A stretch of 64,000 bases of DNA from Gaiellales bacterium (GTDB lineage: Bacteria > Actinomycetota > Thermoleophilia > Gaiellales > JAICJC01), in the NCBI GenBank assembly GCA_036403155.1, contig DASWRM010000007.1:1-64000 (forward strand). Reading direction: 5' to 3'. Of the stretch, positions 1-64,000 are shown in pieces. The notes under the pieces were generated by a model, which saw only the letters and a program-made list of their open reading frames with translations, had not been told where the DNA came from and did not search any database. The stretch's first letter is position 1. Each line of letters begins with the position of its first letter. A program made the translations under genes and the position numbers.

Positions 1-389
1 CGCCCGGTGGGATCGCTCAGAGCAACGGCTGTCAGCTCGAACAGCGCCAGGGCGACCTGCGGCATCCACTGGCGGCGCCCAAGCCGGTGCGAGCCCGTGA
101 TGAAGGGCGCAAGGGCGAGCCCGACCGCGCCCGCCGTGTCCATCGCCAGGTGCGCCCGGTAGGGCAGCTTCCGCACCGCGCCGAGCGGATAGTCCGTGAC
201 CACGCTGTAGGCCAGGTGGATCGTCCCGGCCGCGCGGATGTGCCGGCCGGCCGGCGTGCCCTGCACACCAAGCAGCCGCGGAACGGCGCTCACGAGCGCC
301 GCGCCGACGGTGTAGTCGGTCACCCCGTGCATCATCGCGCCGATCGGCCGTCGGACGCCCGCGATCCGCGGGCGCTTCAGCAATCCCAT
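1..389 (-). CDS. small predicted membrane protein, 3' end beyond the left edge
   Basis: I do not recognise a named family. The visible 129 codons run off the left edge without a stop. The protein begins MGLLKRPRIAG, then has HGVTDYTVGAAL and several hydrophobic stretches (around residues 30-45, 60-75 and 88-105) separated by basic loops, so it looks like a small multi-pass membrane protein. The start is ATG 389, or the adjacent GTG 392; an AGGAGG ribosome binding site lies 8-11 bases upstream on the minus strand. It is divergent from the beta-propeller gene that starts at 577. No function is assigned. Confidence 0.6.
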   Translation of the reverse strand, partial: MGLLKRPRIAGVRRPIGAMMHGVTDYTVGAALVSAVPRLLGVQGTPAGRHIRAAGTIHLAYSVVTDYPLGAVRKLPYRAHLAMDTAGAVGLALAPFITGSHRLGRRQWMPQVALALFELTAVALSDPTG

Positions 390-520
390 CACCGTTCCCA
401 CCTCCTGCAAGAGGCGACCCGATCGCACGGGGCAGCCGCCCGGCGACCGGCCGCTGCTGAACCGGAAAGAGCCGTCTTCCCGCCGGTGCGCTGCGACAAA
501 CCGCGGCGTCCCAGGCTGGT

Positions 521-549
521 TTGACGTCACACACTCGGAGGCGTATCGT
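521..549 (+). promoter_or_regulatory. sigma-70 type promoter of the beta-propeller gene
   Basis: TTGACG (521-526) and TATCGT (544-549) are separated by exactly 17 bases and lie 27 bases before the ATG at 577. A purine-rich GGAAGGGG (563-570) can act as ribosome binding site. This is one of few promoters here with a recognisable -35 box. Confidence 0.6.
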
Positions 550-576
550 CGGAAACGGTCTGCGGAAGGGGTCCGG

Positions 577-1524
577 ATGCACATCGCTCTTCGGCGACGC
601 CTGCTCGTCCTGCTCGCCGTGGTGGCTGCCCTGGCCGCCGCATGGTTCGGCGTGACGCGGAGAGCCGGCGCCACCTCCTCCGGCATCGACGGCGTGATCA
701 TCTACCGCACCGGCGGCCAGCTGATGACCATGACTCCGGACGGCGCCAACCAGACGCCCTATCCGCAGGGCGGCACGACAAACGCCATGCTGCCGGCCTG
801 GTCTCCGACGGGGGACCGGGTTGCATGGGCGGCGCAGTCGCCCAAGCGGGCCCTCGACGTCTGGGTTGCGAACGCGGACGGGTCGGACCTCCACAATCTG
901 ACGCCGACGAGCGCCGCCGGTGACCGGTTCCCGACGTGGTCACCGGATGCAACCCGGGTTGCGTTCATGAGCACGCGGAGCAAGGGGATCGAGATCTGGG
1001 CGATGAACGCGGACGGGTCGAGCCCCGTGCAGCTGACCTCGAACGTGAACATCGAGGACTGCTGCCCGGACTGGTCGCCGACTGCCAACCGGATCGCGTT
1101 CGAGTCCAACCGCGACGGGAAGTTCGAGATCTACACGATGGACGCCGACGGCGGGAACGTCGCACGCCTGACGGTCAACACCTACTACGACGGCACCCCC
1201 GTGTTCTCGCCGGACGGCACGCGAATCGCGTTCCAGTCGTCGCGCGGCGGAAGCAACGACATCTGGGTCATGAACGCCGACGGGTCGAGCCCCATCCGGC
1301 TGACGACGGCGAAGTCGCTCGACCGCACGCCCGCCTGGTCGCCGGACGGTCAGTACATCGCATTCGTCTCGAACCGCAGCGGCAGCGACCAGGTGTGGCT
1401 GATGAACGCCGACGGGTCGAACCAGCACCAGATCACCACCGCCGCGGCCGGGGCGTACGAGCCGGACTGGCAGTCGCTGCCACCGCCTCCCCCACCGCCG
1501 CCGTCCGTGTCCTCGGCGCCGTAG
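577..1524 (+). CDS. TolB-like PD40 beta-propeller protein, secreted or membrane-anchored
   Basis: A 315-residue protein with a basic N-terminus and one hydrophobic segment (residues about 8-27), i.e. a signal peptide or anchor. The rest is about six repeats of the PD40/TolB type. Each has a variant of MNADGS, then LT, then PxWSPDG and IAFxSxRxG, with the IW or VWxMNADGS strand recurring. The C-terminus is a run of eight prolines followed by a short tail. Such propellers are usually protein-interaction platforms at the cell surface; no partner gene is adjacent, so the role is open. It is transcribed from its own promoter, and the next gene starts 69 bases downstream with its own -10 element. 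Confidence 0.85.
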   Translation: MHIALRRRLLVLLAVVAALAAAWFGVTRRAGATSSGIDGVIIYRTGGQLMTMTPDGANQTPYPQGGTTNAMLPAWSPTGDRVAWAAQSPKRALDVWVANADGSDLHNLTPTSAAGDRFPTWSPDATRVAFMSTRSKGIEIWAMNADGSSPVQLTSNVNIEDCCPDWSPTANRIAFESNRDGKFEIYTMDADGGNVARLTVNTYYDGTPVFSPDGTRIAFQSSRGGSNDIWVMNADGSSPIRLTTAKSLDRTPAWSPDGQYIAFVSNRSGSDQVWLMNADGSNQHQITTAAAGAYEPDWQSLPPPPPPPPSVSSAP

Positions 1525-1581
1525 CACCCCATGGAGGCCACGCCGAGGGTGAACCCTGACGCGGTGCACCCACAGCGGCCG

Positions 1582-1587
1582 TAGCCT
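1582..1587 (+). promoter_or_regulatory. -10 element for the DUF2238-like gene, leaderless
   Basis: TAGCCT ends six bases before the ATG at 1594. There is no Shine-Dalgarno sequence, so transcription probably starts at or next to the start codon. Confidence 0.55.
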
Positions 1588-1593
1588 GCGGCC

Positions 1594-2184
1594 ATGAGCA
1601 CAGTCGCACGCGTCAGCAGCCTCTCGACCGCCCGGCCGGGGCCAGCCACCCTCCTGGCGGCGGGGAAGGCGGCCGTGCTGACGCTGCTCGCGGCCACGCT
1701 GCTGGTTCCGCAGGCCGGCGGCTTCAGCGGCGAGGCGCTGTGGCTGCGCGCCGCGGTGTACCCGCTCGGGATCGCGGTCATTCCGGCCCTCTGGCACGTG
1801 ACCGGCCGCCGCGCCTACCCGCTCGCGGCGGACGCCTACCTGCTCGTCCCGTTCGCATTCGACGCGATGGGCAACACGCTCGGCCTCTACGGTCGCGTCG
1901 ACAACTTCGACAACCTCGCCCACCTCGTCGGGACGTTCGCGCTGGCAGGCTTCGCCGGCTCGCTGCTCGCCACCCGGAGCGACGATCGCCTCCTGATCGG
2001 CCTGGCCGCCGCGGGAGCAGCCTCCGTGCTGGCCATCGGCATCGAACTGTGCGAGTGGACGGCGTTTGCGCACCCGGTCGCGACGGGCTACGGCGCCTAC
2101 CGCGACACCGTGGGCGATCTCGCGATGGATGTCGCCGGCGTGCTCGCCGGCGGCCTCTCGCTCTGCCGGCCCAGATCGCGGTAG
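1594..2184 (+). CDS. integral membrane protein resembling the YjdF/DUF2238 family
   Basis: A 196-residue protein with about five hydrophobic segments. The central and C-terminal part shows the family-like pattern FDNLAHLVGT, then IELCEWTAF, then YRDTVGDLAMDVAGVLAGG, whose conserved Asp, His and Glu residues lie at membrane edges as in YjdF-like proteins. The molecular function of that family is unknown. The gene stands alone with a TAGCCT -10 element six bases before the ATG, and LtrA follows after 51 bases under its own -10. The family match is by eye. Confidence 0.6.
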   Translation: MSTVARVSSLSTARPGPATLLAAGKAAVLTLLAATLLVPQAGGFSGEALWLRAAVYPLGIAVIPALWHVTGRRAYPLAADAYLLVPFAFDAMGNTLGLYGRVDNFDNLAHLVGTFALAGFAGSLLATRSDDRLLIGLAAAGAASVLAIGIELCEWTAFAHPVATGYGAYRDTVGDLAMDVAGVLAGGLSLCRPRSR

Positions 2185-2223
2185 CGCCCTGGGCGGCGCA
2201 GCCGGCCCGGCGGCCGCGCCGTG

Positions 2224-2229
2224 TACCGT
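2224..2229 (+). promoter_or_regulatory. -10 element for ltrA-like gene, leaderless
   Basis: TACCGT ends six bases before ATG 2236. This selects ATG 2236 over the in-frame GTG at 2221, which lies upstream of the -10. Confidence 0.55.
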
Positions 2230-2235
2230 GCCCGG

Positions 2236-3474
2236 ATGGCCGACCGCCAACGGCGCGACCGCACGCGCCACATGCGCGCGAGAACGGGCGAGGAGCAGCG
2301 GGCGACGAACCTCGAGCTGTTCTTCGACCTCGTCTACGTGTTCGCCGTGACCCAGCTCTCGCATCTGCTCGGGAGCCACCTCACCCTCTCGGGCGCCGGG
2401 CAGACGGCGCTCCTGCTGCTCGTGATCTGGTGGGCATGGGTCTACACGACATGGATGACCAACTGGTTCGACCCGGAGTCGCCTGTCGTCCGGGTGCTCC
2501 TGATCGCGGTGATGCTGGCGAGCCTTGGCATGGCGATCGCGATCCCCACCGCGTTCGGCGACCGCGCGCTGCTGTTCGCGCTCGCCTACAGCAGCCTGCA
2601 GGTCGTCCGAAACGCGTTCGTGGTCTGGGCGACGGAGCCGGGATCGCAGCTGCACGAGGCGTTCGTCCGCATCTCCGCGTGGTCGGTCGCCGTGGCGGTG
2701 CTCTGGGTGGCAGGCGCGCTGGCGGGCGACGGGGCGCGCGCGGCCATCTGGGTGGTCGCCCTGCTGGTCGACTACGCCGGCCCGGCGGCGGGCTACTGGG
2801 TGCCCCGGCTCGGTCGCACACCCGCGCAGGAGTGGAGCATCGAGGGATCACACTTCGCCGAGCGGTTCCAGCTGTTCATCATCATCGCGCTGGGCGAATC
2901 CGTCGTCGTGACCGGTTCGACGGCAGCAGCAGAGCACATCGACCTGGCGGGCGCCGTCGCCATCGCGGTCTCGTTCCTGATCACGGCGGCGCTCTGGTGG
3001 CTCTACTTCGACTACGTCGCGACGATTTCGCAGCGCCGCCTCGCGACGAGCGACGAGAGCGGGTCGCTCGCACGAGACGCGTACACCTACGTCCATGCCG
3101 TGATCGTCGCGGGCATCATCGTGGCGGCGGTCGGCGACGGGATCCTCATCGAACGGCCGACGGGCGCGCCGTCCCCCGCGGAGATGGCCACGCTGGCGGG
3201 CGGCCCGGCGCTCTACCTGGCCGGCCACCTGCTCTTCCGCCGGCGGATGGCCGGTTCGTGGAGCGGAAAGCGGGTCGCCGCCATGCTGGGGCTGTGCGCG
3301 GCCGGCTGTGCCGGCCTGCTGCTCCCGGCGCTGGCCACGGGGACGGCCGTGCTCGCGATCCTCGTGGCGCTGATCGTGGGCGAGGCGGTGGCCGGGATGC
3401 GGCGGCGCCGGCGACGGGAGCCGAGCCCCCTCGAGGCGCTCGAGGTGCGCCTGGCGCGCGAGCCGGCGCCATAG
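2236..3474 (+). CDS. ltrA: low temperature requirement A (LtrA) family membrane protein
   Basis: 412 residues. The N-terminal signature TNLELFFDLVYVFAVTQLSH is diagnostic of LtrA. About ten hydrophobic segments follow, including the family-typical ALGESVVVTG and WWLYFDYV stretches, and the tail is Arg-rich and cytoplasmic. LtrA was named from a Listeria cold-growth mutant and its biochemical activity is not known. The start at 2236 is chosen because of the -10 element six bases before it. The gene is monocistronic: the M42 peptidase begins 51 bases later with its own -10. Confidence 0.85.
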   Translation: MADRQRRDRTRHMRARTGEEQRATNLELFFDLVYVFAVTQLSHLLGSHLTLSGAGQTALLLLVIWWAWVYTTWMTNWFDPESPVVRVLLIAVMLASLGMAIAIPTAFGDRALLFALAYSSLQVVRNAFVVWATEPGSQLHEAFVRISAWSVAVAVLWVAGALAGDGARAAIWVVALLVDYAGPAAGYWVPRLGRTPAQEWSIEGSHFAERFQLFIIIALGESVVVTGSTAAAEHIDLAGAVAIAVSFLITAALWWLYFDYVATISQRRLATSDESGSLARDAYTYVHAVIVAGIIVAAVGDGILIERPTGAPSPAEMATLAGGPALYLAGHLLFRRRMAGSWSGKRVAAMLGLCAAGCAGLLLPALATGTAVLAILVALIVGEAVAGMRRRRRREPSPLEALEVRLAREPAP

Positions 3475-3512
3475 CCGAAACGGTTCCCCGGCGACCGCTT
3501 CCGGGCACCCGC

Positions 3513-3518
3513 TATAAC
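3513..3518 (+). promoter_or_regulatory. -10 element for the M42 peptidase gene, leaderless
   Basis: TATAAC ends seven bases before ATG 3526; no Shine-Dalgarno sequence precedes the gene. Confidence 0.5.
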
Positions 3519-3525
3519 TCGCCGG

Positions 3526-4578
3526 ATGCGCGAGCAGAGCATGCAGTTCTTCGAGCGGCTGCTGGCCGCCCCGGGACCGAGCGGGGACGAGCGGCTGCCC
3601 GCCCGCGTGTGGCGCGAGTACACCTCCGGGTTCGCCCAGACCGGCCACGACGCGCTCGGCTCGAGCACCGCGATTGCGAACGGCGACGGCTCGCCGCGAG
3701 TCGCGGTGTTCGGCCACATCGACGAGATCGGCCTGGTGGTCAACCACATCGACGACGACGGCTTCTGCTGGTTTGGAACGGTCGGCGGGTGGGATCCGGA
3801 GGTGCTCGTCGGCCAGCGGCTCCGCATCCTCGGCAACGAGGGCGAGGTGAGCGGCGTGATCGGCAAGAAGGCGCGCCACCACCAGGACGCTGAGGACCGA
3901 GAGAAGCCCTCGAAGGTACGCGACCTGTGGGTCGACATCGGCGCGACCGGCCGCGAGGACGCCGCGAAGCTCGTCCGGGTCGGAGACCTCGCGGTGCTCG
4001 ACCAGCCCGTGGTCCGGCTCGCCAACGGCCGGCTCGCCACGCGGGCGGCCGACAACCGGTGCGGGGCGTTCGTCGCCGCCGAGGCGGTCAGGATCTACGC
4101 GGAGAACGGCGGTGCCGCGTCGCTCACAGGTGTGGCGAGCGTCGGCGAGGAGACCGCGTTCACGGGCGCATACACCGCCGGCTATGCCGTCGCACCGGAC
4201 GTCGCGATCGCCGTCGACGTGACCAACGCGACGGACTATCCCAGCACCAGCAAACAGCAGTACGGGCTAGTCGAGCTGGGCAAGGGCCCCACCCTCTCGC
4301 GCGGCTCAGGCGTCCACCCGGTCGTGTTCGAGGGACTGCTCGAGACGGCCGAGGCGGAGGGCATCCCCGTGCAGGTGGAGCCCGCGGGCGGCTCGACCGC
4401 GACCGACCTCGACGCCGTCTCGGTGACCCGCGCCGGCGTTCCCGGCATGGTCGTGAGCATCCCGCTGCGCCACATGCACTCCCCCAACGAGCTGCTCGAC
4501 CCGGCCGACCTGGAGGCGTGCGCCGCCCTCGTGGCCGCGTACGCCCGCCGCCTGACCGCGGCGCCGACCGCAGAGTAG
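3526..4578 (+). CDS. M42 family metallo-aminopeptidase (glutamyl aminopeptidase type)
   Basis: 350 residues, the usual M42 length. Family features in order are FGHIDEIG (metal-binding His and Asp near residue 65), a basic dimerisation-domain insert, AADNRCG (bridging Asp and Asn), GEET (catalytic Glu pair), DVT (metal Asp) and a C-terminal HMHSPNE (metal His). These are the co-catalytic di-metal residues of tetrahedral aminopeptidases that trim peptides in the cytosol. The gene is free-standing with a -10 immediately upstream, and the TlpA gene follows after 27 bases with its own -10. Confidence 0.88.
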   Translation: MREQSMQFFERLLAAPGPSGDERLPARVWREYTSGFAQTGHDALGSSTAIANGDGSPRVAVFGHIDEIGLVVNHIDDDGFCWFGTVGGWDPEVLVGQRLRILGNEGEVSGVIGKKARHHQDAEDREKPSKVRDLWVDIGATGREDAAKLVRVGDLAVLDQPVVRLANGRLATRAADNRCGAFVAAEAVRIYAENGGAASLTGVASVGEETAFTGAYTAGYAVAPDVAIAVDVTNATDYPSTSKQQYGLVELGKGPTLSRGSGVHPVVFEGLLETAEAEGIPVQVEPAGGSTATDLDAVSVTRAGVPGMVVSIPLRHMHSPNELLDPADLEACAALVAAYARRLTAAPTAE

Positions 4579-4593
4579 GCGGCCCTCGGGCAG

Positions 4594-4599
4594 TACGAT
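4594..4599 (+). promoter_or_regulatory. -10 element for the tlpA-like gene, leaderless
   Basis: TACGAT ends six bases before ATG 4606. It probably drives the tlpA-ccdA pair as one leaderless transcript. Confidence 0.55.
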
Positions 4600-4605
4600 T
4601 TCGGC

Positions 4606-5145
4606 ATGCGTCGCATGCTGTCCGTGGCCATGGTCACCGCCGGCCTCGCCGTGCTGCTGGCGGTCGTCGCCTTCGGGCGGTCGCACGAGGACGCGATCCA
4701 GCCGCCGCCGCTGCAGCTGCCGCCGGCCGCCGATCGCACGGCGGCTCCGTCGTTCGCCGAGACGACGCTGACCGGATCGCGAGTGAGCCTGAAGGCCTAC
4801 CGCGGCAAGCCGCTCGTGATCAACTTCTTCGCGGCATGGTGCGAGCCGTGCCGCGAGGAGGCGCCCGCGTTCGTGCAGCTGCACCGCCGGTTCGGCGACC
4901 GCATCGGCCTGCTCAGCGTCGCCGTCCACACCGACCGGCGGTCAAGCCTCGACGACTTCATCCAGACGCACGAGATGACGTGGCCCGTCGTCTGGAACCG
5001 CTCCGGCTCACTGATCGGGCCCTACCGGATCGACGGCCAGCCGATCACCTACCTGATCGACGGGCGCGGGCGCGTGGTGTTCCGGATCCTCGGGCAGACG
5101 ACGGAGCAGCGGGTCGGCGGCGTGCTCGACAAGCTGCTCGCGTGA
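4606..5145 (+). CDS. TlpA/ResA-like membrane-anchored thiol-disulfide oxidoreductase
   Basis: 179 residues. Residues about 3-23 form an uncleaved anchor or signal peptide, and a thioredoxin fold follows with active site AAWCEPC (Cys79 and Cys82) and cis-Pro loop QPITYLID. The WCEPC motif is typical of extracytoplasmic reductants such as ResA and TlpA, used in cytochrome c maturation or repair of surface disulfides. The next gene encodes a CcdA-type electron carrier, starting at or just after this stop codon, so the pair makes a reducing shuttle from the cytosol. No cytochrome c assembly genes are seen here, so the substrate is unknown. Confidence 0.85.
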   Translation: MRRMLSVAMVTAGLAVLLAVVAFGRSHEDAIQPPPLQLPPAADRTAAPSFAETTLTGSRVSLKAYRGKPLVINFFAAWCEPCREEAPAFVQLHRRFGDRIGLLSVAVHTDRRSSLDDFIQTHEMTWPVVWNRSGSLIGPYRIDGQPITYLIDGRGRVVFRILGQTTEQRVGGVLDKLLA

Positions 5146-5147
5146 CC

Positions 5148-5834
5148 ATGTCCGCGACCGATCTCTCCGTCGCCTTTGCGGCCGGCCTGGTCTCATTCGT
5201 CTCGCCCTGCGTCTGGCCGCTGATCCCGGGCTACCTGTCGTTCGTCAGCGGCGTCCCCGGCGCAGAGCTGTCCGGGCATCGCCGCCGGGTCACGGTCGCG
5301 GCCGTCGCGTTCGTCGTGGGGTTCACCGCGGTCTTCACGCTCGCCGGCGCCGGCTCGGGCGTGCTGGGCTCGCAGTTCCTAGATCACCGTCGCGCGCTCG
5401 AGCTGGTCGGCGGGGCGCTCGTGGCGGCAATGGGCGCGCTCATGCTGGCGCCGGCCGCGACGCTGATCCGCAGCAGCTGGAAGGTGCCCGCGCCGGCACG
5501 ACCGCACGGGCCGATCGGCGCAGCGGCGGCGGGGGCGGCGTTCGGGGTCGGCTGGACGCCGTGCATCGGGGCGCAGCTCGCGGCGATCCTCACCATTGCG
5601 GGCAGCCGCGGGCGGGCGGACGACGGCGCGCTGCTGCTCGCCGTCTACGGCCTCGGCCTCGGCGTGCCGTTCGTCGCCGCGGGCGTCTGGCTGCCGGCGG
5701 TGCTCTCGGCGACGCGGCGGCTGCGCGACCACTGGGGGATCGTCACCCGCGTGTCGGGCGTCGTGCTGGTGATCGCCGGGCTGCTGCTCGCGACCGGGCG
5801 GCTGACGGACCTGACCGCCCGGCTGGCCGGATGA
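5148..5834 (+). CDS. ccdA: CcdA/DsbD-type transmembrane electron carrier
   Basis: 228 residues, six hydrophobic segments. The first helix carries SFVSPCVWPLIPGY and the fourth carries GVGWTPCIG, the two membrane-embedded cysteines that relay electrons from cytosolic thioredoxin across the membrane. The start is ATG 5148; GTG 5142, which overlaps the tlpA stop codon, is an alternative and would give strict translational coupling. It pairs functionally with the TlpA-like protein just upstream. Confidence 0.85.
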   Translation: MSATDLSVAFAAGLVSFVSPCVWPLIPGYLSFVSGVPGAELSGHRRRVTVAAVAFVVGFTAVFTLAGAGSGVLGSQFLDHRRALELVGGALVAAMGALMLAPAATLIRSSWKVPAPARPHGPIGAAAAGAAFGVGWTPCIGAQLAAILTIAGSRGRADDGALLLAVYGLGLGVPFVAAGVWLPAVLSATRRLRDHWGIVTRVSGVVLVIAGLLLATGRLTDLTARLAG

Positions 5835-5860
5835 TCCGCGGCAACGTCGAACCGATCATC

Positions 5861-5866
5861 TAGGCT
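5861..5866 (+). promoter_or_regulatory. -10 element for the wecB-like gene
   Basis: TAGGCT ends eight bases before ATG 5875, at the head of the nucleotide-sugar cluster. No Shine-Dalgarno sequence. Confidence 0.5.
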
Positions 5867-5874
5867 CGGCGCGG

Positions 5875-6939
5875 ATGAAGGTCGTCTCGGTCGTCGGCAA
5901 CCGCCCGCAGTTCATCAAGGCGGCTCCGCTCGCGCGCGCGCTGGCGGAGCGCTGCGACCACGTGCTGGTGCACACCGGCCAGCACTACGACGAGGAGCTG
6001 TCCAGCGTCTTCTTCGACGAGCTCGGGATCGACCCGCCCGACCACCGGATCGAGACGGGCTCCGGCAGTCATGCGCAGCAGACGGGATCGATGCTGGTCG
6101 CGCTCGAGCCGGTGCTGAGCTCCGAGCGGCCGGACATGGTGCTGGTCTACGGGGACACGAACTCGACCCTCGCCGGTGCCCTCGTGGCGTCGAAGGCGGG
6201 GTACCCGGTGGGACACGTCGAGTCGGGGCTGCGGTCGTTCGACCGCCGGATGCCGGAGGAGGTCAACCGCGTCGTCACAGACGTCATCTCGGACCTCCGT
6301 TTCTGCCCCAGCCAGACGGCCGTCGACAACCTCGCAGCGGAGGGGATGACGAAGGGCGTTCACCTGGTGGGCGACGTCATGGTCGACGTGGCGGAGCAGT
6401 TCGGCCCGGTCGCGGCGACGCGCTCCGGCGCGCTCGAGCGGCTCGGCGTCGAACGCGGCCGCTACGCGCTGATCACGATCCACCGGCAGTCGAACACCGA
6501 GCCGACGGCGCTGGGCAGCCTGGTGGAGGTGCTGGAGTCGATCGAGGAGCCGCTGGTGTTCCCGCTCCACCCGAGGACCGAGGCTGCGCTCTCGCGGCGC
6601 GGGCTCCTGGAGCGCGCGGAGCGCGCCGCCGTGATAACGCCCCCGCTCGGCTATCTCGACTTCACCGCGCTGCTGGCCTCATCCCGCGTCTGCCTCACCG
6701 ACTCCGGCGGCGTGCAGAAGGAGGCCTACCTGCACTCCGTCCCGTGCCTCACGCTGCGCGACACGAGCGAGTGGGTCGAGACGATCCAGCTCGGGTGGAA
6801 CCGGCTCGTCGAGATGACGCCCGCCGCCGTCGCCGACGCGCTGGCGGGGCTCACCGTGCCGGCCGAGCACCCACCGCTCTACGGGGACGGCCACGCATCG
6901 GGGCGGATCGCCGAGCTCGTTGCCGCCTGGGCTCCGTGA
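5875..6939 (+). CDS. wecB: UDP-N-acetylglucosamine 2-epimerase (non-hydrolysing)
   Basis: 354 residues, full length for the WecB/MnaA family. The N-terminus KVVSVVGNRPQFIKAAPLAR is the classic GxRPxxIK substrate loop. HTGQHYDEELS, GDTNSTLAGA, HVESGLRSFDRRMPEEVNR and the C-terminal DSGGVQKEA complete the family pattern, including the acid/base residues. It interconverts UDP-GlcNAc and UDP-ManNAc, or the 3-acetamido uronate forms in the WbpI branch. It heads a run of four genes (dehydrogenase, oxidoreductase, acetyltransferase) for an acidic amino sugar, probably for surface polysaccharide. Confidence 0.9.
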   Translation: MKVVSVVGNRPQFIKAAPLARALAERCDHVLVHTGQHYDEELSSVFFDELGIDPPDHRIETGSGSHAQQTGSMLVALEPVLSSERPDMVLVYGDTNSTLAGALVASKAGYPVGHVESGLRSFDRRMPEEVNRVVTDVISDLRFCPSQTAVDNLAAEGMTKGVHLVGDVMVDVAEQFGPVAATRSGALERLGVERGRYALITIHRQSNTEPTALGSLVEVLESIEEPLVFPLHPRTEAALSRRGLLERAERAAVITPPLGYLDFTALLASSRVCLTDSGGVQKEAYLHSVPCLTLRDTSEWVETIQLGWNRLVEMTPAAVADALAGLTVPAEHPPLYGDGHASGRIAELVAAWAP

Positions 6940-6946
6940 CCGTCGG

Positions 6947-6952
6947 TACGAT
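6947..6952 (+). promoter_or_regulatory. -10 element for the nucleotide-sugar dehydrogenase gene
   Basis: TACGAT ends nine bases before ATG 6962; no Shine-Dalgarno sequence precedes that ATG. Confidence 0.4.
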
Positions 6953-6961
6953 CCGCGCCTG

Positions 6962-8227
6962 ATGGCCTCGGACATCGCGATCATTGGCGCTGGCTACGTG
7001 GGGCTGCCGCTCGCCGTTGCATTCGGGCAGGCGGGCGCGCGCGTGCACTGCGTGGACACGGACGCGTCGAAGGTCGAGGCGATCCGCTCCGGCGAGAGCT
7101 ACATCCCGGACGTGGCCGCGGGCGAGCTCGGGCCGCTCGTCGCCGACGGCCGCCTGACCGCGGGCACCGACATGGCCGCGGTCGCAGACGTGGAATCGAT
7201 CCTGATCTGCGTGCCGACGCCGCTGTCTGAGAACCGCGAACCGGACGTGTCGATCATCGCCGCGGCCGCGGCCGCGATCGCGCCGCATCTGCAGCGCGAC
7301 CAGCTGGTCGTGCTGGAATCGACGACGTATCCCGGCACGACGCGCGAGCTGCTCGCGCCGCTGCTGGAGCAGAGCGGGCTCACCGCCGGGACCGACTTCC
7401 ACCTCGCAATGTCGCCCGAGCGCATCGATCCCGGCAGGACCGACCACACCGTGCGGACGACGCCCAAGGTCGTCGGCGGGCTGACGCCGGCATGCGCGAA
7501 GCGCGCCCGGGAGCTCTACGAGGTGTGCGTCGACACGATCGTGCCGGTCTCCTCACCGGACGCCGCCGAGCTGGTGAAGCTGCTCGAGAACATCTTCCGC
7601 AGCGTCAACATCGCGCTCGTCAACGAGCTCGCGATGCTGTGCGACCGCCTCGCGCTGGACGTCTGGGAGGTGATCGACGCGGCCGCGACCAAGCCCTACG
7701 GATTCATGCGATTCACGCCGGGGCCGGGCTTGGGCGGCCACTGCATCCCGATCGACCCGTTCTACCTCTCCTGGCGAGCGCGGCAGTTCGACTTCCAGAC
7801 CGAGTTCATCGAGCTGGCCGGCAAGGTGAACACGACGATGCCCTACTTCTGCGCCGAGCGCGTGTCCCACGCGCTGAACGCCGCCCGCAAGCCGGTCAAC
7901 GGCAGCAAGGTGCTCGTGCTCGGCGTCTCGTACAAGCCCGACGTGGGTGACGTGCGCGAGTCGCCGGCGCTGAAGCTGATCGAGCTGCTCGGCGAGCTCG
8001 GCGCCGAGATCAGCTACCACGACGCGCACGTCCCCGACCTGCGCGACGAGGGGCTCGACCTGCGCAGCGTCGATCTGGGCAACGGTGTGATCGAGGAGGC
8101 GGACATCGTCTGCGTCGTCACCGCCCATTCGGGCATCGACTACGAGCGGCTGGCCGAGCGGGCGCAGCTGGTGTTCGACTTCCGCAACGCCGTGCCGCGG
8201 ATCGACGGGAAGGTGCACACGCTGTGA
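6962..8227 (+). CDS. UDP-GlcNAc/ManNAc 6-dehydrogenase (WbpA/WecC type)
   Basis: 421 residues. The N-terminal Rossmann motif IIGAGYVGLPLA, ESTTYPGTT, SPERIDPGR, NIFRSVNIALVNE and the active-site GPGLGGHCIPIDPFYL (catalytic Cys) identify a four-electron NAD-dependent UDP-sugar 6-dehydrogenase; the C-terminal GVSYKPDVGDVRESPAL is the second nucleotide-binding domain. It makes the uronic acid form of a UDP-HexNAc. ATG 6962 is chosen because it follows the -10 and begins directly with MASDIAIIGAG. Its last bases overlap the next start codon (GTGA), so the following genes are coupled to it. Confidence 0.9.
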   Translation: MASDIAIIGAGYVGLPLAVAFGQAGARVHCVDTDASKVEAIRSGESYIPDVAAGELGPLVADGRLTAGTDMAAVADVESILICVPTPLSENREPDVSIIAAAAAAIAPHLQRDQLVVLESTTYPGTTRELLAPLLEQSGLTAGTDFHLAMSPERIDPGRTDHTVRTTPKVVGGLTPACAKRARELYEVCVDTIVPVSSPDAAELVKLLENIFRSVNIALVNELAMLCDRLALDVWEVIDAAATKPYGFMRFTPGPGLGGHCIPIDPFYLSWRARQFDFQTEFIELAGKVNTTMPYFCAERVSHALNAARKPVNGSKVLVLGVSYKPDVGDVRESPALKLIELLGELGAEISYHDAHVPDLRDEGLDLRSVDLGNGVIEEADIVCVVTAHSGIDYERLAERAQLVFDFRNAVPRIDGKVHTL

Positions 8228-9240
8228 GCGCCCCCCTGCGCGTCGGGGTCGTCGGACTCGGCTACTGGGGGCCAAATCTGGCACGCAACTTCTCGCAGCT
8301 GCCGGAGGCCGAGCTGGCCTGGTGCTGCGACGCCGATGAGGCCCGCCGCGACCGTGCGGCCGGCCAGTTTCCGGAAGCCCGTATGACCGCCCGCTTCGAG
8401 GAGCTGCTCGAGGACTCGTCGCTCGACGCCGTTGCGGTCGCGACGCCCGTGCCGACGCACCACCCGCTGGCGAAGGCGGCGATCGGCGCCGGCAAGCACG
8501 TGTTCGTCGAGAAGCCGCTCGCATGGACGGCGGCGGAGGCCCGCGAGCTCGCGGCGCTGGCCGGCGAGAGCGGGCGGACGCTGATGGTCGGCCACCTGCT
8601 CCGCTTCCACCCCGCCGTCGTCAAGCTGCGGGAGCTGATCGACTCCGGCGAGCTCGGCGACGTGCTGTACGTGTACGGCAACCGGCAGAACCTGGGCGTC
8701 ATCCGCGAGGACGAGAACGCGCTCTGGAGCCTCGGGGTGCACGACATCTCGGTGGTGCTCTACCTGCTCGGAGGCCGGCCGGTCGAGGTGTCGGCACGCG
8801 GGGAGTCCTACGTGCGGCCGGGAGTCGAGGACGTGGTCTTCGGGTACGTGAAGCTGGCGACCGGCCAGGTCGGCCACCTCCACCTGTCCTGGCTCGACCC
8901 GCACAAGATGCGGAAGATGACGGTCGTCGGCTCCAAGCGGATGGCCGTGTTCGACGACATGGAGCCCGAGCGGAAGGTCACCGTCTACGACAAGGGGCCG
9001 GTGGAGATTGCGCCGGGCAAGATCTCCACCCACACGGGCGACATCACCATCCCCGCGATCTCGCGCGAGGAGCCGCTGCGGATCGAGTGCCGCGCGTTCG
9101 TTGAGGCGGCGCGCTCGGGAGACCCGTCGCATCCGGCGAACGCCGCGGAGGGCGTCGCCGTCGTCGAGGTGCTTGAGGCGATGCAGCAGTCGCTGGAGCG
9201 CGGCGGCTCGACGGTTGCGCTCGCGGAGGCGCACGCATGA
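8224..9240 (+). CDS. Gfo/Idh/MocA oxidoreductase, WbpB/WlbA-like UDP-sugar 3-dehydrogenase
   Basis: 338 residues. The N-terminal VGVVGLGYWGPNLARNF is a Gfo/Idh/MocA nucleotide-binding fold and HVFVEKPLAW carries the EKP motif with the catalytic-region Lys. Between a UDP-HexNAcA-forming dehydrogenase and a hexapeptide acetyltransferase, the likely reaction is oxidation of C3 of UDP-GlcNAcA to the 3-keto sugar, as for WbpB. GTG start overlapping the previous stop codon. The 3-aminotransferase (WbpE) that would use the ketone is not in the window. Confidence 0.8.
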   Translation: MSAPLRVGVVGLGYWGPNLARNFSQLPEAELAWCCDADEARRDRAAGQFPEARMTARFEELLEDSSLDAVAVATPVPTHHPLAKAAIGAGKHVFVEKPLAWTAAEARELAALAGESGRTLMVGHLLRFHPAVVKLRELIDSGELGDVLYVYGNRQNLGVIREDENALWSLGVHDISVVLYLLGGRPVEVSARGESYVRPGVEDVVFGYVKLATGQVGHLHLSWLDPHKMRKMTVVGSKRMAVFDDMEPERKVTVYDKGPVEIAPGKISTHTGDITIPAISREEPLRIECRAFVEAARSGDPSHPANAAEGVAVVEVLEAMQQSLERGGSTVALAEAHA

Positions 9241-9938
9241 GCTGGACGGCCGGCGATGCGCCCGGGCTGACGCTGGCGCCGGACGCAAGCGTCGGCGCAG
9301 AGGTCACCTTCGGCGCGAACGTCACCGTGCATCCCGGGACGGTGATCGGCGACGGCTGCGCCGTCGGCGACAACGCGGTGCTCGGCAAGCAGCCGACGCT
9401 GTCCTCGCGATCGACCGCCCGGCGGGAGCCGCCGCCGCCGCTGCTGCTCGGCCCAGCGTGCGCCGTCGCTGCCGGAACGGTGCTGGCCGCCGGCTCCACG
9501 TTCGGCGAGGGCTGCGTGGTGGGCGACCTTGCGTCGGTCCGCGAGCGGTGCACCATCGGCGAGCACGTGGTGATCGGCCGCGGGGTCTGCGTGGAGAACG
9601 ACTGCACCATCGGCGCGTACACGAAGATCCAGACCGACGCCTACATCACGGCCCACAGCGAGCTCGAGGAGCACGTCTTCATCGCGCCCTGCGTCGTCAC
9701 CACGAACGACAACTACATGGGCCGAACCGAAAAGCGCCACGCGCTGATCAGGGGCGCGGTCATCCGGCGCGGCGCGCGTGTCGGCGGCGGCGCGGTGCTG
9801 CTGCCCGGAATCGAGATCGGCGAGGAGGCGTTCGTCGGCGCAGGAGCGGTCGTGACCAGGAACGTGGCGCCGCGCACGCTGGTGATCGGGAACCCCGCCC
9901 GGGTGCTCCGGCCGGTGCCTGACGAGGAGCTGCTCTAG
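9237..9938 (+). CDS. left-handed beta-helix acetyltransferase, WbpD/WlbB-like
   Basis: 233 residues built almost wholly from hexapeptide repeats (VGAEVTFGANVTV, IGDGCAVGDNAVLG, IGEHVVIGRGVCVENDCTIG, VGGGAVLLPGIEIGEEAFVGAGAVVT), which form the trimeric left-handed beta-helix. The mid-protein loop TTNDNYMGRTEKRH is typical of the sugar 3-N-acetyltransferases WbpD/WlbB, which acetylate a UDP-3-amino-uronate. ATG start overlapping the previous stop. Its stop TAG lies in a palindromic CTAG that also provides the stop of the convergent SpoIID-like gene. Confidence 0.85.
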   Translation: MSWTAGDAPGLTLAPDASVGAEVTFGANVTVHPGTVIGDGCAVGDNAVLGKQPTLSSRSTARREPPPPLLLGPACAVAAGTVLAAGSTFGEGCVVGDLASVRERCTIGEHVVIGRGVCVENDCTIGAYTKIQTDAYITAHSELEEHVFIAPCVVTTNDNYMGRTEKRHALIRGAVIRRGARVGGGAVLLPGIEIGEEAFVGAGAVVTRNVAPRTLVIGNPARVLRPVPDEELL

Positions 9939-11590
9939 ACGACCAGGGTCGTCGACGTCCCGGCGCTGTGGTCGGCGTCGCGCGCGAAGTGCACACGCCA
10001 GCTGCCCGAGGTGACCGGCGTGGAGAAGTGGTAGCTGCCGTCACCGGCGACGGTGGCCGAGTCGGCATCGACCCACCCGCCGGGCGTGTCGCGCTGCAGC
10101 GTCACGGTCGCGCCCTGCAGCTTCGGGAGCATCGTGCCGTGGAAGCCATGGCGGCGTGCGAGCGTGAGCACCGGGTGGACGTGAACATGCACCGACACCG
10201 CGAACGCGCCGCTCCGGCTGAGGCGATAGCCGGCGTCCTCCATCGGGCTGCGCGCCAGCGTGAACGTGCCGTCACTGTCGAGGCTGACTCCGGCAGTCAC
10301 CCGCGTCCAGGTCGCGTCCGACCCCTTACGCACCTCGAGTGTGAACGCGGAGGGCCGGGGCCAGAGCCGCCCGCGCAGCTGGAACTGCCGGCCGGCATCC
10401 GCGTCGCCGGGCGCGTGCAGCGAGACCTGAAGGATGCGGAAGTAGGTGGACCGCAGGTGCAGCCGCGAAAAGACGTCGCTCGCCGTCAGCGTCGAATCTC
10501 CGCCGCCATGGTGCACGACGACCGAGAGCACCCGATGCGACGGCCCGTCGATGGTCTGGTCGACCGAGCCGACCGAGCCCGACAGTCCCAGCGCGGACGC
10601 GAGACTCGACGGCCGGTACCCCACCGGCGCCCACGAGTGGTTCGGGTTGAGGCCGTTGGCACCGTCGTACCGGTCACGCACCGGCACCAGGTACGGCTGG
10701 TCGGGGCTTCCCCAGGACGCCGACAGGGATGAGGTCTGCCCGCCGGAGCTGGACGAGAAGAACGTCGTCGCAACGCTTCCCCCGTACTTGACGACCTGGC
10801 GCTTGGTTGCCGCGACCGCCGCGTCCGAGGCCGCGGCCTGCTGCTCGACCGGGCAGTACATCTGGCTGCGCGTATCCGGGTAGGCGTCGAACTCGCCGCC
10901 GCCGGCCGTCGCCGCGGCGTAGGAGCGGGCCGCGACCGCCTGGGTCTGCACGGCCTCGGGCAGCCAGCTCGCGGGCACCTCACAGGGGACGACGCCTCGC
11001 AGGTACCGCTCCATCGGCACGATGTCGACCAGGTCGAGCGCTCCGCCGGAAGGCAGGATGCGGAAATCGCCCCACCAGTGGTCGTCGGTGTAGCCGTTCA
11101 GCGCACGATCGCGGAGCTGAAGCTGGCCGCTTCCGGGCGTGATGTGCAGCGAGCCCACGATTCCCTTCCAGACATACGCGCCGGCATCGTGGCTGTAGAG
11201 GCGGAGCTTGCCCGGCGTCGTGCCGCGGTCGACGCGGTAGAGGCCGGACGACAGCGTCTTGCTGCCCCCGGCTTCGTCACGGCCGGTGGCGGGCGATGGC
11301 AGTCCCAGGTGGATCGAGCTGCGGCCGTCGACCAGCAGCACGCGCTCCTTCGTGCCCGTGGGCAGCAGACCGATGGTCGTGCCCGTGTAGTAGTGCAGGA
11401 GGATGCGCTCGTGATCCCAGCCGTGCTGCGCGTAGCCGAGCGCCCCGTACTGCGACATGCCGATGCCGTGGCCCCATCCGTGGCCGGTCAGCGTGAACCG
11501 CGTCGCCGCCCCGGCCGGACCGGCGGCCGCTCCCAGCACGAGGCAGACGGCCAGCGCCAGTGAAAGACGGCGAATCATTGGGTTCAGCAT
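9935..11590 (-). CDS. SpoIID/LytB domain protein with C-terminal Ig-like repeats
   Basis: 551 residues. The signal peptide is residues about 5-32. The SpoIID/LytB domain follows, with FTLTGHGWGHGIGMSQYGALGYA, MERYLRGVVPCEVPASW, QAVAARSYA and SSGGQT as landmarks. Beyond residue about 330 are two beta-rich segments resembling bacterial Ig-like domains, with DADSATVAGDGSYHF near the end. SpoIID proteins are peptidoglycan lytic transglycosylases in spore formers; this domain form also occurs in non-sporulating actinobacteria, where the role is presumably wall remodelling. The start is ATG 11590 (GAGGCAGG upstream) rather than ATG 11578. It is divergent from lepB. Confidence 0.85.
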   Translation of the reverse strand: MLNPMIRRLSLALAVCLVLGAAAGPAGAATRFTLTGHGWGHGIGMSQYGALGYAQHGWDHERILLHYYTGTTIGLLPTGTKERVLLVDGRSSIHLGLPSPATGRDEAGGSKTLSSGLYRVDRGTTPGKLRLYSHDAGAYVWKGIVGSLHITPGSGQLQLRDRALNGYTDDHWWGDFRILPSGGALDLVDIVPMERYLRGVVPCEVPASWLPEAVQTQAVAARSYAAATAGGGEFDAYPDTRSQMYCPVEQQAAASDAAVAATKRQVVKYGGSVATTFFSSSSGGQTSSLSASWGSPDQPYLVPVRDRYDGANGLNPNHSWAPVGYRPSSLASALGLSGSVGSVDQTIDGPSHRVLSVVVHHGGGDSTLTASDVFSRLHLRSTYFRILQVSLHAPGDADAGRQFQLRGRLWPRPSAFTLEVRKGSDATWTRVTAGVSLDSDGTFTLARSPMEDAGYRLSRSGAFAVSVHVHVHPVLTLARRHGFHGTMLPKLQGATVTLQRDTPGGWVDADSATVAGDGSYHFSTPVTSGSWRVHFARDADHSAGTSTTLVV

Positions 11591-11674
11591 CGGCACCTGC
11601 CTCGTCTCCCTCAACCCGACGGCGGGGGACACGAGTGTTCTAGCACCACTACAGCGCCGGCACCGTGTCACCGA

Positions 11675-11680
11675 TAACCT
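11675..11680 (+). promoter_or_regulatory. -10 element for lepB
   Basis: TAACCT ends ten bases before ATG 11691; very short leader without a Shine-Dalgarno sequence. Confidence 0.4.
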
Positions 11681-11690
11681 GCCGAAGCCG

Positions 11691-12299
11691 ATGAACCCGA
11701 TCGCCATGCTCCCCGCTCCGCTCCGCGCCGCCGTCGAGATCGTGCTCACGCTCGCCATCGCGGCGGGCATCGCCTACCTGGCGCAGGCGTACGTCGTCAA
11801 GCCCTACCGCGTCCCCACCGGCAGCATGATCCCGACGCTGAAGCCCGGCGACCGCGTGATCGCCGACCGCATCAGCCTCGACTTCAGCGACCCCAGCCGC
11901 GGCGAGATCGTGGTCTTCCACCCCCCGGTCTGCTCGGGGGCGAACAACGTCAGCGGCGCCTGCACGACCCCGAACCTGTCGCTGCGAACGGGGGCGTCGA
12001 CGGTCACGTTCATCAAGCGCGTGATCGGGCTCCCGGGCGAGACGATCTGGGCCAAGAACAACCACGTGTGGGTGCAGGACCGCGGCGGCCAGCCGGTGCG
12101 TCTCAACGAGCCGTACCTCCACGGAGGCGTGACGCCACGGTTCCCGAAGACGGTGATTCCCTCCCGCTGCTACTTCATGATGGGCGACAACCGGCAGTCG
12201 TCCGACGACTCGCGCACCTGGGGCTGCGAGCCGCGCGGGGACATCCTGGGCGTCGCCCGCGTGCGATACTGGCCGCTCGGCCGGCTCGGACTGCTCTGA
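11691..12299 (+). CDS. lepB: signal peptidase I
   Basis: 202 residues. One N-terminal transmembrane helix (about 12-32) is followed by the catalytic box PTGSMIPTLKPGDRVI (nucleophile Ser45), then FIKRVIGLPGE with the general-base Lys109, then YFMMGDNRQSSDDSR (box E). It removes signal peptides from secreted preproteins on the outer face of the membrane. The ATG at 11691 gives a normal short cytoplasmic N-terminus and follows a -10 element. A Cys-containing insert (about residues 80-92) sits between boxes C and D. The next gene is 74 bases away under a separate promoter. Confidence 0.93.
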   Translation: MNPIAMLPAPLRAAVEIVLTLAIAAGIAYLAQAYVVKPYRVPTGSMIPTLKPGDRVIADRISLDFSDPSRGEIVVFHPPVCSGANNVSGACTTPNLSLRTGASTVTFIKRVIGLPGETIWAKNNHVWVQDRGGQPVRLNEPYLHGGVTPRFPKTVIPSRCYFMMGDNRQSSDDSRTWGCEPRGDILGVARVRYWPLGRLGLL

Positions 12300-12338
12300 G
12301 CGGCGCCGGTGCCGCCGCATCCGCAGCCGGCGCGCCGG

Positions 12339-12344
12339 TAGACT
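12339..12344 (+). promoter_or_regulatory. -10 element of the CoA-lyase operon
   Basis: TAGACT lies about 30 bases before GTG 12374, and its last T is the first base of a perfect 14-base palindrome. A GGGGAG Shine-Dalgarno sequence lies at 12361-12366. Confidence 0.5.
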
Positions 12345-12357
12345 GACTGCGCAGTCA
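12344..12357. promoter_or_regulatory. perfect 14-bp palindrome, probable repressor operator
   Basis: TGACTGCGCAGTCA reads the same on both strands and covers the expected transcription start of the mcl-acd-maoC operon. Position and symmetry fit a TetR-family operator, a common control for acyl-CoA genes. No TetR gene is seen in the window, so the regulator is unknown. Confidence 0.55.
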
Positions 12358-12373
12358 AACGGGGAGTTCGGTC

Positions 12374-13297
12374 GTGCGGTTGCGACGTTCGTGCCTGGCG
12401 GTGCCGGGCTCATCGCCGAAGATGCTCGCGAAGGCGGCGGTGCTCGCCGCCGACCAGGTGTTCCTCGACCTCGAGGACGCCGTCTCGCCGCTCGAGAAGG
12501 TCGACGCCCGGGCCAACGTCGTCGATGCGCTGAACCGCAACGACTACTCGGGCAAGACGCGCGTCGTGCGGATCAACGGCGTGACGACGGAATGGTGCCT
12601 GGGCGACCTGCTCGCCGTCGTCGGGGGGGCCGGCCGCAACCTCGACTGCGTGATGGTGCCGAAGGTCGAGGATGCCGGGCAGCTGCACTTCGTCGACCAC
12701 GTGCTCACGCAGCTCGAGACGGAGCACCGCATCGAGCACCGAATCGGCATCGAGGCCCAGATCGAGAATGGGCGCGGCGCCATGAACATCCGCGAGATCG
12801 CACAGGCCACGCCGCGCCTGGAGACCTTCATCTTCGGCCCCGGCGACTACGCGGCGAACATGGGCGTCGGGTCGCTGGTGATCGGGTCGATCGACCCGGA
12901 CTACCCCGGCGACCAGTGGCACTTCATCCTGTCGCTGATCGTGACCGCCGCCCGCGCCTACGGCGTGCAGGCGATCGACGGCCCCTACACGGACATCAAG
13001 AACGTCGATGAGTACCGCCGGCTGTGCATGCGCGCGAAGATGGTCGGCTACGACGGCAAGTGGGTGCTGCACCCGGACCAGGTCGGTATCGCGAACGAGG
13101 TGTTCGCCCCCAGCCAGGAGGAGTTCGACCGCGCCCGGCGGCTGCTCGCGGCATACGAGCACGCGACCACCGTCGAGCGGCGCGGGGCCGTCATGCACGA
13201 GGGCCAGATGATCGACGAGGCGTCGCGGAAGATCGCCGAGGCCGTCGTGGCGCGGGGCGTCGCGGCCGGCATGACCGCCGAGGGGGTGCCGGCATGA
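12374..13297 (+). CDS. mcl: HpcH/HpaI aldolase family CoA lyase, L-malyl-CoA/beta-methylmalyl-CoA lyase type
   Basis: 307 residues, GTG start with GGGGAG upstream. The N-terminus LRRSCLAVPGSSPKMLAKA, DQVFLDLEDAVSP (metal-binding Glu/Asp), VRINGVTTEW, PKVEDAGQL, IEAQIENGRGAMNI and GKWVLHPDQ are the CitE-like landmarks. EHRIGIEAQIENG and IFGPGDYAANMG resemble the L-malyl-CoA/beta-methylmalyl-CoA lyase group rather than citrate-lyase beta subunits. It would cleave beta-methylmalyl-CoA to glyoxylate and propionyl-CoA, closing the ethylmalonyl-CoA pathway. It leads an operon with an acyl-CoA dehydrogenase and a MaoC hydratase, joined by 4-base overlaps. A generic CitE-like lyase remains possible. 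Confidence 0.8.
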   Translation: MRLRRSCLAVPGSSPKMLAKAAVLAADQVFLDLEDAVSPLEKVDARANVVDALNRNDYSGKTRVVRINGVTTEWCLGDLLAVVGGAGRNLDCVMVPKVEDAGQLHFVDHVLTQLETEHRIEHRIGIEAQIENGRGAMNIREIAQATPRLETFIFGPGDYAANMGVGSLVIGSIDPDYPGDQWHFILSLIVTAARAYGVQAIDGPYTDIKNVDEYRRLCMRAKMVGYDGKWVLHPDQVGIANEVFAPSQEEFDRARRLLAAYEHATTVERRGAVMHEGQMIDEASRKIAEAVVARGVAAGMTAEGVPA

Positions 13298-14475
13298 GCG
13301 CAGCGCTGGAGGGGCTGGACGAGGAGCAGCGGGAGGTCGTCGCGCTCGTCCGCCAGTTCACCGACGAGCAGATCATCCCGGTTGCGTCGCGCCTCGAGCA
13401 CGACGACGAGTTCCCCGACGAGATCGTCGCGGGCCTCAAGGAGCTGGGGCTGTTCGGGTTCACGATCCCGGAGGAATACGGCGGGCTGGGCCTCGATCTG
13501 ACGACGTACGCGCTGTCGGTCAGCGAGCTGGCGCGTGGATGGATGAGCGTCTCCGGCATCATCAACACGCACTTCATCGTTGCGAACATGATCATGCGCG
13601 ACGGCACGGACGAGCAGAAGCAGCGGTTCCTGCCGCGGATGGCGACCGGCGAGGTCCGGTGCGCCTTCTCGATGACCGAGCCGGAGTGCGGGTCGGACGT
13701 GCAGGCGATCCGCACGCGTGCCGTGCGCGACGGCGACGACTACGTCGTCAGCGGCCAGAAGATGTGGGTGACGAACGGTCTGCGGTCGGGCCTCGTTGCG
13801 CTGCTGGTCAAGACCGACCCGGACGCGACCCCGGCGCACCGCGGGATGAGCTGCCTGCTGGTCGAAAAGACGCCGGGCGAGCAGCGCGAGGGCGGGCTCA
13901 CCATCCCGCCGCAGCTCGAGAAGCTGGGTTACAAGGGCGTGGAGACGACGGAGCTGGTGTTCCAGGATCACCGCGTGCCGGCCGCGAACCTGCTCGGCGA
14001 GGCGGAGGGTCAGGGGTTCCAGCAGATGATGTCGGGAGTCGAGGTGGGGCGCGTCAACGTCGCCGCCCGCGGCGTCGGCGTCGCGCAGCGGGCGTTCGAG
14101 CTCGCGATCCGCTACGCCCAGGAGCGGGAGGCGTTCGGAAAGCCGATCGCAAAGCACCAGGGCATCCAGTTCAAGCTGGCCGAGATGGCGACCAAGATCG
14201 AGGCGGCTCGGCTGCTGATGCTGTCCGCGGCACGGAAGAAGGACGCGGGCGAGCGCTCGGACGTCGAGGCCGGCATGGCGAAGCTCTACGCATCGGAGAT
14301 CTGCCACGAGGTGGTCGAGGACAGCTTCCGCATCCACGGCGGCTACGGCTACTCGAAGGAGTACGAGATCGAGCGGCTCTACCGCGACGCGCCGATGCTC
14401 CTGATCGGCGAGGGGACGAGCGAGATCCAGAAGCTGATCGTGGCGCGCGGCCTGCTGGCGAGGCATCCGCTGTGA
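13294..14475 (+). CDS. acyl-CoA dehydrogenase, candidate (2S)-methylsuccinyl-CoA dehydrogenase
   Basis: 393 residues with all three acyl-CoA dehydrogenase domains. Landmarks are FGFTIPEEYGGLGLD, CAFSMTEPECGSDVQAI (FAD and substrate contacts), VSGQKMWVTNG, ARGVGVAQRAFELAIRYAQEREAFGKPIAKHQ and the C-terminal IGEGTSEIQK, whose Glu is the usual catalytic base. FAD is the cofactor and electrons go to an electron-transfer flavoprotein. Between a malyl-CoA-lyase-like and a mesaconyl-CoA-hydratase-like gene, the best guess is oxidation of methylsuccinyl-CoA to mesaconyl-CoA. That substrate is inferred from context only; the sequence would also fit a general short-chain enzyme. Confidence 0.82.
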   Translation: MSAALEGLDEEQREVVALVRQFTDEQIIPVASRLEHDDEFPDEIVAGLKELGLFGFTIPEEYGGLGLDLTTYALSVSELARGWMSVSGIINTHFIVANMIMRDGTDEQKQRFLPRMATGEVRCAFSMTEPECGSDVQAIRTRAVRDGDDYVVSGQKMWVTNGLRSGLVALLVKTDPDATPAHRGMSCLLVEKTPGEQREGGLTIPPQLEKLGYKGVETTELVFQDHRVPAANLLGEAEGQGFQQMMSGVEVGRVNVAARGVGVAQRAFELAIRYAQEREAFGKPIAKHQGIQFKLAEMATKIEAARLLMLSAARKKDAGERSDVEAGMAKLYASEICHEVVEDSFRIHGGYGYSKEYEIERLYRDAPMLLIGEGTSEIQKLIVARGLLARHPL

Positions 14476-14957
14476 GCGGCCGCGAGATCGACGCCCGCGA
14501 GACCCGGTTTGGCCGATACCTCGAGGACTTCGAGGTCGGCGACGTCTACAAGCACTGGCCGGGCAAGACCATCACCGAGGCCGACGACCACCTGTTCTGC
14601 CTGATCACGATGAACCACCACCCGCTGCACATCGATGCCCACTACGCCGAGACCGAGACCCAGTTCGGCCGCAACGTGGTGGTCGGGAACCTCGTCTACT
14701 CCCTGGTGCTGGGCATGAGCGTGCCGGATGTGTCGGGGAAGGCGATCGCAAACCTCGAGATCGAGTCGCTCAGGCACGCGAAGCCCACGTTCCACGGCGA
14801 CACCATCTATGCCCAGACGACAGTGCTCGACAAGGCCGAGTCGAAGAGCAAGCCCGACCGCGGCGTTGTCACAGTGGAAACGATCGGGACGAACCAGCGC
14901 GGTGAGGTGGTCTGCGAGTTCCGGCGCAAGGTGCTCGTGCCCCGCCGGCCCGCCTGA
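14472..14957 (+). CDS. MaoC-like hot-dog hydratase, candidate mesaconyl-CoA hydratase
   Basis: 161 residues, one hot-dog domain. The helix LITMNHHPLHIDAHYAETETQFGRNVVVGN matches the R-hydratase motif but has Asn where the common motif has Asp before Asn-Pro-x-His, a pattern I associate with mesaconyl-CoA hydratases; this is from memory. Characterised proteobacterial mesaconyl-CoA hydratases are about twice as long with two hot-dog domains, so this would be the short actinobacterial form. The GTG start overlaps the acyl-CoA dehydrogenase stop codon (GTGA), making it the last gene of the operon. Confidence 0.75.
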   Translation: MSGREIDARETRFGRYLEDFEVGDVYKHWPGKTITEADDHLFCLITMNHHPLHIDAHYAETETQFGRNVVVGNLVYSLVLGMSVPDVSGKAIANLEIESLRHAKPTFHGDTIYAQTTVLDKAESKSKPDRGVVTVETIGTNQRGEVVCEFRRKVLVPRRPA

Positions 14958-14988
14958 GCCGCGAAGCGCGGCCGTCCATCGCGGGGGC

Positions 14989-14994
14989 TAGACT
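14989..14994 (+). promoter_or_regulatory. -10 element for the AIM24 gene
   Basis: TAGACT lies 43 bases before ATG 15038; CTGGAG at about 15026-15031 is the likely Shine-Dalgarno sequence. Confidence 0.4.
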
Positions 14995-15037
14995 CGCGGG
15001 CCGGCGGACCCCGCCGATCCCACGAACTGGAGCCGAC

Positions 15038-15826
15038 ATGTCCGAGCCCGTCGCCGTTCACGCAGACCCCGTCAAGTCGGACTACCGGGGCGGCCAGTAC
15101 GCCGTCGAGGGCACCCTCGTGCCGCAGGTCGTCTTCCACCTGAACGGCTCGGAGGCCGTGTTCTTCGAGCACCACACGCTGCTCTGGAAGGACGCCGAGA
15201 CCGAGATCACCCTGAAGAAGCTGCCGGGCGGGCTCAAGCGCAAGATCGCCGGCCTCGACTTCTTCATGACGCGCGCCCACGGACCGGGGCGGATCGCCTT
15301 CTCTCACGACTCGCCGGGCAAGGTCGTGACCATGCCCGTCCAGCCGGGGCACGAGCTGCACGTGCGCGAGCACATGTTCCTGGCCGCGACGGACAACCTC
15401 GAGTACACGTTCGAGCGGGTGAAGGGTGTGCGCAACATGCTGTTCGGCGGCAGCGGCCTGTTCGTCGACAAGTTCACGAGCAGCGGCGGCGAGGCACTCG
15501 TCTGGCTCCACGGATCCGGCGACCTGTTCGAGATCGTGCTTGGCGCTGGAGAGCAGCTCGACGTCGAGGCGGGAGCCTGGCTCTACAAGGATTCGACGGT
15601 GCGCATGGAGGCGATCACGATGGGCCTCAAGACCGGCCTGATGGGGGGCGGCGGCAAGCTGACCTGGAACCGTTTCACAGGCCCGGGCCGGCTCTGCCTC
15701 CAGACCATGTTCCTGATGCCGATCGCAGCGGCGGAGGGCGCCGGCGGCAACATCGTGCAGGGCGCCGAGGTGGGCGGCGGGCTGGCTGCGGGCGCCAAGA
15801 TCATGGGCGGCCTTCTGCGCGGCTGA
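15038..15826 (+). CDS. AIM24 family protein (TIGR00266-like)
   Basis: 262 residues. The N-terminal third carries LNGSEAVFFEHHTLLWKD, followed by GPGRIAFSHDSPGKVV, GLFVDKFTSSGG, LDVEAGAWLYKDSTV, TGLMGGGGKLTWNRFTGPG and a Gly-rich C-terminus, all typical of the AIM24 beta-sandwich family. Bacterial members are widespread and of unknown function; the yeast member is needed for mitochondrial inner-membrane organisation. No signal peptide is seen. The ABC exporter genes follow in the same direction after 24 bases under their own -10. Confidence 0.8.
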   Translation: MSEPVAVHADPVKSDYRGGQYAVEGTLVPQVVFHLNGSEAVFFEHHTLLWKDAETEITLKKLPGGLKRKIAGLDFFMTRAHGPGRIAFSHDSPGKVVTMPVQPGHELHVREHMFLAATDNLEYTFERVKGVRNMLFGGSGLFVDKFTSSGGEALVWLHGSGDLFEIVLGAGEQLDVEAGAWLYKDSTVRMEAITMGLKTGLMGGGGKLTWNRFTGPGRLCLQTMFLMPIAAAEGAGGNIVQGAEVGGGLAAGAKIMGGLLRG

Positions 15827-15833
15827 CCGACAC

Positions 15834-15839
15834 TATGAT
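15834..15839 (+). promoter_or_regulatory. -10 element for the ABC exporter operon
   Basis: TATGAT ends eleven bases before ATG 15851; there is no Shine-Dalgarno sequence in the gap. Confidence 0.45.
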
Positions 15840-15850
15840 CCCGCCCCGGC

Positions 15851-16717
15851 ATGGACGCCATCCGGGTAGACGGGCTGACCAAGCGCTACGGCGATCACGT
15901 GGCCGTGGATGGCATCGGCTTTACGGTCGAGCAGGGCGAGGCGTTCGGAATCCTGGGGCCGAACGGTGCCGGGAAGACGACCACGCTGGAGATGATCGAG
16001 GGCCTTCGCCGGCCCGACGGAGGCACCGTCGAGGTGCTCGGTGAGGCGGTCTGGCCGGACCCGCGCAGGATCCAGGGCCGCATCGGAGTCCAGCTGCAGT
16101 CCACGACGCTGTTTGACCGGCTGACCGCGCGCGAGCTGCTCGAGCTGTTCGCCCGGTTCTACGACCGGCCGGACGGCCCCGAGCGCGCGCGCGAATCCCT
16201 GGCGCTGGTCGGGCTGGAGGCGAAGTCGGACGCCTATGCGGAGGACATGTCCGGCGGCCAGCAGCAGCGCCTGGCGATCGCCCTTGCGCTGGTGCACGAC
16301 CCCGAGGTCGTCTTCCTCGACGAGCCGACCACGGGACTCGACCCGCAGGCCCGGCGCAACCTGTGGGACGTGATCCGCGCGATCAACCAGGACGCGGGCA
16401 AGACGGTCGTGCTGACGACGCACTACCTCGAGGAGGCGGAGGAGCTCTGCCACCGCGTGGCGATCATGGACGCCGCCCGCGTGATCGCACTGGACACCCC
16501 GGCCGGGCTGGTGGCCCGCCTCGGCGCGGACGTCCGCGTCGCCTACGTGGAGGACGGCGAGGAGCACGTGACGTACGTTCCCGACGCCCAGCCCGCCGTG
16601 CTGCAGCTGCTGGACGCCGCACGGCAGTCCGGTTCGCGGATCGAGGGACTCTCCGTTCGCGGGCCGCGCCTCGAGGACGTCTTCCTGCGGTTGACGGGCA
16701 GGGCGTTCCGCGAATGA
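15851..16717 (+). CDS. ABC transporter ATP-binding protein, ABC-2/DrrA type
   Basis: 288 residues. Walker A is GPNGAGKTT (near residue 38), the Q-loop is VQLQST, the signature is MSGGQQQRL, Walker B is VVFLDEPTTGLDP and the switch His is in LTTHYLEEAE. The C-terminal 80 residues carry the DrrA/CcmA-like regulatory extension. It energises export through the permease encoded next, whose ATG overlaps this stop codon. Substrates of this class range from drugs to lipids and polysaccharides; nothing here identifies which. Confidence 0.9.
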   Translation: MDAIRVDGLTKRYGDHVAVDGIGFTVEQGEAFGILGPNGAGKTTTLEMIEGLRRPDGGTVEVLGEAVWPDPRRIQGRIGVQLQSTTLFDRLTARELLELFARFYDRPDGPERARESLALVGLEAKSDAYAEDMSGGQQQRLAIALALVHDPEVVFLDEPTTGLDPQARRNLWDVIRAINQDAGKTVVLTTHYLEEAEELCHRVAIMDAARVIALDTPAGLVARLGADVRVAYVEDGEEHVTYVPDAQPAVLQLLDAARQSGSRIEGLSVRGPRLEDVFLRLTGRAFRE

Positions 16718-17790
16718 ACCTCGGGCGCGTGGCCGCGACCACCGTCGCGCAGCTGAAGATGATGTTCCGGCGGCGGATCGTGCTGTTCTGGTCGCTCGTG
16801 TTCCCGATCATCCTCATGGGGCTGCTCGGGCTGCTGTTCGGCCAGTCGGTCGGTGCGGGCACCGTCACGGTGCTCGACCAGGCGCACACCCGCGCGTCGC
16901 AGGCGATGCTCGGGGCGCTTCGCCAGACGGACGGCGTCACGGTGAAGACCGACGCCGGCAGCGTCGACGAGGCGAGAGCGCAGGTGCAGAACGGCGACCG
17001 CGACGCGCTGCTGGTGTTGTCGGCGCGCGGCGGCGGCGCGACCGCGGCACGGCTCTACTACTCCAACGCGTCGGCCACCCAGGCGGGCATCCTCAAGGGC
17101 CTCGTCTCGGGCATCGCCTCGCGGCTCTCGGTCGCCGCGACCGGGCAGCCGCCTGCCGTCGACTACGCGCAGCGGTCGGTCGACTCCTCCGCGCTCGACT
17201 ACATCGACTTCCTGCTGCCGGGGATTCTCGCCCTTTCGATCATGATCTCGGCCGTGATCGGGCTGTCGACCGTGCTCGTCACATGGCGCAAGCGGGGCGT
17301 GCTGCGCCGGCTGAAGCTGACGCCCATGCCGCTGTCGGAGTTCCTGGTATCGCGCGTGGTCGCCTCGCTCGCGCTGGCGCTGCTCCAGGTGGTGGTGCTG
17401 ATCGCGTTCGGCGCCATCGTGTTCGGCGTGAACATCTCGCCCACTGCCTGGGCGGCGATCCCGATCGCGCTCGCCGGGGCGCTCTGCTTTCTCGTGATGG
17501 GATTCACGGTGGGCTCGCTGGTCTCCGAGCCGGAGACGGCGGACGCCGTGACGAACGTGATCACGAACCCGATGATGTTCCTTTCGGGGACGTTCTTCCC
17601 CGTCTCGGCCATGCCCGGATTCGTGCAGGCGATCGCGAAGGTGCTGCCCCTGTACTACATGGCGAACGGCCTGCGCGACACGATCGTCCGCAACCGGGGG
17701 TTCGGCCATGTGCTGCCCGATCTGGCGATACTGTTGGGCGTGACGGCGGTGCTCGCGCTCGTCTCGCTGAAGACGTTCCGGTGGGAATGA
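16714..17790 (+). CDS. ABC-2 type transporter permease
   Basis: 358 residues. One transmembrane helix (about 22-42) is followed by an extracytoplasmic loop of about 130 residues and then five more helices from residue about 165 (IDFLLPGILALSIMISAVIGLSTVL and following). The cytoplasmic stretch TWRKRGVLRRLKLTPMP is characteristic of ABC-2 permeases (the GTLxRL-type coupling region). It partners the ATPase encoded just upstream, with which it overlaps by four bases. Confidence 0.88.
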   Translation: MNLGRVAATTVAQLKMMFRRRIVLFWSLVFPIILMGLLGLLFGQSVGAGTVTVLDQAHTRASQAMLGALRQTDGVTVKTDAGSVDEARAQVQNGDRDALLVLSARGGGATAARLYYSNASATQAGILKGLVSGIASRLSVAATGQPPAVDYAQRSVDSSALDYIDFLLPGILALSIMISAVIGLSTVLVTWRKRGVLRRLKLTPMPLSEFLVSRVVASLALALLQVVVLIAFGAIVFGVNISPTAWAAIPIALAGALCFLVMGFTVGSLVSEPETADAVTNVITNPMMFLSGTFFPVSAMPGFVQAIAKVLPLYYMANGLRDTIVRNRGFGHVLPDLAILLGVTAVLALVSLKTFRWE

Positions 17791-17800
17791 GGAGGCTCGA

Positions 17801-18922
17801 ATGGCGCGCTACGACAACGTGATCGTCGGCGGAGGACTGGCCGGCGGGATGATCGCCCAGGAGTACCGCGAAGCCGGAGGAACGGAGTCCGTGCTGCTGA
17901 TCGGCCGCGAGCCGCACCCGCCGTATCACCGCCCGCCCCTGACCAAGGAGTCGCTGAGGGGCGAGAAGCCCTACGAGGAGAGCTACATGCGCTCGGAGGC
18001 GGCCTGGGGGGAGATGGATGTCGACCTGCGGCTCGAGACCGAGGTGTCGGCCATCCATCCGGAGGCGGCGGAGCTGGAACTCGCCGGCGGCGAGCGGATC
18101 GGCTACGGCCGGCTCGCCCTCGCGACCGGTGCAGTCCCGCGCACGCTGCCCGGGACGGTGGCGATCCGGGTGATCGAGGACTCCGCGCGGGTCGCGGAGC
18201 TGCTCGCGCGGGGACACGGGCACCTCGGCATCATCGGGGGTGGCTTCATCGGCGTCGAGGCGGCGGCCAGCGCCCGCATGAAGGGCCTCGACGTGACCAT
18301 GGTCGCGCCCGAGCCCGTGGTCTGGGGGCAGCTCTTCGGCGACGAGGTGGCGCGCCACTTCCAGGGATACCTCGAGCGTCACGGCGTGCGGGTGATCAAC
18401 GGCGTGCGTGAGCTTCCCGAGGGGGACTATGACCTGATCCTCGCCGCAATCGGCGTGGATCCGTCCATCGAGCTGGCCGCCGGCGCCGGCATTCCGACGA
18501 ACACCGGCATTCTCACCGACGAGCACCTGGTCGCAGCCCCGAACGTCTGGGCAGCAGGCGACGTGGCCGAGTACCAGAGCGTCGTCCACGGCCGCCGGAT
18601 CCGGGTCGAGCACTGGGACGTCGCGCTGAACCACGGCAGCTACATCGGGCGCTCGTGGGCCGGCGCGGAGGACGCTCCCTACGCCGTCGTGCCGTACTTC
18701 TTCTCGGACATCGCCGACTGGACGTGGATGGAGTACGTCGGCCCGGCGGGACGGGACGACCGCGTGGAGGTGCGCGGCTCCATGGACGACGACGATTTCG
18801 TCGCCTACTACAGCAACGCCGATGGCAAGCTGACCGGCTGCCTCGGCGTCAACCGCAGCGACGAGGTGAATGCGGCGAAGGAGCTGATCGCACAGGGCGG
18901 AAGCGCCCCGCCCGCCGGCTGA
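17801..18922 (+). CDS. FAD-dependent ferredoxin reductase-like oxidoreductase
   Basis: 373 residues. FAD is bound by NVIVGGGLAGGMIAQEYRE (residues 6-24), NAD by LGIIGGGFIGVEAAASARMKG (near residue 145), and the second FAD contact is NVWAAGDVAEY. RPPLTKE and the C-terminal domain match rhodocoxin/putidaredoxin reductase-like flavoproteins, which pass NAD(P)H electrons to a ferredoxin or Rieske protein. No ferredoxin gene is adjacent, so the partner is unknown. An AGGAGG-type ribosome binding site lies 6-7 bases before ATG 17801. It may be co-transcribed with the ABC operon ten bases upstream and converges on ribB. Confidence 0.82.
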   Translation: MARYDNVIVGGGLAGGMIAQEYREAGGTESVLLIGREPHPPYHRPPLTKESLRGEKPYEESYMRSEAAWGEMDVDLRLETEVSAIHPEAAELELAGGERIGYGRLALATGAVPRTLPGTVAIRVIEDSARVAELLARGHGHLGIIGGGFIGVEAAASARMKGLDVTMVAPEPVVWGQLFGDEVARHFQGYLERHGVRVINGVRELPEGDYDLILAAIGVDPSIELAAGAGIPTNTGILTDEHLVAAPNVWAAGDVAEYQSVVHGRRIRVEHWDVALNHGSYIGRSWAGAEDAPYAVVPYFFSDIADWTWMEYVGPAGRDDRVEVRGSMDDDDFVAYYSNADGKLTGCLGVNRSDEVNAAKELIAQGGSAPPAG

Positions 18923-18925
18923 GCG

Positions 18926-19570
18926 TCAGACCGCGGTGATCGCCGGGGTGGTGGCGTTCAGGTGCGCGGCGATCTCCTCGACGGTGATGACGGGGAGATC
19001 GTGCCGCCGGCAGAACGCCTGGAGCTGCACTCCGCGGGTCATCGTGCCGTCGGGATTCATCAGCTCGCAGAGCACGCCCCCGGGCCGCAGACCGGCGAGC
19101 CGGGTCAGGTCGATCGCCGCCTCGGTCTGACCCCGGCGCTCCAGCACGCCATTGGGGCGCGCACGAAGCGGGAATACGTGCCCCGGCCGGATCAGGTCGT
19201 CCGGGCCGGCCGACGGGTTCACGGCCACCTGGATCGTCCGAGCGCGGTCAGCGGCGGAGATCCCCGTCGTCACCCCGGTGCGGGCCTCGATCGAGACCGT
19301 GAAGCCGGTCGCATCGCAGCCCTCGTTGGAGGGCACCATCAGAGGCAGCTCCAGCTCATCGCAGCGCTCGGGCGGAAGTGAAACACAGACCAGGCCCCGC
19401 GCCTCGCGAGCCATGAAGGCGATCTTCTCGGCGGTCGCAAACTGCGCCGCCATGCAGAGGTCGCCCTCGTTTTCCCGGTCGGGGTCGTCACACACGACGA
19501 CCAGCCCACCACGTCGAAGCTGAGCCAGCGCGGCTTCGAGCGAGCCGTTGATGTCGGGAACCGCGCTCAC
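18926..19570 (-). CDS. ribB: 3,4-dihydroxy-2-butanone 4-phosphate synthase
   Basis: 214 residues, RibB alone without a fused GTP cyclohydrolase II domain. Landmarks are [15 protein letters not shown] (catalytic Glu/Asp and metal), [34 protein letters not shown] (catalytic His replaced within the family-typical TGI loop), GHVFPLRA (metal His) and HTEAAIDL-like [13 protein letters not shown]. It makes the four-carbon unit of riboflavin from ribulose 5-phosphate. GTG 19570 is preferred because TATAGT ends nine bases upstream; a longer GTG at 19591 would lie before that -10. No FMN riboswitch could fit, as the mRNA appears leaderless. Confidence 0.9.
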
Positions 19571-19579
19571 CGGCGACGG

Positions 19580-19585
19580 ACTATA
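19580..19585 (-). promoter_or_regulatory. -10 element for ribB, leaderless GTG gene
   Basis: On the minus strand TATAGT ends nine bases before GTG 19570. No Shine-Dalgarno sequence. Confidence 0.5.
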
Positions 19586-19647
19586 CCCCACACCCCTCGG
19601 ACAGGGATGCGGTTCAGGAACGGCGCGAAGCGGCCGATAGAGAGACC

Positions 19648-21201
19648 GTGACCGCCTGGCTCCGCCGACTCCGACCCGCCGCCGTGCTCGCCACCGCCCT
19701 CGCGCTGGCCGCAGGCTGCGGCAGCGCCTCGTCCGGCTCCACGAGCACCGGCTCGGCGGCCGGCGCGGTGCCCGCGGACGCGCTGTTCTACGCCGATGTC
19801 AACCTCGACACCCAGAGCCCGGCCTGGAAGCAGTTCGCCGATGTTGGACGGCGCTTCCCCGGCTGGCAGCAGCTGGTCGACCAGATCGCGAACAGCGTGA
19901 GCCACGGCGGATCGTCGACTGCGAACGTGTCGCTCGACATGGCCCCGACCACCACGTTCAAGGGTGACATCGAGCCCTGGCTCGGTGGGTCGGCCGCGAT
20001 CGCGGTGACATCCGTGGACGCGGCGTCCGAGAGCGTGCACTGGGTCGGCTTCGTGGCCTCGACCGACGACGCAAAGGCGAAGGCGGCCATGCTCAAGAGC
20101 GGAAGCACGGACGACGGCAGCTACAGGAGCTACTCGCTCTTCCGCACGCAGGACGGCACGAGCGAGGCCGCTGTCGGCGACGGCGCCGTGCTGCTCGGAG
20201 ACGAGAAGGGCACGCTGCAGGATTCAATCGACCTGCGCGACGGCGGCGGGGACTCGCTCTCCGCCAACGCCTCGTTCACCGATGCCATGGCGAAGCTGCC
20301 GGCCGACAGCCTGCTGCGCGGATGGGCGAACACCGAGAAGCTGTCGCAGCTGGCCGGCTTCGCCGCGCTTGGCTCGAACGGGATGGACAACGGCCAGACC
20401 CAGCGCGCCGCCGAAGCGCTCGGCGCCCTCGACTCGCTGAGCTTCGGTGCATGGGCGAGCGACGCTGGGTACCACCTGACCATCCGCACGGTGGTCAAGG
20501 ACGGCGCCGACCGGTCGCTCTTCTCCGGCCAGGCGAGCCGGTCGCCGCTGATGCCGCTGGTGCCCTCCGACGCATTCGCGTTCCTTGCCATCCACGGGGC
20601 GGGCGCGTCGCTGGAGCAGCTCGACGGACGGGCGGGCGGTGCCACCAGCCTGCAGCTTCACCAGTTCGAGCAGATGACCGGCATCTCGTTCACCCACGAT
20701 CTCGTGCCGCTGCTGTCAGGCGACTCCCTGTTCTACGCCGGCCCCGGCATCCCGCTGCGCGCGGCGCTGGTGCTGAAGCCCGCCGATCCCGACGCGGCCG
20801 CGGGAGCGATGCACAAGCTGTTCGCGCTGGTTGCGCGGGAGGCGCCGAGCGCCGCCGTGCACTCGCTAGCCGGCGGCACCGGCGAGTCGATCACGCTGGA
20901 CAGCGGCTTCACGGTGACCTGGCAACGCACGCCGGGCGGCCTGATCGCGGTCGGAAACGACAACGCTGCCGGCACGGCGCCCGCCTCGCAGCTGCTCTCG
21001 TCCGGCGCGTTCACCAGCCTGCTGCACCGGGCGGAAGCCCCGTCCGACGCCGCGGTGCCGTTCTACCTCGACGTGCCGGGCCTGCTTCGGCTGATCCCGA
21101 TCGACGCCGACCCGAATCTGCGCCACCTGGGCGGCATCGTCGGCTGGAGCACGCACCAGGGCAACGCGTACTCCTCGGACCTGTTCGTCGAAGTTCGCTA
21201 G
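19648..21201 (+). CDS. DUF3352-type secreted lipoprotein
   Basis: 517 residues, GTG start. The signal peptide ends in LALAAGC (Cys24), a plausible lipobox, followed by a Ser/Gly/Thr-rich linker. The mature part begins PADALFYADVNLD, and the repeated VxSDAFAFLAIHG and DSLFYAG elements fit the DUF3352 family of extracytoplasmic actinobacterial proteins of unknown function. A weak TAGAGA lies four bases before the start. The stop TAG shares a palindromic CTAG with the stop of the convergent mutase gene. Confidence 0.75.
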   Translation: MTAWLRRLRPAAVLATALALAAGCGSASSGSTSTGSAAGAVPADALFYADVNLDTQSPAWKQFADVGRRFPGWQQLVDQIANSVSHGGSSTANVSLDMAPTTTFKGDIEPWLGGSAAIAVTSVDAASESVHWVGFVASTDDAKAKAAMLKSGSTDDGSYRSYSLFRTQDGTSEAAVGDGAVLLGDEKGTLQDSIDLRDGGGDSLSANASFTDAMAKLPADSLLRGWANTEKLSQLAGFAALGSNGMDNGQTQRAAEALGALDSLSFGAWASDAGYHLTIRTVVKDGADRSLFSGQASRSPLMPLVPSDAFAFLAIHGAGASLEQLDGRAGGATSLQLHQFEQMTGISFTHDLVPLLSGDSLFYAGPGIPLRAALVLKPADPDAAAGAMHKLFALVAREAPSAAVHSLAGGTGESITLDSGFTVTWQRTPGGLIAVGNDNAAGTAPASQLLSSGAFTSLLHRAEAPSDAAVPFYLDVPGLLRLIPIDADPNLRHLGGIVGWSTHQGNAYSSDLFVEVR

Positions 21202-22760
21202 ATCGTCGCAGCGCTGCTCGGCCGGTACTCTCCGAACACCCCGCGCAGACATCCGCAGATCTCACCGAGCGTCGCGTCGGCGTCCACCGCGTCCACGATC
21301 GGCGGCATCAGGTCGCCGTCCCCGGCGGCCACGGCCGCCAGGCGGGCGAGAGCGGCCTCGACCGCCGAACCGTCCCGGGCGGCGCGCAGCTCCACCAGGC
21401 GCTCCCGCTGCGCGGGCTCGAGCCCAGCGGGGACGTCGAAGCGCTCCGGCACGCGGGCCTCGTCGTCCTGGAACGCGTTCACGCCCACGACCACGTCCTC
21501 GCCACGTGCGACGCGCTGCTGGGCGAGATAGGCCTGCTCCGCGATCAGCTCCTGGTACATGCCCTGCTCGATCGCGTCCACCGCGCCGCCGCGCTTCTCG
21601 ATCTCGTCCATCAGCTCCTGGGCCTCCGCCTGCAGCCGGTCGGTCAGCCGCTCGACGTGCCACGACCCGCCCAGCGGGTCGGCGACGCCGGTGATGCCGA
21701 ACTCGTGCTGGAGCATCTGCTGCGTACGGACGGCCAGCGTCTGCGCGCGCTGGGTCGGGATGGCGATCGCCTCGTCGAAGCACGAGAGCGCCATGGACTG
21801 CACGCCTCCGAGTGCGGCGGCCAGCGCCTGCACCGCCGCGCGCACGATGTTGTTCTCGGGCTGCTGCAGCGTCAGAGCCGATCCGGCGGTCTGGGTGTGC
21901 GTCCGCAGCATCATCGAGCGCGGATCCCTGGCGCCGAAGCGGTCGCGCATGATCGATGCCCACATGCGGCGAAGCGCCCGGTACTTCGCCACCTCCTCGA
22001 AGAAGTCCATGTGCGTGTTGAAGATCCAGGACAGGCGCGGAGCGAAGCGGTCGACCTCAACGCCGCGCTCCAGCACCGCGTCGACGTAGGCGATGGCGTT
22101 CGAGAGGGCGAACGCCATCTCCTGTGAGGCCGTGCACCCGGCCTCGCGCATGTGGTAGCCCGACAGCGAGATGGCGTTGAAGCGCGGCGCCTCGCGCGCG
22201 CACCAGGCGATCAGGTCGGCGGCCAGCCGCATCGACGGCCGGGGAGGGAAGATGTAGGTGCCGCGGGCGACGTACTCCTTGAGCACGTCGTTCTGCGCCG
22301 TCCCGCGGACCTGCGAGGGGTCGCGACCCTGTCGCCGGCAGGCCACGTAGTACATCGCCACCACCACGGCGGCCGGGGCGTTGATGGTCATCGACGTCGA
22401 GACCTCGTCCAGCGGGATGCCGTCGAACACATCCTCCACGTCTCGAACGGAGTCGATCGCGACACCGACCCGGCCGACCTCGCCGGCGGCACGCGGGTCG
22501 TCCGAGTCCATGCCCATCTGGGTCGGCAGGTCGAAGGCGGTCGAGAGCGCCGCCTGGCCCTGGCCGATCAGGAACCTGAACCGCCGGTTCGTCTCCTCCC
22601 CCGTGCCGAAGCCCGCATACTGGCGGATCGACCACGGCCGGCCGCGGTACATGTCGCGGTGGATCCCGCGGGTGTACGGGTAGCCGCCCGGCTCGCCCAG
22701 CCGCGCCTCCAGGTCGCCGGGGACGTCCTGCGACGTGGCGAACGGCCGGGGCTCGCTCAC
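21198..22760 (-). CDS. methylmalonyl-CoA mutase-type large subunit without B12-binding domain
   Basis: 520 residues: the substrate-binding TIM barrel of acyl-CoA mutases, complete from YPYTRGIHRDMYRGRPWSIRQYAGFG to VVGVNAF, but with no C-terminal DxHxxG cobalamin domain. Tyr48 (QYAGF) and Arg166 (VARGTYIFPP) are 118 residues apart, matching Tyr89 and Arg207 of methylmalonyl-CoA mutase, and differ from the Phe/Gln pair of isobutyryl-CoA mutases. SGYHMREAG carries the catalytic His. The B12 subunit must be encoded elsewhere. The GTG start overlaps the reductase stop upstream (GTGA). With a Ccr-like partner it could serve ethylmalonyl-CoA or methylmalonyl-CoA isomerisation; residue choice favours methylmalonyl-CoA. 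Confidence 0.88.
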   Translation of the reverse strand: MSEPRPFATSQDVPGDLEARLGEPGGYPYTRGIHRDMYRGRPWSIRQYAGFGTGEETNRRFRFLIGQGQAALSTAFDLPTQMGMDSDDPRAAGEVGRVGVAIDSVRDVEDVFDGIPLDEVSTSMTINAPAAVVVAMYYVACRRQGRDPSQVRGTAQNDVLKEYVARGTYIFPPRPSMRLAADLIAWCAREAPRFNAISLSGYHMREAGCTASQEMAFALSNAIAYVDAVLERGVEVDRFAPRLSWIFNTHMDFFEEVAKYRALRRMWASIMRDRFGARDPRSMMLRTHTQTAGSALTLQQPENNIVRAAVQALAAALGGVQSMALSCFDEAIAIPTQRAQTLAVRTQQMLQHEFGITGVADPLGGSWHVERLTDRLQAEAQELMDEIEKRGGAVDAIEQGMYQELIAEQAYLAQQRVARGEDVVVGVNAFQDDEARVPERFDVPAGLEPAQRERLVELRAARDGSAVEAALARLAAVAAGDGDLMPPIVDAVDADATLGEICGCLRGVFGEYRPSSAATI

Positions 22761-23908
22761 TCCCGGCGCCCCTGACCCTCGGAGTCGGCGCCGACCAGCA
22801 CCACCATCTTCCCGACGTGCTGGTTGTCCTTCATCATCTGGTGCGGCAGCGGGCACTCGTCGAACGGGAACACCTTCGAGAGCACGGGCTGGATCTTTCC
22901 CTCGATGATCAGCTGGTTCGCGCGGTTGCACTCATAGGCGTTGGCGAAGTGGCTGCCGATGATGCGCTTCTGCCGCATCCACAGGTAGCGGACGTCGAAG
23001 TCGAGGTTGAAGCCCGACGTCGCCCCGCAGATGACGATGGTGCCGAACGGCTTGCAGATGAACACGCTCGTGTAGAACGTGGCGGCACCGACGTGCTCGA
23101 ACACCACGTCCGGGTCATGGCCGCCGCTGGCCGCGCGCACCGCCTTGCCGAACCGCTTGATCTCGTCGAAGATCCGCTCGCCCGTATCAGGGTCGGACAA
23201 CGCAAACTCGCGGCGGTCGATGATGGCGGCGGCGCCGAGATCGCGGACGAGGTCGATCTTGTCGTCCGACGAGACGACAGCGATGGCGTTCGCGCCGTAC
23301 AGCGCGCACAGCTGCACCGCGAAGGTGCCGAGGCCGCCGCCGGCTCCCCACACGAGCACGTTGTCCCCCGCTTCGATGCCCGCCTGGTCGACGAGCATCC
23401 GGTAGGCGGTGAAGTACGTCAGCCCGTAGCTGGCCGCGTCCTCCCACGTCAGCTTCGGCGGCTTGGGCAGCAGCTGCTGGGCCTGCACCTTGCAGTACTC
23501 GGCGAAGCTCCCCCAGTTCGTCTCGTACGCCCAGATCTTCTGCTCCGTGCACGCCATCGGGTCGAGCCCGTTGCACTCCGGGCACTCGCCGCAGCTCTGG
23601 TTGCAGTGGATGACCACCTCGTCGCCCGCCTTCCAGCGCGTCACGCCGAGCCCGACCCGCTCGACGATGCCGGAGGCGTCCGACCCGGCGATGTGGAAGT
23701 CGTAGCCGGTGTAGCGGAAGATCGAGACGGGGAGTCCCAGCGATGCCCAGACGCCGTTGTAGTTGACGCCCGCCGCCATCACTCTCACCAGCACCTCGCC
23801 CGGCCCCGGCTCCGGCACCTCGATGTCCTCGAGCTGCATCGCCACCTCGGGGTCGCCGAGTCGCTCGGGCCTGATCACCCAGGCCCGCATCGTTTCCCCA
23901 CCCGCCAT
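22757..23908 (-). CDS. ccr: crotonyl-CoA carboxylase/reductase-like medium-chain dehydrogenase
   Basis: 383 residues, zinc-independent-type MDR fold. The Ccr-like signature stretches are GVNYNGVWASLG, AGSDASGIVERVG, HCNQSCGECPEC, QKIWAYETNWGSFAEYCKVQ, LTYFTAYRML, VLVWGAGGGLGTFAVQL (NADPH site), DVVFEHVGAATFYTS and DVRYLWMRQKRIIGSHFANAYE. Ccr reductively carboxylates crotonyl-CoA to ethylmalonyl-CoA. The protein is about 50-60 residues shorter at the N-terminus than Streptomyces or Rhodobacter Ccr, so a crotonyl- or acryloyl-CoA reductase without carboxylation cannot be excluded. TAGAGT lies six bases before ATG 23908, inside the end of rlmN. It is coupled to the mutase by a GTGA overlap. Confidence 0.82.
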   Translation of the reverse strand: MAGGETMRAWVIRPERLGDPEVAMQLEDIEVPEPGPGEVLVRVMAAGVNYNGVWASLGLPVSIFRYTGYDFHIAGSDASGIVERVGLGVTRWKAGDEVVIHCNQSCGECPECNGLDPMACTEQKIWAYETNWGSFAEYCKVQAQQLLPKPPKLTWEDAASYGLTYFTAYRMLVDQAGIEAGDNVLVWGAGGGLGTFAVQLCALYGANAIAVVSSDDKIDLVRDLGAAAIIDRREFALSDPDTGERIFDEIKRFGKAVRAASGGHDPDVVFEHVGAATFYTSVFICKPFGTIVICGATSGFNLDFDVRYLWMRQKRIIGSHFANAYECNRANQLIIEGKIQPVLSKVFPFDECPLPHQMMKDNQHVGKMVVLVGADSEGQGRRE

Positions 23909-23914
23909 CGCGAA

Positions 23915-23920
23915 ACTCTA
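23915..23920 (-). promoter_or_regulatory. -10 element for ccr, leaderless, overlapping the rlmN stop codon
   Basis: Minus-strand TAGAGT ends six bases before ATG 23908; its first three bases are the TAG stop codon of rlmN (23918-23920). Confidence 0.6.
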
Positions 23921-24994
23921 CCGGGAGGCCGCGGTCCGCGTCCGGGGAAGCGACGCGCGTGACCGGGCGCGCGCTCGGCGCAGCTCGGCGGCGCCACGCA
24001 CGGCGAGCTGGCCGCATGCCGCATCGATGTCCTGACCGTGGGAGCGGCGGTAGCTTGCCGAGATGCCGCGGCGGTGGAGCACCGAAGCGAAGGCCGCAAC
24101 CCTTTCCTGCGGCGATGCGCGGTAGTCCGAATCCGTGGGGTTGTACGCGATCAGGTTGACGTGGAAGCCGTCGCTGCCGAGCAGCGCCGCGAGCTCGAGC
24201 GCAAGCTCGTCGGTGTCGTTGACGCCGTCCAGCATCAGGTACTCGACGAAGATCCGGCGACGGGTCGCCGTGCGGTAGTCGCGGCACGCGGCGATCAGCC
24301 GGCGCAGCGGGTAGCGCTTCGTGACCGGCATCAGCTCCGTGCGCAACGTGTCGTTGGGGGCATGGAGCGACAGCGCGAGCTTCACCTGCATCGGCTCACG
24401 CGCCAGGCGCTCGATGCCGGGCACCCATCCGGCCGTCGAGATCGCCATCTGGCGCGCACCCAGCCCAAAGCCGGCGGGGTCGTTGAGCAGCCGGCACGCG
24501 CCGAGCACCGCGTCGTAGTTGAGGAACGGCTCGCCCATTCCCATCATCACCAGGTTGCCGACGCGCTCGCCCCGCTCCCGCAGCATCGACGCGAGCACGA
24601 GCACCTGCTCAGCGATCTCGCCGGTGGACAGGTTGCGGCCGAGGCCCATCCTGCCGGTAGCGCAAAAGGTGCAGGCGAGCGGGCAGCCGGACTGGGACGA
24701 CACGCAGACGGTGCGCCGGTTGCGATGGCGCATCGCCACGGCCTCGACCGGGAAGCCGTCAGCGGTGGTGAAGCGCACCTTGAACGTGCCGTCCCGCGAC
24801 AGCTGCGTCTCGGCCGGCTCGAGCTCGCGCAGGGGCGCCTCGCCGGCCAGCCGGCGGCGCAGGTCGAGCGGCAGCGACGAGACGTCGTCCCAGCTCGCCG
24901 CCAGCCCCCGTGTCGCGGCCTCGTACGCCTGCCGCGCGCGGTAGCGCGGCTGGCCCCACTCCTCGAGGAGCGCGTTGACCCGTTCCAGATCCAT
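23918..24994 (-). CDS. rlmN: dual-specificity rRNA/tRNA adenine C2 methyltransferase RlmN
   Basis: 358 residues. Radical-SAM cluster motif CPLACTFC (Cys104, Cys108, Cys111), GEIAEQVL, NLVMMGMGEPFLNYD (SAM GGE-like region), STAGWVPG, LALSLHAPNDTLR and the late SYRRSHGQDIDAACGQL, whose Cys is the methyl-carrying residue. It methylates A2503 of 23S rRNA and A37 of some tRNAs. ATG 24994 begins the family-typical MDLERVNALLEEW. The promoter is divergent from the 25037 gene with overlapping -10 elements. The C-terminal 25 residues are Arg/Ala-rich and longer than usual. Confidence 0.93.
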   Translation of the reverse strand: MDLERVNALLEEWGQPRYRARQAYEAATRGLAASWDDVSSLPLDLRRRLAGEAPLRELEPAETQLSRDGTFKVRFTTADGFPVEAVAMRHRNRRTVCVSSQSGCPLACTFCATGRMGLGRNLSTGEIAEQVLVLASMLRERGERVGNLVMMGMGEPFLNYDAVLGACRLLNDPAGFGLGARQMAISTAGWVPGIERLAREPMQVKLALSLHAPNDTLRTELMPVTKRYPLRRLIAACRDYRTATRRRIFVEYLMLDGVNDTDELALELAALLGSDGFHVNLIAYNPTDSDYRASPQERVAAFASVLHRRGISASYRRSHGQDIDAACGQLAVRGAAELRRARARSRASLPRTRTAASR

Positions 24995-25000
24995 GGGTGG

Positions 25001-25007
25001 TAGTGTG
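25001..25007. promoter_or_regulatory. overlapping divergent -10 elements (rlmN / 25037 gene)
   Basis: Plus strand TAGTGT (25001-25006) serves the gene at 25037. Minus strand CACACT (25007-25002), one base off consensus, ends seven bases before rlmN ATG 24994. The two boxes share five base pairs. Confidence 0.5.
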
Positions 25008-25036
25008 ACCGAAAACCATTGACCGGAGGTAACACG

Positions 25037-25402
25037 GTGCCCGGGAAGCTTCGTACAGACCAGATCGCCGACGCGATCACGCCGATCGCAACGAGGGTCG
25101 CGCGAGACCCGGAGCTCCGCGAGCACGCGAAGGCGGTGCTCGACTCCGCGAAGGCGGTGCTCGACAAGGTGCAGGCGGACGGCGCCCGCTCGGCGGCGTC
25201 GGACAAGAAGGTGCAGGACGAGGTCGTCAAGGCCGCGAAGGAGCTCCGCCGCGGCGCGACCAAGCTGTCCGCCCAGAAGCGGCCGGCCAAGAAGCGGCGT
25301 GTCGCGAAGGTCGCCGCCGCCGGTGCCGTTGCCGTGGGCGCTGCCGTTGTCGCGAAGCGCGCGATGTCGAAGGACGAGGACGAGTTCGAGTACACCCCGT
25401 GA
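25037..25402 (+). CDS. small Lys/Ala-rich protein with one C-terminal hydrophobic segment, unknown function
   Basis: 121 residues; not recognised. Residues 1-75 are predicted helical and charged, with two near-identical AKAVLD repeats. A basic stretch KRPAKKRRVAKV precedes a single hydrophobic helix (AAAGAVAVGAAVVA, about residues 92-107), and the tail KDEDEFEYTP is acidic. GTG 25037 is set by GGAGGT (25025-25030) six bases upstream. Its stop codon overlaps the acsA start (GTGA), so the two are co-translated, and a link with acetate metabolism is possible but unproven. Confidence 0.65.
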   Translation: MPGKLRTDQIADAITPIATRVARDPELREHAKAVLDSAKAVLDKVQADGARSAASDKKVQDEVVKAAKELRRGATKLSAQKRPAKKRRVAKVAAAGAVAVGAAVVAKRAMSKDEDEFEYTP

Positions 25403-27366
25403 CCGACGAGTCGATCGACGTCCTGCTGAGCGAGGGCAGGACGTTCCCGCCGCCGGAAGCGTTCCGGCAGCGGGCGTTGGTCAAGGACGACTCGCTCCAC
25501 CGGGCTGCCGAGGACGACCTGAACGCGTTCTGGCTCGAGCAGACGCGTGAGCTGGTCGGGTGGATGGAGCCCCCGTCAGTTGGGCTGGAGTGGGATCCGC
25601 CGCACTGCACCTGGTTTCGCGACGGGCGCCTGAACGCGTCGCACTCGTGCCTCGACCGGCATGTCGCGGCCGGGAAGGGCGACCAGTTCGCCTACCACTT
25701 CGTTCCGGAGGATCCCGCCGAGGAGCCGCGGGCGATCACCTACCGGGAGCTGCTGACGCACGTCTCCTACGCAGCCAACGCGCTGCGGGCGCTCGGGATC
25801 CGCAGGGGCGACGTGGTCGGGATCTACATGGGGATGGTGCCGGAGCTGCCCGTCGCGATGCTGGCGTGCGCCAGGATCGGGGCCGCACACGTCGTCGTGT
25901 TCGGCGGCTTCTCGGCGTCGTCGCTGGGCGAGCGGCTCGAGAGCACGGGAGCGAAGCTCGTGGTCACGCAGGACGAGGCGTGGCGAAAGGGGTCCGCGAT
26001 TCCGCTGAAGGCGATCGCCGACGACGCGGTGCAGCTGGCGCCGACCGTCGAGCGGATGCTCGTGCTGCAGCGGACGGGCGCGGACGTCGCCATGCAGGAG
26101 GGCCGGGACGTGTGGTGGCACGACATCGTCCCGAAGCAGGCGCCCGAGTGCGAGCCCGAGCCGGTGGAGGCCGAGCACGTGCTCTTCTGCCTGCACACCT
26201 CGGGGACGACGGCGAAGCCGAAGGCCGCCGTGCACACGACCGGCGGGTATCTCACGTATGCCGCGGCCACGCACCGCTGGGTGTTCGACATCCAGGAGGG
26301 CGACGTATGGTGGTGTGCGGCCGACGTGGGATGGGTGACGGGCCACAGCTACATCGTCTACGGGCCGCTGAACAACGGCGCCACGAGCGTGCTGTACGAG
26401 GGCGATCCGATGTACCCGACGCCCGCCCGGCACTGGGAGATCATCGAGCGCTACGGCGTCACGCAGTACTACACCGCCCCGACGCTGATCCGGGCATTCA
26501 TCAAGGCGGGCAGCGAGCACCCCGAGGCGCACGACCTGTCCAGCCTGCGGCTGCTGGGGACGGTCGGTGAGCCGATCAACCCGGAGGCGTGGGTGTGGTA
26601 CTGGAAGGAGATCGGCGGCGGGCGGTGCCCGGTGGTCGACACGTGGTGGCAGACGGAGACGGGCGGCATCATGATCGCCCCGTTGCCCGGCGCGACGACG
26701 CTGAAGCCGGGGTCGGCGACCACGCCGCTGCCGGGGATCCGCGCCGAGGTCGTCGACGACAGCGGTCAGCCGGTGCCGGAGGGCCGCGGCGGCTACCTCG
26801 TGCTGCGGCAGCCGTGGCCGGGGATGTTCCGGACGCTGTACGGAGACGACGCGCGGTACGTCGACAACTACTTCAGCCGGTTCGGCCCCGAGACGTACTT
26901 CGCAGGGGACGGCGCGCGTGTCGACGACGAGGGGTGCTTCTGGCTCATGGGCCGGATCGACGATGTCATGAACGTGTCGGGGCACCGGCTGTCGACGACC
27001 GAGCTGGAGTCGGCCCTGGTGGAGCACCCGGCGGTGGCGGAGGCGGCTGCGACGGCGGCCCCGGACGCTTTGACGGGGCAGACACCCCTGTGCTTCGCAC
27101 TGCTGCGGTCGGGCTACGAGCCGAGCGAGGAGCTGGCGTCCGAGCTGCGCGAGTGGATCGGTCAGAAGATCGGAAAGATCGCGCGGCCGAAGGCGGTGAT
27201 CCTCGTCAGCGACCTGCCGAAGACGCGGTCGGGCAAGATCATGCGCCGCCTGCTGCGCGACATCGCGGAGGGGCACCAGCTGGGCGACACCACGACGCTG
27301 CGCGACCCGGCCGTGGTCGACGAGATCAAGCAGAAGGCCGACGAGGTGCTCGCAGCCGGACGGTGA
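25399..27366 (+). CDS. acsA: acetyl-CoA synthetase (AMP-forming)
   Basis: 655 residues, the normal Acs length. The N-terminal Acs domain is followed by adenylation motifs: HTSGTTAKPKA (residues 266-276), DVGWVTGHSYIVYGPL, WWQTETGG, YFAGDGARVDDEGCFWLMGRIDDVMNVSGHRLST, and the C-terminal RSGKIMRR with acetylatable Lys613. Acs converts acetate, ATP and CoA to acetyl-CoA. The phosphate loop reads TSGTTAKPKA where most Acs have TSGTTGKPKG, two Gly-to-Ala changes. It is coupled to the small gene upstream. With the ethylmalonyl-CoA genes nearby it would supply acetyl-CoA from acetate. Propionate as substrate cannot be excluded. Confidence 0.9.
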   Translation: MTDESIDVLLSEGRTFPPPEAFRQRALVKDDSLHRAAEDDLNAFWLEQTRELVGWMEPPSVGLEWDPPHCTWFRDGRLNASHSCLDRHVAAGKGDQFAYHFVPEDPAEEPRAITYRELLTHVSYAANALRALGIRRGDVVGIYMGMVPELPVAMLACARIGAAHVVVFGGFSASSLGERLESTGAKLVVTQDEAWRKGSAIPLKAIADDAVQLAPTVERMLVLQRTGADVAMQEGRDVWWHDIVPKQAPECEPEPVEAEHVLFCLHTSGTTAKPKAAVHTTGGYLTYAAATHRWVFDIQEGDVWWCAADVGWVTGHSYIVYGPLNNGATSVLYEGDPMYPTPARHWEIIERYGVTQYYTAPTLIRAFIKAGSEHPEAHDLSSLRLLGTVGEPINPEAWVWYWKEIGGGRCPVVDTWWQTETGGIMIAPLPGATTLKPGSATTPLPGIRAEVVDDSGQPVPEGRGGYLVLRQPWPGMFRTLYGDDARYVDNYFSRFGPETYFAGDGARVDDEGCFWLMGRIDDVMNVSGHRLSTTELESALVEHPAVAEAAATAAPDALTGQTPLCFALLRSGYEPSEELASELREWIGQKIGKIARPKAVILVSDLPKTRSGKIMRRLLRDIAEGHQLGDTTTLRDPAVVDEIKQKADEVLAAGR

Positions 27367-27551
27367 CGATCCTCGCGGACGGTGGAAGCACAGGCCCTGG
27401 GCTGACCTGAGCCGGCTGAACGAACGGCAGGTTCGCCGCCCCCAAGCGTCACGGCGCCCGTCACCGCTCGCGCCATTTATTGGAGACCACGTCGATCCGG
27501 CTGGGTTGCGCGCCATCGTTGCGCTTCCGTGACGGGCCGGCCGCGCGGCGC
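27367..27551. other. intergenic region between convergent acsA and tauE-type genes
   Basis: 185 bases without a supportable gene. A GGCGC/GCGCC pair (27453-27457 with 27470-27474) followed by ATTTAT could form a weak terminator for acsA, and CGAAC/GTTCG (27421-27435) a short hairpin. Nothing else is seen. Confidence 0.3.
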
Positions 27552-27959
27552 TCAGGCGACGGGCTCGGGTGGCTCGACGATCTCCGCCGGCGGCTTCTCT
27601 CGCAGCACCCCCACCGCCATCTGCACGGCCACGGCAAGCAGCAGCACCGCGAAGGCGCGCTGGAGCGTCGTGTTCGAGAGCGAGGTCGCGACCACCTCGC
27701 CCAGCTTCGCGGTGGGCACCGACGCGATCCCGACGATCACCGAGTCGCGCCAGCGCACGGTCCCGTAGCTGGTCTGCCGCCACGCCCCCATCAGGATCAC
27801 GGGCACCATCGCGACCAGGGACGTCGCCACCGCGACGTGCGCGTCCTTTCCGAGGAAGATCAGCGTCGGAACGAAGATCAGCCCACCCCCCACGCCGAAC
27901 AGCGCCGACAGCGTCCCGGCCAGCAGCCCGAGCACCGCCGCGATCAGATCGTGGCTCAC
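27552..27959 (-). CDS. half-size TauE/SafE (DUF81) transporter subunit B
   Basis: 135 residues, one four-helix DUF81 repeat. The first helix ends in ALFGVGGGLIFVP, the family signature, followed by KDAHVAVATSLVAMVP and a second pair of helices (VIVGIASVPTAKLGEVVATSL, AFAVLLLAVAVQMAVGVL). Ordinary TauE/SafE sulfite or organosulfonate exporters have about 250 residues with two such repeats. Here each repeat is a separate gene: this one's GTG overlaps the stop codon of its partner upstream (GTGA). They probably form a heterodimer. Substrate unknown. Confidence 0.8.
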   Translation of the reverse strand: MSHDLIAAVLGLLAGTLSALFGVGGGLIFVPTLIFLGKDAHVAVATSLVAMVPVILMGAWRQTSYGTVRWRDSVIVGIASVPTAKLGEVVATSLSNTTLQRAFAVLLLAVAVQMAVGVLREKPPAEIVEPPEPVA

Positions 27960-28312
27960 AGCGCCAACCTGACCGCCACCGCGGCGAGGAACACGGCGAA
28001 GAGCAGCACGACCCGCCGCGTGTCGATCCGCTGGTGCACCGCCGCGCCGACGTACGCCCCGGCAACCGCCGGCACGCCGATCAGCGCGCCATCTCTCCAG
28101 GCGACGTTGCCAGCCGAGGCATGGGACGCGCCCGCGGCGATCGCCGTGAACAGGATTGCCGCCAGTGACGTCGCCATCGCGGTCTTCGGCGGGTACCCGC
28201 GAAACGCGATCAGCATCGGGACGATGAGGATGCCGCCGCCGACGCCGAACAGTCCCGAGAAGAGCCCCGCGGCAAGGCCGATCGCCACCAGCACGGGAAC
28301 TCGGGCGTCCAC
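27956..28312 (-). CDS. half-size TauE/SafE (DUF81) transporter subunit A
   Basis: 118 residues, again one DUF81 repeat: GLFSGLFGVGGGILIVPMLIAF, then PPKTAMATSLAAILFTAIAAGASH, then two more hydrophobic segments. It lacks the second repeat of normal TauE and lies directly before the other half-size gene, so the two together equal one conventional transporter. GTG 28312 is selected by TACACT ending exactly six bases upstream. It is divergent from otsB, whose ATG is only 17 bases away. Confidence 0.8.
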   Translation of the reverse strand: MDARVPVLVAIGLAAGLFSGLFGVGGGILIVPMLIAFRGYPPKTAMATSLAAILFTAIAAGASHASAGNVAWRDGALIGVPAVAGAYVGAAVHQRIDTRRVVLLFAVFLAAVAVRLAL

Positions 28313-28317
28313 GCGGG

Positions 28318-28324
28318 TAGTGTA
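28318..28324. promoter_or_regulatory. symmetric bidirectional -10 element (tauE half / otsB)
   Basis: The 7-bp block TAGTGTA contains TAGTGT on the plus strand (28318-28323) and TACACT on the minus strand (28324-28319). Each ends exactly six bases before its start codon: ATG 28330 (otsB) and GTG 28312. Both mRNAs would be leaderless with start sites 18 bp apart. Confidence 0.65.
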
Positions 28325-28329
28325 GGGCG

Positions 28330-29088
28330 ATGGCCCGACCACTGGCCGACGTGGTTGCCCCCCTCGTCGCCGACCCCCGCCACGGCGCGGTCGTCTGCGA
28401 CATCGACGGCACGCTCGCGCCGATCGCGCCGACGCCAGAACAGGCAACGGTCCTGCCGGCCGCCCTCGCCCAGCTGGAGCGCTTGGCGGGGCGCTACGCG
28501 CTGGTCGCCTGCGTGACCGGTCGCCCCGCGGCCCAGGCCCGGCGCATGATCCCCATCGAGCGCGTCGCAATCTCGGGCAACCACGGTCTGGAGGTGATGC
28601 AGGGCGACACCGTCACCGTCGTCCCCCCTGCCGCGCGCTACACGGAGGCGATCCACCAGGCGCTGCTGCTCGTGGAGAACGACGGCCTGCTCCCCGAGTA
28701 CGGCGCGCGGGTGGAGGACAAGGGCATCACCTTCACGGTTCACTACCGCACCTCGCCCCGGCCCGACCACGCGCTGCGCTACCTCGAGACGCAGATCATT
28801 CCCAAGCTCGACCGCGCCGGGCTGGCATGGAGCTTCGGACGCATGGTGCTCGAGGTGCGGCCGCCGGTCGCCGTGGACAAGGGGTCTGCGATCAAGCGGC
28901 TGCGAGGGCGGCGGCGGATCGGCCAGCTGCTCTACGTCGGCGACGACCGCACCGACCTCGACGCCTTCCGCGAGGCGACGATCCGGATCGCCGTGCGCTC
29001 CCACGAGGGCCCCAGGCGCCTGCTCGCGGAGGCAGACGCAGTCGTCGAGGGCCCCGAGGCCGTCGTCGACATGCTGTCATCCCTCTGA
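28330..29088 (+). CDS. otsB: trehalose-6-phosphate phosphatase
   Basis: 252 residues, HAD superfamily with a type IIB cap. Motif I is VCDIDGTLAPI (nucleophile Asp and acid Asp, residues about 25-29), motif II is ACVTGRP, then ISGNHGLEV, LEVRPPVAVDKGSAIKRL (motif III Lys) and YVGDDRTDLDAFR (motif IV). It makes trehalose from trehalose 6-phosphate. No trehalose-phosphate synthase (OtsA) lies beside it. The promoter is shared symmetrically with the divergent TauE-type gene. Confidence 0.88.
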   Translation: MARPLADVVAPLVADPRHGAVVCDIDGTLAPIAPTPEQATVLPAALAQLERLAGRYALVACVTGRPAAQARRMIPIERVAISGNHGLEVMQGDTVTVVPPAARYTEAIHQALLLVENDGLLPEYGARVEDKGITFTVHYRTSPRPDHALRYLETQIIPKLDRAGLAWSFGRMVLEVRPPVAVDKGSAIKRLRGRRRIGQLLYVGDDRTDLDAFREATIRIAVRSHEGPRRLLAEADAVVEGPEAVVDMLSSL

Positions 29089-29118
29089 CCCACGACGGCG
29101 CTGCGCATCCGGGCCGCT

Positions 29119-30849
29119 CTAGGGCTTGAGCAGCTGCTTCAGCTCGGGCCACTCGCGCGTGTTCACCACGTCATCCGCCGTCGCCCAACCACGCCGCGCG
29201 TTCATGATGCCGAACCGCATGTAGTCGAGCGCCGCGCGGGTGTGCGCGTCGGTGTCGACGGCCAGCTTGACGCCCGCGTCCACGGCGAGCCGGACGTTGG
29301 CGTCGCGGAGGTCGAGGCGGTTCGGCTGACCGCTCACCTCGAGCACGGTGCCGGTCTCGAGCGCCTTCTCGATGACGGCCTCCATGTGCAGCGGATACGC
29401 CTCGCGGCGCCCGAGCATCCGGCCCGTCGGGTGGCCGATGATGTCGACGTGCGGGTTTTCCATGGCGGCGCACAGCCGCCTGGTCTGGTCGTCGGCATTC
29501 AGGCGGTGTGAGGCGTGCAGGCTGGCCACCACAACGTCCAGCTCGGCCATCAGCTCGTCGGAGTAGTCCAGCGACCCGTCTCTGAGGATGTCGACCTCGG
29601 CGCCGACCAGCAGGGTGAAGCCGTCCAGGCGCTCGGCGAGCGCCCGGACACGCTCGATCTGCCGGCGCAGCCGTCCCGCATCGAGGCCCATCCCGAACCC
29701 GACGGCCGGAGAGTGGTCGGTGATGTTCAGGTAGGCGTATCCCTTTGCGATCGCCGCCTCGACGAGCTGCTCGAGCGTCAGCTTGCCGTCGCTCCAGTCG
29801 GTGTGGCTGTGCAGGTCGCCGCGGATCTCCTCGAGCGTCACCAGCTGCGGCAACGCCTGCGCACGCGCCGCCTCGATCTCGCCCCGGTTCTCGCGAAGCT
29901 CCGGTGGAATCCACGCCATCCCCAGACGGCGGTACACCTCCACCTCGTCCCGGCACCGGATCACCTCGCCCGTCTCGACCGTCTCGATCCCGTACTCGCT
30001 CACCTTCAGACCGGCCTTCACGGCGGCCTCGCGGATGGCGACGTTGTGCTCCTTCGAGCCGGTCAGGTGCTGGAGCAGGTTGCCGAAGACGGCCGGCTCG
30101 ACCATCCGCACATCGACGCGCGTGCCGTCGTGGGCGACGCACGTCACCTTCGTGTCTCCGCGCGACTCGACCGCCGCCACCCAGTCGGCCTCGGCGATCG
30201 CTTCCGCCACCGTCGCCGGGTCGGTGGTCGCGACGACGATGTCGATGTCCTTCGCCGTCTCGGTGAACCGCCGCAGGCTGCCGGCGATGTCGCAGTCCTG
30301 GACCCCCGGCAGGCCCGTGAGCTCGGCGACGATCCGCTCCGCAAACGGCCGCAGGCGGCCGGAGGAGACCCGGTCGCGCTTCCGGGTGCGCGCCACCTGC
30401 AGTCCCTCGATGATCGCCAGCTCCGTTTTCTCCCCCAGCCCGGACAGCTCCCTGATCCGGCCGTCGCGCGCGGCCTGCAGCACATCCTCCACGCTGCTCA
30501 GTGACAGCTCGGAGAACACCCGGCGTGCGGTCTTCGGCCCGACTCCGGGGATCCGCATCACAGGGACGGCTCCGGGGGGCGTCGCTGCGACGAGCTTCTC
30601 CAGCGCCGCGATGCGGCCGCTCGCGATCAGCTCGGCCACCTTGTCCGAGATCGTGTCGCCGACGCCGGAGAGCTCCGTCAGCCGGCCCTGCTGCGACAGG
30701 CGGACGACAGACTCCGGCGTCTCCCGCAGCGTCTTTGCGGCACGGCGGTATGCGAGCACGCGATAGGCGACGGCACCCTCCAGCTCGAGCAGGTCCGCAA
30801 GCAGCTCGAACCGCTCGGCGATGCCGTCGTTGGTGAGCGGCGCACTCAT
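29119..30849 (-). CDS. polX: DNA polymerase X with PHP domain
   Basis: 576 residues, the full bacterial PolX architecture. There are N-terminal HhH repeats (LSQQGRLTELSGVGDTISDKV, MRIPGVGPKTARRVF), then the polymerase palm with GSLRRFTETAKDIDIVVAT (GS and the catalytic Asp pair), then a C-terminal PHP domain beginning GDLHSHTDWSDGKLTLEQ, with ITDHSP, VGAEVDI, SLHASH and DTDAHT as metal ligands. It fills short DNA gaps in base-excision repair and the PHP domain gives 3'-5' exonuclease or AP-endonuclease activity. ATG 30849 lies eight bases after TATCAT and opens with MSAPLTNDGIAERFELLADL. Confidence 0.92.
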   Translation of the reverse strand: MSAPLTNDGIAERFELLADLLELEGAVAYRVLAYRRAAKTLRETPESVVRLSQQGRLTELSGVGDTISDKVAELIASGRIAALEKLVAATPPGAVPVMRIPGVGPKTARRVFSELSLSSVEDVLQAARDGRIRELSGLGEKTELAIIEGLQVARTRKRDRVSSGRLRPFAERIVAELTGLPGVQDCDIAGSLRRFTETAKDIDIVVATTDPATVAEAIAEADWVAAVESRGDTKVTCVAHDGTRVDVRMVEPAVFGNLLQHLTGSKEHNVAIREAAVKAGLKVSEYGIETVETGEVIRCRDEVEVYRRLGMAWIPPELRENRGEIEAARAQALPQLVTLEEIRGDLHSHTDWSDGKLTLEQLVEAAIAKGYAYLNITDHSPAVGFGMGLDAGRLRRQIERVRALAERLDGFTLLVGAEVDILRDGSLDYSDELMAELDVVVASLHASHRLNADDQTRRLCAAMENPHVDIIGHPTGRMLGRREAYPLHMEAVIEKALETGTVLEVSGQPNRLDLRDANVRLAVDAGVKLAVDTDAHTRAALDYMRFGIMNARRGWATADDVVNTREWPELKQLLKP

Positions 30850-30857
30850 TGGGGGCA

Positions 30858-30867
30858 ATGATACGGT
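30858..30867. promoter_or_regulatory. overlapping divergent -10 elements (polX / glycosyltransferase)
   Basis: Minus-strand TATCAT (30863-30858) ends eight bases before polX ATG 30849. Plus-strand TACGGT (30862-30867) ends six bases before ATG 30874. They share the TA step at 30862-30863. Confidence 0.55.
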
Positions 30868-30873
30868 CAGCCC

Positions 30874-31668
30874 ATGGACGCCGACCGCTACCTGATCGTC
30901 CTCCCGACGTACGATGAGCGCGACAACCTGCCGCGCATGGTCGCGTCCATCGACGCAATCCGCGACCAGCTGCCGATGCCCGGCGACGTGCTCGTGGTCG
31001 ACGATGGGTCGCCGGACGGGACCGGGGACGTGGCGGACGAGCTCGCCGCCCACCACGAGTGGCTCTCGGTGCTGCACCGCACCGAGAAGCGCGGGCTCGG
31101 CAGAGCCTACCTGGCCGGCTTCGCATGGGCGCTCGAGCGGCCGTACACGCACGTCATCGAGATGGACTGCGATCTGTCGCATCCCGTCGACGCTCTGCCG
31201 GCGATCCTGGCGGCGTCGGCCGACGCCGACCTCGTCCTGGGGTCGCGCTACACCGCGGGCGGAGGCGTCGAGGGATGGCCGGTCTCGCGCAAGCTGATCT
31301 CGCGCGGCGGCTGCGCGTACGCCAGGCTGGTGCTGGGCGTCGACATCCGCGACCTGACCGGCGGGTTCAAGTGCTTTCGCAGGTGGGTGCTCGAGTCGCT
31401 CGACCTCCGCGACGTGCGAGCCGGCGGATACGCGTTCCAGATCGAGCTGACCTACCGGACGCTGCGGATGGGCGGGCGAGTCGTCGAAGTTCCGATCACG
31501 TTCGTCGACCGCGCCCACGGGGAATCGAAGATGAGCCGGGCGATCGTCCTCGAGGCGGTGCGCCAGGTGCCGGCGCTGCGGATCCGGGCGGTGCGCGGCA
31601 GGCTGATCGAGGGGAGCGGGGGGCGACCCCTACCAGTCGCTGATACCCTGACCGGAAGCGACGCCTGA
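30874..31668 (+). CDS. polyprenol-phosphate mannose synthase-like GT2 glycosyltransferase
   Basis: 264 residues. YLIVLPTYDERDNLPRMVASI is the family N-terminus, VVDDGSPDGTGDVA and EMDCDLSHPVDALP carry the nucleotide-sugar DDGSxD and metal DxD-type motifs, and GSRYTAGGGVEGWP, DLTGGFKCFRR and YAFQIELTYR complete the DPM1 pattern. There is no C-terminal membrane domain, as in the soluble actinobacterial Ppm1-type domain. It transfers mannose (or glucose) from GDP/UDP-sugar to polyprenyl phosphate for cell-wall glycans. A thioredoxin gene follows in the same direction. Confidence 0.85.
   Translation: MDADRYLIVLPTYDERDNLPRMVASIDAIRDQLPMPGDVLVVDDGSPDGTGDVADELAAHHEWLSVLHRTEKRGLGRAYLAGFAWALERPYTHVIEMDCDLSHPVDALPAILAASADADLVLGSRYTAGGGVEGWPVSRKLISRGGCAYARLVLGVDIRDLTGGFKCFRRWVLESLDLRDVRAGGYAFQIELTYRTLRMGGRVVEVPITFVDRAHGESKMSRAIVLEAVRQVPALRIRAVRGRLIEGSGGRPLPVADTLTGSDA
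31644..31649 (+). promoter_or_regulatory. possible -10 element for trx
   Basis: TACCCT lies at the end of the glycosyltransferase gene, 43 bases before GTG 31693. GAGGAG (31681-31686) is the ribosome binding site. Confidence 0.35.
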
Positions 31669-31692
31669 ACCCACATGCGCGAGGAGTCAACC

Positions 31693-32028
31693 GTGAGCGA
31701 CACCATCATGGAAGTCAACGACGGCACGTTCGCCAGCGAGGTCGAGGGCGCCGAACAGCCCGTCATCGTCGACTTCTGGGCACCGTGGTGCACCCCCTGC
31801 CGCGTGATGGATCCGATCCTCGACGAGCTGGCGGAGCAGCACTCCGGGCGCATCAAGTTCACGAAGGTCAACGTGGACGAGAACCAGGGCATCGCCGACC
31901 GCTACCAGGTGCTCTCGATCCCGACGCTGATGGTGTTCGAGGGCGGCGAGGTGCAGAAGAAGCTGATCGGCGCCGTGCCGCGGCGACGGCTCGAGGACGA
32001 GCTCAGCAGCTGGCTCGCGCCGGCATAG
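31693..32028 (+). CDS. trx: thioredoxin
   Basis: 111 residues. VIVDFWAPWCTPCRVMDPILDELA carries the redox pair Cys33/Cys36, KVNVDENQGIADRYQVLSIPTLMVFEGG has the cis-Pro loop. The active site is WCTPC instead of the usual WCGPC; Thr at this position should shift the redox potential modestly. GTG 31693 is chosen because GAGGAG lies six bases upstream; ATG 31675 is the alternative and would add six residues. Cytosolic disulfide reductase, which could also feed electrons to the CcdA-type protein at 5.1 kb. Confidence 0.9.
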   Translation: MSDTIMEVNDGTFASEVEGAEQPVIVDFWAPWCTPCRVMDPILDELAEQHSGRIKFTKVNVDENQGIADRYQVLSIPTLMVFEGGEVQKKLIGAVPRRRLEDELSSWLAPA

Positions 32029-32868
32029 TCAGGCGCGCAGGACGGCGACCGCGGCGACGCCCGCCGCAATCGCGCAGGCTCCCGCCAGCTGCATGCGCGT
32101 GAGCCGTTCGCGGTAGACGAGGAACGACAGCACCGCGGCCACGGCGGCGAACTGCGACGAGAGAACGGCCGGCACCGCCACGCCGTCACGGGCGCCGATG
32201 ATGTAGGCCGCGAACCCGACCACCTCGGCAACGCCGGAGAATACGACGAGCAGCAGTGCCGGCCCCGGGCGCACGAGCCTTCGTGAGACGGCCAGCGGCA
32301 CGGCAACGCCGGCAACGCCGATGGCGCGGGCGACGAGGATCGTCCACATCGGGCCGACCGCCTCCCCGGCCCGGGAGCTCGCGACAAGGCCCACACCGAA
32401 GACCGTCGCGGCGGCCAGAGCCAGCAGCGCGGGCCGCAGGTGCAGATCCTGGAGCCGCGCCTGGTATGTCACGACCACCACGCCGGCCGCGACCACCGCG
32501 AGCGCGACCGCCACGCCCGGCGAGAGCCGCTCGCCGAGGAACGCAACCGAGAACACCGCCGCGAGCGCTCCCTCCGTGGACGAGATAGGGGCGACGACGC
32601 CGACCTTTCCGACGCGGAGCGCCGCGTAGACCAGCGACAGACCGCCCACGGAGGTCACACCCCCGAGGAGCGCCCAGAGCGCGCCCCGCGGCCCCGTGTC
32701 CGGAAGGCCCTCGGCGACGGGCGCGGCAACCGCCATGACGGCGAGACCGGTGACCATGACGTACGCGAGCACCTGCTGGGAGCCGATCATCCGCGTCGAC
32801 CGGGAGGCGACCACCGTCGACCCGCCCCACATGAGAGCGGCGAGGACGCCGCCCAGCACCGCGGTCAC
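32029..32868 (-). CDS. EamA/DMT family transporter
   Basis: 279 residues, ten hydrophobic segments in two homologous halves. The first half opens with VLGGVLAALMWGGSTVVASRST and contains APISSTEGALAAVFSVAFLGERLSPG; the second half repeats this as PAVLSSQFAAVAAVLSFLVYRERLT, the conserved Glu-Arg end of each EamA domain. Such proteins export amino acids, nucleosides or other metabolites; this substrate is not predictable. The GTG start overlaps the thiL stop codon (GTGA), so it is expressed as the second gene of a thiL operon. Confidence 0.85.
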   Translation of the reverse strand: MTAVLGGVLAALMWGGSTVVASRSTRMIGSQQVLAYVMVTGLAVMAVAAPVAEGLPDTGPRGALWALLGGVTSVGGLSLVYAALRVGKVGVVAPISSTEGALAAVFSVAFLGERLSPGVAVALAVVAAGVVVVTYQARLQDLHLRPALLALAAATVFGVGLVASSRAGEAVGPMWTILVARAIGVAGVAVPLAVSRRLVRPGPALLLVVFSGVAEVVGFAAYIIGARDGVAVPAVLSSQFAAVAAVLSFLVYRERLTRMQLAGACAIAAGVAAVAVLRA

Positions 32869-33686
32869 CGGAAATGATCCCAGCCGGCGAGCCGTGCCGG
32901 GTGTCCGTCACCGTCGACGAGCACGACCTCATCACCGCCGGTCAGCTCGCCCACGCGCGTTAGCCACTCGGGCAACGGGTGGGACTCCGGCACGGCGACG
33001 AGCAGCTCATAGTCCTCTCCCCCTGCTGCGGCCTGCTCGATCGTCGCGCCGGCCGCCCGCGGGAGCAGCTCGAGCTCGACGCGAGCGCCGCATCCCGACG
33101 CACGGGCGAGCCGGCCGGCGTCCGCTGCGATCCCGTCCGAGAGGTCGATCATGGCGTGCGCGAAGGCGGCCAGCGTCCGACCCTCGGCGAGGCGGGGCGT
33201 CACCGCCGCGGTGTACCCGGATGCGGCCTGCCCGCCGAGCCGGCCGGTCACCGCGAGCACGTCGCCGGGCCGGCCGCCGGACCGCAGCACCGGGCGGTCG
33301 GCGCGGCCGACCGCCGTGACGGTGAGCGTCAGCCGCTCGCATGCGGAGAGGTCGCCGCCCACGAGCGGCACACCGTGCGACGCAACGCCGGCGGCCAGCT
33401 GCTGGGCATCCGCATATCCCGCCGGCAGGCCGAAGGCCGCCAGCAGGCAGACGGGCACCGCACCCATCGCCGCGACGTCCGAGAGGTTGACGGCAGCGGC
33501 CCGCGCCCCGATCTCGCGGGCCGTCGAGCGCGAGCGCTCGAAGTGCACGCCCTCCACCAGCATGTCGCAGCAGATCACCGTGCCGTCGGCGAGCACGGCC
33601 GCGTCGTCGCCGATCCCGGTCGCGATCTCGTCGCCGGATCCGGCAACGCCGGCGATCAGCTCGAGCAGCTGCTGCTCTGATAGCAT
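32865..33686 (-). CDS. thiL: thiamine-monophosphate kinase
   Basis: 273 residues. GIGDDAAVL (metal and ATP Asp), CCDMLVEGVHF, NLSDVAAMGAVP, LVGGDLSACERLTLTVTAVG, MIDLSDGIAADAGRL and AAGGEDYELLVAVP are the AIR-synthase/ThiL landmarks. It phosphorylates thiamine monophosphate to the cofactor TPP. ATG 33686 follows TACATT by seven bases and the preceding in-frame TTG is not needed. No TPP riboswitch could fit. It is divergent from the phe leader, with interleaved promoters. Confidence 0.9.
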   Translation of the reverse strand: MLSEQQLLELIAGVAGSGDEIATGIGDDAAVLADGTVICCDMLVEGVHFERSRSTAREIGARAAAVNLSDVAAMGAVPVCLLAAFGLPAGYADAQQLAAGVASHGVPLVGGDLSACERLTLTVTAVGRADRPVLRSGGRPGDVLAVTGRLGGQAASGYTAAVTPRLAEGRTLAAFAHAMIDLSDGIAADAGRLARASGCGARVELELLPRAAGATIEQAAAGGEDYELLVAVPESHPLPEWLTRVGELTGGDEVVLVDGDGHPARLAGWDHFR

Positions 33687-33699
33687 CCGGCGCAATGTA
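33681..33699. promoter_or_regulatory. interleaved divergent -10 elements (thiL / phe leader)
   Basis: Plus TAGCAT (33681-33686) ends eight bases before leader ATG 33695. Minus TACATT (33699-33694) ends seven bases before thiL ATG 33686. Each box lies in the transcribed region of the other, so the two promoters should compete. Confidence 0.5.
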
Positions 33700-33751
33700 C
33701 CGGCTGCCCTTCACGAGCTTCGCCTTTACCACCCGCACGGGAGGCTTGTGA
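33695..33751 (+). CDS. pheL: phenylalanine-containing leader peptide
   Basis: An 18-codon reading frame encoding MYRLPFTSFAFTTRTGGL, with Phe at codons 6, 9 and 11 (TTC, TTC, TTT) and TGA at 33749-33751. It precedes a hairpin with a U6 tract and then pheA. Enteric pheA has an analogous Phe-rich leader (pheL), but this sequence is not homologous to it. A -10 element TAGCAT lies eight bases before the ATG, so the leader is translated from the very 5' end of the mRNA. Stalling at the Phe codons would leave GGGAGGC (33739-33745) free to pair with GCCTCCC (33780-33786). Confidence 0.75.
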   Translation: MYRLPFTSFAFTTRTGGL

Positions 33752-33786
33752 GCGCGCCGGAACATCCGCGAGCGTTCTGGCCTCCC
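33739..33786 (+). promoter_or_regulatory. antiterminator pairing of the pheA attenuator
   Basis: GGGAGGC (33739-33745, codons 15-17 of the leader) is the exact complement of GCCTCCC (33780-33786). Pairing them blocks the terminator stem that uses the same GCCTCCC. Confidence 0.65.
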
Positions 33787-33803
33787 ACCGGGAGGCCTTT
33801 TTT
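33779..33803 (+). terminator. Rho-independent terminator of the pheA attenuator
   Basis: GGCCTCCC (33779-33786), loop ACC, GGGAGGCC (33790-33797), then TTTTTT (33798-33803). Perfect 8-bp GC-rich stem and U-tract ending directly at the pheA ATG (33804). GGGAGG of the 3' arm is also the pheA Shine-Dalgarno sequence. Confidence 0.8.
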
Positions 33804-34637
33804 ATGACCCTTCCCGTCGCCCATTTCGGCGAGGAGGGCGCGTACGCCGCCGAGGCGGCCGGGCGGATGTATCCGGACGCCGATCTGGTCGCGTGCCATT
33901 CCGTCCCCGACGTCGTGCGCGCGGTGACGCGCGGTGACGCGGTCTGCGGCGTGCTGCCGATCGAGAACTCGCTGGCCGGAGTCGTCCCCGAGACGTACGA
34001 CGTGCTCGCGCATGCACCCCTTTCGATCGTCGACGAGACGGTGCTCGCCGTGCCGCACGTCCTGGTCGGCCTGGCCGGCACCAACATCGACGCGCTCGCG
34101 CGGATCCACTCGCATCCGATGGCGCTCACCCAGTGCAGGCGGTTCCTCTCCTCACTCCCCGACACGCTGCCGGAGGTCGCCCCGAGCACGGCCGGCGCGG
34201 CGCGGCGGGTCGCGGAGTCCGGCGATCTTCGCCAGGCGGCCATCTCGTCGCGCTGGGCGGCCGAGCGCTACGGCTTGACGGTGCTGCTGAACGACGTGTC
34301 GGACCACGCCCAGAACTACACGCGCTTCGTCGCGGTCGCCGCGCACACGCGGATCGATCGCAAGGAGGGCGAGCCCTGGCGCTGCGCCATCCGGTTCGTC
34401 ACGCACCACCATCCCGGCGCGCTGCATGACGCGATCGAGCCGCTCCGGCGCTTCGGCGTCAACATGACGTCGCTCCAGTCGCGTCCGATCCCGGGCCGGC
34501 CCTGGGACTACCAGTTCTACGCCGACCTCGAGGGCCACCCGCTCGACCGGCCGGTGGGCGAGGCGCTCCGCGAGATGGCCGGCACGGTCGCGGAGCTGGC
34601 GCATCTCGGCTGCTACCCCGCGCATCCGCGGCCATGA
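33804..34637 (+). CDS. pheA: prephenate dehydratase with ACT regulatory domain
   Basis: 277 residues, monofunctional (no chorismate mutase). The catalytic domain runs from VAHFGEEGAYAAEAA through GVLPIENSLAG to the TRF motif NYTRF (Thr173), the ACT domain covers residues about 190-270. The Phe-binding ACT signature reads GALH and LQSRP, against GALV-like and ESRP in well-studied enzymes, so feedback control may differ. It converts prephenate to phenylpyruvate. ATG 33804 follows the attenuator U-tract immediately and GGGAGG (33790-33795) is eight bases upstream. Its stop codon overlaps the helicase start. Confidence 0.93.
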   Translation: MTLPVAHFGEEGAYAAEAAGRMYPDADLVACHSVPDVVRAVTRGDAVCGVLPIENSLAGVVPETYDVLAHAPLSIVDETVLAVPHVLVGLAGTNIDALARIHSHPMALTQCRRFLSSLPDTLPEVAPSTAGAARRVAESGDLRQAAISSRWAAERYGLTVLLNDVSDHAQNYTRFVAVAAHTRIDRKEGEPWRCAIRFVTHHHPGALHDAIEPLRRFGVNMTSLQSRPIPGRPWDYQFYADLEGHPLDRPVGEALREMAGTVAELAHLGCYPAHPRP

Positions 34638-36886
34638 CCGCGGCCGTCATGGCGCCGTGGGAGCCAGTGCTCGCGTTCGGCACGGCGCCCGACGGCACCC
34701 AGCTCGTCCACCGGTCGCGCACGCCGGCGCGCGCGGCCGAGTACGCGCCCGTGCCCGACGGCCTCGAACCGGAGCTCGCCCGTGCGCTGGAGGCTGCCGG
34801 GATCGACCGGCTCTACAGCCACCAGGCCGACGTGTGGGAGGCGGCCCGAAACGGCGACGCCATGGTCGTCACGGGCACCGCCAGCGGCAAGTCGCTGGCG
34901 TTCAACCTGCCGGTGCTGGACGCCGTCGCCCGCGACACGTCGGCACGCGCGCTCTACCTCTACCCGACCAAGGCGCTCGCGCAGGACCAGGCGCGCGCCC
35001 TGGCCGCGCTGCACGCACCCGGGGCACGGGTCGCGATCTACGACGGCGACACGCCCTCCGGGGAGCGACGACAGGTTCGGCGCTGGGCCAACCTCGTGCT
35101 GACGAATCCCGACATGCTCCACGTCGGCATCCTGCCGGCGCACTCCGCATGGGCCGATGTGATGGCGAACCTGCGCTTCGTCGTCGTGGACGAGGCGCAT
35201 GCCTACCGGGGCGTCTTCGGCTCCCACGTGGCCAACGTTCTGGCACGCCTGCGGCGGATCGCCGCGGCGTACGGCGCCGACCCGCGATTCCTGCTGGCCT
35301 CGGCCACGATCGCCAATCCCGCCGCGGCCGGCCGGACGCTCGCCGGCCGCGAGCCGGCGGTGATCGACCGGGACGGCTCGCCGGCGGCCGAGCGCGACAT
35401 CTGCGTGTGGAACCCGCCGCTGCTGGACGTCGACCTCGGCGTCCGCGCCAGCACGCTCGGGGAGGCGGCAACGCTGATGGCGGGGCTGGTCGCCCGCGGC
35501 CAGCGAACGATCGTGTTCGCCAAATCGCGCCGTGCCTGCGAGCTGGTGCACCGGTACGCCCGCGAGGGGCTGCGCCTGAACGCCCCCGAGCTGGCGGCGA
35601 GGATCGCACCGTACCGGGCGGGCTACACGCCCGAGCAGCGGCGCCGCATCGAGCAGCGGCTGACGAGCGGTGACCTGCTCGGCGTGGTGGCGACCAGCGC
35701 GCTCGAGCTGGGCGTCGACATCGGGCTGCTCGACTGCGCGATCAGCGTCGGCTTCCCCGGCGCGATGGCCTCGCTGCGCCAGCAGTGGGGCCGCGCCGGG
35801 CGCCGCGGCCTGGGCCTCGGCGTGCTCATCGCGGGCGAGGACCAGCTCGACCAGTACCTGGCCCAGCACCCCGACGAGCTGGTCGCGCGGCCGGCCGAGG
35901 CCGCGGTCTCGAACCCCGCGAACCCGGCGGTGCTCGAGGGTCATCTGCGCTGTGCCGCCGCCGAGCTGCCCCTGACGCCGGCAGACGCCGAGCGGTTCGG
36001 GGACGACGGCATGGCGCTGGCGGAACGGATGCCCGACCTGGTGCGGACGCCCGCGGGGCTCGCCTACCGGGGCGCTGACCATCCAGCCGCGCGCATCTCG
36101 CTGCGATCGTCTTCGCCCGATTCGGTCGCGGTGGTCGAGAGGGAGACAGGGACGCTGCTCGGGACGGTCGACGGCGCGCGGGCCGACTCGACGGTGCACG
36201 AGGGGGCGGTCTACCTGCACCTCGGGGAGCAGTACCTCGTCACGTCGCTCGACCACGGCGCCGGCGTCGCGCTGGTCACGCCCTTCGACGCCGACTACTA
36301 CACGCAGACCAAGCGCCTGTCCTCGACCCGGATCGTGGCGCCCCGCGAGCATCGGCACGTGCCCGGCGCCGATGTCTGGTTCGGGGACATCGAGGCGACC
36401 GAGCAGGTGATCGCCTACCAGCGCAAGCGCGTCGCCGACCACAAGCCGATCGATCTGGTTGCCCTCGACATGCCGGAGCGGAGCTTCACCACGGAGGCCG
36501 TGTGGTTCGTGCCGGAGCGCCCGCCGGAGGGGCCGGCGCTGCTCGGCTCCCTGCACGCCGCGGAGCACTCGATGATCGGCCTGCTCCCGCTGCTCGCCAT
36601 CGCGGACCGCGGCGACATCGGCGGGCTGTCGATCGACCTGCATCCGCAGACCGGCCGGCCCACCGTCTTCGTCTACGACGGCCACCCTGGCGGGGCCGGC
36701 ATCGCCGAGCAGGGCTACCGGCGTTTCGAGCAGTGGGTATCGCGCACCGCGCACCTGCTGCACGAGTGCCCGTGCGACAAGGGCTGTCCGTCGTGCGTCC
36801 AGTCGCCGAAGTGCGGCAACCTGAACGAGCCGCTCGACAAGGCAGGCGCCCGGGCGCTGCTGGCCGGCATCGGCGTGCTAGAGTAG
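34634..36886 (+). CDS. DEAD/DEAH-box helicase with DUF1998 C-terminal domain (YprA/Mrf1-like)
   Basis: 750 residues. The Q-motif-like IDRLYSHQADVWEA, Walker A VVTGTASGKSLAFN (near residue 82), TNPDMLH, DEAH box VVVDEAHAYRG (near residue 187), ASATIANP and QQWGRAGRRG (motif VI) define an SF2 helicase. The C-terminal DUF1998 region ends with the four-Cys cluster ECPCDKGCPSC and CVQSPKCG, as in Mrf1/MrfA helicases that act in UvrA-independent excision repair. The MrfB-type nuclease partner is not next to it. The ATG overlaps the pheA stop codon, so it shares the pheA attenuator-controlled transcript. Confidence 0.88.
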   Translation: MTAAVMAPWEPVLAFGTAPDGTQLVHRSRTPARAAEYAPVPDGLEPELARALEAAGIDRLYSHQADVWEAARNGDAMVVTGTASGKSLAFNLPVLDAVARDTSARALYLYPTKALAQDQARALAALHAPGARVAIYDGDTPSGERRQVRRWANLVLTNPDMLHVGILPAHSAWADVMANLRFVVVDEAHAYRGVFGSHVANVLARLRRIAAAYGADPRFLLASATIANPAAAGRTLAGREPAVIDRDGSPAAERDICVWNPPLLDVDLGVRASTLGEAATLMAGLVARGQRTIVFAKSRRACELVHRYAREGLRLNAPELAARIAPYRAGYTPEQRRRIEQRLTSGDLLGVVATSALELGVDIGLLDCAISVGFPGAMASLRQQWGRAGRRGLGLGVLIAGEDQLDQYLAQHPDELVARPAEAAVSNPANPAVLEGHLRCAAAELPLTPADAERFGDDGMALAERMPDLVRTPAGLAYRGADHPAARISLRSSSPDSVAVVERETGTLLGTVDGARADSTVHEGAVYLHLGEQYLVTSLDHGAGVALVTPFDADYYTQTKRLSSTRIVAPREHRHVPGADVWFGDIEATEQVIAYQRKRVADHKPIDLVALDMPERSFTTEAVWFVPERPPEGPALLGSLHAAEHSMIGLLPLLAIADRGDIGGLSIDLHPQTGRPTVFVYDGHPGGAGIAEQGYRRFEQWVSRTAHLLHECPCDKGCPSCVQSPKCGNLNEPLDKAGARALLAGIGVLE
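36879..36884 (+). promoter_or_regulatory. -10 element of the B12 riboswitch operon
   Basis: TAGAGT overlaps the stop codon of the helicase gene (TAG 36884-36886) and would start RNA just before the first riboswitch stem. Confidence 0.45.
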
Positions 36887-37056
36887 CCGCCCCGCGGGCG
36901 GTCAAGGGAAACCGGTGCAAATCCGGTGCGGTCCCGCCGCTGTGAGGGCGTCCGTCGCGCGTGCCGATGGCAGCCACTGGCCGAAGGGCCGGGAAGGCCA
37001 GCACGACGGCCCGGAAGATCCGGGAGACGCGCCCGAGCCAGAAGACCTGTCCTCCC
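36887..37056 (+). ncRNA. cobalamin riboswitch
   Basis: The conserved core is present in order: GGGAAACCGGTGCAAATCC (36906-36924), CGGTCCCGCCGCTGTGA (36929-36945), the B12-box-like GCAGCCACTGG (36970-36980), GGCCGGGAAGGCC (36987-36999) and the terminal GAGCCAGAAGACCTG (37035-37049). It lies between the helicase gene and a run of six overlapping genes for an ECF transporter and DUF4430 proteins, identifying them as B12-related. Adenosylcobalamin binding would repress. The expression platform is the anti-Shine-Dalgarno hairpin that follows. Confidence 0.93.
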
Positions 37057-37091
37057 GCAGACGCATGTCGAGCCTCTCGAGGAAGGAGGAC
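37049..37091 (+). promoter_or_regulatory. anti-Shine-Dalgarno hairpin of the riboswitch
   Basis: GTCCTCC (37049-37055), at the 3' edge of the aptamer, is the exact complement of GGAGGAC (37085-37091), which contains the Shine-Dalgarno sequence of TTG 37095. This supports translational control and that start codon. A small CCTC/GAGG hairpin (37073-37082) sits in the loop. Confidence 0.7.
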
Positions 37092-37094
37092 GCG

Positions 37095-37790
37095 TTGGCA
37101 CACAATCGCCCACGCCGCATCATCGCCACCCTGGTGGCGCTTCTCGCCCTTGCCGGTCTGTCCGCGCCGGCCGCGCTGGCCACGAGCGTGCGGGTCGAGG
37201 GACCTGCCGGCACCGTGTTCCAGGGACGCGCGAAACCGTTCGTCGGAACGCTGAAGGGCCACACCACGAGGCACAGGACGGCGCTCGGCGCGCTGGTGAC
37301 GGCCGCGCGGCGCGAGTCGTTCTCGCTCGGCCTGAAATGGTCGGACTCGTTCGGAGGAGCCTGGAACGGCTTCTATCTCGCGTCCGTCGCGGGCATCAGC
37401 CCGCCGACGACCGCATACTGGGCGGTCAAGGTGAACCAGAAGCTGACGTCGGCCGGCATCGGGGCGACCACCGTTCGCAAGCGCGACAAGGTGCTCGTCT
37501 ACTACACGACCTACGACCCGGACACCTTCGCCACCCAGCCGACGCTCGGGCTGCACGTCAGTGACCGCAGCCCCGACGCGGGCTCCACGGTGACGGTCGT
37601 CGTGCGAGCGTACGACGACGCCGGCACGGCCACACGCGCCGCGAACGCCTGGATCTGGATCAACGGGGTGGGGACGCAGACCGACGCGCACGGCAAGGCA
37701 GCCGTGCGGCTGGCAGCCGGCCGCTACCGCGTCCGCGCCACCAGCCCCGGCGACATACGCTCGCCGTCGCTGTGGGTGCGCGCCTCCTAG
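37095..37790 (+). CDS. secreted DUF4430 (transcobalamin-like) protein with C-terminal Ig-like domain
   Basis: 231 residues. The signal peptide is MAHNRPRR plus IIATLVALLALAGLSAPAALA, cleaved after Ala. Residues about 65-140 contain TAYWAVKVNQKLTSAGI and RDKVLVYYTTYD, the DUF4430 pattern (W-x-x-x-V/I-N then D-x-V-L-x-Y). The rest (LGLHVSDRSPDAGSTVTVVV, NAWIWINGVGTQTDAHGKAAVRLAAGRYRV) is an Ig-like beta-sandwich. DUF4430 corresponds to the beta domain of animal transcobalamin and intrinsic factor. TTG 37095 is selected by GGAGG five bases upstream, the site masked by the riboswitch. ATG 37065 is possible but lies inside the regulatory hairpin. Confidence 0.75.
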   Translation: MAHNRPRRIIATLVALLALAGLSAPAALATSVRVEGPAGTVFQGRAKPFVGTLKGHTTRHRTALGALVTAARRESFSLGLKWSDSFGGAWNGFYLASVAGISPPTTAYWAVKVNQKLTSAGIGATTVRKRDKVLVYYTTYDPDTFATQPTLGLHVSDRSPDAGSTVTVVVRAYDDAGTATRAANAWIWINGVGTQTDAHGKAAVRLAAGRYRVRATSPGDIRSPSLWVRAS

Positions 37791-38641
37791 CGGCGCTGCT
37801 GTGCGCGGCGATCGCCGCCGGCTGCGGCCAGGGCGCTTCGGCGGTCCCGGCCGGGCCGGCGGCGGTCTCCGTCACGATCACGCGGGACTTCGGAGCGGCC
37901 ACGCTGGGCCGGCACCGCGCTGCGCCCGGGCAGTCGGCGATGGACGCGCTCCGGCGGGTCAGCGACGTGGGCACCCGGTACGGCGGACGGTTCGTCCAGA
38001 CGATCGACGGGCTCTCCGGCGACCGCTCCGGCCGTCAGGACTGGCTCTACTTCATCAACGGCATCGCCCCGGACGTGGGAGCGACGGAGATGACGCTGCA
38101 CCCGGGTGACGCGGAGTGGTGGGACCGGCGCGCGTGGGGCGCGCTGGTGCAGACGCCCGTGGCCATCGGCCAGTGGCCCGAGCCGTTCATCCACGGCTAC
38201 GGCGGGCGGCGGCACGCCGTCGCGGTGACCGGCCTTCGGTGCTCCTCTGCCCTCGCGTCGTCTCTGCGCGCGGCAGGGGCGCGCGTCGGGAGCGGCCCTG
38301 CCGCCTACCGCATCGAGGTGAAGACCTTCGCGGAGCTTGGCGACGAGCTCGCGGACTGGCGCGGCAAGGGGCTCACCGTCTGGCCCGCCGGAGGACGCGT
38401 GATGGTCTACCACGCCCGCGGCGGACCGCGGCTCGACAGCGCCGCGCACGCGCTGATAACGGGGTACCAGCCACCGGGGGCTCCCGGCGACGCGGTGGTG
38501 GTGGTGGTGGCCGGCGACACCGAGGACGCGGCCTGCGCAGCGGCGACGCATCTCGCGGACGACCCGGGGCTGGTCGGCGGCGCCTACGCGGTTGCGCTCG
38601 ACGCGCGCGGCGCCGTGGTCGCTGCGGGGGGTCGCGGATGA
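37772..38641 (+). CDS. DUF4430 lipoprotein, candidate B12-binding surface protein
   Basis: 289 residues. The signal peptide ends in AAIAAGC, an imperfect lipobox with Cys19. DUF4430 is clear: VSVTITRDFGAATLGRHRAAPGQSAMDALRR, then RQDWLYFINGIAPDVGATEMTLHPGDAEWWDRR. A second domain (residues about 135-285) has HAVAVTGLRCSSALASSLRAAGARV and alternating beta-alpha segments and is not recognised. The GTG start lies 19 bases inside the previous gene, and the stop overlaps the EcfT start. It may deliver cobalamin to the ECF transporter encoded next. Confidence 0.8.
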   Translation: MGARLLAALLCAAIAAGCGQGASAVPAGPAAVSVTITRDFGAATLGRHRAAPGQSAMDALRRVSDVGTRYGGRFVQTIDGLSGDRSGRQDWLYFINGIAPDVGATEMTLHPGDAEWWDRRAWGALVQTPVAIGQWPEPFIHGYGGRRHAVAVTGLRCSSALASSLRAAGARVGSGPAAYRIEVKTFAELGDELADWRGKGLTVWPAGGRVMVYHARGGPRLDSAAHALITGYQPPGAPGDAVVVVVAGDTEDAACAAATHLADDPGLVGGAYAVALDARGAVVAAGGRG

Positions 38642-39462
38642 GGCCCTTGCCACTCGTGCTGCTGTGTGGAGCGCTCGTCGTCGCGTCCGTGACGCTCGAC
38701 AACCCGCTCTCGATCGCCGCCTGCGCGGCCGTGTCGACGGCATTGCTGCTCGCATCGCCGCCGCCACGCGGCGCGTACATCTGGTTCGCCGCGGGAAGCG
38801 CGCTGCTGGTCTTCGCGGCCAACCCGTTCGTCGGCGTGCAGGGACTGACGCCCCTGTGGACGGGCCCGCACATCCCGGTGCTCGACACGCAGATCACCGA
38901 GGAGGAGCTGGCGTTCGGAGCGACCGCCGCTCTCCGGCTGGTCGCGTCGTCCTTCGCGATCGCCGCGTTCGTCCGGCTGGCGGACGGGGACCGGGTGCTG
39001 GCCGGCGTGGCGCGGGTCGCACCGCGATCCGCGATGATCGCGGCCCTGGCGAGCCGGCTGCTGCCAACCCTGGAGCGCGACGCAGCCGGCCTGGCCCTCG
39101 CGGCCCGGGCGCGGGCGGCGCGCCTCGACCACAGGCGACCGGCGGCGGCGCTGGCGGCGCCGCTGGTCGGGCTGTCGCTCGAGCGGTCGCTCGCCCTGGC
39201 CGAGGCGATGGAGGCGCGTGGCTACGGGAGCGGGCCCCGGACCCGGTCGCCGGCCGGCGCAGCGAGTGGCCGGGAGCGCGTCCTGCTGGCGCTGGGCGCG
39301 GCGTTCGCCGTGCTGGTGGCCGCCGCCGTCCCGAGCGACGGCTACCGCTACTACGACCTGCTCGCAGATCCATTCACCCCACCGGGCATGGCGACCGCCG
39401 CCGGCATCGTGGTGCTGGGGGCGGCCTCGACGGTCGCCGTGCGAGGGGGCACACGGCGGTGA
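38638..39462 (+). CDS. ecfT: ECF transporter transmembrane (T) component, CbiQ family
   Basis: 274 residues with about five to six hydrophobic segments. The two cytoplasmic Ala-Arg coupling motifs are visible: LALAARARAARLDHRRP and ALAEAMEARGYGSGPR, the latter the standard ARG box that contacts the ATPases. Group II ECF transporters share this T subunit among S components, whereas a co-encoded set as here is group I, dedicated. The ATG overlaps the previous stop and its own stop overlaps the ATPase GTG. Confidence 0.88.
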   Translation: MRPLPLVLLCGALVVASVTLDNPLSIAACAAVSTALLLASPPPRGAYIWFAAGSALLVFAANPFVGVQGLTPLWTGPHIPVLDTQITEEELAFGATAALRLVASSFAIAAFVRLADGDRVLAGVARVAPRSAMIAALASRLLPTLERDAAGLALAARARAARLDHRRPAAALAAPLVGLSLERSLALAEAMEARGYGSGPRTRSPAGAASGRERVLLALGAAFAVLVAAAVPSDGYRYYDLLADPFTPPGMATAAGIVVLGAASTVAVRGGTRR

Positions 39463-41051
39463 GCGCAGCCATCCGCATGACGGGAGTGCGGTACCGCTAC
39501 CCGGACGCCGTCAGGCCGGCGCTCGACGGCATCGACCTCGAGGTCGGCCACGGCGAGCTGGTGCTCCTGCTCGGAGAGTCTGGATGCGGGAAGTCGACCC
39601 TCCTGCGCGCGGCCCTCGGGCTGGTGCCCCACTTCCACGGCGGCGAGCTGGCGGGCCGCGTCGTGAGTGAGGGCCTGGATACCCGCGACAGCCGGCCGGG
39701 GCGGATCGCGCGGCACGTCGGGCTGGTGTTCCAGGATCCCGAATCGCAGCTGGTGATGAGGCAGGCGGTACACGAGGTGGCGTTCGGGCTCGAGAACCTC
39801 GGCTGCCCGCCGGAGGAGATCGGCCCCCGGGCCGAGCAGGCGCTCGCCGCGACCGGGGCCACGCACCTCGCCGAGCGGGACACGGCGACGCTCTCGGGTG
39901 GCGAGCAGCAGCGGCTGGCGATCGCCGCGGTGCTGGCCATGGGCCAGAGCACGCTGCTGCTGGACGAGCCGACCAGCCAGCTCGACCCGGTCGCGGCCGA
40001 GGAGCTGCTCGCCCTGGTGCAGCGACTGAACCGGGACCGAGGGGTGACGGTCGTCGTCGCCGAGCACCGCACCAGCCGGATCTTCGCCGAGGCCGACCGC
40101 GTCGTCGTGATGGACGCGGGGCGCGTCACGTTCGACGGAACGCCGCGGCATGCGGCCGAGCACCTGGCGCATGGCGCTTCCTGGCTGCTTCCGCCGGTGA
40201 CGCAGGCGTTCCTCGCTGCACATCGGCCGGAGCGGCCGCTGACGGTGCGCGACGCGCGGCGGCTTGCCGCTCCGATCGCGGTGCCGGTCGCGTCCATGGG
40301 GGCCGCAGGCCCGGCGCTGGTGCAGGTCGACCACGTCGACAAGGCGTTCGGACCAGTGCACGCGCTACGAGACGCGACGGCGGGTATCGCAGCCGGCCGC
40401 GTGACCGCGGTGGTGGGGGCCAACGGGGCCGGAAAGACGACCCTGGCGCAGATCGCGGCCGGCCTCGAGCGGCCGGACCGCGGCCGGGTCACGGGCCCGA
40501 AGATCCGGGGATACGTCAGCCAGAACCCCGCCCATCACGCCATCCGCGAGACGGCGGCGGACGAGGTCGCCTTCGCGCTCGAGAACCTCGGCGTTGCCGC
40601 CGCCGAGCGGACGCGGCGCGTTCGAGAGGAGCTCGAGCGCTTCGGGCTCGGCGACCTGGCCGACCGGCATCCGGCCGACCTCTCGAGCGGAGAGCGGCAG
40701 CGGCTGGCGATCGCGTCGGTCACGGTCATGCGGCCGGAGGTGCTGTTCCTGGACGAGCCGACGCGAGGCCTCGACGGGCTGCGCAAGCTCGCCCTGGCGG
40801 AGCTGGTGCGGTCACTGGCACGGGAGGGCTGCGGGACGGCAGTCGTCACGCACGACCTCGACTTCGCCGCAGAGGTGGCGGACGACGTCACCACCATGGC
40901 CCGCGGAACGGTGCTCGGAGACCGCCGCCCCGCTGGGCAGCTTGCGGCCGGGGGGCTGTTCGCCTGCCAGCTGGGCCTCGCACTCGGATGCAGAACGATC
41001 GCGGAGGCGGCATCGCTGCTTCGCGGAGACGCGGAGCCGGCGCGTGTCTAG
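39459..41051 (+). CDS. ecfA: ECF transporter ATPase, fused A and A' domains
   Basis: 530 residues with two complete ABC domains in one chain. First: Walker A GESGCGKST, Q-loop VFQDPESQLV, signature LSGGEQQRL, Walker B LLLDEPTSQLDP, His switch VVAEH. Second (from residue about 285): GANGAGKTT, VSQNPAHHA, LSSGERQRL, LFLDEPTRGLDG, VVTHD. Usually A and A' are separate CbiO/EcfA proteins; the fusion fixes their 1:1 ratio. GTG start overlapping ecfT. The last seven bases overlap the S-component gene. Confidence 0.9.
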   Translation: MSAAIRMTGVRYRYPDAVRPALDGIDLEVGHGELVLLLGESGCGKSTLLRAALGLVPHFHGGELAGRVVSEGLDTRDSRPGRIARHVGLVFQDPESQLVMRQAVHEVAFGLENLGCPPEEIGPRAEQALAATGATHLAERDTATLSGGEQQRLAIAAVLAMGQSTLLLDEPTSQLDPVAAEELLALVQRLNRDRGVTVVVAEHRTSRIFAEADRVVVMDAGRVTFDGTPRHAAEHLAHGASWLLPPVTQAFLAAHRPERPLTVRDARRLAAPIAVPVASMGAAGPALVQVDHVDKAFGPVHALRDATAGIAAGRVTAVVGANGAGKTTLAQIAAGLERPDRGRVTGPKIRGYVSQNPAHHAIRETAADEVAFALENLGVAAAERTRRVREELERFGLGDLADRHPADLSSGERQRLAIASVTVMRPEVLFLDEPTRGLDGLRKLALAELVRSLAREGCGTAVVTHDLDFAAEVADDVTTMARGTVLGDRRPAGQLAAGGLFACQLGLALGCRTIAEAASLLRGDAEPARV

Positions 41052-41652
41052 CATCGTGCTCGTGATCGCCGTCGGCTGCGTGCTGCTCGCGGCATCCGCG
41101 GTGGAGACGGGGCCGAACCGCAGCCGGGAGCTGGCGCTGGTGGCCGCGCTGGCGGCCGCGGCGGCCGGTGGCCGGGTGCTGTTCGCGTTCATCCCCAACG
41201 TCCAGCCCGTCACGATCATCGTGGCTGTGACCGGTGCGACGCTCGGCGCACGGGCCGGCATCGCCACCGGGGGGGCGGCCGCCCTGGCATCGAATGCCGT
41301 GCTGGGACAGGGCCCCTGGACGCCATGGCAGATGATCGGCTGGGGGCTGGTCGGCGCGACGGCGGCGCCGGCCGGGCGCGTGCTCCGCAATCGCTACGCA
41401 CTGGCGGCATTCGGCATCCTGTGGGGATTCATGTTCGACTGGGTGATGGACGTATGGGCCTGGAGCGCCCTTGGCCCGGGTGCCGATCTCCACTCCTTCA
41501 TCACGCTGGCCTCCACCGGCCTGCCGTTCGACATCGCCCACGCAACCGGCAACGCCGTCATCGCACTGGTGGCCGGGCCGACCATGATCCGCATGCTCGA
41601 CCGCTACGCGCGGCGGCTGCACGCAACCTTCACACCACTGGAGACGCCATGA
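41044..41652 (+). CDS. ECF transporter substrate-specific (S) component, candidate cobalamin
   Basis: 202 residues, six hydrophobic segments. LALVAALAAAAAGGRVLFAFIPNVQPVTIIVAVTGATLGARAG and NAVLGQGPWTPWQMIGWGLVGATAA are typical of ECF S components of the group with Pro-Asn-Val-Gln-Pro and Gly-Gln-Gly-Pro-Trp-Thr motifs. GTG 41044 overlaps the ATPase stop codon. Substrate specificity cannot be read from sequence, but the cobalamin riboswitch at the head of the operon makes B12 (or its precursor cobinamide) the best candidate. Confidence 0.82.
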   Translation: MSSIVLVIAVGCVLLAASAVETGPNRSRELALVAALAAAAAGGRVLFAFIPNVQPVTIIVAVTGATLGARAGIATGGAAALASNAVLGQGPWTPWQMIGWGLVGATAAPAGRVLRNRYALAAFGILWGFMFDWVMDVWAWSALGPGADLHSFITLASTGLPFDIAHATGNAVIALVAGPTMIRMLDRYARRLHATFTPLETP

Positions 41653-42521
41653 TCCGTCGCACCATCGCACTCACCCTCCTGCTCGCCCTGGCGCTTGCCG
41701 CAACCGCACAGGCGGTCGGCGGGGCCGGCTATCTCGCGTCCCGGCAGACGCGGTCGGGAGGGTTCTCCGAGCCCCACGGCCAGGCGTCGGTCTCGCTGAC
41801 CGAGTGGGCGGTGATGGGCCTGCGAGCGGCCGGCCGGCACCCGGCGAGGATGCGCCGCTCCGGCGGGCACGGCCCGGTGGCATTCCTCCACGACCACGCG
41901 GCCGGGTGGAAGACGGCGTTCTCGCTCGAGCGCGGGATCCTCGCCGTCCTGGTGCTGGACGGGAACCCCGGGTCGTTCGCGGGACGCAACCTGGTCGACG
42001 TGCTGCGCGGCCAGATCCACGACAGCGGCCGGATCGGGAAGTACGCCAGCTCGACGTACTGGGGCGTGCTCGCCCTGAAGGCGGCGCATTCGCGGATCCC
42101 GAAGCGGTCGATCGCCTACATCAAGCACCGGCAGGGCAGTGGCGGCGGCTTCGGCTACGCGGCCCAGGTCGGCCCGGACTCGAACGACACGGCCGCGGCC
42201 GTGATGGCGCTGCGCGCCGCCGGCGTGTCGTGCACGGGCACGGTGCTCACGCGCGCCTACCGCTACCTGCACGGGCTGCAGCGCTCCGACCACGGGTACG
42301 CCCTGGGGCCGTCGAACGGATCGGATAGCCAGTCGACCAGCTGGGTGATCCAGGCCCGCAAGAAATGCGGCCTCTCCAACAGCGGAGCGCTCGCCTACCT
42401 GGCCGCCCGCAGGCGAAGCGACGGCTCGTACAACTACGCCAGGGGGAACCACCAGACGCCCGCGTGGGTGACGGCCCAGGTGCTCCCGGCGGTGAACGGA
42501 AAGGCCTATCCCATCCGGTAG
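41649..42521 (+). CDS. secreted alpha/alpha-barrel (prenyltransferase/squalene-cyclase-like) protein, transcobalamin alpha-domain analogue
   Basis: 290 residues. The signal peptide is residues 1-22. The mature protein has repeats of the terpenoid-cyclase/Prenyltrans toroid type: GYLASRQTRSGGFSE, TEWAVMGLRAAG, GGFGYAAQVGPDSNDTAAAVMALRAAG, YLHGLQRSDHGYALG and YLAARRRSDGSYNYARGNHQTPAWVTAQVL. No catalytic DxDD is seen, so it is probably a binding protein. The alpha domain of transcobalamin and intrinsic factor has this same fold. ATG overlaps the S-component stop; it is the last gene of the riboswitch operon, which also encodes DUF4430 proteins, the beta-domain counterpart. Confidence 0.75.
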   Translation: MIRRTIALTLLLALALAATAQAVGGAGYLASRQTRSGGFSEPHGQASVSLTEWAVMGLRAAGRHPARMRRSGGHGPVAFLHDHAAGWKTAFSLERGILAVLVLDGNPGSFAGRNLVDVLRGQIHDSGRIGKYASSTYWGVLALKAAHSRIPKRSIAYIKHRQGSGGGFGYAAQVGPDSNDTAAAVMALRAAGVSCTGTVLTRAYRYLHGLQRSDHGYALGPSNGSDSQSTSWVIQARKKCGLSNSGALAYLAARRRSDGSYNYARGNHQTPAWVTAQVLPAVNGKAYPIR

Positions 42522-42542
42522 ACGGCCCGGAAGCCGACGCGC

Positions 42543-43589
42543 TCAGCCGAGCAGCCAGAACGCGACGGCGACCACGAAGTACACGACGAGCAGCTGGAGG
42601 CCCTCGAGCCAGTTGGTCTCCCCCGCGCGTGCCACCATCGTCGAACCGATGGCCGCGGCCCCGAGCGCGGCCAGCTGCAGCGGATCGAACACCAGCGCCA
42701 CCTCGTTGCCGATCAGCATGCTTGCGAACACCGCGACGCCGCTTGCGAGCAGCGCGATCTGGATGCCCGATCCGTAGGCGATGCCCATTGCGAAGTCCAT
42801 GCGGTTGGCGATCGCGAGCTTGACCGCCGAAAAGTGCTCGGCGACGTTCCCCACGAACGGCACGACGATCAGGCCGATGAACTCACGTGGCACGCCCCAG
42901 GCCTTGATCGTCGGCTCGATCGAGTGCACGAGCACCTCCGAGACCACGCCGGTGGCGACCGCCGTCGCCGCCAGCAGGCCGAGGGCCTGTGTGCGCGTCC
43001 ACTGCATCTCGCCGGCATGGTCGCTGAACTGCAGCCCCGGCGTCGTGAACGAGAAGTACAGGTACGCGACGTAGCAGAGCAAGAGCGCACCCGCCGTCCA
43101 GCGCGACAGCTCGAGCACCGAGCCATGATCCTTCGCAAGCGCGTTGAACAGCGTCGGGATGCCGAGCCCGACCACGCCGAGGATCAGCATGGAGGCATTC
43201 GTGCTGGCCATGCGCTCGTTGAACCGCTGGATGCCATGCCGCCACCCGCCCAGCATCAGCGCCAGGCCGAGGATCAGCATGACGTTGCCGATCACCGACC
43301 CGATGATCGACGCGCGTGCGATGTCGCTCAACCCGGCATCGATGGCGAGCACCAGGATCACCAGCTCGGGGAGGTTGCCGAAGCTCGCGTTCAGCAGCGC
43401 CGACACCCGCGGGCCGGCCGCCGCGCCGGCCTGCTCGGTGGCCTCCCCCAGCGCCCACGCGAGGCCGGCCACGGCGACGCCGGCGACGACGAACACCACC
43501 TGTCCCGCGACGTCGCCGACGCGGAGCACGACGGCCAGCGCCGACAGGGCGAACACCGCCGCGATCATCCCCTGCTGCCGCCCCGTCAC
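42543..43589 (-). CDS. CaCA family Ca2+/cation:H+ antiporter (CaxA/ChaA type), second copy
   Basis: 348 residues, about eleven hydrophobic segments in two inverted halves. The alpha-1 repeat is LLNASFGNLPELVILVLAI and the alpha-2 repeat is IVVPFVGNVAEHFSAVKLAIANRMD, each with the cation-binding Glu after Gly-Asn. IIGSVIGNVMLILG and NWLEGLQLLVVYFVV also match Cax proteins. It exchanges cytosolic Ca2+ (or Na+/K+) for protons. GTG 43589 is chosen because it overlaps the stop codon of the upstream paralogue (GTGA); GTG 43598 is an alternative. Confidence 0.87.
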   Translation of the reverse strand: MTGRQQGMIAAVFALSALAVVLRVGDVAGQVVFVVAGVAVAGLAWALGEATEQAGAAAGPRVSALLNASFGNLPELVILVLAIDAGLSDIARASIIGSVIGNVMLILGLALMLGGWRHGIQRFNERMASTNASMLILGVVGLGIPTLFNALAKDHGSVLELSRWTAGALLLCYVAYLYFSFTTPGLQFSDHAGEMQWTRTQALGLLAATAVATGVVSEVLVHSIEPTIKAWGVPREFIGLIVVPFVGNVAEHFSAVKLAIANRMDFAMGIAYGSGIQIALLASGVAVFASMLIGNEVALVFDPLQLAALGAAAIGSTMVARAGETNWLEGLQLLVVYFVVAVAFWLLG

Positions 43590-44641
43590 AGGTACCACAC
43601 AGCCGTCGCGATGATCCCGTACACGGCCATCAGCTGTGCGCCCTCGAGCCAGTTCGACTCGCCGTCGACGGCGATCAGCGCCGTGATGAACACTGCAGCG
43701 GCGAGCGACACGACCTGGATGGTCGGGAACAGCAGGTCGAAGTGATGCGGCGTCAGCAGCGAGATGAAGACCAGGAGCGGCGCCACGCCGAGGGCGATCT
43801 GCAGCGATGACCCGAGCGACACCAGCATCGAGAAATCCATGTCGTTCTCGTAGGCCAGCTTGATCCCGACGATGTTCTCGGCGATGTTGCCGACGATCGG
43901 AACGATGATCAGCCCGAGGAAGACGGCCGAGATGCCGAGGTCGGCGACCACCTGCCCGAGGGTGCCGACGAATACGTCGGCGATCACGGCCACGGTTGCC
44001 GTCGAGAGCAGCAGCAGCGCCATTGCGACGCGACCGCGCCAGTGCGCGCCGCCGTTCCCCGCCGGTGCGTGCGCGGCCTCAGGCGTCCGGAAGTAGTAGA
44101 TCAGCATGAGCACGTAGAGCAGGAGCAGGATCCCGGCGGTCACATCCGAGATCGACTGCACGTTGCCCCTCTCCGCAACGTGGCCGAACAGGGTCGGGAT
44201 GCCGAGTCCGATCACGGCCAGGGCGAGCATCGAGGCGTTCATCCCGGCCACCCGCTGGTTGAATCGCTGCAGGCCGTTGCGCAGCCCCCCGGCGAAGAAG
44301 GAGGCGCCGAGCACGAGCAGCGTGTTGCCGAGGATGGAGCCCGTGATCGACGCGGTGGCGATCTCGAGCTGCCCCGCGCGAATCGCGAAGATGGTGATGA
44401 TCAGCTCCGCCGCATTGCCGAACGTCGCATTCAGCACCCCGCCGATCTTCGGGCCGGAGCTGGCGCCCAGCTGCTCGGTGGCGACACCGACCACCCACGC
44501 GAGCGCGACCAGCGCCAGGCCGGAGGCGACGAACACCAGCGTGTTCGGAGCGGCGACGAGATCGAGCGCACCCGCGGCCGCGGCCGCCAGGACTGCCGCG
44601 CCGACCGACAGGGTCTCGAACCGGTTGAGGCCGCGGGTCAC
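43586..44641 (-). CDS. CaCA family Ca2+/cation:H+ antiporter (CaxA/ChaA type), first copy
   Basis: 351 residues. Alpha-1 repeat VLNATFGNAAELIITIFAI, alpha-2 repeat IIVPIVGNIAENIVGIKLAYENDMD, with the Gly-Asn-x-x-Glu cation sites; other landmarks are ITGSILGNTLLVLGASFF and SNWLEGAQLMAVYGII. It is a paralogue of the next gene, with which it is translationally coupled; the two may form a heterodimer or have different ion preference. GTG 44641 follows TACGAT by seven bases, so the operon mRNA looks leaderless. Confidence 0.87.
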   Translation of the reverse strand: MTRGLNRFETLSVGAAVLAAAAAGALDLVAAPNTLVFVASGLALVALAWVVGVATEQLGASSGPKIGGVLNATFGNAAELIITIFAIRAGQLEIATASITGSILGNTLLVLGASFFAGGLRNGLQRFNQRVAGMNASMLALAVIGLGIPTLFGHVAERGNVQSISDVTAGILLLLYVLMLIYYFRTPEAAHAPAGNGGAHWRGRVAMALLLLSTATVAVIADVFVGTLGQVVADLGISAVFLGLIIVPIVGNIAENIVGIKLAYENDMDFSMLVSLGSSLQIALGVAPLLVFISLLTPHHFDLLFPTIQVVSLAAAVFITALIAVDGESNWLEGAQLMAVYGIIATAVWYL

Positions 44642-44648
44642 CGGCCGG

Positions 44649-44654
44649 ATCGTA
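44649..44654 (-). promoter_or_regulatory. -10 element for the CaCA antiporter pair
   Basis: Minus-strand TACGAT ends seven bases before GTG 44641. It lies just downstream of the accA stop codon. Confidence 0.5.
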
Positions 44655-44678
44655 TCCAGACGGCACGCGGCCGGCCGC

Positions 44679-45521
44679 CTACTCGACGAACGCGCCCATG
44701 CGCTCGAACTTCTGGCGGCGGAGCCGGCGCCGCTCGGCCGGCGGCAGCGTGTCGAGGAACTCGAGCTCCGCGGCGACCGCCTCACCGAGCAGCTCGGCAG
44801 CCCTGCCGTGGTCGCGGTGCGCGCCGCCACCCGGCTCGGGAACGATCTGGTCGATCACCCCGAGCGCCAGGCAGGCGTCGGCGGTGGGCCGGAGCGCCGC
44901 GGCGGCCCGCTTCGCCTGGCCCGCGTCCTTCCACAGGATCGCCGCGCAGCCCTCCGGCGAGATGACCGTGTAGATCGTGTGCTGCTGCATCAGCACGCGG
45001 TCGGCGACGCCGATGGCGAGCGCGCCGCCGGAGCTGCCCTCACCGATCACGCAGGCGACGACGGGAACGTTCAGCCCCATCAGCAGCAGCTGGGAGCGGG
45101 CGATCGCGCCCGACTGCCCGCGCTGCTCGGCTCCGACGCCGGGGTACGCGCCCGGCGTGTCGATCAACGTGACCACCGGGAACCCGAGCCGTCCCGCGAG
45201 CTCGAACACCCGCATCGCCTTGCGGTAGCCCTCGGGCCGCGGCATGCCGAAGTTGCGGTACGTGCGCTCCTTGAGATCCCGGCCCTTCTGGTGGCCGACG
45301 AAGGCGACCGTCTGGCCGCGGAACGACCCGAGCCCCGCGACGATCGCGGGATCGTCCCCCTCGGCACGGTCGCCGTGCAGCTCGACGAAGTCATCGCAGA
45401 TCCGCGCCAGGTAGTCGAGGGTGTACGGGCGGTCCTGGTGGCGGGCCAGCTCGACGGCATGCCAGGCATCGCCGTCGCCGCCGCGGCGCCGCAGGAACCT
45501 AAGCCGGTCGGTCGCCGTCAC
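44679..45521 (-). CDS. accA: acetyl-CoA carboxylase carboxyltransferase subunit alpha
   Basis: 280 residues from GTG 45521. WHAVELARHQDRPYTLDYLARICDDFVELHGDR, FVGHQKGRDLKERTYRNFGMPRPEGYRKAMR, DTPGAYPGVGAEQRGQSGAIARSQ, VIGEGSSGGALAIGVADRVLM, TVISPEGCAAILWKDA and EPGGGAHRD are the AccA landmarks, including the oxyanion-forming Gly-Gly pairs. The N-terminus is about 30-40 residues shorter than E. coli AccA; a longer start inside accD is possible. With AccD it transfers the carboxyl group from biotin to acetyl-CoA. It overlaps the end of accD by 23 bases. Confidence 0.9.
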   Translation of the reverse strand: MTATDRLRFLRRRGGDGDAWHAVELARHQDRPYTLDYLARICDDFVELHGDRAEGDDPAIVAGLGSFRGQTVAFVGHQKGRDLKERTYRNFGMPRPEGYRKAMRVFELAGRLGFPVVTLIDTPGAYPGVGAEQRGQSGAIARSQLLLMGLNVPVVACVIGEGSSGGALAIGVADRVLMQQHTIYTVISPEGCAAILWKDAGQAKRAAAALRPTADACLALGVIDQIVPEPGGGAHRDHGRAAELLGEAVAAELEFLDTLPPAERRRLRRQKFERMGAFVE

Positions 45522-46476
45522 GCTCTGGAAGGAGGTCGGTGAAGCGGCGCCGAGCGCCGCCGAGCAGCCTGCCCACCGCGCGCTGGGCACCGAGGTCGGG
45601 CAGCAGCGGGGCGCGGCGGTACGGCGTCCCGCCGGCGAGCAGCCAGCCCAGCCGCGCCACCGTGTCGCGCAGCTCGGTGCGCGGGACGATCATGTCGATG
45701 TGGCCGTGGCGGAAGTTCGACTCCGCCAGGCCGAAGTCGTCCGGGATCTCCTCCCGGGTCGTCTGCCGGACGACCCTCGGCCCCGAGAACGAGAGCAGCG
45801 CCCCGGGCTCCGCGACGATCACATCGCCGAGCGCGGCAAAGCTCGCGGCGACGCCGCCGGTGGTGGGATGTGCGAGCACCGAGATGTACGGGCAGCCGGC
45901 CTCCCGCAGCTCGTCGACCGCCGCGACCGTCTTGGCCATCTGCATCAGCGCGAGCACGCCCTCCTGCATGCGGGCGCCGCCGGACGAGGCAACGGACACG
46001 AGCGGCATCCGCCGCTCGACCGCCAGCTCGGCCGCCCGGAACACCTTCTCGCCCACGACGGAGCCCATGCTGCCGCCCAGGAAGGTGAAGTCCATGACGG
46101 CCAGCGCCACGGGGAGCTCACCGATCTCGGCCGCGCCCACGAGCACGGCGTCGCGCAGCCCGGTGCCGCGCTCCGCCGCCGCGAGGCGCTCCTGATAGGG
46201 CCGGGTGTCGGAAAACTCGAGCGGGTCGGCCGACTGCAGCTCACGGGCGACCTCGGACCAGGTGCCCTCGTCGACCAGCTGCACGATCCGCTCGCGGGCC
46301 GTGAGCGGAAAGTGGTAGCCGCAGTGCGCGCACACCCGCAGGTTGGCAACCATCTCGTCCTCGCGGTAGTGGGAGTCGCACCGCGGGCAGGTGTTGCGGG
46401 CGCGGGTGGTCGGCGAATCGGCCGGCTCGGCCGGCTCTCCCACCGCGCTGATGTCGACGCTGATCTCCTTGGCCAC
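45499..46476 (-). CDS. accD: acetyl-CoA carboxylase carboxyltransferase subunit beta
   Basis: 325 residues, GTG start. An N-terminal zinc ribbon is formed by Cys30, Cys33, Cys49 and Cys52 (CPRC and CAHC). The crotonase-fold part has AVMDFTFLGGSMGSVVGEKV, VSVASSGGARMQEGVLALMQMAKT, ISVLAHPTTGGVAASFA and FSGPRVVRQTTREEIP. It forms the carboxyltransferase with AccA for malonyl-CoA synthesis. The biotin carboxylase and carrier protein (accC, accB) are not in the window. It lies 46 bases downstream of fabF in the fatty-acid operon. Confidence 0.93.
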   Translation of the reverse strand: MAKEISVDISAVGEPAEPADSPTTRARNTCPRCDSHYREDEMVANLRVCAHCGYHFPLTARERIVQLVDEGTWSEVARELQSADPLEFSDTRPYQERLAAAERGTGLRDAVLVGAAEIGELPVALAVMDFTFLGGSMGSVVGEKVFRAAELAVERRMPLVSVASSGGARMQEGVLALMQMAKTVAAVDELREAGCPYISVLAHPTTGGVAASFAALGDVIVAEPGALLSFSGPRVVRQTTREEIPDDFGLAESNFRHGHIDMIVPRTELRDTVARLGWLLAGGTPYRRAPLLPDLGAQRAVGRLLGGARRRFTDLLPERDGDRPA

Positions 46477-46522
46477 GCGCTACCCCGAGGTGGGACGCCC
46501 CGTGCGAGGCGATGGTTGCGGC

Positions 46523-47791
46523 TCAGCCGTCGCCCGCCGCCCCATCGTCGCCGCGGCGCAGCACGAGCACGGCGTTGTGCCCGCCGAAGCCGAACGAGTT
46601 GGTCAGCGCGTACTCCACGTCCGCCGAGCGGCCGGTGTTGGGGATGTAGTCCAGATCGCAGTCGGGATCGGGATCGGTCTGGTTGATCGTCGGCGGCAGG
46701 AAGGAGTCACGCATCGCGAGTGTCGTGACGATCGTCTCCAGCGCTCCGGCGGCGCCGAGCAGATGCCCGGTCTCGCTCTTGGTGGACGAGATCGGCACCT
46801 GGTAGGCCCGCTCCTCCCCCAGCGCCAGCTTGAGCGCGCGCGTCTCGGCCGAATCGCCGGCGGGCGTCGAGGTGCCGTGCGCGTTGACGTAGCCGAGCAT
46901 GTCGGGCGTGACGCCCGCATCCGCCATGGCATTTCGCATGGCCCGCGCCGGGTTCCCGCCCACCGGGTCGGGCTCCGTCACGTGATGGGAGTCCGACGAC
47001 ATGCCGTACCCGAGGATCTCCGCATAGATGTGGGCGCCGCGGCTGCGGGCGCGCTCCCGCTCCTCCAGCACGAGCACGGCGCCGCCCTCCGCAAGGATGA
47101 AGCCGTCGCGCCCGAGGTCGAAGGGCCTGCTCGCCGCCTCCGGATCGTCATTGCGGCGTGACAGCGCCCGCATCGTGCCGAAGCCGCCGAGCCCGAGCGG
47201 CACCACCGGCGCCTCGACGCCGCCGGCCAGCATGGCGTCCGCCATCCCGGCGCGGATGAAGAGCACTGCATTGCCGATCGACATCGCGGACGCCGCGCAG
47301 GCCGTGCACTCGGTCGTCAGCGGCCCCCGCGTGCCGAGCGCCATCGAGATCTCGGCGGCTCCCATGTTCGGGATCAGCGCGGTCACCCAGAACGGATTCA
47401 GCCGGTCGGGCCCAGCCTCGAACAGCTTGCGGTGGGCGACCTCCTCGGTCTTCAGGCCGCCGATGCCGGTGCCGATCGAGCAGCCGATCCGCTCGGCGTC
47501 GGCGCGGACGTCGAGGTCGGCGTCCGCGACGGCCATCGTCGCGGCCGCGACGGCGAAGTGCGCGAAGCGGTCGGTCTTGCGCACGGAGCGGTGGTCCATG
47601 AACTGCTCGGGATCGAAGTCCTTCACCTGCGCCGCGATCCGCACGTTTCCGTCGTAGCCCTCGACCGTGGACACGCCGGAGCGGCCCTCCCTGATGCTGC
47701 GCCACGTCTCCTCGGCAGTCGCGCCGCACGGGGTCACCGCACCGATCCCGGTGATGACGACACGGCGCCGCTGGTGCTGCTGATCGCTCAT
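46523..47791 (-). CDS. fabF: beta-ketoacyl-ACP synthase II
   Basis: 422 residues. VVITGIGAVTPCG, TECTACAASAMSIGNAV (active-site Cys), YVNAHGTSTPAGD (first His), KSETGHLLGAAGALE (Lys and second His) and NSFGFGGHNAVLVL (Phe gate) are the KAS-II landmarks. It elongates acyl-ACP with malonyl-ACP. The ATG overlaps the fabG stop codon directly. acpP, which normally lies between fabG and fabF, is absent. Confidence 0.94.
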   Translation of the reverse strand: MSDQQHQRRRVVITGIGAVTPCGATAEETWRSIREGRSGVSTVEGYDGNVRIAAQVKDFDPEQFMDHRSVRKTDRFAHFAVAAATMAVADADLDVRADAERIGCSIGTGIGGLKTEEVAHRKLFEAGPDRLNPFWVTALIPNMGAAEISMALGTRGPLTTECTACAASAMSIGNAVLFIRAGMADAMLAGGVEAPVVPLGLGGFGTMRALSRRNDDPEAASRPFDLGRDGFILAEGGAVLVLEERERARSRGAHIYAEILGYGMSSDSHHVTEPDPVGGNPARAMRNAMADAGVTPDMLGYVNAHGTSTPAGDSAETRALKLALGEERAYQVPISSTKSETGHLLGAAGALETIVTTLAMRDSFLPPTINQTDPDPDCDLDYIPNTGRSADVEYALTNSFGFGGHNAVLVLRRGDDGAAGDG

Positions 47792-48534
47792 ATGCCAAGC
47801 CCTCCGTCGACCGCAAGGACGTCGCCGGTGATGAAGGCGGCGGCGTCCGACACCAGGAACCGTACCGCCCGCGCCACGTCCGCCGGCTCGCCGAGGCGGC
47901 CCAGCGGCGTGTTGCCGAGGATGGCAGCGCGCGCCTCTTCCGGCAACGCGTCGGTCAGCTCGGTGGCGATGTACCCGGGCGCGATCGCGTTGACGCGGAT
48001 CCCGCGGCCGCCGAGCTCCTTGGCGAGCGCCTTGGTGAGGCCGATCAGCCCGGCTTTGGACGCCGCATAGTTGGTCTGCCCGGCGTTGCCGTGCACGCCG
48101 ACGATCGAGCTGATGTTGACGATCGCTCCCGTGCGACGCTTGAGCATCGGCCGCGAGAGCGCCCGGCAGGCGAAGAATGCGCCACTCAGGTTGGTGTCGA
48201 TGACCGCCTGCCAGTCCTCGTCGGCGAGGCGCATGATCAGATCGTCCCGCGTGATGCCGGCGTTGTTGACCAGGATGCCGATCGGCCCGATCTCATTCTC
48301 GACGTGACCCACCAGCGCCGCCGCTCCGGCCGGCGTCGAGACGTCGCCCTGCACCGGCTCGGCGCTCCCGCCGGCCGAGCGAACGGACTCGCAGACGGCC
48401 GCGGCGGCCGCCTCGTCACGAACGTAGTTGACGGCCACCGTGGCACCCGCGGCCCCGAGCTCGGTGCAGATGGCGGCGCCGATCCCGCGCGAGCCGCCCG
48501 TCACCAGCGAGATCCTTCCCTCCAGCTCAGGCAC
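47788..48534 (-). CDS. fabG: 3-oxoacyl-ACP reductase
   Basis: 248 residues, short-chain dehydrogenase. NADPH site LVTGGSRGIGAAICTELG, NNAGITRDDLIMRL, catalytic Ser-Tyr-Lys in NISSIVGVHGNAGQTNYAASKAGL, and VNAIAPGYIATELTDAL. It reduces beta-ketoacyl-ACP in each elongation cycle. GTG 48534 begins eight bases inside fabD. Confidence 0.93.
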   Translation of the reverse strand: MPELEGRISLVTGGSRGIGAAICTELGAAGATVAVNYVRDEAAAAAVCESVRSAGGSAEPVQGDVSTPAGAAALVGHVENEIGPIGILVNNAGITRDDLIMRLADEDWQAVIDTNLSGAFFACRALSRPMLKRRTGAIVNISSIVGVHGNAGQTNYAASKAGLIGLTKALAKELGGRGIRVNAIAPGYIATELTDALPEEARAAILGNTPLGRLGEPADVARAVRFLVSDAAAFITGDVLAVDGGLGI

Positions 48535-49447
48535 CCGCGGTCACCTCCGCAAGCGCCGCGAGCTCCGCCGGGTTGGAGACGGCGAGCGCGCGGACGGAGG
48601 GGCTGATCCGCTTGACCAGACCGGTGAGCACACCGCCGGGCCCGATCTCCACGAACGTGTCGACGCCTCGCGCGACCAGCGATTGCACCGCCTGCGTGAA
48701 ACGGACGGGAGCGGTCAGCTGCTCGATCAGAAGGTCCGGCACGCGTGCCGTGGTCTCGACTGCGCTCGTCACCGTGCTCATGAACTGGACCTCCATCTCC
48801 CCGAACGCAGCCGCTCGCACCGCGGGCGCGAACCGCTCCGCGGCGCCGGCCATGAGGGGGCTGTGGAACGGGCCGGCGACCTGCAGCTTGATCACCTTCC
48901 CGCCCGCATCCCGAACGGCGACGGACACGGCCTCGATACCCTCCTCGCGCCCGGAGATGACGACCTGACCGGGACAGTTGTAGTTCGCCGGCCAGACGTC
49001 GCTGCGCGCGGCGCACAGCTGCTCGACCTGCTCGTCCGCGAGCTTGAGCACCGCCGCCATGCCGCCCCCGGCACCGGCCTCCGCGCTGATCCGGCCGCGC
49101 TCGTGCACGAGGCGCAGGAGATCAGCCACGGATGCCGCCCGGGCTGCCGCCAGCGCCGCGTATTCGCCGACGCTGTGCCCCACCACGACGTCCGGCCGCA
49201 TGCCGGTGCGGTCCTCGACCGCGCGCAGCACGGCGACCGACGCGGCGACGAGAGCCGGCTGGGTCACCTCGGTGCGGGACAGCTCCTCGACCGGCCCGTC
49301 GAAGCTGAGGCCGCGAACGTCGAAGCCGACGATGTCGTTGGCCTCCTCTAACACAGCCGCGGCGGCGGGCACCTCCGCTGCCAGCTCGCGCCCCATGCCG
49401 ACCCGCTGGCTGCCCTGGCCCGGAAAACAGAACGCCACCCGCGTCAT
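48527..49447 (-). CDS. fabD: malonyl-CoA:ACP transacylase
   Basis: 306 residues. FCFPGQGSQRVGMG, VVGHSVGEYAALAAA (nucleophile Ser in GHSVG), the Arg-containing LVHERGRIS, VAGPFHSPLM (catalytic His) and FVEIGPGGVLTGLVKR are the FabD motifs. It loads malonate from malonyl-CoA (made by AccDA downstream) on ACP. The ATG overlaps the fabH stop codon. Confidence 0.94.
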   Translation of the reverse strand: MTRVAFCFPGQGSQRVGMGRELAAEVPAAAAVLEEANDIVGFDVRGLSFDGPVEELSRTEVTQPALVAASVAVLRAVEDRTGMRPDVVVGHSVGEYAALAAARAASVADLLRLVHERGRISAEAGAGGGMAAVLKLADEQVEQLCAARSDVWPANYNCPGQVVISGREEGIEAVSVAVRDAGGKVIKLQVAGPFHSPLMAGAAERFAPAVRAAAFGEMEVQFMSTVTSAVETTARVPDLLIEQLTAPVRFTQAVQSLVARGVDTFVEIGPGGVLTGLVKRISPSVRALAVSNPAELAALAEVTAGA

Positions 49448-50436
49448 GGCCGCTCCTTCGTCCATTCCATCACGCACGATCCCCAGGCAAGCCCGCCGCC
49501 GAACCCGACCATCAGCACCACATCGCCGGGGCCGATCCGCCCCTGGCGCCACGCCTCGTCCAGGCAGATCGGAATCGAGCCGGCCGAGGTGTTGCCGTAC
49601 CGGTCGACATTGGTGAAGACCTTCTCCTCGTCGAGGCCGAGCCGTTTCGCGGCGTGGTCGATGATCCGCCGGTTCGCCTGGTGGGGCACGAACACGTCGA
49701 CGTCCGCGACCGCCATCCCGGCGACCTCGAGGCACCGCAGCGCCGAGTCGACGACGACCCGCGTCGCGAACTTGTAGACCTCCGGCCCGTTCATCTTGAC
49801 GTACGGCCCTTCCGGCTCGGACTCGGCATGCCCGGCCGCCGCCACGGACAGCAGGAGTGCGCCGCTCCCATCGGCGCCCATCTCGAACCCGCGCAGGCCG
49901 CCCGGCCCGTCCGACCGCTGCAGGACGACAGCGCCCGCCCCGTCGCCGAACAGGATGCAGGTCGAGCGATCGTGCCAGTCCAGCAGGCGGGAGAACACCT
50001 CGGTGCCGACGACGAGCACGGTGTCCGCCAGCCCCGAGGCGATCTGCGAGTACCCCTGCGCGAGCGCGTAGATGAATCCGGTACATGCGGCGGACAGGTC
50101 GTAGCCGGCGACGTCGACCGCGCCGATCCGGTCGCCGATCAGCGATGCGGTGGCCGGGAAGTAGAAGTCGGGGCTCGCGGTGGCGGCGACGATCAGGTCC
50201 AGGTCCAGCGGCGCCACCCCGGCGTTCGCAAGCGCCAGGCGCGCCGCCTCGGCGCCGAGCGATGCGGACGAGTCGGCCGGCGCGGCGATCCGGCGCTCGC
50301 GGATCCCCGTCCGCTGCGAGATCCACTCGTCGTTGGTGTCGACCATCGTGGCGATCTCGTCGTTGGTCATCACGCGGTCCGGGACGCAGGAACCGAGGCC
50401 GAGCAGGGCAACGCCGTCACGGCATGCGGCCTTCAC
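49444..50436 (-). CDS. fabH: beta-ketoacyl-ACP synthase III
   Basis: 330 residues, GTG start overlapping the fabZ stop. [18 protein letters not shown] is the family N-terminus, and the catalytic triad is Cys118 ([11 protein letters not shown]), His in [10 protein letters not shown] and Asn in [10 protein letters not shown]. It condenses an acyl-CoA primer with malonyl-ACP to start fatty-acid synthesis. The genome's branched- or straight-chain preference cannot be read from this. Confidence 0.94.
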
Positions 50437-50885
50437 GCCTGCTGCTCCGTCAGCGCGAAGGTCAGCGAGGCGCGGCAGGCCAGTTCGTCGCCGACCGACG
50501 CCGTCGCATCGGCCTTGCCGACCGGCCCGCGCAGACGCGTGATCCGGCACTCCAGGGTGAGGGTGTCGCCCGGCGTGACAATGCGCTTGAAGCGGACGTC
50601 GTCGATCCCGGCGAAGAGGGCGAGGCGCCCGGCGAACCCGGGCGCGGACAGGCCGCAGACCGCGCCCACCTGTGCGAGCGCCTCGACCTGCAGCACGCCG
50701 GGCATGATCGGCCGGCCGGGGAAGTGGCCGCGCAGGTACCAGGCATCGGGGTCGACGTGGTAGCGGCCGACGGCGTGCTCGCCGGGAACCAGCTCGACGA
50801 TCTCGTCCACCAGGAGGAACGGCTCGCGGTGGGGGATGATCGCCTCGATACCGGCGCGGCCCAGCGGCAGCCCCACCTCCGTCAC
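50433..50885 (-). CDS. fabZ: 3-hydroxyacyl-ACP dehydratase
   Basis: 150 residues, single hot-dog domain. [17 protein letters not shown] holds the catalytic His, [23 protein letters not shown] the Glu and the central hot-dog helix. GTG 50885 overlaps the stop codon of the sigma-factor gene (GTGA), so the whole FAS-II run is translated in series behind that gene. GTG 50876 is an alternative start. Confidence 0.92.
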
Positions 50886-51508
50886 GCCGACGCCGCCTCG
50901 GCGGAGGGCCCGAGCGCCCTGCGCATGCGCGCGCGGCCTCGGTGCGCGTGGCACTTCACGGTGCCCACCGGCATGTCCAACACCTCGGCGATCTCCTCGT
51001 AGGAGAGCGCGAGCACGTCCTTCATCACCATCACGTGCCGCTGGTCGTTCGAAAGGCCGCCCAGCTCCCGCGCGAGCACGGCGCGCTCCTCGCGCTGGCA
51101 GGCAAGGTCGTGCGGCCCCATCACGGAGGCGACCTCCGGTGCATGCTCGAGCGGCTGATGCCGCCGCCGGCGCTGACGCTCGCCGAGGTCGCGGCAGGTG
51201 TTCGTCACCAGGCTGTACAGCCACGTGGCAAAGCGCGCCTCGCCCCGGAACTGGTCGATCCTCGTGAGCACTTTCGCAAGCGCCTCCTGTGCGGCATCCT
51301 CAGCGTCCTGCGGGTCGTCGAGCAGGTACGAGGCCAGCCGCCGCACCCGCGGCTCGTGCCGCTGGACGAGCGCGTCCAGGGCGGCACGGTCTCCATCCTT
51401 GGCGCGCACGGCGAGCACGACGTCCGAGAGCGCGGCGTACGCAGACTCGTCGCGCACCCGTTCTCGCAGGGTCAGACGGGCCGCCGCGCGTTTGGGTTGC
51501 GGGAACAT
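50882..51508 (-). CDS. ECF-type sigma-70 family factor heading the FAS-II operon
   Basis: 208 residues. Sigma region 2 is [61 protein letters not shown], and region 4 is [48 protein letters not shown]. No region 1 or 3 and no extra C-terminal domain is seen, so it is an ECF factor. No anti-sigma gene is adjacent. It is the first gene of an operon with fabZHDGF and accDA, with a GTGA overlap to fabZ. ATG 51508 lies nine bases after TAGAAT. It may autoregulate lipid synthesis, which is inference. Confidence 0.88.
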
Positions 51509-51516
51509 CAGCGGCC

Positions 51517-51523
51517 TATTCTA
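51517..51523. promoter_or_regulatory. symmetric bidirectional -10 element (sigma factor / birA)
   Basis: TATTCTA: plus TATTCT (51517-51522) ends five bases before birA ATG 51528. Minus TAGAAT (51523-51518) ends nine bases before the sigma-factor ATG 51508. Confidence 0.6.
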
Positions 51524-51527
51524 TGGA

Positions 51528-52238
51528 ATGGCCATGCTCCCGGAGGAGGTCGAGCCACGCCTCCGCGGCCGGTTCGGCCGTCCATACGTCTGGCGTGACG
51601 AGTGCCCCTCCACGCAGGATCTGGCGCGCGACCTGCCGCACGGCGGCGTGGCCGCGACCGACCACCAGACGGCCGGCCGCGGGCGCCGGGGACGGCGGTG
51701 GGACGTGCCACCCGGCGCCGGGCTGCTGTTCTCGCTGTCGCTCGAGCCGACAACGCCACCCGAGCGCCTGCCGCCCTTCTCGCTGGTCGCCGCAGAGGCG
51801 GTGGCGGCGGCATGCCACGCGCGCGCGATGGTGCGGTGGCCGAACGACGTCGTCGTCGAGGGCCGCAAGCTCGCGGGCGTGCTGCCCGAGCTCCGGAACG
51901 GCCGGCTGGTGCTCGGGGTCGGCATCAACGCCGGGATGTCCGAGGAGCAGCTGCCCGGGGACGCGCGCGTCCCGCCCACCTCGCTGCGGCTGCTGACCGG
52001 TGCGCCGGTCGACCGGGTCGGGCTGCTGGCGGAGGTGCTCGCGGAGCTGGAACGCCGGTTCGACGCATTCGAGCGCGAGGGGTTCCCGGGTCTCGAACGC
52101 GACGAGCTCCGCGGCAGGCGGGTGCGGCTGGCGGGCGACGCAGCGGGCGTGTCGCAGGGCGTCGACGGCGACGGCCGCCTGGTCGTCGACGGCCGCGCCT
52201 TCAGCTCGGCCGAGGTCGAGCGTGTCGAGGTCGGCTGA
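51528..52238 (+). CDS. birA: biotin--[acetyl-CoA carboxylase] ligase, class I
   Basis: 236 residues, no N-terminal helix-turn-helix. ECPSTQDLARDL, the biotinoyl-AMP loop QTAGRGRRGRRW, LLFSLSLEP, VRWPNDVVVEGRKLAGVLPE (Arg replaces the usual Lys before WPND) and GVGINAG match class I ligases, and a small C-terminal SH3-like domain follows (LRGRRVRLAGDAAGVSQGVDGDGRLVV). It biotinylates the carrier protein of acetyl-CoA carboxylase, fitting the divergent operon that ends in accDA. ATG 51528 (MAMLPEEVEP) is favoured over ATG 51534 by the -10 spacing. Confidence 0.9.
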   Translation: MAMLPEEVEPRLRGRFGRPYVWRDECPSTQDLARDLPHGGVAATDHQTAGRGRRGRRWDVPPGAGLLFSLSLEPTTPPERLPPFSLVAAEAVAAACHARAMVRWPNDVVVEGRKLAGVLPELRNGRLVLGVGINAGMSEEQLPGDARVPPTSLRLLTGAPVDRVGLLAEVLAELERRFDAFEREGFPGLERDELRGRRVRLAGDAAGVSQGVDGDGRLVVDGRAFSSAEVERVEVG

Positions 52239-52287
52239 CGGGCCGGACATCCGGACGGAATCATCTACAGTGGCGCTCGGAGGTCGG

Positions 52288-53619
52288 ATGCGACGAGGTC
52301 TCGCTGCGGTGGCTCTGGTGCTCGGCGCTGCACTGCTCGCGCCGCGGGCCGCCTCGCCCGCCGACGCCCGCCCGCTCGTGATCGCAATCACGCTGCAGAG
52401 CGAGATCAATCCCGTGTCGGCGAGCTTCGTCAGCGACGCGATCGGCCGCGCGGAGGACCGCCACGCCGCCGCGCTGGTCATCCTGCTCGACACGCCGGGC
52501 GGCCTCAGCAGCTCGATGGACGACATCGTCAAGGACGAGCTGGCCGCGCGCAGCCTGCCGGTGATCGTCTACGTGGCGCCGGAGGGCGGCCGGGCCGCAT
52601 CGGCGGGGGTGTTCGTGACCATGGCCTCGGATTACGCCGCGATGGCCCCGAACACGAACATCGGCGCCGCAACGCCGATCGACTCCAGCGGCCAGAACAT
52701 CGGCAGCGATCTGCGGCGCAAGATCCAAAACGATGCGGAGGCGAAGATCCGCGCCCTCGCGCGGTCACACGGCCGAAACGCCGACGAGGCGCAGCTGACG
52801 GTGCGCAAGGCGACGAGCTACACCGCTCAGGAGGCGGCCCGGACGGGGCTGGTCGAGCGTGTCTCCCCCAGCCTGGGTACGCTGCTCGACGGCATCGACG
52901 GCACCCAGACGCGCGGCACGAAGAACCTCACATTCCACACTGCCAACGCCCGCATCGACCACCAGGGGATGCCGTTCACGCTGCGCCTGCTGGACATCCT
53001 GATCGACCCGAATCTGCTCTACGTGCTGTTCCTGGGCGGCATAGCCGGGCTCGCCTATGAGGTGTTCCACCCGGGCGTCATCCTGCCCGGCACGCTCGGA
53101 GGGGTGAGCCTGATACTGGCGCTGTTCGGCTTCTCGGTCGTCCCGATCAACTGGGCCGGCGCCGCGCTGATCGTGCTCGGCATCGCGCTGCTCGGTGCGG
53201 AGGCATACGTCACCAGCCACGGCCTGATCGGTCTGTCCGGTGTGATCGCGCTCAGCGTCGGCGGGCTGCTGCTCTTCCGCACGCCCGGATCGGATCTCGG
53301 CGTCTCGCCGGTCGTGGTGGTCACCGTGGCCGTCCTCGTGGGCGGCGGCCTGGCGGTGGTCGCCACGCGGGTGGTCGCCGCACGTCGCCAGCCGGCGTTC
53401 GCAACCGGCACGGCGGCGCTCGTCGGACGCACGGCCGTCGTCCGCGTGGCGCTGAATCCACGCGGGCAGGTGTTCATCGAGGGCGCGTTGTGGCAGGCTG
53501 ACGCCGGAACCGGCCCCATCGAGGCCGGGCGCACCGTGATCGTCCGCGGCGTCGACGGCCTGCTGCTCCACGTGGAGCCCGTCGCGGCCGCCACCACCCC
53601 AGCGGAGGGAGTCTCGTGA
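52288..53619 (+). CDS. nfeD: NfeD-type membrane-bound serine protease (ClpP class)
   Basis: 443 residues. The signal peptide is residues 1-25. The ClpP-like protease domain has [20 protein letters not shown] and the nucleophile Ser105 in [17 protein letters not shown]. Four to five transmembrane helices follow (residues about 240-370), then a C-terminal OB-fold NfeD domain ([27 protein letters not shown]). Such proteases cleave stomatin in archaea and act in membrane quality control. The stop codon overlaps the stomatin gene. TACAGT (52266-52271) and GGAGG (52279-52283) precede ATG 52288. Confidence 0.9.
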
Positions 53620-54386
53620 CAGTCCTGATCGTGCTAGCCGTCATCCTGGTCTTTGTCATCGTGGTGCTGGCCAACGCCGTGCGCGTGCTGCGCGAGTACG
53701 AGCGCGGGGTGGTCTTCCGGCTCGGGCGCCTGATGGGCTCGCCGCGCGGGCCGGGGCTGTTCCTGCTGATCCCGGTCGTCGACCGGATGGTCAAGGTCGA
53801 CCTGCGCGTCATCACGCTCGTGATCCCACCGCAGGAGGTGATCACCCGCGACAACGTTCCGGTGCGCGTGAACGCCGTCGCGTACTTCCAGGTCGTCGAT
53901 CCCGCCGCCTCGATCGTGAAGGTGGCCGACTACTCGCTGGCGACGAGCCAGATCTCGCAGACCACGCTGCGCAGCGTGCTCGGGCAGCACGTGCTCGACG
54001 AGCTGCTGTCCGAGCGCGACAAGATCAACCAGATCCTCCAGCGGATCATCGACGAGCAGACGGGCCCGTGGGGCATCAAGGTGAACGTGGTCGAGGTGCG
54101 AGACGTCGAGATCCCAAGCGGCATGCAGCGGGCGATGGCGCGGCAGGCCGAAGCGGAGCGCGAGCGGCGGGCGAAGGTGATCTCCGCCGCGGGCGAGTTC
54201 GAAGCCTCCGCGAAGCTGACCGAAGCGGCCGCCGTGATCAGCGAGCACCCGATCGCGCTCACGCTGCGCTACCTGCAGACGCTGCTCGAGATCGCCGGGC
54301 CCAACTCCAGCACCACCATCTTCCCCGTGCCGATCGACCTGCTGGGACCGTTCATGCCGCAGGGACGCCAGGAGCCGGCGGAATAG
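53616..54386 (+). CDS. SPFH/stomatin-like membrane protein
   Basis: 256 residues. One N-terminal membrane helix ([22 protein letters not shown]) is followed by the SPFH domain: [62 protein letters not shown] and [26 protein letters not shown] charged helical region ([23 protein letters not shown]) then leads to oligomerisation. It pairs with the NfeD protease upstream (GTGA overlap, GGAGGGAG ribosome binding site), the usual partner in lipid-domain and protein quality control. Confidence 0.92.
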
Positions 54387-55255
54387 CGCTCGATCTCCGT
54401 CGCAACCCGCTGACCGGCGACACCGTCCTGGTCGTGCCCGGACGCGCCGGCCGCCCCGGAGCGGTCGGCCGGACGACCCGCGTCGCCGACGCCTCGACGT
54501 GCCCGTTCTGCGGGGGCCACGAGGCGCTGACTCCCCCGGAGGTGGAGGCGCTCGGCCGGGAATCCGGGGCACCGGACACCCCGGGCTGGATCGTCCGCGT
54601 CGTCCCGAACAAGTACCCGGCCTTCCCCGGGCACGAGGTCGTGGTCCACGGCCCGACGCACCTGCTGTCCGTGGGCGACCTGGATGACCGAGTCGCCCGA
54701 ACCGCGCTCGAGGCGTGGTCGCACCGCCGCTCGGTCCACCATGCGTCGGGGGCCGCGCACGTCCTGCTGGTGATCAACGAAGGCCCGGCTGCCGGGGCAT
54801 CGCTCGACCACTCGCATTCCCAGGTCGTCCCGTTCGCCGAGGTCCCCCCCGTCGTCACCCGCGAGCAGGCGGCCTTCGCCGGCGAGGAGTGCCCGCTCTG
54901 CACGGCGCCACGGCACCCGGTGCGCGAGCACGACGGCCTCGTCACGTACTGTCCGTCCTGGGGGCGGATGCCGTACGAGACGTGGATCGCGCCGCGCGGC
55001 CATGTGGCCTGCTCACCACTCGATGCGCCGGTGGCCGAAGCGCTGCAAGATGCCGTGCGCCGGCTGCGGGCATTGCTGGGCGATGAGCTGGCGTGGAACG
55101 CCGTGCTGCACGAGCGCCCGGCCGGGGGCTTTCACTGGCACATCGAGCTGCTGCCGCGCCTGACGGTGCAGGCATCGATCGAGATCGGCGCCGGCATCTG
55201 GGTGAACGTGGTCGATCCGGCGCGCGCTGCCGAGGAGCTGGCCGCGGCCGGCTGA
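54383..55255 (+). CDS. galT: GalT-like HIT-superfamily nucleotidyltransferase, start codon uncertain
   Basis: About 290 residues. The N-terminus [23 protein letters not shown] matches the LRxxPLTGxxVxVxPxRxxRP start of galactose-1-phosphate uridylyltransferases. CPFC and CPLC give two zinc Cys pairs, VVPNKYPAF and [10 protein letters not shown] are family stretches, and the catalytic loop reads DHSHSQVV where GalT has HPHx[13 protein letters not shown] supplies the last His. It may act on UDP-hexose or ADP-glucose. No ATG, GTG or TTG exists near this N-terminus in frame; the first GTG (54434) would delete conserved residues. ATA 54383, eight bases after GGAG, is the best candidate, overlapping the stomatin stop. 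Confidence 0.75.
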
Positions 55256-55258
55256 CCG

Positions 55259-55558
55259 TCAGGAGGCGAGCGTCGCCCGCTCGGCCTTGCGCGACTGGAA
55301 CTCGCGCGCCGCGGCGATCGCCGCGCCCAGGTTCAGCCCTTTGTCCTTCGCCTGCTTGATCAGCATCACCATCTCGACCGATTCCATGTCGTACACCCGC
55401 TGCTTCTTGCCCTTGGTGGGGATCTCGGCCTTCGTCGTCCAGTAGTCGAGCTGCATCTTCGAGATGCCGGCGACGTTGCACACCTGGCTCAGATAGAGCT
55501 CGAGCTGCGGGAGGCGCTCGGTGATGTTCACGGGCTCCAGCAGATCGACCTGTCTCAT
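55259..55558 (-). CDS. small MerR-type DNA-binding protein
   Basis: 99 residues. YLSQVCNVAGISKMQLDYWTTKAEI is a MerR winged helix-turn-helix with KGKKQRVYDMESVEMVMLIKQAKDKGLNLGAAIAAARE as wing and first dimerisation helix. There is no effector-binding domain, so it resembles the short MerR-like proteins of actinobacteria. The regulated genes are unknown; it lies downstream of gyrA and converges on the GalT-like gene. ATG 55558 has GAGAGGTGAG upstream. Confidence 0.8.
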   Translation of the reverse strand: MRQVDLLEPVNITERLPQLELYLSQVCNVAGISKMQLDYWTTKAEIPTKGKKQRVYDMESVEMVMLIKQAKDKGLNLGAAIAAAREFQSRKAERATLAS

Positions 55559-55661
55559 TCGCTCACCTCTCTGGCGGGACGGCACTCGAAAGTGGTATCG
55601 ACCGGTTTGTTCCTCTTCCTGAAGCCAATTCCTCCCAGGAAGTGGAAGTTCCGCCGCGCGG

Positions 55662-58238
<2,577 letters not shown>

Positions 58239-58290
58239 GCTCACCTCGGCGTCACCTTACGGCCCCTGCGTGCACGGTCGCCCCGAAACC

Positions 58291-60726
<2,436 letters not shown>

Positions 60727-60772
60727 CCAGAGGGCACCGCTGGAGCCCGCGTGGAAACGTGTCAGGACGGTG

Positions 60773-61222
60773 TCACGAATCCCGCGAGAGCGCGGCTGCG
60801 ATCGCCCGCTCGGCGGCTTCGCGAAGGTCCGGGTCGGCGATCGACGACGCAAGCTCCCGCGCCTGCATCAGCTGCTCGGCGCTGGGAGCCCGCGAGGGCG
60901 CCGGGGCACGGCGCCCGGCCGACGGATCCGGCGCATCGACGTTGCCGACCTCGAACCGCAGCGGCGGCGCCTCTCCACCCAGCGCCGTGGCCAGCCGGCC
61001 CCGCAGCTGCCGCTCGAGCAACGTCAGCTCGCTCGCCCACGCTGCGCTGGCGCAGTGCACGACGAGCGCGTCGCCGGCCCGTCGCACCGGAAGCGAGCGG
61101 CGCGCCACATCGTCGCCGACCGCCGCCGCCCAGACGCCGCGGGCCTGGGCCACCAGCGGGTCGACCTGCGGCACGCGGCCGATGCGCCGCACGTCGTCGC
61201 TGATCTTGCGCAGCTCGCTCAC
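60773..61222 (-). CDS. dciA: DciA-like replicative helicase loader/activator (DUF721)
   Basis: 149 residues. SELRKISDDVRRIGRVPQVDPLVAQARGVWAAAVGDDVARRSLPVRRAGDALVVHCASAAWASELTLLE-type KH-like DUF721 domain followed by a Pro/Ala-rich linker and a C-terminal helix. DUF721 proteins (DciA) interact with DnaB and replace DnaC/DnaI loaders in most bacteria. The position between recF and gyrB is the usual actinobacterial one. GTG 61222 overlaps the recF stop codon. Confidence 0.85.
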   Translation of the reverse strand: MSELRKISDDVRRIGRVPQVDPLVAQARGVWAAAVGDDVARRSLPVRRAGDALVVHCASAAWASELTLLERQLRGRLATALGGEAPPLRFEVGNVDAPDPSAGRRAPAPSRAPSAEQLMQARELASSIADPDLREAAERAIAAALSRDS

Positions 61223-62295
61223 GCGGCCACACGTCCCGCGTCGACCGACAGCAGCGCAGCCTCCCGGGAGCCGAGGTCGGCACGGTCGGTGGTCGTCACG
61301 ATCGTCTGGTCGAACCGCTCGACGGCGCGCAGCAGCAGCGACCGCCGCTGAGCGTCGAGCTCTCCGGTGACGTCGTCCAGCAAGAGCAACGGCGGCTCGT
61401 CGCGCTCCTCGGCGAGGAGGTCGGCCTCGGCCAGCAGGAGGGCCAGCAGCGCACGGCGCTGTTCGCCCTGCGAGCCGTAGAGCCGCAGCTCACGGTCGCC
61501 CTCGAGCAGCGCGACATCGTCCAGGTGCGGCCCCGCGCCGGTCACAGCCCGCTCGATGTCCCGCGTCCGGCGCACGGCCAGCGCCTCGGCCATGTGCGTC
61601 TGGGCCGGGATGTTGGGGGCGTAGCGGAGCGGCGACTCGCCCGGCTCGCCGCCAAGTTCCGCAAGCCGCTGCGCGAACGGCGCCGCCAGGCGGGAGACCA
61701 GGCGGGCTCGCGCGGCGACCAAATCCTCCCCGGCCTCGGCCAGCAGCCTGTCCCACGGCTCGAGCGCCTCGGGGCGCGCCCCGCCGGCGCGCACGCGCCG
61801 CAGCAGATGGTTGCGCTGGGCGAGGCGGCGCGCGTACTCGGCGGAGCGCGCGGCGAGCGCCGGCCAGAGCCGTGCCAGCGCACGGTCGAAATACGCCCGG
61901 CGAAGCGCCGGCGCGCCCTGCACGAGGCGAAGCCGGTCGGGCGTGAAGACGAGCACCGGAAACCGGCCGAGCAGGCGCTCGACCGAGCGCTCGGGCGCGC
62001 CGTCCACCGTCACGCGCTTGGGCTCACCGGGCCGGTAGCCGATCTCGACGGCGATCTCGCGCTGACGCAGCCCGGCGCGGCTCTCGACCCGTGTCAGCTC
62101 CGCGCCGAACCGGACGACCTGCGCCTCGTTCGAGGTACGCGGCGAATAGCCAAGCAGGCCGAAGTGCACCATCTCGATCAGCGCCGTCTTGCCGGCGCCG
62201 TTGGGGCCAACCACGCCCACCAGCCCGCCGGGGAGCTCCACCTCGACGCGCTCGTAGCAACGGAAATCCGCTCCCCGGACGGCTACGGCGCGCAC
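61219..62295 (-). CDS. recF: DNA replication and repair protein RecF
   Basis: 358 residues. DFRCYERVEVELPGG opens the fold, Walker A is VGPNGAGKTALIE, the ABC signature region is GSQGEQRRALLALLLAEADLL and Walker B is PPLLLLDDVTGELD. It loads RecA at gapped DNA with RecOR. The signature reads YGSQGEQRR, the RecF form. GTG start ten bases after dnaN, in the conserved dnaA-dnaN-recF order. Confidence 0.93.
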   Translation of the reverse strand: MRAVAVRGADFRCYERVEVELPGGLVGVVGPNGAGKTALIEMVHFGLLGYSPRTSNEAQVVRFGAELTRVESRAGLRQREIAVEIGYRPGEPKRVTVDGAPERSVERLLGRFPVLVFTPDRLRLVQGAPALRRAYFDRALARLWPALAARSAEYARRLAQRNHLLRRVRAGGARPEALEPWDRLLAEAGEDLVAARARLVSRLAAPFAQRLAELGGEPGESPLRYAPNIPAQTHMAEALAVRRTRDIERAVTGAGPHLDDVALLEGDRELRLYGSQGEQRRALLALLLAEADLLAEERDEPPLLLLDDVTGELDAQRRSLLLRAVERFDQTIVTTTDRADLGSREAALLSVDAGRVAA

Positions 62296-62305
62296 GGCGC
62301 CGCTG

Positions 62306-63397
62306 TCAGGACGGCAGGCGGATGGGCATGATCAGGTACCAGAACGACCCGTCGTCGCCCTGGAGCAGCCCTGGCCGCAGCGAGCTGATCAGCCGGAGGC
62401 GGACGGTGTCGCCCTCCACGCTCTCGACGCCGTCGCGCAGGAAGTCCGGGTTGAAGCCGATCTCGAGCTTGTCGCCGTGGAAGTCCACCGGCAGCGACTC
62501 ACGCGCTTCGCCAACGTCCTGCGTCTGCGCCGTCAGGGTGAGCGACCCCTCCTCGAAGCTCAACCGCACCGGCAGGTTGCGCTGGGCCATGAGCGCCGTC
62601 CGGCGGATGACGTCCAGCAGCTCGTCCTTGGAGATGCTGACCTCGTGCTCGAACGACTGCGGCAGCAACTGGCGGTAGTTGGGGAACTGCCCGTCGATCC
62701 GGCGTGCCGACAGCCACACGCCGTCCATCCCGAACAGCACCTGGTTCTCCTGCACCGAAACCTCGAGCTTGTCACCGGATGCGATCCGCGCGATCTCGGT
62801 GAGCGCACGGGCCGGCACGATCGCCTGGACCTCGCCGGTCGCGCCCGGCAACGCCGACTCCTTGACCGAGAGCCGGTAGCTGTCCGTCGCGGCCATGGTG
62901 ACGGTGCCATCGCCGAGCTCGACCAGCACGCCGGTCAGCACCGGGCGGGACTCGTCCTTGGACGCCGCCCGCCCCACGTGTGCCACGGTGTCGACGAACG
63001 CATCGCGGTCGACGGTGAACGACGATCCACCGGGCATGGGGAGCTGGGGGAAATCCTCGGCGCTCTGGGTGCTCAGCGAATAGCGGCTGGGACCGCACTC
63101 GAGCTGCGCTGCGCCGGTGCCACCCGGCTGCGAGACGGTGACGTCCTCGGCCGGCAGCGCGCGCACGATGTCGAGCAGCAACCGGCCCGGGAGCACCACG
63201 TCTCCCGGCTCCTCGACACGGCAGCTCAGCGGCACCCTCAGCGAGATCTCCATGTCCGTGGACGCGAGCTCGGCGCCATCGGGCGTGGCGCGCATCAGGA
63301 CGCCCGACAGGATCTGCACGGTCGATCGCTGGGACACCCCACGGGCCGCGATCTGCAGTTTCGCCAGGAGCTCATCCTGGGAGCAGACGATCTTCAT
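62306..63397 (-). CDS. dnaN: DNA polymerase III sliding clamp (beta)
   Basis: 363 residues, three clamp domains. MKIVCSQDELLAKLQIAARGV is the N-terminus, GVLVELGDGTVTMAATDSYRLS the second-domain landmark and the C-terminal FWYLIMPIRLPS is the conserved end that forms the peptide-binding pocket (PMR/I L). It tethers polymerase III to DNA. GAGGAG nine bases before ATG 63397 is the ribosome binding site and minus-strand TATAAC (63454-63449) a candidate -10. Confidence 0.95.
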   Translation of the reverse strand: MKIVCSQDELLAKLQIAARGVSQRSTVQILSGVLMRATPDGAELASTDMEISLRVPLSCRVEEPGDVVLPGRLLLDIVRALPAEDVTVSQPGGTGAAQLECGPSRYSLSTQSAEDFPQLPMPGGSSFTVDRDAFVDTVAHVGRAASKDESRPVLTGVLVELGDGTVTMAATDSYRLSVKESALPGATGEVQAIVPARALTEIARIASGDKLEVSVQENQVLFGMDGVWLSARRIDGQFPNYRQLLPQSFEHEVSISKDELLDVIRRTALMAQRNLPVRLSFEEGSLTLTAQTQDVGEARESLPVDFHGDKLEIGFNPDFLRDGVESVEGDTVRLRLISSLRPGLLQGDDGSFWYLIMPIRLPS

Positions 63398-63635
63398 ACA
63401 GGTGCGCTCCTCACTACTGCATCTTCTTGGTTTAAGGAATTAAAGGAGGTTATAGGAGTAGGCCCTGTGCATGGTGCGGAAAAGTGCCGCAAGGCCGCAT
63501 CGCTCCTGTGCCTGCGGCGTTGACGGGCTGGTGGAAGGAGTTGGTGGTTGTCCACGGCGCGGCTCCCGTCGTTCGTTCCACCTGGGGAATGCCGTGGGTC
63601 CATCCGCGAGTGTCCACAGCGGTCCCACCGTGTTG
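63398..63635. other. oriC: dnaA-dnaN intergenic region, candidate part of oriC
   Basis: 238 bases between dnaA and dnaN. An AT-rich block (63425-63458, with TTTAAGGAATTAAAGG and TTATAG) could be a DNA-unwinding element; it also carries the dnaN promoter. DnaA-box-like 9-mers near the dnaA side are TTGTCCACG (63548-63556), GTGTCCACA (63610-63618) and TTGTCAACG (63633-63641, partly within the dnaA end). Actinobacterial origins usually lie here, but three imperfect boxes are few, so the main origin could also be upstream of dnaA, outside the window. Confidence 0.5.
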
Positions 63636-64000
63636 TCAACGGCCCTGCTTGATGCGGGTGGTGAGCTCCTGGACGACGTTGAAGGCCTCGCGGTCCTCCT
63701 TGAGGACACGCGCGATCTTGTTCACGCCGTGCAGGACGGTGGAGTGGTCGCGGCCGCCGAACTTGGCGCCGATCTTTGGAAGCGAGGCGTCCGTCAGCTC
63801 GCGGCACAGGTACATCGCGATGTGCCGCGGATAGGCGATCGACTGCTGGCGACGGTCACCGCGGAGCTCGGCGATGGAGAGGTGGAAGAGCTCGCTGACC
63901 GCGCTCTGGATGTGCTCGATGGTGATCGGCCGCGTTGGCCCGTGGGGAAACAGGTCCCGCAGCACCTCTTCGGCGACGCCGGTGGAGATCGGCCTGCCGG
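63636..64000 (-). CDS. dnaA: chromosomal replication initiator DnaA, C-terminal part (5' end beyond the right edge)
   Basis: The last 121 codons. [30 protein letters not shown] is the end of the AAA+ lid region, and domain IV follows with [47 protein letters not shown], the DnaA-box-recognition helix-turn-helix signature. The protein ends TTRIKQGR. The first two-thirds, including the ATP-binding motifs, are outside the window. Confidence 0.95.

Follow-up and report, generated by a model that had tools for sequence, protein, structure and literature searches.

Ribosome-mediated attenuation is a known mechanism, represented by the trp, his and pheA attenuators; its pheA case in the Actinobacteria was not found reported. 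In the enterobacterial pheA (pheL) attenuator (Rfam RF01859), a Phe-rich leader peptide precedes mutually exclusive antiterminator and terminator structures in front of a gene with prephenate dehydratase activity, and seven of the fifteen residues of the pheL peptide are Phe. The locus described here is alike in these respects, but its leader has three Phe codons in 18, its terminator abuts the start codon of the structural gene and contains the Shine-Dalgarno (SD) sequence, and its enzyme shows no chorismate mutase domain.

Within the phylum, the closest systems are the aroR-aroF attenuator of Corynebacterium glutamicum and the trp attenuators of Corynebacterium and Streptomyces. As described in PMC11802643 (for Neshat et al. 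2014), aroR-aroF is a Phe-sensing, ribosome-mediated attenuator with a Phe-Tyr-Phe leader in front of the DAHP synthase gene aroF. Compared by that description, it is likewise actinobacterial, ribosome-mediated, Phe-sensing and part of the aromatic pathway, whereas the gene studied here is pheA and its leader carries three spaced Phe codons. The trp attenuators, as given in PMC1262725, share the architecture found here, with three complementary GC-rich segments (gGCC-rGCy-GGCC) and then a U tract; they differ by their Trp codons and by serving the trp operon. The same source describes the actinobacterial LEU element at leuA, a leader peptide combined with a pseudoknot. Likened in outline and by description, it resembles a Phe leader form of the Gaiellaceae presented below; the pheA locus differs from it in using an intrinsic terminator, and three pairing segments (2, 3 and 4) account for its leader. 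A 2005 survey of Actinobacteria reports no RNA control for phenylalanine genes, and the literature searched gave no account of attenuation at pheA in Actinobacteria, Thermoleophilia or Gaiellales. In Rfam, no family reached its cut-off on the pheA leader, the Phe_leader model RF01859 giving 20 bits (E 0.46) against a cut-off of 55 bits.

The window, i.e. the whole 64 kb stretch of DNA that was analysed, contains the following features at and around pheA; the leader ORF, the segments, the T6 tract and the pheA ATG were read directly from the sequence.

32865..33695, minus strand: thiL, divergent neighbour (TIGR01379, 210 bits, cut-off 184)
33682..33687, plus strand: TAGCAT, a candidate -10 element, with 7 nt between it and the leader ATG
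33695..33751, plus strand: leader peptide ORF MYRLPFTSFAFTTRTGGL, ATG at 33695, stop codon TGA at 33749-33751
33729..33734, plus strand: segment 1, CCACCC, which may pair with segment 2 when the ribosome is absent (protector)
33739..33746, plus strand: segment 2, GGGAGGCT, antiterminator 5' arm, located where the leader ORF ends
33750..33777, plus strand: predicted hairpin in the spacer that separates segment 2 from segment 3, stacking inside the antiterminator
33779..33786, plus strand: segment 3, GGCCTCCC, the arm common to the antiterminator (with segment 2) and the terminator (with segment 4)
33790..33797, plus strand: segment 4, GGGAGGCC, 3' arm of the terminator, including GGGAGG
33798..33803, plus strand: T6 tract, in which the transcript is expected to end, immediately before the pheA start codon
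33804..34637, plus strand: pheA, prephenate dehydratase, the regulated gene (PF00800 PDT, 3.9e-53; from the ORF list)

The Phe codons of the leader are codons 6, 9 and 11 (TTC 33710-33712, TTC 33719-33721 and TTT 33725-33727), and they fit the gene that follows, as a prephenate dehydratase is encoded behind them. An intrinsic terminator, an 8-bp stem GGCCTCCC/GGGAGGCC with a loop of 3 and T6, lies between the leader ORF and the structural gene. The cores of segments 2 and 3 are GGGAGGC at 33739-33745 and GCCTCCC at 33780-33786. A sequence-only reading of this DNA had described an 18-residue leader with Phe at these codons, the three segments and the six Ts, and every one of its coordinates proved right to the base. 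Besides the PDT domain, the pheA product showed an ACT match below the cut-off. A DEXH helicase-like ORF begins at 34634, within the end of pheA. Just past that ORF a cobalamin riboswitch (RF00174, 75 bits) was observed at 36868-37066 on the plus strand, and relative L004 has a second cobalamin riboswitch downstream of its pheA (2360-2538).

With a probability of about 0.88, the pheA leader is a classical ribosome-mediated transcription attenuator that senses charged tRNA-Phe, and the cell probably switches pheA on only when phenylalanine is short. We infer that RNA polymerase would start at or beside the leader ATG, with the ribosome following. When Phe-tRNA is plentiful, the ribosome would reach TGA 33749 and cover segment 2, segments 3 and 4 would pair, and transcription would end in the T tract at about 33803. 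When Phe-tRNA is scarce, the ribosome would stall at Phe codon 6, 9 or 11 and leave segment 2 free, which would then capture segment 3 before segment 4 is made, giving read-through into pheA.

The individual parts are rare in the window. On both strands of the 64 kb, only one ORF of 8-31 aa with at least three Phe in six residues and only one perfect terminator of at least 7 bp with T5 were found, as defined by the scan itself; the ORF is the pheA leader and the terminator is the one before pheA, so that the two adjoin each other and pheA. The three-segment pattern occurred once in the window and in 0/100 shuffles. The stem GGCCTCCC/GGGAGGCC was the top terminator-like site in 33000-35000, with 2 overlapping matches compared with a shuffle mean of 0.2, and the leader region folded with a z of -5.12 relative to shuffles. 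It is very improbable that the hairpin merely terminates another short transcript, with a coincidental leader-like ORF and a pheA promoter elsewhere. Such a coincidence would agree with the finding that no clear SD precedes the leader ORF and that no sigma-70 consensus promoter was matched in the leader region. Against it, the next upstream gene, thiL, is divergent, so there is no plus-strand gene upstream for the terminator to serve as its end, pheA starts where the T tract ends and leaves no space for a promoter between, and leader and switch are kept in 5/5 genomes of the family. The position of the candidate TAGCAT would imply a leaderless or near-leaderless leader transcript. All five family members share the arrangement TG[AG]TAGCAT + 7 nt + ATGTAC, a conservation that is confounded because the same bases also encode the start of the divergent thiL.

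The family sample comprised five genomes, that of the window included (family f1). The sequence-only reading had proposed a check in relatives, and leader frame, Phe codons, alternative pairings and terminator were indeed present upstream of pheA in all five, the middle segment being able in each case to pair with either flank, which that reading had stated for the window's leader. The leaders, MYRLPFTSFAFTTRTGGL, MYRLSFCGFAFTTLQGGI, MYSSLQLGFAFTGDTGGG, MYRARFTFPFTTPPGGV and MYRAPFTFPFTTPPGGV, have 17-18 codons of which 2-3 encode Phe, the amino acid to which the product of the gene leads. Each ends in GGAGGC-NNN-TGA, followed by GCCTCC, the terminator and a T-rich tail, and a comparable spacer hairpin was predicted in 5/5 species. 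In L003 the segments covary (CCGGAGGC, GCCTCCGG, CCGGGGGC). Since whole-leader alignment with MAFFT misplaced segment 3 in L003, pairs were counted on hand-cut segments. Across the five, 88% of the cells of the terminator helix were paired and three pairs had changed on both sides, a covariation score equalled in 8/500 shuffles. The antiterminator has six pairs that are invariant in 5/5 and one that changed from G-C to C-G in L003, matched in segment 4; with five genomes, its covariation count by itself did not beat its shuffles. Five genomes of one family make for thin covariation, which is supportive of the paired segments, not conclusive. The complementarity of segment 1 to its partner is kept in the relatives, as CCGG/CCGG in L003; its protector role is tentative, as the minimum-energy fold pairs segment 2 with another upstream stretch.

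The dependence of pairing on ribosome position was investigated by folding the RNA downstream of the ribosome, whose 3' edge was set 15 nt past the first P-site base; the folds describe equilibrium and not folding during transcription. For a ribosome placed at the stop codon, the terminator had a probability of 0.993-1.000 in 5/5 species. A stall at the first or middle Phe codon lowered it to 0.001-0.25 in all five, species lacking a codon not being counted for that codon, and the shared arm was then taken by segment 2. A stall at the last Phe codon gave 0.04-0.14 in L001-L003, but the terminator stayed at 0.995 in L004 and at 0.90 in L005. The antiterminator and terminator thus exclude each other in the folds, with a 5' arm that is covered at the stop and freed by the stall, except for the last-Phe stall in these two species. 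The size of the switch was matched by controls with shuffled upstream sequence in 3, 1, 1, 7 and 17 of 500 in the five species. The proposal that stalling at Phe codons chooses between antiterminator and terminator is therefore supported, within the limits of this model, in five species; that stalling opens the switch held for the first and middle Phe codons wherever present, and for the last in three of five species. Without a ribosome, the fold of L002 favoured the antiterminator (0.95), so the model does not predict for every species that termination is the default when translation is absent.

The window species has a single SD-like sequence before pheA, GGGAGG at 33790-33795, which precedes ATG 33804 by eight nt and lies within the terminator arm. 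The pheA genes of the four relatives, by contrast, begin at some remove from the T tract and have a separate, unpaired GGAGG. Segment 4 would thus double as the pheA ribosome-binding site in the window species, translation may be gated too, and the antiterminated form would also be well translated. A second, translational layer is therefore likely in this species, in which the SD would be free on read-through with the antiterminator formed and hidden in full-length RNA refolded into the terminator hairpin. A stronger version, namely that the hairpin mainly hides the SD and is opened by the leader ribosome, with termination being minor, is unlikely. The position of the sole SD-like sequence in the hairpin arm favours it, as does a precedent from PMC1262725, where actinobacterial ileS T-boxes are thought to act by SD sequestration. 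Sequestration, on the other hand, needs no six-T tail, and the four relatives keep both hairpin and T-rich tail despite their separate, unpaired GGAGG, which means that SD hiding cannot be what is conserved in function.

The conserved feature of the leader is a Phe-codon reading frame that ends on segment 2. This feature argues against a ligand-binding riboswitch, a T-box or a protein-binding leader, any of which would work whether or not the ORF is translated. Such elements also end in terminators before amino-acid genes, as is generally known, but only about 110 nt are available, and no Rfam cut-off was reached here or at L001, L002 and L004; among T-boxes and known riboswitches in Rfam, the only match in the window was the distant cobalamin riboswitch. 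No computed result of this analysis favoured this explanation, which we regard as extremely improbable.

One more leader of this kind was found in the same genome. This trp leader, MPIQRSTWWWTTERGSAR, is followed by a 12-bp terminator with T7 and lies directly before a chorismate-binding TrpE-family gene (genome G000, contig C71 from 24141, locus L168); this second attenuator-like leader makes attenuation in the organism more plausible. When the switch calculation was applied to it, no switch was obtained and the terminator stood at 0.998 in every state. Simple folding found no alternative structure there, so that this model does not explain the trp leader; the same result indicates that the method does not automatically yield a switch such as that at pheA. 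No class I DAHP synthase was found in this genome, and its pheS has no Phe leader.

Within the class, Phe leaders were found in the fetched pheA upstream regions of 5/5 genomes of the window's family and of 18/35 usable Gaiellaceae (family f3), a sister family in the same order, which is taken to be Gaiellales of the class Thermoleophilia. They were found in 0/10 of the sister family f2, 0/1 of f4 and 0/18 of other families of the class, by a scan requiring three Phe in nine residues, which could miss two-Phe leaders; those of L003 and L030 were picked up by visual inspection. A Phe leader is missing from most other lineages of the class. The sister family keeps thiL beside pheA in several genomes, yet has no such leader in the 10 loci sampled. 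A core of 17 nt, GGCTTCGCCTTTACCGG, is identical in L003 and in Gaiellaceae leaders, while shuffled leaders of the window's family shared at most 13, which speaks for one leader common to both families. Gene order differs: thiL lies upstream in the window's family and, by our own reading, a leuB-like C-terminus in many Gaiellaceae. The suggestion of the sequence-only reading that the leader arose independently was neither established nor contradicted, since the leader lies below the enteric Phe_leader cut-off and its core is common to the Gaiellaceae; the 17 identical bases indicate that it was not invented within this lineage alone. The last leader Phe codon is TTT in 22/23 Phe leaders (33725-33727 in the window and the 22 others), as compared with 2/100 Phe codons in 13 pheA genes of those leaders.

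In the Gaiellaceae form, the leader stop codon TAG lies inside a hairpin, GCTAGCCGGCG...CGCCGGCTAGC, without a T run. The hairpin is near-invariant, GCUAG[CU]CGGC(G)...(C)GCCG[GA]CUAGC, and stems with CTAGTCGGC/GCCGACTAGC show a compensatory change. A covariance model of the element matched 38/129 genomes at E <= 0.01, with a doubtful weak tail; one match in the genome to which the window belongs (E 0.008) lacks a leader and seems spurious. Copies precede pheA, gltB (PF00310, PF04898) and thrC (TIGR00260, 173 bits over 167), and the leader peptides at gltB and thrC differ in composition from the Phe leader. The gltB loci are L078, L086, L191-L193, L196-L198, L200-L204, L206-L208, L210 and L212, and the thrC loci L199 and L205. 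At L077 and L079-L081 the element is followed by a small zinc-ribbon-like, Cys-rich ORF. At L045, L047, L049 and L050 (Gaiellaceae genus g38), the Phe leader element and pheA are also separated by a small Cys-rich ORF (about 50 aa, CxC...CxxC), and in genus g36 a similar one follows the element on its own.

The loop of this element pairs better with its own downstream segment than with shuffled ones (mean 16.6 versus 13.9, sd 0.37, 42 elements, with some noise added by an automatic arm finder that misplaced the hairpin in a few, e.g. L198 and L203), which makes a loop-downstream pseudoknot likely. Pairing of the leader Phe codons (GCCUUU) with the pheA SD (AAAGGC), for which the LEU element offered a precedent, was discarded for the Gaiellaceae, as own pairs scored 17.2, hardly above the 16.6 of swapped pairs. 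The element had no match in Rfam, and no description of it was found. There are about even chances that a GFAFT Phe leader core is common across the Gaiellales and joined to two unrelated expression platforms, the terminator of the window's family and the Gaiellaceae stop-codon UAG hairpin whose loop pairs with a downstream GGCGG-type segment as a pseudoknot, an element that is reused before gltB and thrC. If so, the Gaiellaceae element would act as a modular, terminator-free switch that senses peptides and is reused with other leaders, and the sister families would offer a comparative case of one sensor peptide coupled to different RNA outputs. The finding at pheA predicts an ORF and a short RNA of a kind normally missed by gene-calling, and pheA attenuation through the ribosome, as known in enteric bacteria, very probably also operates in uncultured high-GC Actinobacteria.
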